Source: a virus. Taken from it: DNA of 24,458 bases. A model generated the notes under the pieces. The model saw nothing but the letters and a program-made list of their open reading frames with translations, was not told the DNA's origin and ran no database searches. A program made the translations under genes and the position numbers. Below, in pieces: positions 1 to 24,458 of this stretch; the stretch's first letter is position 1; every line of letters starts with the position of its first letter. The stretch spans positions 1-24,458 of IMG/VR virus record IMGVR_UViG_3300037171_000075. The stretch is one strand, 5' to 3'.

Positions 1-12
1 ATCGCTGCTCTC

Positions 13-105
13 CTAGGCCGACCCCGACCCCGACCGCGACCCCGACCGCGACCGCGACCGCGACCCCGACCACGACCACGACCACGCTTGAATTGCTGGG
101 TTCAT
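13..105 (-). CDS. Array mini-ORF 1: Ser-(Trp/Arg/Gly) dipeptide-repeat peptide, 30 aa
   Basis: The ORF starts at an ATG preceded by AGGAG with a 7-base spacer. It encodes the constant leader MNPAIQA, then 11 X-Ser dipeptides with X equal to Trp, Arg or Gly, and ends with Ala and TAG. Serine is always TCG and the variable codon is always NGG. The product would be cationic and Trp-rich with no acidic residue. It is the shortest of three tandem ORFs with identical leaders and ends. The start of a fourth lies across the left window edge, where the preceding ribosome-binding site is still visible. No family is recognised. The repeat is open in every frame, so the support for coding is the placement of SD, ATG and stop, not ORF length. 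Confidence 0.4.
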   Translation of the reverse strand: MNPAIQAWSWSWSGSRSRSRSGSRSGSGSA

Positions 106-115
106 CGCTGCTCTC

Positions 116-376
116 CTAGGCCGACCACGACCCCGACCGCGACCGCGACCGCGACCCCGACCGCGACCGCGACCCCGACCACGACCGCGACCCCGACCAC
201 GACCACGACCACGACCCCGACCGCGACCCCGACCACGACCACGACCCCGACCGCGACCCCGACCACGACCACGACCACGACCACGACCCCGACCACGACC
301 GCGACCACGACCACGACCGCGACCGCGACCCCGACCGCGACCGCGACCCCGACCACGCTTGAATTGCTGGGTTCAT
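116..376 (-). CDS. Array mini-ORF 2: Ser-(Trp/Arg/Gly) dipeptide-repeat protein, 86 aa
   Basis: This has the same design as the neighbouring array ORFs: leader MNPAIQA, 39 X-Ser dipeptides (15 Trp, 13 Arg, 11 Gly), a final Ala and TAG. Its stop codon is part of TAGGAG, so the termination site of this ORF carries the ribosome-binding site of the next unit (ORF 1), and its own SD comes from the stop of ORF 3. That arrangement would favour translational reinitiation along one leftward transcript. The predicted net charge is about +13 with no acidic residues. Function is unknown. Alternating Trp/Arg content could mean membrane or nucleic-acid binding, but that is speculation. A purely DNA-level repeat is the main alternative. 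Confidence 0.42.
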   Translation of the reverse strand: MNPAIQAWSGSRSRSGSRSRSWSWSRSWSGSWSWSWSWSGSRSGSWSWSGSRSGSWSWSWSGSRSWSGSRSRSGSRSRSRSGSWSA

Positions 377-386
377 CGCTGCTCTC

Positions 387-659
387 CTAGGCCGACCACG
401 ACCGCGACCACGACCACGACCGCGACCGCGACCGCGACCGCGACCACGACCGCGACCGCGACCCCGACCGCGACCACGACCACGACCACGACCACGACCC
501 CGACCGCGACCCCGACCGCGACCCCGACCGCGACCGCGACCCCGACCACGACCACGACCACGACCACGACCCCGACCACGACCGCGACCACGACCGCGAC
601 CCCGACCCCGACCACGACCACGACCACGACCCCGACCACGCTTGAATTGCTGGGTTCAT
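387..659 (-). CDS. Array mini-ORF 3: Ser-(Trp/Arg/Gly) dipeptide-repeat protein, 90 aa
   Basis: This is the most upstream array ORF on the leftward strand, 62 bases after the stop of the DUF6948-like gene at 722-988, so one transcript could carry both. It has an AGGAG ribosome-binding site, ATG, leader MNPAIQA, 41 X-Ser dipeptides (18 Trp, 14 Arg, 9 Gly), Ala and TAG. Dipeptides 9 to 18 have the same Trp/Arg/Gly order as dipeptides 9 to 18 of ORF 2, while the flanking order differs. The start is chosen on the SD. A longer upstream reading frame exists but runs antisense-shifted through the DUF6948-like gene and is not credible. Function is unknown. Confidence 0.42.
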   Translation of the reverse strand: MNPAIQAWSGSWSWSWSGSGSRSWSRSWSGSWSWSWSWSGSRSRSGSRSGSRSGSWSWSWSWSRSGSRSRSWSRSRSRSRSWSWSRSWSA

Positions 660-681
660 CGCTGCTCTCCTAGGCCGACCA

Positions 682-708
682 CGCCAGCAGCCAAACAAGC
701 CGCTGGCG
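682..708 (-). terminator. Hairpin between DUF6948-like gene and the array
   Basis: A perfect-to-one-wobble 10-bp stem (682-691 with 699-708) closes a 7-base loop, 14 bases after the stop of the leftward gene at 722. No U-tract follows on the minus strand. It could be a 3' end or processing hairpin or a pause structure, and it is weak evidence for intrinsic termination. If it does not terminate, the array mini-ORFs are cotranscribed with the upstream gene. Confidence 0.45.
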
Positions 709-721
709 CGGTCAAAAGCCC

Positions 722-988
722 CTACTTCGTCTTCGTAGGAAGCTGGGAAATCTGGACGGCGTCGATCAGGGAACCGCGGCCGACGATGACCTGGCCGGTG
801 GGGAACATCTCGACCTCGTTGAAAGAACTCGTCTCCAGCGCCTTCCCAAAGCGCCCGGTGTCGGCAATCCAGGAAGCGTCTTCGAGCACAAGCTCGTGTT
901 CGGTGACGGCGACGAGCTTGCCGGCGTCGATCATCGTCGCCGTGCGGATGAGGTAATCGGCTCCAATTTTCCAGTGGGCGTCGCTCAT
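722..988 (-). CDS. DUF6948-like phage protein
   Basis: This is an 88-aa protein of the small family found in phages and mobile elements that begins MSDxHWKxGxxYxIRTxTM. It contains the conserved segments VTEHELVLEDASWIADTGRF and GQVIVGRGSLIDA, which I associate with DUF6948. The function of the family is unknown. The start at 988 is chosen over an upstream in-frame ATG because AAAGGAG lies 7 bases before it. The gene is transcribed leftward and is divergent from the regulator at 1118. The intergenic region holds a candidate promoter for each direction. Downstream lie a hairpin and the hexamer array. Its position next to the regulator suggests it is under early or lysogenic control, which is inference. 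Confidence 0.8.
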   Translation of the reverse strand: MSDAHWKIGADYLIRTATMIDAGKLVAVTEHELVLEDASWIADTGRFGKALETSSFNEVEMFPTGQVIVGRGSLIDAVQISQLPTKTK

Positions 989-1033
989 TTTTGATCTCCT
1001 TTGCCCGTTGAGGGCGGTCCAACTCACGGCGCC

Positions 1034-1061
1034 ATCCTACACGCCTCGCCAACCCTGTCAA
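1034..1061 (-). promoter_or_regulatory. Candidate sigma70 promoter for the leftward DUF6948-like gene
   Basis: On the minus strand a consensus TTGACA (1056-1061) is followed after 16 bases by TAGGAT (1034-1039). The start codon at 988 is about 40 bases further on, giving a normal leader with a Shine-Dalgarno sequence. Confidence 0.5.
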
Positions 1062-1068
1062 GCCAATC

Positions 1069-1076
1069 TTGCGCAA
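1069..1076. promoter_or_regulatory. Palindrome TTGCGCAA, candidate operator
   Basis: This 8-bp perfect palindrome lies between the -35 boxes of the two divergent promoters. It is a plausible binding site for the adjacent YdaS/Cro-like regulator, by position only. Confidence 0.3.
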
Positions 1077-1083
1077 TCCATCA

Positions 1084-1111
1084 TTGACATATTCGGATTT
1101 TCCGCTATCGT
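1084..1111 (+). promoter_or_regulatory. Candidate promoter for the regulator gene, predicting a leaderless mRNA
   Basis: A consensus TTGACA (1084-1089) is followed after 16 bases by TATCGT (1106-1111). Transcription would begin about 7 bases later, at the ATG of the regulator (1118). The absence of any Shine-Dalgarno sequence before that ATG agrees with a leaderless transcript, as known for lambda cI from PRM. Confidence 0.5.
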
Positions 1112-1117
1112 CGCCGC

Positions 1118-1336
1118 ATGGACGGAGAACAGACATCGCGCGACGCGGCCCTGCAACGGGCAATCGATGCCGTCGGGGGCGCCGCAGAACTCGCCCGCCG
1201 CATCGGCGTCAAGCGCCAGGCGGTATCGGCTTGGCGACGTTGCCCGGCCGATCGGGCGCGATCGGTCGAGACAGTGACCGGCGTTCCCATGCACGAACTC
1301 CGGCCGGATATGTGGAGGAAAGGCGAAACCCAATGA
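1118..1336 (+). CDS. YdaS/Cro-like helix-turn-helix regulator
   Basis: This 72-aa protein contains a compact helix-turn-helix at about residues 18-45 (segment GAAELARRIGVKRQAVSAWRR). It is followed by the segment VETVTGVPMHELRPDMW, typical of YdaS-type antitoxin/Cro proteins from lambdoid prophages. It probably represses one or both of the divergent promoters just upstream. No ribosome-binding site precedes the ATG, and the predicted transcription start coincides with it. It is coupled to the next gene by an ATGA overlap. No YdaT-like toxin partner is visible, so a phage repressor or Cro role is more likely than a toxin-antitoxin role. Confidence 0.85.
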   Translation: MDGEQTSRDAALQRAIDAVGGAAELARRIGVKRQAVSAWRRCPADRARSVETVTGVPMHELRPDMWRKGETQ

Positions 1337-1794
1337 ATAAACCCGAGAAATCGCTACCGGAGGGCCTGCGCGCCGAGGATATGCCGACGGCGGAATTTGA
1401 CACGGACACGCTGAGCGGCGACGTCCGCGACGTGCTGCTCGGCCATCTTCGCGACATGAAAGTGCCGTGGGCGATGCTGTCCGAAGACGAACAGCGCGAC
1501 AAGATTTACGCCGTCTCAATGTGCGGGAAAGACGTGGTTCGCCGCGTCGTCCAGGCGGTCGTCAAAGCCGGCTTCCCGTCGATTGTCGTCAGCGTTGGCG
1601 CTATCAAGATCGACAAGGGCGTCGAAATCAAGCTCGCCGCATCCTCGACCGTCGAGACGATCAACCGGCTCGCCGAACACGGCAAGGGCGCCGCCGTCCT
1701 CGTTCTGGCCGAAGCCGCCGACTTCTACGGCGAGCGGGCGCCGGCGACGCCCGACAAGGATCAGCCGGACCTGCCGATCGCCGACGCCGAGTGA
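1333..1794 (+). CDS. Conserved phage protein of unknown function
   Basis: This 153-aa protein begins at an ATG overlapping the stop of the regulator by four bases. The segment GHLRDMKVPWAMLSEDEQRDKI and a C-terminal half ending in a VLVLAEAADFYGER-like helix are typical of a phage early-region family that usually sits near regulators and recombination genes. I know no function for it. The C-terminal 20 residues are acidic and Pro-rich. The gene overlaps the next one through GTGA, so translation of the three genes from 1118 is probably coupled. Confidence 0.8.
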   Translation: MNKPEKSLPEGLRAEDMPTAEFDTDTLSGDVRDVLLGHLRDMKVPWAMLSEDEQRDKIYAVSMCGKDVVRRVVQAVVKAGFPSIVVSVGAIKIDKGVEIKLAASSTVETINRLAEHGKGAAVLVLAEAADFYGERAPATPDKDQPDLPIADAE

Positions 1795-2291
1795 GCCTCA
1801 TTTTCACGATACCCGGCGCGCCGGTTCCATTCGCGCGCGCCGGTTCCTTCGGGACCCGCCGGTTCACGCCGACCAAGCAGCGCGACTACATGCTCCAGGT
1901 GCGGGCGATGGCGTTCGAGGCCATGCGCGGCGCGGCGCTGCTCGAAGGGCCGCTGACGATGGACGTCCGCGCGGTCTATCCAGTCCCCGAGACGTGGTCC
2001 AAAAAGCGCAAGGCCGCGGCCCATTGGAAGGACTCGCGGCCGGACGCCGACAACATCGCCAAGGCGATCATGGACTGCATCGGCAAGAACGAATCGCTCG
2101 CCGGCTACGACAAGCTGCCGGCGGCGCTGGTCTTCGGCGACGACGCGCAGGTCGCGCATCTGAACGTCGTCAAAATCTACGGTCCGGTCGCGTTTGTCCG
2201 CGTGTCGGTCGAAGCGTTGGAGAGCATCGAATGTCAGGATTCAGCAGGCCGACCGGCCGCGGCGGGTGGATTGTTAGGCGCGACGACCTGA
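1791..2291 (+). CDS. rusA: RusA-family Holliday junction resolvase
   Basis: This 166-aa protein is predicted to cut Holliday junctions during phage recombination or replication. The opening IFTIPGAPVPFARA and the central motif RPDADNIAKAIMDCI (residues 83-97) match the RusA signature, whose Asp residues bind the metal. A further acidic pair follows in VFGDDAQV (about residues 114-120). Length is in the normal RusA range. The GTG start overlaps the previous stop by four bases. The C-terminal 20 residues overlap the next gene in another frame and look unlike RusA, so the ancestral stop may have been lost. The context of early regulator plus methyltransferase fits a phage recombination module. 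Confidence 0.9.
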   Translation: MSLIFTIPGAPVPFARAGSFGTRRFTPTKQRDYMLQVRAMAFEAMRGAALLEGPLTMDVRAVYPVPETWSKKRKAAAHWKDSRPDADNIAKAIMDCIGKNESLAGYDKLPAALVFGDDAQVAHLNVVKIYGPVAFVRVSVEALESIECQDSAGRPAAAGGLLGATT

Positions 2292-2491
2292 TCGAGCGCG
2301 AGCGCGACACGCGCGCCCTGGCCGCGGAGGTCCGCGAGCGCGCCACGCCGATCGAGCGATTCGTCCGAAAGTCGCTCGTCAGCCCGCATAACGACGTGAC
2401 GTTGCCGGCGCTCAAATTTATGGGGCAGGAGGGGAAGCATGGCGCAGAACACGTCGACAGCCGTGATGCAACGGCGAGTCGCAGGGACTGA
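2231..2491 (+). CDS. Small basic protein of unknown function
   Basis: This 86-aa ORF is preceded by GGAGAG six bases before its ATG. It overlaps the RusA 3' end by 61 bases and the methyltransferase-like gene by 53. It is rich in Arg, Glu and Asp (segment RRDDLIERERDTRALAAEVR), suggesting a charged helix. No domain is recognised. The good ribosome-binding site and coherent helical middle support it, and the C-terminal tail in the overlap looks random. Confidence 0.55.
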   Translation: MSGFSRPTGRGGWIVRRDDLIERERDTRALAAEVRERATPIERFVRKSLVSPHNDVTLPALKFMGQEGKHGAEHVDSRDATASRRD

Positions 2492-3092
2492 TCATCTCGA
2501 TTTCTATCCGACGCCACCCTGGGCGACGCGCGCGCTGTGCGAATGGATCGTGACGTCCAGACGTCATCCTGATCTGAGCGACCTGACGGCGTGGGACCCT
2601 GCGTGCGGCGAGCACGACATGGTGAGGCCGTTGCGCGAGTTCTTTGGGTCAGTTGCGGCCACCGATGTGGCGCCGCACAAGGGCGGCCATGAGGTCGTCG
2701 ACTTCCTTTGGCCAACCGAACAGCGCTCCGACTGGATCATCACCAATCCGCCCTTCAAACTCGCCGAGCAGTTTGCTGTGACCGCGCTTGCACGCGCCGA
2801 GCGCGGCGTCGCGCTGTTGGTGCGCACCGCCTTTCTGGAGGGCGTGGGTCGCTTGTCGAGGCTGTTCGCCCCCGATCCACCGACTGACATCTTCCAGTTC
2901 AGCGAGCGCGTCGTGATGCACCACGGCCACCTATCGAAGGAAGGCTCGACGGCCACGGCATATTGCTGGGTCGTTTGGCGCAAGCCGCTCAAAGGCTGTG
3001 TCGGCACGCATTTTCATTGGATCGCCCCTTGCCGCAAGCGGCTCGAGCGCGACAGCGACTATCCCATTGACGACGCCCCGCCGCAGGCGTAG
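2439..3092 (+). CDS. Putative SAM-dependent DNA methyltransferase
   Basis: This 217-aa protein shows two hallmarks of N6-adenine-type methyltransferases: a SAM-binding motif I at DPACGE (residues 53-58), with an acidic Asp at about 76, and a catalytic motif IV NPPF (residues 103-106). The N-terminal segment DHLDFYPTPPWATRALCEW is common in small phage methyltransferases. AGGAGGGG before the ATG decides the start. No target-recognition domain is evident, so specificity is unknown. It could protect phage DNA from host restriction. The C-terminal part is less clearly related to known families. Confidence 0.8.
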   Translation: MAQNTSTAVMQRRVAGTDHLDFYPTPPWATRALCEWIVTSRRHPDLSDLTAWDPACGEHDMVRPLREFFGSVAATDVAPHKGGHEVVDFLWPTEQRSDWIITNPPFKLAEQFAVTALARAERGVALLVRTAFLEGVGRLSRLFAPDPPTDIFQFSERVVMHHGHLSKEGSTATAYCWVVWRKPLKGCVGTHFHWIAPCRKRLERDSDYPIDDAPPQA

Positions 3093-3137
3093 CTTGTGCG
3101 CCGTAGGTAGTTCCCGAGGGGTACTTAGTCGCGTCTT

Positions 3138-3146
3138 GGGGGGGGG
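3138..3146. repeat. Run of nine G residues
   Basis: A G9 homopolymer precedes the structured element at 3146-3200 in the gap between the methyltransferase-like gene and the small gene at 3222. Such runs are prone to slippage and to sequencing error. Confidence 0.9.
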
Positions 3147-3200
3147 TGCTTAAAAAGAAGGCCCGGGAGTCGCGTAAACGACTTCGACCGGGCCAAGCAC
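3146..3200. terminator. Long structured hairpin; intrinsic terminator in the leftward direction
   Basis: The element folds as an outer 6-bp stem (3146-3151 with 3195-3200), an 8-base A-rich bulge, a 7-bp GC stem (3160-3166 with 3188-3194), a small internal loop and a 5-bp stem (3168-3172 with 3179-3183) with loop CGTAAA. On the minus strand the GC stem is followed at once by TTCTTTTT, which makes a strong intrinsic terminator for transcripts arriving from the right, that is antisense to the replication gene. On the plus strand it would be a structured 5' leader for the gene at 3222. Confidence 0.6.
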
Positions 3201-3203
3201 AAA

Positions 3204-3220
3204 CGCGAGGGTCCTTCGCG
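3204..3220 (+). promoter_or_regulatory. Leader hairpin sequestering the ribosome-binding site of the next gene
   Basis: CGCGA (3204-3208) pairs with TCGCG (3216-3220), directly before the ATG at 3222. The only Shine-Dalgarno-like sequence, GAGGG (3207-3211), lies within this hairpin, so translation start may depend on opening it. Confidence 0.4.
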
Positions 3221-3221
3221 A

Positions 3222-3419
3222 ATGAGCCAGTCTGATCTAGCGCAAAAATCCACACCAATCAAGCCCCTTTCGGTCGCCGTCCAAATATGGGCGGTCGAAC
3301 TCGTGGCCGCCATGAACTTCCGCCATGCCTTCCCAGGCATGCGCGAATCGGAGGTCGAGCGCATTAAGCGCGCCCTCAAAGACGCCGCCGGCACACTCTC
3401 GCAACTCACGGACGGGTGA
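3222..3419 (+). CDS. Small protein of unknown function
   Basis: This 65-aa protein is mostly helical, with segment AVELVAAMNFRHAFPGM and a basic C-terminal helix. No family is recognised. It is the first gene after a structured leader and overlaps the start of the replication protein gene (TGATG junction), so the two are probably coupled. A role in replication or its regulation is suggested only by position. Confidence 0.6.
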   Translation: MSQSDLAQKSTPIKPLSVAVQIWAVELVAAMNFRHAFPGMRESEVERIKRALKDAAGTLSQLTDG

Positions 3420-4177
3420 TGGCTGTCAGCGCCGACGGATTACGCCGGCTTGCGGCGCTTGAACTGACAGCCGAACAGCTACGCGAAGTTCTCGCAGTGG
3501 TTGCAGAGTCGATAGAGACTACAGCCGAGACGCGCGGCGTGAACGCCCTTCGGCAGGCTCGATACCGGGATCGCAAGCGTAACGAAATCGTAACGCCGAG
3601 CGTAACGGAGCGTAACGAACCCGTAACAAACGTTACGCCTCCTCGCGCGCCTATACGCGAGCGCGTTCTTAATGCGGTAGAAAGTAGTAGTATTAAAGAG
3701 CTACCTACGGTAGCAAGAAAGTCCGACCAGCCGATCGATCTTTTCGGTAGCCCTTCCGTTCGCGACAAGCGCCAGGCCAAGGTCGAGGAAGAAACCCGGA
3801 TCGTTCGTTTCGCTTGCGAAACCTGGAACGAGATGATCTCCGAGTTCCCGCGAATGGTGCGGATCACCGTGGTTCCAGACCGCGGAACACGGGAGCGTCT
3901 GATCCTCGCGGCGGCAAAGCTTTTTGCTGGCGACCTAGATTTCCCAACGGCGGAAGCCGGCTTCCGAGCGTTCTTTGCGAAGATTCGCGCTAGTCCGTTC
4001 CTGCGCGGCGATGCAGCGCCAGGTCCTGGGCGGGACCGCGCGTTCAAGCCGACGATTGATCGCTTGCTCGCCCCGAAAATGCTTACGCCAATCATGGAGG
4101 ACACGTATGGCCCCGAAGTTTCGCCCAAGCCGAACAACCGCGGAAACGGCGGCTACGCGCACGCCTACGGGCGCTGA
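3419..4177 (+). CDS. Putative phage replication initiation protein
   Basis: This 252-aa protein has a C-terminal region (about residues 185-235) with the pattern SPFLRGD, then TIDRLLAPKML and I-EDTYG. It resembles the C-terminal domain of phage replication initiators and helicase loaders (pattern FLxG, FDWLLxP, ILEGNY). The middle segment (residues 50-75), rich in Val-Thr and Arg-Asn, is encoded by repeated CGTAACG 7-mers. That is the arrangement of lambda O, where the origin iterons lie inside the initiator gene. The ATG at 3419 overlaps the preceding stop; a GTG at 3416 is possible. Assignment rests on these features together and is not certain. Confidence 0.65.
   Translation: MAVSADGLRRLAALELTAEQLREVLAVVAESIETTAETRGVNALRQARYRDRKRNEIVTPSVTERNEPVTNVTPPRAPIRERVLNAVESSSIKELPTVARKSDQPIDLFGSPSVRDKRQAKVEEETRIVRFACETWNEMISEFPRMVRITVVPDRGTRERLILAAAKLFAGDLDFPTAEAGFRAFFAKIRASPFLRGDAAPGPGRDRAFKPTIDRLLAPKMLTPIMEDTYGPEVSPKPNNRGNGGYAHAYGR
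3578..3720. other. Candidate replication origin: iterons plus AT-richer segment
   Basis: Five direct copies of CGTAACG (3578, 3589, 3601, 3611 and 3622, the last ending in A) are spaced 10 to 12 bases apart, about one per helical turn. They are followed by one inverted copy CGTTACG at 3631-3637. Downstream, 3664-3720 is visibly AT-richer than its surroundings and contains the hairpin GCTACC-TAC-GGTAGC (3700-3714). The set lies inside the putative initiator gene, as in lambdoid phages. Helical phasing argues for protein binding and not coding chance. Confidence 0.6.
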
Positions 4178-4508
4178 GATCAACAACCAGAACTGGGTCG
4201 CCCTTGCCAGCGCCTCGATCCGCGCGCAGGGCGGCCAGGGCTTCGTGATCCGCAACGACACGCCGGAGCTCGCCGGGGCCGCCACGCCGGCGGAATGGCA
4301 CGCTTGGATGCTCTATTTCGAGGATCACGGTATTGCGACGAAGTATCTGCGCTTTCACGGCGTCGGAACCGTGCCGACACGATGGCCGGAGGAATTCGAC
4401 CTGACGCGCGAGCCGAGCGACAAGACGTGGCGCTTTCCGCCTCGCGCGTTCGATCCAGCCATGCGACGGCGGGTCTTGGGGCTTGGCTTGGCGCTGGGCG
4501 AGCTATGA
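4107..4508 (+). CDS. Phage protein of unknown function
   Basis: This 133-aa protein starts at an ATG with GGAGG six bases upstream, inside the end of the replication gene (71-base overlap). The segment WHAWMLYFEDHGIATKYL and several Trp residues are characteristic of a small phage family often found next to replication genes. No catalytic motif is visible. It overlaps the next gene by ATGA. A function linked to replication is inferred from position only. Confidence 0.7.
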   Translation: MAPKFRPSRTTAETAATRTPTGAEINNQNWVALASASIRAQGGQGFVIRNDTPELAGAATPAEWHAWMLYFEDHGIATKYLRFHGVGTVPTRWPEEFDLTREPSDKTWRFPPRAFDPAMRRRVLGLGLALGEL

Positions 4509-5086
4509 CTGACGGCAAGGTTCTCGCGATTTGCAGCGACTACCTCGGCTTCATCGCGGCGTTGCGCGATCGGGCCGCCGACCTCGGGCTCGCGATGGGA
4601 TCTGAGAACGCGGCGGAGATCAGCGGGCTCGCCGGCGCCACGCTCGCCCGCCTGATGACGCCAAAGACGAGCGGCAAGATTCTGAGTATCGAAAGCTTCG
4701 GCGTCGTACTCGGCTTGCTTGGCGTCAAGATGTTGGTGGTCGAGGACCCGGCGCAGACTACCCGTATGAAAACGCGCATCGTCAAGCGCAATGCCGGCTA
4801 TGTCCGAGACAGCGTCTTGCATCTCGCAATTCCGAAACAAACCTTCAAGGAAATGGGGCAAAAAGGCGGAAAAGCCAAAAATGCGGCCATGACGCGCAAA
4901 CAACGCAGCAAGCTTGCCCATTTGGCCGCGATGGCGCGCCATCATCCAAGCGAACAGGCGCGTCGCAGCTATCGGGGAAGGGTCGCGGCGCTGGCGCGCT
5001 GGGCGAAGCACAGGAGAGAACGCGATGGAATTGAAAGTGTCGAAGCACGCGCGCCAGCGCCTGACGGAGCGCCTCGGCAATCCTGA
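4505..5086 (+). CDS. Putative HTH-type regulator with basic C-terminal tail
   Basis: In this 193-aa protein the N-terminal half (about residues 20-80) resembles an XRE-like helix-turn-helix domain: ENAAEISGLAGATLARLM, then ILSIESFGVVLGLLGVKMLV, the usual single-turn pattern followed by the domain-closing helix. The C-terminal half is very basic, with KEMGQKGGKAKNAAMTRKQR and two Ala/Arg-rich helices, and may bind nucleic acid. It is coupled to the previous gene by ATGA and overlaps the next by 62 bases. DNA binding is likely and the target is unknown. Confidence 0.6.
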   Translation: MTDGKVLAICSDYLGFIAALRDRAADLGLAMGSENAAEISGLAGATLARLMTPKTSGKILSIESFGVVLGLLGVKMLVVEDPAQTTRMKTRIVKRNAGYVRDSVLHLAIPKQTFKEMGQKGGKAKNAAMTRKQRSKLAHLAAMARHHPSEQARRSYRGRVAALARWAKHRRERDGIESVEARAPAPDGAPRQS

Positions 5087-5297
5087 GATCGAGCCGCGCC
5101 TGATGGACAAGCTGCGCGAGGCGAGCGACGCCGGCGCCTGCGGGGTGATCTCGGGGCGCTGGCTCTACGTCATCAAGAACGAAGTGCTTGTGACCGTGAG
5201 ACCAAAACCGAAGGGCGGAAGGCCGTCGATGGAGCCGGCGACACGAAATCGCGGATTGAAACGTGGTAGCCTAGAAAGGCAGTTTCAGCCCGGCTGA
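5025..5297 (+). CDS. Small phage protein of unknown function
   Basis: This 90-aa protein has a good ribosome-binding site (AGGAGAG) before ATG 5025. It begins with a basic KHARQRLTERLG segment and has a beta-like middle (GRWLYVIKNEVLVTV) before a disordered Arg/Gly tail. The pattern recalls small RNase or toxin-like folds such as DUF4258, but the similarity is too weak to claim. It is the last gene of the rightward early operon and ends 27 bases inside the convergent HTH gene at 5271. Confidence 0.65.
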   Translation: MELKVSKHARQRLTERLGNPEIEPRLMDKLREASDAGACGVISGRWLYVIKNEVLVTVRPKPKGGRPSMEPATRNRGLKRGSLERQFQPG

Positions 5298-5501
5298 CAG
5301 GGCCGCGCAGGCCAGGCCATAGCGTAGCCATGCGGCGTCCGAAATCACGGCTTCCTCCGCTTTCTTTTTGCCGCGGCGCGCGCCCTCCTCATAGTCCTGG
5401 ATTTGCGAAGGCGAGAAGCCGACGCGGCGCGCCAACTCAGCGCGCGAAAGGCCCAGCGACTTGCGCCAGGCCCTCGCCGCGATGTGCGGATAGACGGTCA
5501 C
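5271..5501 (-). CDS. XRE-family helix-turn-helix protein
   Basis: This 76-aa protein has a classical XRE helix-turn-helix, segment WRKSLGLSRAELARRVGFSP then QIQDYEEGARRG, at residues 12-45. A C-terminal tail LRYGLACAAL is shared with other small prophage HTH proteins. The start is a GTG two bases after the stop of the upstream 37-aa gene, so translation is probably coupled. It is the last gene of the leftward block and converges on the early operon with a 27-base overlap. It probably binds DNA as a repressor; its operator is unknown. Confidence 0.75.
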   Translation of the reverse strand: MTVYPHIAARAWRKSLGLSRAELARRVGFSPSQIQDYEEGARRGKKKAEEAVISDAAWLRYGLACAALSAGLKLPF

Positions 5502-5503
5502 AG

Positions 5504-5617
5504 TCAGGCCAGAACGTACAAGGCGACGATCAGGACGCAGACCGCGAACTCGGCCAGCATGGCGATCGAGATCGCGACGCTGAAATACGTGTGGGTGTTG
5601 AGCGTGGTCATGGTCAT
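5504..5617 (-). CDS. Small single-pass membrane peptide, 37 aa
   Basis: This peptide has a short polar N-terminus and one long hydrophobic helix (about residues 12-36, ending FAVCVLIVALYVLA), so it is almost certainly membrane-inserted. The ATG at 5617 overlaps the stop of the DUF7007-like gene (ATGA). An alternative ATG at 5611 has GAAGG 7 bases upstream. Function is unknown; small phage membrane peptides can act in lysis, superinfection exclusion or regulation. It is easily missed because of its size. Confidence 0.6.
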   Translation of the reverse strand: MTMTTLNTHTYFSVAISIAMLAEFAVCVLIVALYVLA

Positions 5618-5922
5618 GCCTTCGGGAGGGAGTGAGCGGCGATCATGCGAGCCGTGTCGCGCTGAGTGATGGTGAAAGCCTCGGGGAACGCCAGCGCTAC
5701 GGCGGACCATGCGCAATCTTCCTCGAACCAGCCGTAATGGTCCCAAGGGAACCCATGCGACCAGCGGCGGGCGAAGTCACGATGAGCCGCGGGAATCTGC
5801 GCAAGCTTGTCAAACCGCACGGCAATCCCGCCATGCGAGGGACAACAAACCTCGAAAATGCCGTCGGCAAGCTGTTCGACTGAGTCAGGCTTGCCCCATG
5901 GAGTGTTACTAATCTGTGTCAT
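5614..5922 (-). CDS. DUF7007-like phage protein
   Basis: This 102-aa protein has NTPWGKPDSVEQLADGI and ASHGG-like CCPSHGGIAVRFDKL at the N-terminus, then GWFEEDCAWSAVALAFPEAF. The combination is typical of a phage and plasmid family I associate with DUF7007. Function is unknown. AAGGGGA upstream fixes the start. Its upstream leader duplicates the leader of the 28-aa gene at 5982-6068 (shared CTTGTTCGATCCA with similar SD), which suggests the ribosome-binding site was copied along with a gene unit. Confidence 0.7.
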   Translation of the reverse strand: MTQISNTPWGKPDSVEQLADGIFEVCCPSHGGIAVRFDKLAQIPAAHRDFARRWSHGFPWDHYGWFEEDCAWSAVALAFPEAFTITQRDTARMIAAHSLPKA

Positions 5923-5981
5923 TTCGGTTCCCCTTGTTCGATCCAGAAAGAGGGAGAGGCCGAAGCCCCTCCCGTTGATTG

Positions 5982-6068
5982 TCACCCGCCAATCGGGAAG
6001 CGATGGAAGAAAGAGCAACCCGTTGCGGCGATCCAGAGGCCGACTGCGATTGCGATGAATGTGGTCAT
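5982..6068 (-). CDS. Tiny membrane peptide, 28 aa
   Basis: This 28-codon ORF starts at an ATG preceded by AAGGGA, and its leader nearly repeats that of the DUF7007-like gene. The first 17 residues form a hydrophobic helix (TTFIAIAVGLWIAATG), followed by Cys and a basic tail. It is the first gene after the predicted promoter at 6101-6128. A lipoprotein reading of the ATGC is possible but lacks the usual charged N-terminus. Function is unknown. Confidence 0.5.
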   Translation of the reverse strand: MTTFIAIAVGLWIAATGCSFFHRFPIGG

Positions 6069-6100
6069 TTCCGTATCCCTTGTTCGATCCAACACAGCGA

Positions 6101-6128
6101 ACTTAAGCGAACTGCGCTAAGAAGTCAA
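6101..6128 (-). promoter_or_regulatory. Candidate promoter for the leftward small-gene block, with direct repeats
   Basis: On the minus strand TTGACT (6123-6128) is followed after 16 bases by TTAAGT (6101-6106). Two direct repeats AGCGAACT (6096-6103 and 6106-6113), ten bases apart, overlap the -10 and would suit an operator on one face of the helix. The regulator is unknown. Confidence 0.4.
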
Positions 6129-6156
6129 CCGGAGATTGACGGACAGATTGTCGCAG

Positions 6157-6441
6157 CTAGTCGCCAATGCGGTCTAGGCCACGCAGCGCCGTGACGCGCC
6201 GCATCAGCTTGTCGACGTATGCCCGCCTCACAGCGTCCCAATCGAAGCCCGCCGGCGCGGCTCGCAGCACAGTGCAAATGTGAACGCCAATCGCTCGAGC
6301 TGCCTCGCTCGCCGTGAACCGGCCGGCGAGATAATGGCCAATCACCCGAGCCCGATCGCGCCCTCTCAGCCGGTCTGGATTGAAGACGTGTTTCAAATGC
6401 TCAATGTCCTGTGCATTTAAAATGCTCAATGTCCTGTGCAT
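6157..6441 (-). CDS. Helix-turn-helix DNA-binding protein
   Basis: This 94-aa protein contains a homeodomain-like helix-turn-helix in HYLAGRFTASEAARAIGVHI (about residues 40-59). It is followed by CTVLRAA and a C-terminal helical tail. The ATG at 6441 is preferred, although the upstream sequence has only a weak ribosome-binding site. It is divergent from the DNA-binding protein gene at 6572, and the region between them carries long inverted repeats that are a natural target for it. The first codons lie in a tandem 23-bp repeat, so the N-terminus may be recently altered. Confidence 0.6.
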   Translation of the reverse strand: MHRTLSILNAQDIEHLKHVFNPDRLRGRDRARVIGHYLAGRFTASEAARAIGVHICTVLRAAPAGFDWDAVRRAYVDKLMRRVTALRGLDRIGD

Positions 6442-6442
6442 T
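6395..6442. repeat. Tandem 23-bp direct repeat with 2-bp spacer
   Basis: AAATGCTCAATGTCCTGTGCATT occurs perfectly at 6395-6417 and 6420-6442 (period 25). The repeat spans the start codon of the leftward HTH gene and is out of frame with itself, so the two copies encode different residues. It is either an operator pair or a recent duplication that changed the N-terminus. Confidence 0.9.
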
Positions 6443-6446
6443 CTCA

Positions 6447-6543
6447 AATCGCAATGACCGCCCAAACGTCAAACAAATCAACGACCCTCCCTATAGGGGA
6501 TCGCGCGGCTACACAGACTCACCGAAACACGGTCATTGCGATT
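6447..6543. promoter_or_regulatory. Symmetric divergent regulatory region: 14-bp inverted arms around a central palindrome
   Basis: AATCGCAATGACCG (6447-6460) is repeated in perfect inverted orientation at 6530-6543. Midway lies the 10-bp palindrome CCCTATAGGG (6489-6498). The arms border the starts of the divergent genes at 6441 and 6572. This looks like paired operators for one regulator controlling both directions, with DNA looping possible, or a cruciform-type site. Confidence 0.7.
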
Positions 6544-6571
6544 GCCTCAATCCAGTCCAATTCTCGCACCC

Positions 6572-7033
6572 ATGTCCGATCTCGCAGTCTCACAAACCCC
6601 TCGCCAAGCCCCCCTCAGAGTCCAAGGCAAGCTCGCCCGAGCCCTCACGCTTATGGTCGACGAGGGGAAACGGATTGATCTTGCCGCTCAAGAAGCTGGC
6701 ATGACGACTTCAGCAGTCCGCAAATCCTTCGAGCGACCACATGTGCTCGACTACGTCCGCAAGCGAAGGCAGATGCTCCTTGCGAGCGTCAACGCGCGCA
6801 ACATTCAGCGCCTGGCGGAGATCAGAGACGCGGCCGACAACATGCCAGCGGTCAACTCAGTGCTGGCGCTTGAGCGCATGGCAGGCGATGCATCGAGCAC
6901 GGGAGGAACAGGCGTAAGTCATTCACCTGGCGTGACAATCGTCATCAACTCAGGTCAGTCAGACGAACGTCAGCCTGTCAAGACGACCATCGATCTGACC
7001 GCGAACCCTCCGATCCTGGACGATCCCGCCTGA
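6572..7033 (+). CDS. Phage DNA-binding protein, terminase small subunit-like
   Basis: In this 153-aa protein residues 25-60 hold a helix-turn-helix (IDLAAQEAGMTTSAVRKSFE), followed by a long helical segment (YVRKRRQMLLASVNARNIQRLAEI). This is the layout of phage HTH proteins often annotated as small terminase subunits. The C-terminal third is polar and likely disordered. It lies about 6 kb from the large terminase, so a regulatory role is equally possible. No ribosome-binding site precedes the ATG, and the leader contains one arm of the inverted repeat, which points to tight control. Confidence 0.6.
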   Translation: MSDLAVSQTPRQAPLRVQGKLARALTLMVDEGKRIDLAAQEAGMTTSAVRKSFERPHVLDYVRKRRQMLLASVNARNIQRLAEIRDAADNMPAVNSVLALERMAGDASSTGGTGVSHSPGVTIVINSGQSDERQPVKTTIDLTANPPILDDPA

Positions 7034-7211
7034 GCGAGGCCGGGGGAAAAACGCGAGTTTCCGCCGTGCTCCTACCTTCTCTCCGCACATTTTTGGGCAG
7101 ATTTACGGGGGTGGGGGAATTGGTGGGTCTGTTTTTTTGGTGAGCTGAAATATTTGGGGTCAGCGAAAATGGCTGGCTTTGTCAGGACTGAGGATACGCG
7201 AGGGATTTTCG
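7034..7211. other. Intergenic segment with T7 run, no gene seen
   Basis: Between the stop at 7033 and the ATG at 7212 I see only a weak 5-bp hairpin (GGAAA...TTTCC, about 7044-7061), a G/T-rich stretch and a run of seven T (about 7132-7138). A promoter is likely here but none is convincing. Confidence 0.4.
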
Positions 7212-7463
7212 ATGGCTGACGTGGTTGGGCTTCGCGGGCGGGTTGCGCCGACGGGAGAGGGGGCTGAACCGGAGATTGTTGCGGAGTTGGAGTGGCTGCT
7301 CAAGGAGGCGCGGGCCGGAGACGTCATCGCGCTTGCGGCGGTTATTGTGCGGCGCGACATGACAATTGGATCGGTTTCGCGCAATCCGGGCGGCCAGCGG
7401 CATTTGCTGGTTGCGGGGGCGGCGTATTTGCTGGGGGACCTGACGCGGGGGTCGCGCGAATGA
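7212..7463 (+). CDS. Small phage protein of unknown function
   Basis: This 83-aa protein starts at ATG 7212 with GAGGG 7 bases upstream. An acidic helix (EIVAELEWLLKEARAGDVIA) is followed by a beta-like segment (AAVIVRRDMTIGSVSR). No motif is recognised. It overlaps the next gene by ATGA and heads a three-gene coupled set (7212, 7460, 7549) with membrane-associated products, which hints at a lysis or envelope role that cannot be shown here. Confidence 0.65.
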   Translation: MADVVGLRGRVAPTGEGAEPEIVAELEWLLKEARAGDVIALAAVIVRRDMTIGSVSRNPGGQRHLLVAGAAYLLGDLTRGSRE

Positions 7464-7552
7464 GCGAACACGTTGAAATTTCGATTCTTTGGCCTGCGTT
7501 ATGGACGCTCGGCTGTATTTTGATTGGGATATGGATTGGGAGGCGCTCGTGA
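7460..7552 (+). CDS. Small membrane peptide, 30 aa
   Basis: A hydrophobic stretch of about 18 residues (LWPALWTLGCILIGIWIG) is flanked by an acidic N-terminus and a basic end RRS, predicting a single membrane span with N-out, C-in topology. The start overlaps the preceding stop (ATGA), and the stop overlaps the GTG of the next gene. Function is unknown. Confidence 0.6.
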   Translation: MSEHVEISILWPALWTLGCILIGIWIGRRS

Positions 7553-7749
7553 AGCCGATTCGCATTGTTTCGGCTGCGCAGCGTGCGATGCTGGAGCGGG
7601 TTGTTGCTGACCCTGCGGAGGCGCGGCGTCGCGGGATGCGGCAATCTGACGCTGCGGCGGCATTGGCGGCGGACGGTGGCGGTCGGTTGCCTGAGCGGGT
7701 TGGGCCTGTCAGGCCTGGTCGGCACGGTCCTGCTGGGCGTCGCCCTTGA
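7549..7749 (+). CDS. Small protein of unknown function, 66 aa
   Basis: The GTG start overlaps the previous stop by four bases and has GGGAGG five bases upstream. The N-terminal half (IVSAAQRAMLERVVADPAEA) is a convincing helix, while the C-terminal half is Gly/Arg/Pro-rich. A different plus frame over about 7650-7790 encodes a hydrophobic helix (LSGLVGTVLLGVALERR), so the last part may be frameshifted relative to an ancestor. The 3' end overlaps the convergent methyltransferase gene by 41 bases. Confidence 0.5.
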   Translation: MKPIRIVSAAQRAMLERVVADPAEARRRGMRQSDAAAALAADGGGRLPERVGPVRPGRHGPAGRRP

Positions 7750-9568
7750 ACGTCGCGCCGATATAGCGGGCGAGCGGGAGGGGTATGCGGGCGATCATGG
7801 CGCTGGCGGCTTTGCGGGCGGGGGATTTGGAACCGAAGCTTGCGGACGTTCCCCCGGCCCCTCCCTTGCGGGCTTCCGCAAACCAGTCGCCACCCTGTTT
7901 TGTTCCTTCGACGCTCGCTGTCTGGAACGATCGCCCGCTTCCGTCGAAGCGGAAATTCGGCACCTTCGCCGCCCTGCGCGTGATTGGCATCAGCGCAGGA
8001 ACATCACCCCACAGATAGAACGACCCGAAATTGAACCGCGCTCTCCCTACCCACGACTGGGCGCCTCTAACATTCTCGACGATCATCGGGATATGCCGAC
8101 CAGCCGCTAAGCTGGCCTCGGCTTGGATGCGGAAACAGGCGTTGAACAACCGATTGAGCCGAACGAGGCTTTCGCCCGTCGTATCGGCTCGGATCGCTGC
8201 GGCCTTCGCCTTAGCGAGTTTCCAAGGCATCGCCATGTAGCTGTATTCTTGGCAATTATGAACGACCACGCCATCGGCCACATAGCTGTTGTCTTCCTCG
8301 ACCTCCAAGTTCCAAACTTTCGCCGATGACTGACCCTCAACCACGCTGCGGACAATGCCCCATTGCATCCCATATTCTCTCTGGACGAGCCGGTTGCGCT
8401 CGACCCCAGGTGTCCATCGCGTATCCCAGCTATCCCGCTGGTTGACGATGCGACCTTCAATTTCATAAGTCGCCGGTCGAAATTGCCGATGGACGGCGGA
8501 AACGCACCCAAGAGAGGCGGCAAGAAAACGAGTGCCGATGGCAAGCTGTTTGCTGACCGACGTGGTTTTGATGATCGGTGTGCCCCCGTTAATATCCGGG
8601 TTGCCATCCGCTGAAACATATCCATCTAGGAGCGCTTCGCGCCTGGTTCGATCCATCCCAAACGCCCAAGCCGGCCATGATTTTTGCGCCGCGCCTCGTC
8701 CAAAATGCGTCGTCAACCACTCCGCAAGAGCGTTGCTCGCCGCCGTGAACCGCGCTGTCGTTCTCTCTTGAGACCGCCTCCAATGGAGTTCGCCCCGCGT
8801 GGCGCGCGCACCGACCCGTAGCGCAACTGACGCGAGGTGATGTTCAAGAGCGTCCGCTTCATCGTTGCCGCAGCAAATAATAACTTCGTCGCCGCTTCTG
8901 GTTTCCTCACGCAGCCGCACCCATCCATCGCCAACCCAACGCCCGACCATCCACCAAAACGCCGAAGTATCAGGCAATTCGTTTGGAAGAATTGGGACCG
9001 GCAGCGTCTCAAACTCAACCGGGCTCGCCCAATGATTGCCGGCGCATTGCGCGAGATGTATCCATTCCGGGTCGCCTAATTTCTTCGGGTGATATATTGG
9101 CCGATTCTCCGCTGCCCCCCAAACTTGGCGGGAGCCAACATCGCGCCGCGCATAGACCGGATGCTCAGGCGTGCCCTCAAGAAAAGCGCCGTACCCGGAC
9201 GCGATGACGGTTTTTGAGAAAGTTCCGCCCGTCCTAAGCACTCGCCGCCAGCGATTGCGATGCGTCAAAACACGGTCGCCGACAGCGACTTTCGGGATAG
9301 GAATGAGCCCCCGATCGGTGAGAATTAGCGTGTCCGCCACGAAACAGGGCGGCGAGGCGACGATCAGGGCCGCGTCCTTGAATTGCGAGCCGTGCAGCGT
9401 CAGAACGTCCTGGATGACGAGTTGCGTATTCGGCAACGGCGCGAATCCGAACTGCCCGCGCATGTCCTCCAAGTCAAAGCCGACCGTATCAAACCCTTCC
9501 GCGATCAAGCCTTCGCTCCAGCCGAACATCCCACAAAACAAATCAATTGCAATAGGGCGGGTTTTCAT
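7709..9568 (-). CDS. C5-cytosine DNA methyltransferase interrupted by an intein (619-aa precursor)
   Basis: The extein parts (residues 1-74 and 439-619, 255 aa after splicing) form a small phage cytosine-5 methyltransferase. They carry motif I IDLFCGMFGW, motif IV SPPC with the catalytic Cys at 439, motif VI IVENVRG, and a C-terminal motif X-like RIPLPLARYIG. The intein (residues 75-438) separates SPP from the catalytic Cys. The host protein cannot be active unless the intein splices. The first 14 codons are AT-rich and recoded relative to the rest, and an old start stub lies 0.6 kb upstream at 10152-10187. GGGGGGA upstream is a possible ribosome-binding site. The gene probably modifies phage DNA against host restriction. 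Confidence 0.93.
   Translation of the reverse strand: MKTRPIAIDLFCGMFGWSEGLIAEGFDTVGFDLEDMRGQFGFAPLPNTQLVIQDVLTLHGSQFKDAALIVASPPCFVADTLILTDRGLIPIPKVAVGDRVLTHRNRWRRVLRTGGTFSKTVIASGYGAFLEGTPEHPVYARRDVGSRQVWGAAENRPIYHPKKLGDPEWIHLAQCAGNHWASPVEFETLPVPILPNELPDTSAFWWMVGRWVGDGWVRLREETRSGDEVIICCGNDEADALEHHLASVALRVGARATRGELHWRRSQERTTARFTAASNALAEWLTTHFGRGAAQKSWPAWAFGMDRTRREALLDGYVSADGNPDINGGTPIIKTTSVSKQLAIGTRFLAASLGCVSAVHRQFRPATYEIEGRIVNQRDSWDTRWTPGVERNRLVQREYGMQWGIVRSVVEGQSSAKVWNLEVEEDNSYVADGVVVHNCQEYSYMAMPWKLAKAKAAAIRADTTGESLVRLNRLFNACFRIQAEASLAAGRHIPMIVENVRGAQSWVGRARFNFGSFYLWGDVPALMPITRRAAKVPNFRFDGSGRSFQTASVEGTKQGGDWFAEARKGGAGGTSASFGSKSPARKAASAMIARIPLPLARYIGATFKGDAQQDRADQA
8255..9346 (-). mobile_element. 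LAGLIDADG homing-endonuclease intein in methyltransferase motif IV
   Basis: This 364-aa class 1 intein has all the expected blocks: Cys1 in CFVADTLILTDRG (block A), TPEH at intein residues 59-62 (block B), VGRWVGDGW (about 134-142) and LLDGYVSADG (239-248) as the two dodecapeptide motifs with both acidic residues, and VWNLEVEEDNSYVADGVVVH ending His363-Asn364 before Cys+1. All splicing residues are present, and both endonuclease acidic residues are kept, so splicing and homing look intact. The +1 residue is the methyltransferase catalytic Cys itself. Base composition is somewhat lower in GC than the flanking genes. Confidence 0.95.
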
Positions 9569-9575
9569 GTAGATA
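9547..9575 (+). promoter_or_regulatory. Candidate promoter for the HNH gene, embedded in the recoded methyltransferase start
   Basis: TTGCAA (9547-9552), a 17-base spacer and TAGATA (9570-9575) predict transcription starting near 9582, two bases before the HNH ATG, hence a leaderless mRNA; there is no ribosome-binding site. The -35 lies within codons of the methyltransferase on the other strand. Confidence 0.5.
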
Positions 9576-9583
9576 ATCCCCCC

Positions 9584-10153
9584 ATGTATGATCTATTATG
9601 CAAATCCTGCGGCGGGAAATTCCAAGCCATACGGCCTGACAAGAAATGGTGCAGCTCGACGTGCGCGAGCCGCGCCGGCAGGCTCCGTAGGTGCGAGCAA
9701 ACGGATGTGACCAAAGCAGGGGCTGATTGTTTGGAATGCGGCAAGCATTTCAGCATCGTGCCGCCCTCAACAAATCGCCGATATTGCTCACAGGGATGCT
9801 CGACGGAAGGCGCGAGAAAGTCACGTGCCGCATTCCACAAGAGAAATACAGAATACAATAAGCAGATGTGGCAACGCCACAAACACAAAGACCCAAGGTC
9901 GACCAAGGGCAAGGGCGTGATCGAATGGCTTCGTCGCGCCTTTCCAGACCTTCCAGTTGGCTGCGAAAGCTGCGGCGAATCTCGCGTGCTCGACGTTGCG
10001 CACAAGCCAGAGTTTGCCAGAAATGGCGCATGGAGGAACCGAAATACGACGCAACGTCATATGTTTTGGGTTCTCTGCCCCACATGCCACGCGCTTCTTG
10101 ATCGCGGTGTGATGACAGCACAGGCGCTAGGGCTCCGAGACAGCCTGCTTTAA
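9584..10153 (+). CDS. HNH homing endonuclease with zinc ribbons
   Basis: This 189-aa protein has paired-Cys ribbons at C6/C9 with C23/C27 and C49/C52 with C68/C72. A C-terminal HNH-like core follows: CESCGE (127-132), DVAH (137-140), Asn/Arg-rich segment, and CPTCHALLDRG (165-175). Tandem zinc ribbons before an HNH domain are common in free-standing phage homing endonucleases. It lies opposite the methyltransferase, with starts only 15 bases apart, and its stop abuts the stub of the original methyltransferase start. This points to insertion at the conserved motif I DNA. No ribosome-binding site is present; see the promoter at 9547. Confidence 0.85.
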   Translation: MYDLLCKSCGGKFQAIRPDKKWCSSTCASRAGRLRRCEQTDVTKAGADCLECGKHFSIVPPSTNRRYCSQGCSTEGARKSRAAFHKRNTEYNKQMWQRHKHKDPRSTKGKGVIEWLRRAFPDLPVGCESCGESRVLDVAHKPEFARNGAWRNRNTTQRHMFWVLCPTCHALLDRGVMTAQALGLRDSLL

Positions 10154-10187
10154 GGCCGCAGAACAGATCGATCGCCAGAGGTTTCAT
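10152..10187 (-). pseudogene. 5' stub of the displaced cytosine methyltransferase gene
   Basis: Twelve codons, [12 protein letters not shown], match the start and motif I of a C5 methyltransferase. The ATG overlaps the stop of the recombinase gene (ATGA), the normal operon junction. After CGL the frame leaves homology exactly at the HNH gene boundary and continues as antisense of HNH. The intact methyltransferase begins again at 9568. Confidence 0.85.
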
Positions 10188-10852
10188 GTCCGGCTCATTG
10201 CGGCGATCCGGTCGCGGACGCGGATCACGGTGCGGGCGGACCACGGCGCGCCGGTCGGCGTCGCTATCCCGATCTGGTTGAGCTTGTTGGCGGCGGTGTG
10301 GGATGAGAGGTCTTTGAGGCGGGCGAAGACGGGGGCGAGTTCTTTGGCGCGGTCGTTGGCCTCTTGTTTACGGCGCTCGCCGACTTCGGTGGTCTGGCCG
10401 AGCTTGCGGCCTGATTTGGTGCCGATGATCTTGGCGCGGGCGAGGGCGGCTTTTGTGCGCTGCGAGATGAGGGCGCGCTCCTTTTCGGCGACCGCGGCGT
10501 AGATGTGGAGCATGAAGGGATCGACGTTGGGGCCGAGTTCGGCGACGATGAATGGGATTTTGTGCAGCATCAGGCCGGAGATGAAGTGGACGTCGCGGGA
10601 GAGGCGGTCGAGCTTGGCGACGACGACCGGGCCGGGGATGCGGGCGGCGAGGTCGATGGCGGCCTTGAGTTCAGGGCGGAGTTCGAGCGCGTCGGCGCCC
10701 TTGCCGGTCTCGACCTCGACGAACTCCTGGACGATGCGCATGTCGTTGTTGGCGGCGAACTGCTCGACGGCGGCGCGCTGGGCGTCCATGCCGAGCCCCG
10801 AGAAGCCCTGCTTTTGCGTTGAGACGCGGAGGTAGGAGACGATGGGGGTCAT
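10184..10852 (-). CDS. Serine recombinase (resolvase/invertase family)
   Basis: This 222-aa protein begins [19 protein letters not shown] with the nucleophile Ser11, contains the family motif [11 protein letters not shown], and has a long E-helix followed by a short C-terminal DNA-binding region ([20 protein letters not shown]). It cuts and rejoins DNA through a 5'-phosphoserine link and could resolve dimers, invert a segment or promote integration. It is shorter than large serine integrases. The ATG overlaps the stop of the 19-aa peptide (TAATG), and no separate ribosome-binding site is present, so it depends on coupling. Confidence 0.9.
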
Positions 10853-10911
10853 TATCGCAGCACCAAAACAAGCCAGATGACGAAGATCGCCGACACGATG
10901 AGAAGGGTCAT
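10852..10911 (-). CDS. 19-aa hydrophobic leader peptide coupled to the recombinase
   Basis: This ORF has a strong ribosome-binding site (AGAGGA, five-base spacer). It encodes a 19-residue peptide that is almost wholly hydrophobic ([19 protein letters not shown]), and its TAA overlaps the recombinase ATG. It may be a membrane peptide in its own right or a translational leader that controls recombinase level. It is too short for most gene finders. Confidence 0.55.
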
Positions 10912-10947
10912 TTTTTCCTCTTGCATTCCGCCCCGGTTGGTGTCATG

Positions 10948-10976
10948 TGTGTACCGTTACGAGGCGATGATGTCAA
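10948..10976 (-). promoter_or_regulatory. Candidate promoter for the leftward recombinase-methyltransferase operon
   Basis: On the minus strand TTGACA (10971-10976) is followed after 17 bases by TACACA (10948-10953). The -35 overlaps the start codon of the divergent gene at 10970, so the two directions may interfere. Confidence 0.45.
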
Positions 10977-11401
10977 TCCAAAAGAACCCCGGCTTTAACC
11001 AAAAACGGTGGTCCTCCATAAAGAACGAGGCGCGGAGTGCGGTTTCCCGTGCTCGCAGAGATGGGGAACTCGTCGCCGCGGCGTGTGAGGTTTGTGGCAA
11101 TCCAAATGCTGAAGCTCACCACGACGACTATCTAAAGCCCTTGGAAGTTAGGTGGCTTTGCCTGCATCATCACTACGAACACCATTATTGCGATGATGCC
11201 GTTTCGTTGGAACTGAAAAGCAAATCTCCATCTCGATACGAAATTCTTTACAACGATCCCGAGGCGGCGATGAAGCGGTTACGCGATTCGGTTGCGAAGG
11301 CGCTTGAGTTACCGCCGGAAGCCTTCGCACGTTCAACGGCCGCCTCCCGCAAGGGCTGGCGGACCCGCAAGGCGATGGCGAAGGCGAGGGAAAAGCCATG
11401 A
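10970..11401 (+). CDS. HNH-like zinc-binding phage protein
   Basis: This 143-aa protein has a core ACEVCGNPNAEAHHDDYLKP then LEVRWLCLHHHYEHH (residues 38-72). It contains C39/C42, His50/His51, C64 and His67/68, a small HNH or zinc-ribbon fold frequent in phages and often called an HNH endonuclease. The C-terminal Arg/Lys-rich part may contact DNA. The ATG at 10970 is chosen over 10967 because GAGG is then five bases away. It heads the packaging operon and overlaps the next gene by ATGA. Confidence 0.75.
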   Translation: MSIQKNPGFNQKRWSSIKNEARSAVSRARRDGELVAAACEVCGNPNAEAHHDDYLKPLEVRWLCLHHHYEHHYCDDAVSLELKSKSPSRYEILYNDPEAAMKRLRDSVAKALELPPEAFARSTAASRKGWRTRKAMAKAREKP

Positions 11402-11622
11402 TCGAAGTCGAGCCGATGTCGTTCCTGAAAGCCAAGGGCACGTTTCAGGAACTGCGCGTCGAGCGAGACATTTCCGGCGGCGTGAGGGTGATCCTCGGCG
11501 CCGCCGGCTGTGTGTTGTCGCCGCAGGACGCCATCAAGCTCGGCTCGGCGATTCTCAAGGCGGCCGACTGCAACGTGGACTATCAGGGCGATCCGCTCAC
11601 CAAGAGGTCATTGAGGCTATGA
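11398..11622 (+). CDS. Small phage protein of unknown function
   Basis: This 74-aa protein is predicted to be beta-rich in the middle (GTFQELRVERDISGGVRVIL) with a C-terminal helix (SPQDAIKLGSAILKAADC). No family is recognised. It is coupled on both sides by ATGA overlaps and belongs to the set of genes preceding the large terminase. Confidence 0.7.
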   Translation: MIEVEPMSFLKAKGTFQELRVERDISGGVRVILGAAGCVLSPQDAIKLGSAILKAADCNVDYQGDPLTKRSLRL

Positions 11623-12404
11623 GCATCACGATCCAGCGGCCAGTCAACGACAATCGGCCGGGAGTGGCGGCGGAGTTCGTGCGCATCCCGGAAGCCTTCT
11701 TGAAGGTCTATTCGCAGGAACTGCTCGATTGGGCGTCGGGGCTCGAAACGAAGGGGCAGTTCCTGGAGGTCATGCTGTGGAACCCGCCAGGCGCCACTTC
11801 GGTTCTCGCCGCCGGCCACCAGGGCAAGGTCAAGCTGCGCTGCGACGTCACGGTCAACCCCGCCAACAAGGCGGTGCGGCTGGTGATCCAGCCCGACGAC
11901 GAGGCTGACGCGGCGCGCGTCGCCAAGCACTGCGAAGACCTGCCGGGGATCATGCGGGCGCACCGGGCGGCGGCGGAGGCCAATCGCAACAAGCCGCGCG
12001 GCGCGGTGTCGGCCGTGTTCAGCCTTCCCGAGTACTTCGTCCAGCGCTACGGCTTTGAGTTGCGCGAGTGGGGCCGAAACCTCAAGAAAATTGGCCTCGT
12101 CAAGACGATTGTCCTGCGCGAGGGGACCTTGAGCGACCTGTCGCCCGACCCCGAGATTGGCGCCGTGCTGCTCGGCGTGAAGCTCAAGGCGAAGATCGAA
12201 CGGATGGACAACGGCGTCGACCTGCGGCTGATCATCGCGCCCGCCACGGAAAAGGACGAAATGATCATCGCCAAGCACTGTGAGAAGATGACCCGCGTGG
12301 GAATCCCCGCCGTCGCCAGCCTCGTCGAACCGCCGCGGCCCGGAATGCCGGCATTCCCCAACATCATCGGCGCGCCGCCGCCGCCGGCCGACGGGGGCGT
12401 GTGA
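11619..12404 (+). CDS. Phage protein with an internal domain duplication
   Basis: This 261-aa protein contains two related halves of about 95 residues. Residues 15-110 begin AEFVRIPEAFLKVYSQELLD and end ARVAKHCEDLP. Residues 125-228 begin AVFSLPEYFVQRYGFELREW and end MIIAKHCEKMT. Both run helix, W-G/A segment, beta strands, then the KHCE motif. This is a tandem duplication within one gene. The C-terminus is Pro-rich. Function is unknown. It lies in the coupled set upstream of terminase (ATGA before, TGATG after). Confidence 0.7.
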   Translation: MSITIQRPVNDNRPGVAAEFVRIPEAFLKVYSQELLDWASGLETKGQFLEVMLWNPPGATSVLAAGHQGKVKLRCDVTVNPANKAVRLVIQPDDEADAARVAKHCEDLPGIMRAHRAAAEANRNKPRGAVSAVFSLPEYFVQRYGFELREWGRNLKKIGLVKTIVLREGTLSDLSPDPEIGAVLLGVKLKAKIERMDNGVDLRLIIAPATEKDEMIIAKHCEKMTRVGIPAVASLVEPPRPGMPAFPNIIGAPPPPADGGV

Positions 12405-12988
12405 TGTCCAGCGGCGACAAGCCCTCCGAAGCCGCGCCGGTCAGCGCCATCGTCTCGCTGTTTCAGAAATACCCCGGCTTGCAGAACTTCCACCCCTGGC
12501 CGTGCATCGTCTCGCGGCAGTTCCTCGTGCCTTACCTCGCCGGCCGATCGACCGACGGGATTGTGACCTACATCGACGAGGGCGTGCCGGCGCGGCTCAA
12601 GATGGGCGTCGAGCCCGACAAGTACCTCTGCTGCCACGAGGGCCTTGAGTGGTGGATGATGACGCGGCTCGACAAGGCTTATTGGGAAGGGCCGGGCGCC
12701 AAGTCCGCTCACTGGTGGGCGACCGGCTTCGAGCACATGAACCTCAAGCTTGACGGGTGGTCAGATCAGGACATCGATGCCTACGAAAAAGAACTGGCAA
12801 GCTACGTCTCGGAAACCGAGAGCGAAAGAATTTCGGCTGAAACCGTCCCGCCAGACCTCTATCAAGGCCCCTATGAGCCCGCCGGCGACAGCGACAAGGC
12901 CGAAGACGACGATGACGCCAAAATCCTGCCAATCCTCCGCGCCGCCCGCGCGCGCCTGATGCAGGTCCAGGAAGCGAGAATGCCGTGA
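12404..12988 (+). CDS. Conserved phage protein upstream of terminase
   Basis: This 194-aa protein has DGIVTYIDEGVPARLKMGVEP with DKYLCCHEGLEWWMM and WWATGFEHMN, conserved in phages directly upstream of large terminase. The C-terminal 70 residues are acidic and disordered. The His-Glu pair (CHEGLEW, then AHWWATGFEH) resembles a metal site, but no activity is known. It could act as a terminase partner by position. A GTG at 12401 is an alternative start. It overlaps terminase by GTGA. Confidence 0.7.
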   Translation: MSSGDKPSEAAPVSAIVSLFQKYPGLQNFHPWPCIVSRQFLVPYLAGRSTDGIVTYIDEGVPARLKMGVEPDKYLCCHEGLEWWMMTRLDKAYWEGPGAKSAHWWATGFEHMNLKLDGWSDQDIDAYEKELASYVSETESERISAETVPPDLYQGPYEPAGDSDKAEDDDDAKILPILRAARARLMQVQEARMP

Positions 12989-14481
12989 GTTCCGTCTTCA
13001 ATTTCATCGGCGGCACCAAGGCGGCAGATTTCATCCTCGCCAATCATCCGGTGGATTATATTGGCGGCCCGATCGGCAGCGGCAAGACTAAGGCTATGTG
13101 TCTGCGTGTCGGCCGCCACGCCCAAGAACAGCGGCCAAGCCCCAAAGACGGCGTTAGGTATACGCGCTTCGCGATGGTGCGCAATACGATGCCTGATTTG
13201 AAACGTTCTACAATCCGTACTTGGCTGGAGACCTACCCGGAAGACACATACGGTCGCTTTACTTATGGCGCGACGATGGGCCACAAGCTGCGCTATCCCT
13301 TCAAGGATGGCCCGGTCCATTGCGAGGTCGACTTTATCTCGCTCGACAAGACCGACGACGTCAAGAAGCTGCGCTCGACCGAGTATACCGGCGTATGCTT
13401 CAACGAACTGCCCTTCATCGAGAAGGAATTGTTCGACGAGGCCGACTCGCGCTTGCGCTACCCGCCGCAGGAACATGGCGGCCCGACGTGGCGCGGCGTG
13501 CTCGGCGACGGCAACGCGCCCGACGAGGACCACTGGCTCGCCACGATGGCCTATGGGCTCGACCCGCCGGTTGGTCTGGCTGAGGCCGATCGCGCGCTGT
13601 ACGAATGGCCGGACTCGTGGGGCCTGTACATGCAGCCCGCCGCGCTGATCGAGGAGTTCGACGCGCGCGGCCAGATCACCGGCTACCACATCAACCCCGA
13701 GGCCGAAAACCTAAAGAACCTGCCGGCCGACTATTACGATCGCCAACTGCGCGGCAAGACGAAGGCGTGGATCGACTCGCGCCTGATGAACCGCGTCGCC
13801 CTGGTCGCCGAGGGCCAGCCGGTTTGGCCGATGTTCCGGCGTGAGTTCCATGTCTCGCGCGAGGCGCTGCGGCCGTTCCCCAATTACGACGTGCAGGTCG
13901 GCCTCGACTTTGGCCGCGTCCACCCCGCCGCCGTGTTCGCCCAAGAGGTCGGCGGGCGCGTCTACGTCCAATACGAAATGCTTGGGTTCAACGAGGGGCC
14001 GTCGGTCTTCGCGCCGAAGGTACAGAAGTTCCTGACGCAGCACTACCCAGGCCAGAAGGTTCGGTTCGTCGGCGATCCTAAGGGCCGCGACAAGCACGAC
14101 GAGCAATCGGCCTACGAGATTTGGGCCGCGCACGGGATGCCCGTGATCCCGGCCCCGGTGCCGATGAACGACATCGAGAAACGTGTCGAGGCAGTCGCCT
14201 TCGCGCTCAACGACAACCCGGCCGGCGTCAACCGCGTCGTCATCTCGCCGGTCTGCCGAACGCTGGTCGTCGGCATGTCCGGCCGCTACCATTTGGAACG
14301 AGAAGAAAAAGGCGTGCTAAAGCCTTCAAAAGACAGGTACTCCGACTTGTGTGACGCCCTCCAATACTTAATTTTAGGCCTCGGCGACGGGCGCCGCATG
14401 ATCGGCCTCAGCCCGATCGGCTTGGTCATGCCGGCCAAGATCGGCCGTATGCGCCGGACGATGCGCCGGATTGCCGGCTGA
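12985..14481 (+). CDS. terL: Terminase large subunit
   Basis: This 498-aa protein is the ATP-driven DNA packaging motor. The ATPase domain shows Walker A GGPIGSGKT (residues 27-35) and Walker B GVCFNE (136-141). The nuclease domain shows the acidic triad positions VGLDFG (Asp308), FVGDPKG (Asp364) and DLCDAL (454-459). Length is normal for the family. The GTG start overlaps the preceding stop, and the stop overlaps the next ATG (TGATG). No small terminase is adjacent; the HTH protein at 6572 is the best candidate in the window. Confidence 0.95.
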   Translation: MSSVFNFIGGTKAADFILANHPVDYIGGPIGSGKTKAMCLRVGRHAQEQRPSPKDGVRYTRFAMVRNTMPDLKRSTIRTWLETYPEDTYGRFTYGATMGHKLRYPFKDGPVHCEVDFISLDKTDDVKKLRSTEYTGVCFNELPFIEKELFDEADSRLRYPPQEHGGPTWRGVLGDGNAPDEDHWLATMAYGLDPPVGLAEADRALYEWPDSWGLYMQPAALIEEFDARGQITGYHINPEAENLKNLPADYYDRQLRGKTKAWIDSRLMNRVALVAEGQPVWPMFRREFHVSREALRPFPNYDVQVGLDFGRVHPAAVFAQEVGGRVYVQYEMLGFNEGPSVFAPKVQKFLTQHYPGQKVRFVGDPKGRDKHDEQSAYEIWAAHGMPVIPAPVPMNDIEKRVEAVAFALNDNPAGVNRVVISPVCRTLVVGMSGRYHLEREEKGVLKPSKDRYSDLCDALQYLILGLGDGRRMIGLSPIGLVMPAKIGRMRRTMRRIAG

Positions 14482-14963
14482 TGGACCAGATCGAGCCGGT
14501 CGGCGCGGCCGAGCCCGCCGGATGGTTCGTCGTCTTCCACCCCGACGCCTCGTCGCGCTGGCTGTCCGCGCTGGCGATGGGCCACTTCAAGCACGTCTCG
14601 GCCTTCACCTATGTCCCGGTCGGCGACTGCTGGCTGTTCCTCGACGCCGAGTGGACCGGGCTGCGGATCGTCCACGCGAAGCATGAGATCGCGCGCCAGC
14701 AGATCGCGCGCTACGCCGCTCACTGCGTCATCGTCAAATGCAGGCGCGCCGACGCCCCGATGAGCTGGCGCGGCCGCGCCGGCTTCACCTGCGTCTCGGC
14801 GGTCAAGCATTTGCTCCGCGTCAGGACCGGATCATTGCGGCCTGACGCACTCTATCGCCATCTGCTCGCCAACGGAGGCGAGTTGTTCGATGGGCGCACC
14901 AAAGATTCCTGTCGACCCGATGCTGGCGCAAGAGCAACAGCAGGCGCAGACCAGCCTCGATAA
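14481..14963 (+). CDS. Conserved phage protein after terminase
   Basis: This 160-aa protein has segments WFVVFHPDASSRWLSALAMG, HFKHVSAF and CVSAVKHLLRVR, which are familiar from small proteins between terminase and portal in podoviruses. The pattern of Cys, His and Trp is conserved but no catalytic role is known. The last 25 residues overlap the next gene in another frame and look random, so the functional part probably ends near residue 135. Confidence 0.75.
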   Translation: MDQIEPVGAAEPAGWFVVFHPDASSRWLSALAMGHFKHVSAFTYVPVGDCWLFLDAEWTGLRIVHAKHEIARQQIARYAAHCVIVKCRRADAPMSWRGRAGFTCVSAVKHLLRVRTGSLRPDALYRHLLANGGELFDGRTKDSCRPDAGARATAGADQPR

Positions 14964-15102
14964 CCAACTCCAGACGCAGACGCAGGGCGACATGGCGTCG
15001 CTGATGGCGCGCTACGGCACGCAACTCGCGATCGCCGGCGGCACAACTTCCCCGCTCGTCTCGACCCTCACTGGCGGCATCGCGCCCGGCAAGGCCGCCT
15101 GA
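14890..15102 (+). CDS. Small Gln-rich phage protein before portal
   Basis: This 70-aa protein has a Gln-rich N-terminal helix (MLAQEQQQAQTSLDNQLQ) and a Gly/Thr-rich C-terminus. GGAGG lies 11 bases upstream. Position immediately before the portal gene and composition match small proteins of podovirus head modules that may be virion components. It overlaps the previous gene by 74 bases. Confidence 0.65.
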   Translation: MGAPKIPVDPMLAQEQQQAQTSLDNQLQTQTQGDMASLMARYGTQLAIAGGTTSPLVSTLTGGIAPGKAA

Positions 15103-15105
15103 CCT

Positions 15106-16743
15106 ATGGCAGAAATCCCCTCGACGACCAATTCCGTTCAGAGCGAAGCCGCCTCGACCGGCCAGGCGAAGGACCTGCAACAGCAGGCAGTTGCGCGTCT
15201 CGCCGCGGCGCGAACATGGAAGTCATACATCGAACTCGACGTGAAGGAGTGCTATTTTCTGGCGGCGCCGAATCGCCAGCGCCAGATTTCCTCGATGACG
15301 TCGCCGAGCCAGGCGCGCATGTTGGATGCGCCTGAACTCAACACCGACGAAACCTTTATCATCGTTGAGGATTTTGTCACGGCGGTCGTCGGCGCGTTCA
15401 TGCCGGAAGCCGAGCCGTGGTGCGAGCGCGGGCCGGGCATGGACCTGCCGGGCGGCGCCGAAGGGCCGGTTTGGCGCAAGGTCCGCGACCAGATCAAGAA
15501 GGACGATCAGGCGATCTTCGCCGCGATGAAGGCGTCGAACCTTTATCCTGAAATCCCGAAAGCCTTCAACCCTGACCTCGCGATCGGCACGGCTGCCGTG
15601 TGGGTCGAGCGCCCGCATCCGGCCTCGGCGATCACGGTTTCAGCCATTCCTTTCCGAGAACTCGAAATCGACCTCGGACCCTATGGCGAGGTCGACTACC
15701 GCGCCGCCGTGCGTTTCACTAGGAACCACTACGTCCGCGAACTCGTTGGCGAGGAAGTGTGGAAGAAGGTGCCTCCCGAGGTCAAGAAGAAGCACGAGGA
15801 CAAGCCGTCCGACCGGACGCAGGTGATTTGGGCCTTCTGGCGTGATTGGGAGGACAAATCGGACGAGGTTTGGCAGCACGTCATCATGATTGGCAACGAG
15901 GTCATTCACGACGCCAAATGTGTCGGCGAGGGCTCGTGCCCGTTGCTGGTCATGCGATTTGGCGCGACGGCAGACTGGCCGCACGGCGTCGGTCCGCTGA
16001 TCAAGGGCCTGCCGAGTTTCCGCCAGATCGACGAACTCGAATATATGCGGACGGTTCACGCCGCGCGCTCGATCATGCCGCCGATCACGTACCCCGACGA
16101 TTCCTTCGCCGCCGTCGAACAGGGCGTCGAGGAAGACATGGCCTATCCGATTCGGCCGGGCTCCGAGGGCGCCGTCAAACCGATCTTCACGGTGCCACCG
16201 CCCGAGGTCGCAAACTACGCCTATCAGGAGAAGATCAAGAAGCTGCGCAAGCTGTTCTTCGTCGACTACCCCGAGCAGACCGGCGACACGCCGCCAACGC
16301 TCGGCCAGTGGCTCGACGAGATGGCGCGCGCGCAGCGCCGCCTTGGGACGCCCGGTCTGCCGTTCTGGCGCGAGGGGCCGGCGCAGATTTTCCTCCGCTT
16401 CAAGTGGCTGCTTGAGAAGGCCGGCGCGATTCAGCCGATCCGCGTTGACGGCCGCGCCGTCGCGACCATGCCGCGCAATCCGGCGCAGGCCGCCGCCGAA
16501 CAGCAGGAAGTCGGGATGGCGATCAAGGCGCTGCAAATCATCGCGCCAACCTTCCCCGAGGAATTCAAGATGTACTGTGACGGCGCCGGAACGATGAAGG
16601 CGATCGTCGACAAGATGCGCGTCGGCCTGATCAAGTGGCGCAATCCCGACCAGGTCAAACAGGCAACCGCGGCGATCGCCCAACTGGCCGGCGCGCGCCA
16701 TGCTGGAGCGCCGCCCAACGAGACCCCAGGGCCTGTCTCATGA
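15106..16743 (+). CDS. Portal (head-to-tail connector) protein
   Basis: This 545-aa protein matches the T7/BPP-1-like podovirus head-to-tail connector family in length. Characteristic segments are RTWKSYIELDVKECYFLAAP, LNTDETFIIVEDFVTAVVGA, FGATADWPHGVGPLIKGLPS and ELEYMRTVHAARSIMPPITY. The protein forms the dodecameric ring through which DNA enters and to which the tail attaches. The C-terminal helical region is followed by a short disordered tail. It starts three bases after the previous gene and overlaps the next by ATGA. Confidence 0.9.
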   Translation: MAEIPSTTNSVQSEAASTGQAKDLQQQAVARLAAARTWKSYIELDVKECYFLAAPNRQRQISSMTSPSQARMLDAPELNTDETFIIVEDFVTAVVGAFMPEAEPWCERGPGMDLPGGAEGPVWRKVRDQIKKDDQAIFAAMKASNLYPEIPKAFNPDLAIGTAAVWVERPHPASAITVSAIPFRELEIDLGPYGEVDYRAAVRFTRNHYVRELVGEEVWKKVPPEVKKKHEDKPSDRTQVIWAFWRDWEDKSDEVWQHVIMIGNEVIHDAKCVGEGSCPLLVMRFGATADWPHGVGPLIKGLPSFRQIDELEYMRTVHAARSIMPPITYPDDSFAAVEQGVEEDMAYPIRPGSEGAVKPIFTVPPPEVANYAYQEKIKKLRKLFFVDYPEQTGDTPPTLGQWLDEMARAQRRLGTPGLPFWREGPAQIFLRFKWLLEKAGAIQPIRVDGRAVATMPRNPAQAAAEQQEVGMAIKALQIIAPTFPEEFKMYCDGAGTMKAIVDKMRVGLIKWRNPDQVKQATAAIAQLAGARHAGAPPNETPGPVS

Positions 16744-17108
16744 ACGAAGTTTCCGACGACGATCTAAAACTGGCGATCGACCGCATTGCGCGCACGCCCG
16801 ACGGCGTGACGCTCTACCTCTATTTGCAGAAGGCGCTCTGCGGCGTCATCAGCGATGGGTCAGAGAGATCATTGCAAGCCGACCACGGTCGCCGCAGTTT
16901 TGCGCGTGATCTAATGGCCCTGATGGCCGAGGGAATTGCTCTAAGTGACCGAAGCCGCCCCGTCACCTTCCGTCTCGCCAGCGCCGTCGAGCGCTCCGGC
17001 CGTCGCATCCCCGGCGCCCGTCTCGTCAGCCGCGACGACTACGTCCCCGGCTTCTCCGACCCCGACGCCGACCCCAACTCCCACGCCGACTCCGGCCGCT
17101 CCGAGTAA
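16740..17108 (+). CDS. Bbp19-like small head-module protein
   Basis: In this 122-aa protein the N-terminal 65 residues (IARTPDGVTLYLYLQKALCG, RRSFARDLMALMAEG) resemble the Bbp19-type family between portal and scaffold in BPP-1-like phages. The C-terminal 55 residues overlap the scaffold gene in another frame and end in an Asp/Ser-rich tail. Both frames are open over 164 bases. The ATG overlaps the portal stop. Confidence 0.65.
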   Translation: MNEVSDDDLKLAIDRIARTPDGVTLYLYLQKALCGVISDGSERSLQADHGRRSFARDLMALMAEGIALSDRSRPVTFRLASAVERSGRRIPGARLVSRDDYVPGFSDPDADPNSHADSGRSE

Positions 17109-17769
17109 CGAGCGGCCGGCTTATATCCCCGAGGCGTATTGGGACGCCGCCGCCGGCAAAGTCAAGGACGCCGAGTTCGCCGCCCACTTCAACGAATTGC
17201 AGACGCGCGTCGCCGCCGATGAATCGCGCCGGTTGACGCTCCCGGCCAAGCCGGAAGACTACAAGATCGAACTGCCGAAGGATTTCACTCTGCCGCAAGG
17301 CGTCGAGTTCAAGATCGACGCCGACAATCCGTTGTGGGCGCAAGGCCAGCAATGGGCGCAGAAAAACGGCCTGACGCAGGAAGCTTTCCAGGAAGCCATT
17401 GCCCTCGTCGCCGGCGACCGCGTCGGCACCGCCGCGCAGATCGAACAGGCGCGCAAGGCCGAGATCGGCAAGCTTGGCGCCAATGGCCCGGCGCGCGTCA
17501 CCGCGATCCAGACCTGGGCGCAGGGCCTGCTCGGCCAGGAGCCCGGCGCGCGCTTCGTCTCGCGCCTGTTCACCGCCGCCGACGTCCAGATGGCCGAATC
17601 GCTGATCGCCAAGTTCACCGGCTCGGGCACGTTCAAGAGCGGCGGACGCGAGCCGCCGGAAGCGTTTGGTAAGCTGTCCGAGGAAGCCTACGGCAAGCTC
17701 AGCCTGCCGGAACGCCTCGACTACGCGCGCGCCCAAACGGCTGCGAAGCTAGGCAAGAAGGTCGCCTGA
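16945..17769 (+). CDS. Head scaffolding protein
   Basis: This 274-aa protein has an N-terminus (residues 1-57) that is Ala/Ser/Pro-rich and ends in a Thr-Pro repeat. The segment ERPAYIPEAYWDAAAGKVKD, LPAKPEDYKIELPKDF and a long helical C-terminal half then follow. This is the layout of podovirus scaffolding proteins, which direct capsid assembly and leave the head. Position just before the major capsid gene supports this. The GTG start has GAGGGA ten bases upstream, and the first 164 bases are shared with the Bbp19-like gene. Confidence 0.8.
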   Translation: MTEAAPSPSVSPAPSSAPAVASPAPVSSAATTTSPASPTPTPTPTPTPTPAAPSNERPAYIPEAYWDAAAGKVKDAEFAAHFNELQTRVAADESRRLTLPAKPEDYKIELPKDFTLPQGVEFKIDADNPLWAQGQQWAQKNGLTQEAFQEAIALVAGDRVGTAAQIEQARKAEIGKLGANGPARVTAIQTWAQGLLGQEPGARFVSRLFTAADVQMAESLIAKFTGSGTFKSGGREPPEAFGKLSEEAYGKLSLPERLDYARAQTAAKLGKKVA

Positions 17770-17770
17770 C

Positions 17771-17989
17771 ATGACCGTTTTCGTCGCCACCTTCGTCGAC
17801 CAGGCCTTCGACAAGAAGTCGGCCGAGGTCACCTATATCGCGCGCATGCTGCGCAAGATGGCCGACGATGTCCAAAAGACGCAGGGGACGGTCAGCGCCG
17901 CGACCTCCGTGCTGCTTCCCAACGCGGCGGGAACGGCGAACACCGCTGTCGCTTCGTGGACCTACACGGCAAGCGCGTCCAATCCGTGA
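17771..17989 (+). CDS. Small phage protein between scaffold and capsid
   Basis: This 72-aa protein has an N-terminal beta/helix segment (FVATFVDQAFDKKSAEVTYI) and an Ala/Thr/Ser-rich C-terminus. It begins one base after the scaffold stop. No function is known; small genes at this position occur in related head modules. Confidence 0.65.
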   Translation: MTVFVATFVDQAFDKKSAEVTYIARMLRKMADDVQKTQGTVSAATSVLLPNAAGTANTAVASWTYTASASNP

Positions 17990-18006
17990 TCTGAAAGGGA
18001 ATTCCG

Positions 18007-18960
18007 ATGGCCGTCTCGAACCTCATGACCCTCACGGAATACGCCAAGGGAATGGCGCCGGAGGACGTTCGCCGCCCCGTGATCGAGATGTTCACGCAGT
18101 ACAGCGACGTTTTCGAGGTCATGCCCTTTGAAGGGCTCAAGGGATCGAAGTACGTCGGCTACCGCGAAGCCGCGCTGGCTACGCCGGTGTTCCGCGCCGT
18201 CAACGAGGCGTCTTCGTCCGGGCATGGCGTGATCTCGCCGTTCGACGAGGCGACCTACATCATCGACCACGACATCGACATCGACCGTGCGATCCAGGAT
18301 CGCTTCGGCCCCGAGCGGCGCAATTACGAAGAGCGAATGGGTATCACCGCCTTCGCCCGCCTGTGGATCGACACCTTCGTCAAGGGCGATCAGTCGGTCA
18401 ACGCGCGCGTCTTCAACGGCCTCCAGGTCCGCGCGCAGAAGTTCGGCCGGCTCTACTACAACTCGACGGCCTCCGGCGGCGCGGCCCTGTCGCTCGCCAA
18501 CCTCGACACGATGCTCAACAACCTGTCGGGCAAGTCCGGCACGCGCTACCTATTCGTTCCCTTCCTGTCGCTGCCGCTGTGGATTCAGGCGGCGCGCAAC
18601 CAGGCGCTGACCGGCTACGTCATGCAGACCTGGGACGAGATCGGGCGGCCGAAACTGACCTACGCAGGCATCCGGCTTCTCTACGGCTACCCCAAGGACG
18701 ACCAGGTTCCCGTCCTCCAGTTCAACGAAGTCGCCTACGGCACCGGCTCGGCGGTCACGTCGTCGATCTACGGCATGACCCTCGGCGAAGGGATGTTGCG
18801 CGGCATCTACGTCCGCAACCTGACGCCCGAAGACGTCGGCCTGCTGGAAGACAGAAAAACGTATAGGACCCACATCTCTTGGGACGTCGGCCTGGTCGAC
18901 GAGTTCAAGTATTGCCTGACTCGGATGACGAGTTGGACAAATGCTCCCATCGTTGCTTGA
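18007..18960 (+). CDS. Major capsid protein
   Basis: This 317-aa protein has a strong ribosome-binding site (AAAGGGA). The length, its place after the scaffold, and the segments DVFEVMPFEGLKGSKYVGYR, DIDIDRAIQDRFGPE and SLANLDTMLNNLSGKSGTRY fit the HK97-fold capsid proteins of BPP-1-like podoviruses. The C-terminal KTYRTHISWDVGLVDEF is also typical. The final codons are AT-richer, and a homing endonuclease remnant follows five bases after the stop. Confidence 0.85.
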   Translation: MAVSNLMTLTEYAKGMAPEDVRRPVIEMFTQYSDVFEVMPFEGLKGSKYVGYREAALATPVFRAVNEASSSGHGVISPFDEATYIIDHDIDIDRAIQDRFGPERRNYEERMGITAFARLWIDTFVKGDQSVNARVFNGLQVRAQKFGRLYYNSTASGGAALSLANLDTMLNNLSGKSGTRYLFVPFLSLPLWIQAARNQALTGYVMQTWDEIGRPKLTYAGIRLLYGYPKDDQVPVLQFNEVAYGTGSAVTSSIYGMTLGEGMLRGIYVRNLTPEDVGLLEDRKTYRTHISWDVGLVDEFKYCLTRMTSWTNAPIVA

Positions 18961-18965
18961 AGAAA

Positions 18966-19128
18966 ATGCTTACTTATCAAAGACTTAGAGAATTGCTCGA
19001 TTACGAGCCGCAGACCGGAAAGTTCTTCTGGAAGGTCAGGACGGCTCGTTGCGTCAAGAGAGGCGGCGCACGCGGCCTACGTTGAGAAGGCCAACGAGAT
19101 TTTTGGCGAGTTCGCCCGAGCGGCATGA
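18966..19128 (+). pseudogene. HNH homing endonuclease remnant with internal deletion
   Basis: The first frame (18966-19085) encodes the typical N-terminus of phage HNH/AP2 endonucleases: LTYQRLRELLDYEPQTGKFF then WKVRTARCVKR. A second frame over about 19062-19128 encodes their typical C-terminus: EAAHAAYVEKANEIFGEFAR. The whole HNH and AP2 core between them is missing and the two ends are out of frame. It lies directly after the major capsid gene, a favoured place for such endonucleases. Confidence 0.85.
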
Positions 19129-19140
19129 GAGGATACGACG

Positions 19141-19668
19141 ATGGGTGACAGAACCTACGCAGTCGACGCCAACAACTTCCTGTCCGACGGCGCCGCCGCT
19201 CTGACGGTATCCGGTTACGCGCAGTATGGCGGCGCGGACGGCATCATCGATTGTGGCGGCAACCAGAACATCACGGTTACGCTGCCCTCGATCGCCGCCT
19301 CGTCCAGCATCACGCCGCAGCAACAGCGCATTGACGCCGCTGTGGTTATCGATGTCACCGCAATCGTCGTCACGTCGGGCTGCTACTACAAGCTGATGGT
19401 GCTGGTCTCGAACGACCCGGCTTTCGGCGCCACGAACGTCATGCTGGCCGGCGCGCTCCAGCTTGCCATCGCCGGCACCGGCGACGTCCCCAACAACTTC
19501 ACCCCGCCGGCGGTCCCCGCGATCGGCGGCAACCGCTACGAGATTCTGTTCTCCAACGAGCAGAACAACGTCAAGTACGAGTACGTCAAGCTGTACGTCG
19601 TCCTTGGCGGCTCGAACGCCTCCATCACCTTCAAGGCCTTTATGGCCATCCTCCCGGCGATGCAGTAA
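19141..19668 (+). CDS. Bbp16-like capsid cement protein
   Basis: This 175-aa protein is beta-rich, with LTVSGYAQYGGADGIIDCGG, NITVTLPSIA and a C-terminal KYEYVKLYVVLGGSNASITF pattern. It follows the major capsid gene as Bbp16-family cement proteins do, and those trimeric proteins stabilise the mature head. The family call rests on order and general pattern. GAGAGGA lies upstream of the ATG. Confidence 0.65.
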   Translation: MGDRTYAVDANNFLSDGAAALTVSGYAQYGGADGIIDCGGNQNITVTLPSIAASSSITPQQQRIDAAVVIDVTAIVVTSGCYYKLMVLVSNDPAFGATNVMLAGALQLAIAGTGDVPNNFTPPAVPAIGGNRYEILFSNEQNNVKYEYVKLYVVLGGSNASITFKAFMAILPAMQ

Positions 19669-19669
19669 C

Positions 19670-20230
19670 ATGGTCGAAGCGATCCAACTCAACGAGTACG
19701 TCAAGCTCTCGAACGTCGGGCCGGGGCTGGCCGCGATGGCCGACCGCGAACGTTCGATGGTCTATCTGTGGGACTGCGGTCCGACCGCGCCGAGCGCTCC
19801 CAAGCGCCCGGTTGCCCCGCGCGGCAAGGAAGGCGACCCGGAGTTTGATCTCGCAATGGTCGACTTCCGTCAGGCGCTTCTCGACTACGAGGCCGACCTG
19901 CGAACCTACGGCGCCCGCAAGGACGAGTTCGCCAAGTGGCAGACGCAGAACGGCGGCCCCTTCGAGATCAAGATGTGGTCGGTCGACGCGCGCGACGCGC
20001 TGGAGATCGATGAGCGGGTGGTCAAGGAAGGGCGCCAGCCGGCGAAGCGCTACTTCATTTCGTCGCGCACGCGCGGCTTCGAGTCGCTGCCCAACCAGGG
20101 CTTGCCTGGCGCGATGAAGCCCGGCAAGGCCCATTTCGACAATCTGAACCGCGAACGCGCGGGCGAGGCTGACCTCGATGAAGCCCGCCGCTCCGACCCG
20201 GTATTCGGCTCCAGGGAGATGCGAGCATGA
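19670..20230 (+). CDS. Phage structural-module protein of unknown function
   Basis: This 186-aa charged protein has a helical middle (FDLAMVDFRQALLDYEADLR) and a region RYFISSRTRGFESLPNQGLP. The ATG is one base after the previous stop, and the stop overlaps the next ATG. No family is recognised. It may be a minor virion or assembly protein by location. Confidence 0.7.
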   Translation: MVEAIQLNEYVKLSNVGPGLAAMADRERSMVYLWDCGPTAPSAPKRPVAPRGKEGDPEFDLAMVDFRQALLDYEADLRTYGARKDEFAKWQTQNGGPFEIKMWSVDARDALEIDERVVKEGRQPAKRYFISSRTRGFESLPNQGLPGAMKPGKAHFDNLNRERAGEADLDEARRSDPVFGSREMRA

Positions 20231-20847
20231 ACACGAAACACTGGCTCATTGGCGCCCTTACCGCCGCCGCGCTCGCCATCAGCCTGGCCGCCCCGGCCTC
20301 GGCCGGCGCAATTCTCTGCACGCCGCGCAACATGCCCGATGGCAACGCCGGGACTGTTGGCGGCACGAACTCCGCTGTCCCGTCGCAGACGCTCTACACG
20401 CTCAACTCCGAAGGTTGCGCTGCGGTTTCTAACCAGGACGTCGGCTACTTCAAGTCGCAGGGATGGTTCCCCGGCCCGAACCTGTTCTCCGTCTCGCTGG
20501 TCGGCATCACCGCGCAGACGACCGCCGCTCAGGCGCCCGTCCTTCCGGCGGGGTCCTACATCGTCGGCCTCGTCATTCAGGAAACGGCCGGACAGGCTGT
20601 GACCGGCGGATTGGACATCGGCATCGCCGGTTCGTCTGACGCGACGATTGCTTCGGCCGTGACCTGCGCGGCGAGCTGTCTCGTCCACGTCGCCGACTCG
20701 GCGATCTTGGTTCGCACCGTCGGCGCGACGACCACCGGCACGGGCGTGCCGAAGGCCTTCCCGATCTACATCAATGCCCACACCAATTGGTCGGATGCGG
20801 CAAAGGTCAACCTGACCGTTTTCTACAGCCTGTATTCCCCGACCTGA
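20227..20847 (+). CDS. Exported beta-rich phage protein with Sec signal peptide
   Basis: In this 206-aa protein residues 1-27 are a clear Sec signal peptide: Lys4, a hydrophobic core of about 15 residues and a cleavage site at PASA-GA. The mature part has several Cys (likely disulfides) and beta-type, Thr/Ala/Val-rich sequence with no known domain. An exported protein inside a capsid-tail operon is unusual. It could decorate the host surface, act in exclusion, or be a virion protein assembled from outside. It is coupled to the previous gene by ATGA. Confidence 0.75.
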   Translation: MNTKHWLIGALTAAALAISLAAPASAGAILCTPRNMPDGNAGTVGGTNSAVPSQTLYTLNSEGCAAVSNQDVGYFKSQGWFPGPNLFSVSLVGITAQTTAAQAPVLPAGSYIVGLVIQETAGQAVTGGLDIGIAGSSDATIASAVTCAASCLVHVADSAILVRTVGATTTGTGVPKAFPIYINAHTNWSDAAKVNLTVFYSLYSPT

Positions 20848-20856
20848 GACGAAACG

Positions 20857-21396
20857 ATGGCGACTGTCGCACTTCAAAAGATCGACGCCAACGTTGCAAT
20901 GGGGCAACAGCAGTCGATCTTTGGCCCCGTGACGGGCGCTCTCTATATCGTCGACCCGCTCGGCCGCGTTGTCGTATCGACCCTTGACTCGCCGACGCTC
21001 GTGGCCCAAGGCTGGGCATACGCCGAACTCGAATATCTGACGGGCGCCCCTAACAACGGGGTCGCAACGGTAAACTTTGGCGTGTTTCCAGGTTCCCCCA
21101 ACACTCAGGTCACGATCGTCGCTGCCGACGCCTACGATCCGGCGGCGACCCTCCTGGCAGCCATCACGCCAATCGCGACCGGCGATCACTCCGCCGACGA
21201 GCACTCGGCCGACCCGCCGATGGTTTCGGCACAGGTTGTCGCCGGGAACATCGTGATCAACGCTGCGGCGAGCGGGCGCGACTGGCCGACGCCGGCCGGG
21301 ACGCCGTTTGGTGGGGCCGCCAGTCAGCAGCCGATCGGGCTCCAGCAGCCGCAGCCCTACGGCGCGTGGTCGGTCGCCTGGTCCTTCAATTCGTAG
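20857..21396 (+). CDS. Beta-rich phage protein of unknown function
   Basis: This 179-aa protein has a segment QQQSIFGPVTGALYIVDPLG that reads as a beta domain, and a Pro/Gln-rich C-terminus (GLQQPQPYGAWSVAWSF). No signal peptide is present. Position among virion genes suggests a decoration or tail-associated role. It is not recognised. Confidence 0.65.
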   Translation: MATVALQKIDANVAMGQQQSIFGPVTGALYIVDPLGRVVVSTLDSPTLVAQGWAYAELEYLTGAPNNGVATVNFGVFPGSPNTQVTIVAADAYDPAATLLAAITPIATGDHSADEHSADPPMVSAQVVAGNIVINAAASGRDWPTPAGTPFGGAASQQPIGLQQPQPYGAWSVAWSFNS

Positions 21397-21405
21397 GAGA
21401 GATTG

Positions 21406-22071
21406 ATGCTCGCCATCCAAGGGTACTCCACCGGCAACGGCCTGGAAATTGAAGCCAACACGAACGCCCTGCGCGTCAACGAGCGCGGCATCAACGTCGG
21501 CGCCTACGGCTCCTATTCGGCCTCGGCGGTCAACGGCACGACCGTCATGGCTGCGGGCCTTGCCGCCGCCGCCCCAATTTTTGCGCTGCGCAGCGCCGCC
21601 GCGGCCGGGCCGCTCGTGGTCATCCGGCGCGTGCGATTCGAGGCCAACGTCGGCACGACCGCTTTTGCCAACACGCCCGGCTACTTCCAGTTGTTCGTTG
21701 CTCGGGCCTTCTCGGCTTCCGACACCGGCGGCGCGGCGGCGACCCTGACCACGAACAACGCCAAGCGCCGCACCGCCTTTGGCACGACCGCGCTCCAGGA
21801 CTTCCGCTATTCCCAGGCCGCGACGCTGACTGCCGGCACGCGCACGCTCGACTCGACGCCCATCGCCAGCGTAGTCACGCAGAATGTCGCGACGGCCGGC
21901 GCCCAGCTTGTCCCGCCGACTGATCTTTTGCGCTACGGTCCCGACGCATGGCCGCTGATCCTGGCCGCGAACGAAGGCATCGTCATTCAGGCGACGGTCC
22001 CGGCGACCGGCGTGTGGAACTTCTCCGTCTCGGTCGATTGGGACGAAGTTGCGGCGACCGGCACCATCTGA
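21406..22071 (+). CDS. Putative virion structural protein
   Basis: This 221-aa protein starts at ATG 21406 with AGGAGA upstream; a TTG at 21403 is less likely. It is beta-rich, with VVIRRVRFEANVGTTAFANT and NEGIVIQATVPATGVWNFSV at the end, resembling decoration or tail-fibre-like jelly-roll proteins in general character only. It is followed by a strong intrinsic terminator, so it closes a transcription unit. Confidence 0.65.
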   Translation: MLAIQGYSTGNGLEIEANTNALRVNERGINVGAYGSYSASAVNGTTVMAAGLAAAAPIFALRSAAAAGPLVVIRRVRFEANVGTTAFANTPGYFQLFVARAFSASDTGGAAATLTTNNAKRRTAFGTTALQDFRYSQAATLTAGTRTLDSTPIASVVTQNVATAGAQLVPPTDLLRYGPDAWPLILAANEGIVIQATVPATGVWNFSVSVDWDEVAATGTI

Positions 22072-22095
22072 GGCTTGCCGAGGAACAACGCGAGA

Positions 22096-22127
22096 GGCGG
22101 CCGCGCGAAATCGCCGCCGCCTTTTTT
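22096..22127 (+). terminator. Intrinsic terminator inside the virion operon
   Basis: GGCGGC (22096-22101) pairs with GCCGCC (22116-22121), with an inner GCG/CGC pairing around AAAT, followed directly by six T (22122-22127). It separates the capsid genes from the tail genes and predicts lower downstream expression or a separate promoter. Confidence 0.85.
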
Positions 22128-22140
22128 GTTGGAGTGGATG

Positions 22141-22575
22141 ATGAAAAAGCTGCTCACCACGCTCACGGTTTGGCTGTTGTCGGCCTCGCTCGCTTGCGCT
22201 CAGATTTGGTTCCCGACACCGAACTCAAGCGTGAACGCGCCAAGCTCTGTGCAGATGTGCCTCAACCCGGCCGGGACCGCGACGTGCGCCGCGGTGCCCG
22301 CCAAGACGAACTACCTCACGGGCTATGACATTGAGGCGGCCGGCGCGACTGCCGCGGCTGTGGTCAACCCGACCATCACAGGCCTTCTTGGCGGCACGCG
22401 CACGATGACGTTCGCCGCGCCGTTGGGCGCCGTCGTGGCCGCACAGCCGCTGATGCAGACCTTCAACCCGCCGCTCCAGGGGTCCGCCGTCAACACGGCG
22501 ATCTCCGTGTCGATGCCCGCTCTCGGCGCTGGCGCTACGAACGCGACCGTCAACGCGCAGTGCTTCTACCAGTAG
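22141..22575 (+). CDS. Second exported phage protein with Sec signal peptide
   Basis: This 144-aa protein begins MKKLLTTLTVWLLSASLACA, a textbook Sec signal with cleavage after ACA. The mature part is Ala/Thr/Val-rich and beta-like, with Cys residues (VQMCLNPAGTATCAAV; final QCFYQ). The ATG at 22141 is preferred to 22138 because GGAG is then six bases away. It is the first gene after the terminator. It shares type, not sequence, with the exported protein at 20227. Confidence 0.75.
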   Translation: MKKLLTTLTVWLLSASLACAQIWFPTPNSSVNAPSSVQMCLNPAGTATCAAVPAKTNYLTGYDIEAAGATAAAVVNPTITGLLGGTRTMTFAAPLGAVVAAQPLMQTFNPPLQGSAVNTAISVSMPALGAGATNATVNAQCFYQ

Positions 22576-22614
22576 ATCATTGCGTGAGCCCTGCCGTGCG
22601 GAGAAAGGTGCGGC

Positions 22615-23340
22615 ATGGCTTACCAGTTCCCGCTCGACGAGCTTGGCATCGTCAACCGCGCCTTGTCAGCTACCGGCGACAACCAAGTCGCCCAAGCTGA
22701 CGACGGTTCTGACGAGTGGAACACCTGCGACCCCGCCTATCAGGCGGGCCTAGGGTACGCTGCGGAAAGCCATAGCTGGGGATTTGCCAAGCAAGTCTTG
22801 ACGCTGACCGCCAGTCCGACGGCGCCGCAAGACGTGACGTGGGACACGGCCTACCCGATCCCGAGCGATTGCGTCCACATCATCTGGATCAAGATCAACC
22901 AGGACGCACCGACGGTCAACACGCCGACGCTGACGCTGTACGACATTATGGGGACGCCGAGCGGCCCTGTCATCGTCTGCAACGCCCAAGGCGGGCCGCC
23001 GCCGCCCGCCGCGCCGCAGGTCCCTGCGACCGTCACGCTCTGCTACATCTCGAACTCAGGGGCGCTGTGCGATTCGACCAACGGCACGCCGACGCTTCTG
23101 CTCGCCCTGCAATCCTTCGTCATGTCCGGCATCTACCGCGGGCTCCACGAGGACCCTGGCGAGGCCGACAAGATGTGGATGGCCGGCGAAAAGATGCTCC
23201 AGATGGCGCGCACGCGCTACGACCAGCAGAAACCGAAGCGGCAGTTTTTCAATTCGCGCATGGCCGCCGCGCGCCGCGTCCGCCGCCCGTGGCCGCCCAA
23301 CGGCCTGAACAATTGGGGCGGCAGCGGCGGACCGGGTTGA
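22615..23340 (+). CDS. Tail tubular protein A-like (T7 gp11-type)
   Basis: In this 241-aa protein the start LGIVNRALSATGDNQV followed by DDGSDEWN and an ESHSWGFAK segment matches the gp11-like tail adaptor family. In that family an N-terminal helix pair precedes a W-x-F motif. The C-terminal half contains a Pro/Gly insertion (about residues 125-135) and a helical segment (ALQSFVMSGIYRGLHEDPGE) typical of the fold. It links the portal to the tail nozzle. GGAG and AAAGG upstream support the start, and the gene precedes a gp12-like gene as expected. Confidence 0.8.
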   Translation: MAYQFPLDELGIVNRALSATGDNQVAQADDGSDEWNTCDPAYQAGLGYAAESHSWGFAKQVLTLTASPTAPQDVTWDTAYPIPSDCVHIIWIKINQDAPTVNTPTLTLYDIMGTPSGPVIVCNAQGGPPPPAAPQVPATVTLCYISNSGALCDSTNGTPTLLLALQSFVMSGIYRGLHEDPGEADKMWMAGEKMLQMARTRYDQQKPKRQFFNSRMAAARRVRRPWPPNGLNNWGGSGGPG

Positions 23341-23346
23341 TAGCCG

Positions 23347-24458
23347 ATGGCAATCCCCAAGATCATCGGGGCGCAGCGCGACTTCTCGGGGGGAGAGCTC
23401 GACCTGTCGATGAAGCGCGCCGACGAAAACCCGATCATGAAGATTGGTTGCCGTCAGCTTTCCAATTGGCGTGTGCTGCATGGTGGAGCGGTGAAGAACC
23501 GCCCCGGCAGACGCGCGCTGTTTCCAGAAGCAGGACGGGTTGAAGAAGTCCTGATGTCGCCGGGAAACGTCTTTTATCTCGTCTTCGGCGCTGGCTATCT
23601 CAGGGTTTACAACGCGGCGGGGACGCAGGTTTTCAATTCGACCAATCTCGGCGATGGCTCTACGGCCATTCCATGGACCTCGACGACAATTCACAACGTA
23701 TCGTTCGTCGCCGCCGCCGGCGCAGCTCTTGCTATATACATTGCTTTTGCTGATGGATTTCCAACAAACCCGCCACAGGTTTTGACGTGGGATGGTATAT
23801 CCCAAACGTCGACATGGACACTTGCCACTTATTCCGAAACAATTACGCCATCAGGACAAAAAAGAACAATATTCGATCGTATTTCTCCGCAAGATGTAAC
23901 CCTCTTGCCAAGCGCTACAACAGGGAACATTAACATTACGATGTCTTCGGCAATTCTTGTTTTAGGGATGGTTGAAACACGTCTGACATATTGCGGCAGA
24001 CAAGTTGTTATTACAGGCGTCACTCTTTCCGATTTTACGACCGCAACCGCCGGCCCCTCGCAATATGGCACGGCATCTGTCGTCGAACCGCTGCCGCCGT
24101 CGCAGACCTTCACGGTGTCGACATCGCAGGGAGCAATCAACATTGGTGACGAAGTGGTCGGATCAGTAACCGGCGCTAAGGGTATTATCGTCAGCAATAC
24201 AAACACGCAGCAGCTACAATTGTCTTCTTCTATTACTGGCGCCGCCCCTGTTGCTGGCGACAGTGTTAGCCAAGTATCTTCAGGGGCCACCGGCATCATA
24301 ACTGGTGCGTATCTTTACCCCGCTACGAATTCTTGTTCCATAACCATATTTTTATCGACATTAACTCCATTTGTAACGCATCAACCTGTTGTTTGGACGG
24401 GCAATAGTTCAGGAAACGCGGCGTTCACTTTCGCAACTACGGCATTGTTGGTTGCCCA
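23347..24458 (+). CDS. Tail tubular protein B-like (T7 gp12-type), partial at window end
   Basis: The frame is open from ATG 23347 to the window end, 370 codons. The N-terminus, DFSGGELDLSMKRADENPIM then RQLSNWRVLHGGAVKNRPG, matches the signature of podovirus tail nozzle proteins (F-GGEL-P, N-GGA-RRPG). From about residue 130 the codon use shifts to AT-rich (ATA, TTA, AAT) and the sequence contains a repeated GxVTGAKGIIV / SSGATGIITG motif, suggesting an inserted or exchanged module. The C-terminus is beyond the window. Confidence 0.85.
   Translation, partial: MAIPKIIGAQRDFSGGELDLSMKRADENPIMKIGCRQLSNWRVLHGGAVKNRPGRRALFPEAGRVEEVLMSPGNVFYLVFGAGYLRVYNAAGTQVFNSTNLGDGSTAIPWTSTTIHNVSFVAAAGAALAIYIAFADGFPTNPPQVLTWDGISQTSTWTLATYSETITPSGQKRTIFDRISPQDVTLLPSATTGNINITMSSAILVLGMVETRLTYCGRQVVITGVTLSDFTTATAGPSQYGTASVVEPLPPSQTFTVSTSQGAINIGDEVVGSVTGAKGIIVSNTNTQQLQLSSSITGAAPVAGDSVSQVSSGATGIITGAYLYPATNSCSITIFLSTLTPFVTHQPVVWTGNSSGNAAFTFATTALLVA

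Follow-up and report, generated by a model that had tools for sequence, protein, structure and literature searches.

A probable intron-less homing element that supplies a replacement start to phage C5 DNA methyltransferase genes

In the DNA analysed here (the window; 24,458 nt, one complete IMG/VR virus record), an HNH-family endonuclease gene interrupts the start of a C5 DNA methyltransferase (MTase) gene at motif I, and the MTase begins anew beyond it with a differently coded motif. The arrangement is very probably the work of a free-standing (intron-less) homing element which carries a donor-derived MTase start and leaves the old start of its target behind as a stub. The evidence is an empty-site allele, an exact insertion point, a foreign tract and recurrence at one site, together with an open restart frame, family-wide recoding of motif I and purifying selection on the HNH gene. 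From these sequence comparisons we infer cutting by the HNH protein, homing, and resistance of the recoded site.

Results

Organization of the locus in the window

The features of the locus are listed below in order of position.

7709..9568, minus strand: C5-type DNA methyltransferase, restarted, with an open frame and an intein inside
8252..9346, minus strand: intein with LAGLIDADG domain at motif IV (PP/C), residues 75-439
9419..9568, minus strand: foreign (donor) MTase 5' end, a co-conversion-like tract, from comparison with contig L003
9530..9550, minus strand: restart motif I (AIDLFCG)
9569..9583, minus strand: short leader between the divergent starts, with a G-rich GGGGGG at 9578-9583
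9584..10153, plus strand: HNH-family endonuclease gene, 189 aa, antisense to the MTase, with a profile match and conserved Cys/His
10153..10187, minus strand: stub, the original MTase start of the recipient (ATG...LFCGL), cut at the insertion point
10184..10852, minus strand: serine recombinase (Resolvase, PF00239), the upstream gene, to which the native MTase is coupled by ATGA

The recombinase stop and the stub ATG overlap in the ATGA at 10184-10187. From 10187 to 10153 the stub reads ATG AAA CCT CTG GCG ATC GAT CTG TTC TGC GGC CT; after 35 nt its frame meets the end of the plus-strand HNH gene, whose stop codon TAA (10151-10153) overlaps the stub end by one base. The preliminary description of this DNA had reported the coupling to the recombinase and the ending of the stub at the HNH stop, and both are confirmed. 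The 15-nt leader lies between the HNH start codon and the MTase restart at 9568 (minus strand, MKTRPIAIDLFCGM); its GGGGGG may be the ribosome site of the restarted MTase. AIDLFCG is encoded by GCG ATC GAT CTG TTC TGC GGC in the stub and by GCA ATT GAT TTG TTT TGT GGG in the restart. Six of the seven codons are changed, all synonymously, as had been claimed. The MTase profile PF00145 was matched by a full-length relative. The intein at motif IV (PPC), which is also present in the HNH-less allele L003, agrees with the earlier statement that two unrelated homing-type elements occupy motifs I and IV of one gene.

A second HNH-like ORF, P0004 (10967-11401, plus strand, 144 aa), lies between the recombinase and the next gene. 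It had no Pfam match, and the DNA holding it is absent or replaced in the related contigs L005 and L006. It may represent a further free-standing HNH insertion into this phage.

Comparison with an uninvaded allele

L003 is a contig of the window's phage species, without the HNH gene and with a single intact MTase carrying the same intein. One flank, of 3,736 nt and reaching window position 10153, shows 99.92% identity between the two sequences; the other begins at position 9418, and its 3,562 nt match completely (100%). Between these flanks, 734 nt in the window replace 100 nt in L003. The 734 nt consist of the HNH gene and about 150 nt of foreign MTase 5' end, and are the sole real difference from L003. 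The insertion point lies one base inside the HNH stop codon. Comparison with uninvaded relatives had been proposed as a way to find this point, and L003, L005 and L006 give it exactly.

Up to 10153 the stub matches the MTase start of L003 at every base, and is therefore the recipient's own original start. The MTase 5' end of about 150 nt is foreign, since identity with L003 resumes only at 9418. The preliminary description had placed native codons directly after the restart motif; this was off by about 110 nt, because the foreign DNA runs to about 9419. The closest relatives of the foreign tract are LFGW-clade MTases (64-71% aa identity), which belong to another clade. BLASTN of the region against GenBank phages gave no match. 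Window and L003 represent a present/absent polymorphism at a fixed site with flanking conversion, and the restarted MTase is a chimera of a donor end (9419-9568) and a recipient body, native below that tract. The same HNH junctions were found in two other contigs, L083 (100%, 5,077 nt) and L082 (99.94%, 6,601 nt), so that the invaded allele is not an assembly artefact.

The layout could also have arisen from two tandem MTases, the upstream copy having decayed to a stub after an HNH gene landed there. One contig (L050) does hold two MTase copies, though not in tandem. Two original genes were looked for in L003 and in L005 and L006, which are also uninvaded (recombinase identity 94-97%). All three have the same recombinase-MTase junction and a single, coupled MTase. 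This, the exact match of the stub to the L003 start and the lack of a first MTase body anywhere render a tandem origin highly improbable.

Equally, there is very little to recommend a self-splicing intron, or an intein, by which the HNH would be excised from the transcript or the protein. Group I introns often house HNH genes. A phage methylase with a hidden HNH has also been described (PMC11855218). Against this, the Rfam search of the window returned no intron or other RNA family, the HNH gene is antisense to the MTase in six cases, and the gene downstream possesses a separate start codon. Since the restart repeats the motif already in the stub, a splice between the boundaries would moreover leave two copies of it. 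A group I intron was rejected for the window, where there is no Rfam match and the ORF is antisense. The HNH insert was also rejected as an intein: it is antisense, has its own start and stop, and is separate from the intein at motif IV. The nuclease gene is an antisense ORF of its own without a surrounding intron or intein, and the element remains intron-less, as first described.

Recurrence at motif I of other methyltransferases

The same plan (motif-I stub, inserted gene, restarted MTase) was found in 12 further phages, and the search for other HNH genes flanked by a stub and a recoded start, suggested with the preliminary description, was thus successful. Several MTase scans yielded about 240 loci of the window's MTase family. 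In the 647 kb scanned with a strict motif-I pattern, every match upstream of an MTase was a stub with one ORF; no stub-like motif stood upstream of the other loci and no chance match occurred. Since all strict-pattern matches are stubs with one inserted ORF, the stub-restart layout is not due to chance. A looser pattern added L028/L179, along with three other apparently chance matches. A scan of genome contigs gave 14 MTase relatives, none with a stub. The loci are as follows.

Window, L039/L084, L045, L145, L028/L179 and L182: antisense HNH in the window's MTase family
L059: window's MTase family; insert a 220-aa PD-(D/E)XK protein (PF11645, E=6e-13; PDB 2ost, E=0.0015)
L061, 3507-3854: window's MTase family; insert a 105-aa ORF without family
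L183: sense HNH in a Dcm-like C5 MTase; stub MNHLDLFTG, restart MLNKLNHLGLFAG
L272: sense HNH in a Dcm-like C5 MTase; stub MNHLDLFSGI
L273: sense HNH in a third type of C5 MTase
Forrest and Blueeyedbeauty: sense HNH in the third type of C5 MTase; stub LELFCG, restart MRVLDLFCGAGG

The break is always at LF[CTS]G or no more than about three codons past it. The inserts belong mostly to one loose HNH family; once the insert is a PD-(D/E)XK nuclease, with a match to PDB 2ost, which we take to be the homing enzyme I-Ssp6803I, and once it is an ORF without a recognisable nuclease. Forrest and Blueeyedbeauty are isolated Streptomyces phages, and Jada, Annadreamy and Beuffert are their close uninvaded relatives. 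The stubs of Forrest and Blueeyedbeauty are short and decayed, which counts against the homing reading. Streptomyces phage Faust (L291) counts against it too: there a LAGLIDADG ORF (1067-1504) lies directly upstream of the MTase with no visible stub.

These loci bear on a further alternative, passive carriage of the HNH gene. Homologous or illegitimate recombination with a phage bearing an HNH gene and an MTase would have produced the layout without cleavage, homing or selected immunity, and the codon changes would be plain donor divergence. The L061 locus, with the same layout and a non-nuclease ORF in the same position, fits passive carriage and weighs against homing. The stub-side boundary, on the other hand, lies at or next to the same codon across independent loci, in three kinds of C5 MTase and with several kinds of insert, as is not expected from passive carriage.

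Several loci have peculiarities of their own. The ORF of L061 takes its final TGA from the recoded ATTGAT in the restart. A likeness of this ORF to DUF2442, noticed by eye, was not upheld by a Pfam match and its family is left unassigned. In L272 (2421-2460), an extra TGACT (5 nt) in the restart motif, located at the insertion point, breaks the MTase frame; it looks like an end-joining scar of a cut there. The stub of L028/L179 has since lost about 12 nt. In L182 the HNH gene is interrupted (near 89-4456) by about 4 kb of inserted DNA. The insert has inverted ends (GGTAGTGGCTCA / TGAGCCACTACC) and seems to have duplicated 8 nt of target (TGTTCACC); the MTase restart lies 4.4 kb from its own stub. 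A transposon was rejected as an explanation of the stub-restart layout, inverted ends and target duplication being found only in L182, for the insert inside its HNH. The L182 stub reads LFCGL, and the GACTTATTTCAAG after it is similar to the shortened L179 junction GATTTATTTCAATCC, possibly a nested older stub left by repeated homing. No stub is visible at the MTase of L013, whose motif I (5004-5042) is almost the same as the recoded L182 restart (GCTATAGATTTGTATGCCGGTTTAGGCGG); this allele may be resistant, or its HNH gene may have been lost.

Recoding of the restart motif

Motif-I DNA of the restarts was scored against 166 distinct native motif-I sequences. Restarts scored low (Mann-Whitney p=2.5e-4 for six HNH cases and 1.7e-4 for eight) while stubs looked native (p=0.12 against natives; stubs above restarts, p=0.001), and synonymous divergence was in excess at motif I over the downstream sequence (p=0.0096, eight cases); the p values are approximate, because the compared sequences are related. 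The excess is strongest in L061, L045, L039 and L028. In L059 there is no such excess and little recoding, which counts against the homing reading. Across the family, the recoding claimed for the restart is upheld, the motif being both atypical and synonymously diverged.

In the window by itself the excess is not significant, as the whole tract is foreign; 77% of natives show an excess as large. Recoding beyond donor divergence is not supported for the window considered singly, where the two are not separable, and the claim of recoding rests on the family and on the comparison of Forrest with Jada. These two phages differ synonymously in 6 of 11 motif codons and in 1 of 56 at codons 16-75 (p=3e-5), within a stretch around the motif of 99.25% identity over 2,138 nt. 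For Blueeyedbeauty and Beuffert, identity is 73% over the initial 45 nt and rises to 96% over the 45 that follow. Between Blueeyedbeauty and Faust, 0 of 12 motif codons but 16 of 52 downstream codons differ; the start is shared and the body is not.

For passive carriage, the foreign tract of the window runs past motif I to 9419 and the synonymous excess there is not significant. Divergence in the two Streptomyces phage pairs is concentrated in the first 45 nt and the restart motifs are atypical against the natives. With the shared boundary described above, these observations make passive carriage decidedly unlikely.

Recoding might also serve expression or stability and not immunity. AT-rich codons would ease the start of translation or give promoter elements to the antisense HNH gene; alternatively, a smaller direct repeat with the stub would keep the HNH from being deleted. 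GC3 of the restarts in the window, L182 and L061 is 0.22 compared with a native mean of 0.68, and an unrecoded stub and restart would form a near-perfect direct repeat. Native genes, though, start at the same motif and keep GC-rich codons, and the restarts of L145, L028 and L059, none of them AT-rich, are altered at different positions, F to Y and C to A or T among the changes. A search of the window insert for promoters and terminators gave a result near chance level (one promoter found, 0.4 expected). We consider this alternative unlikely as the cause of the recoding; its repeat-avoidance form is compatible with the homing explanation and not exclusive of it.

The HNH endonuclease

The window HNH protein, P0002, matched the phrog_1271 HNH profile (E=9e-9), and the HNH core (treble clef) with its metal-binding Cys/His was found with phrog_1271 E values of 3e-7 to 3e-10. 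C127, C130, H140, C165, C168 and H169 are invariant in the HNH family, and Cys/His of the zinc-ribbon-like parts and of the HNH core are conserved across it. No Pfam HNH model scored above cut-off with the window HNH, and a PDB sequence search with it gave no match. Its AlphaFold model is of modest confidence (pLDDT 73), and the best Foldseek matches, all weak (best E 0.12), included HNH nucleases of the Cap5, PacI, Gme HNH and McrA types. The weak detection by profiles and the modest confidence of the model count against the homing reading. A search for relatives of the L272 HNH in plasmids found none.

Between Forrest and Blueeyedbeauty the HNH genes have dN 0.04 and dS 0.88, and between L145 and L028 pN is 0.12 with pS saturated; by these measures the HNH gene is under purifying selection. 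The L145 and L028 HNHs are 80% identical and their MTases 72%, whereas in all other pairs HNHs are 48-69% and MTases 69-79% identical. The closer relation of these HNHs than of their MTases, unlike in other pairs, suggests that the HNH moved between MTase lineages.

Discussion

Mechanism proposed for the element

As a unit, the element would comprise the HNH endonuclease gene, a short leader and a replacement 5' end for its target. The HNH protein would cut the uninvaded MTase at or beside the motif I DNA, immediately after LFCG(L), and the invaded allele would be copied to repair the break. The recipient would gain the HNH gene and the recoded MTase start of the donor, its own old start staying as the stub; the length of donor MTase acquired would vary, about 150 nt in the window and about 45 nt in Forrest compared with Jada. 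The MTase would be translated from the new start, so that in this proposal the target is not lost, and the victim MTase probably keeps working. With its recoded motif I altered at the cut site, the new allele would escape further cutting, and recombination with the stub to delete the HNH gene would be hindered. The recoded start probably resists cleavage by its own HNH, and the element would be self-immune.

On balance, we lean towards a wider view as well: that unrelated endonuclease families have independently targeted motif I of C5 MTases, as widespread phage 'home and rescue' elements which spread by a recoded, cut-resistant 5' start. Constraint from the protein sequence on motif I DNA would make this motif a general homing site.

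Comparison with known systems

In SegF-type homing, a nuclease gene without intron or intein likewise lies beside its target and spreads with flanking co-conversion. Such genes are situated between genes, whereas the phage MTase element lies inside its target and re-supplies the start of that target. Intronless homing by free-standing phage endonucleases, for example SegF of T4, is cited in PMC12724721.

WHO elements of Torulaspora and Lachancea yeasts replace the 3' end of FBA1, and in their homing model the donor end resists the nuclease of the element through allelic differences (Coughlan et al. 2020, PMC7282813, PMC7282806). In both systems a free-standing endonuclease stands beside the target and the old end of the recipient is left beyond the endonuclease gene; such a fragment beyond the nuclease gene is present in the window and at 12 further loci. 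They differ in that WHO elements act at the 3' end of FBA1 in yeast nuclei with HO-related proteins and tested cutting, whereas the phage element uses HNH or other nucleases at C5 MTase 5' ends, with inferred cutting. Membership of the WHO family was rejected, as there is no HO/VDE-related protein at an FBA1 3' end; the phage element works like WHO.

The mORFs of fungal mitochondria (hybrids of atp6, atp9, cox2 and nad3, including Allomyces atp6) similarly comprise an endonuclease ORF inserted with a foreign gene end, the native end being left behind, according to PMC3630166. They concern C-terminal ends, mitochondria, and LAGLIDADG or GIY-YIG enzymes, and in the passages on them the resistance of the new end is not the point made.

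Arsenault et al. (2025, PMC11855218) described the ShiLan domain, a hidden HNH, in DNA methylases of actinobacteriophages. Here too an HNH sits in a phage methylase, and the 11 in-frame residues that open the insert are similar to the 11 after the insertion site, the resemblance being stronger in uninvaded than in invaded genes (PMC11855218). The methylase frame is open through the insert, which is read as a retained loop, and no restarted gene was proposed (PMC11855218). In the light of a related in-frame repeat, the ShiLan HNH may deserve re-reading.

Implications

A search of the phage literature, chiefly of openly readable papers, found no description of the stub-insert-restart arrangement. 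The only close precedents found are the 3'-end replacements of yeast nuclei and fungal mitochondria, and the phage element may be seen, by analogy, as the 5'-end counterpart of WHO elements and mORFs. The interpretation given in the preliminary description is supported in its core, and the earlier single case extends to what appears to be a recurrent class, in which a free-standing homing gene would replace the 5' end of its target. The usual picture places intron-less homing genes between genes, and others inside spliced introns or inteins. The stub-restart element would represent a different way of living inside a conserved gene, namely to bring a new start. With Forrest and Blueeyedbeauty and the uninvaded Jada, Annadreamy and Beuffert, the homing reading is testable now. 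If the recoded start is indeed not cut by its own nuclease, phages would have evolved a drive with a recoded rescue copy, such as gene-drive designers build. The element could also explain part of the diversity of phage methyltransferase starts.
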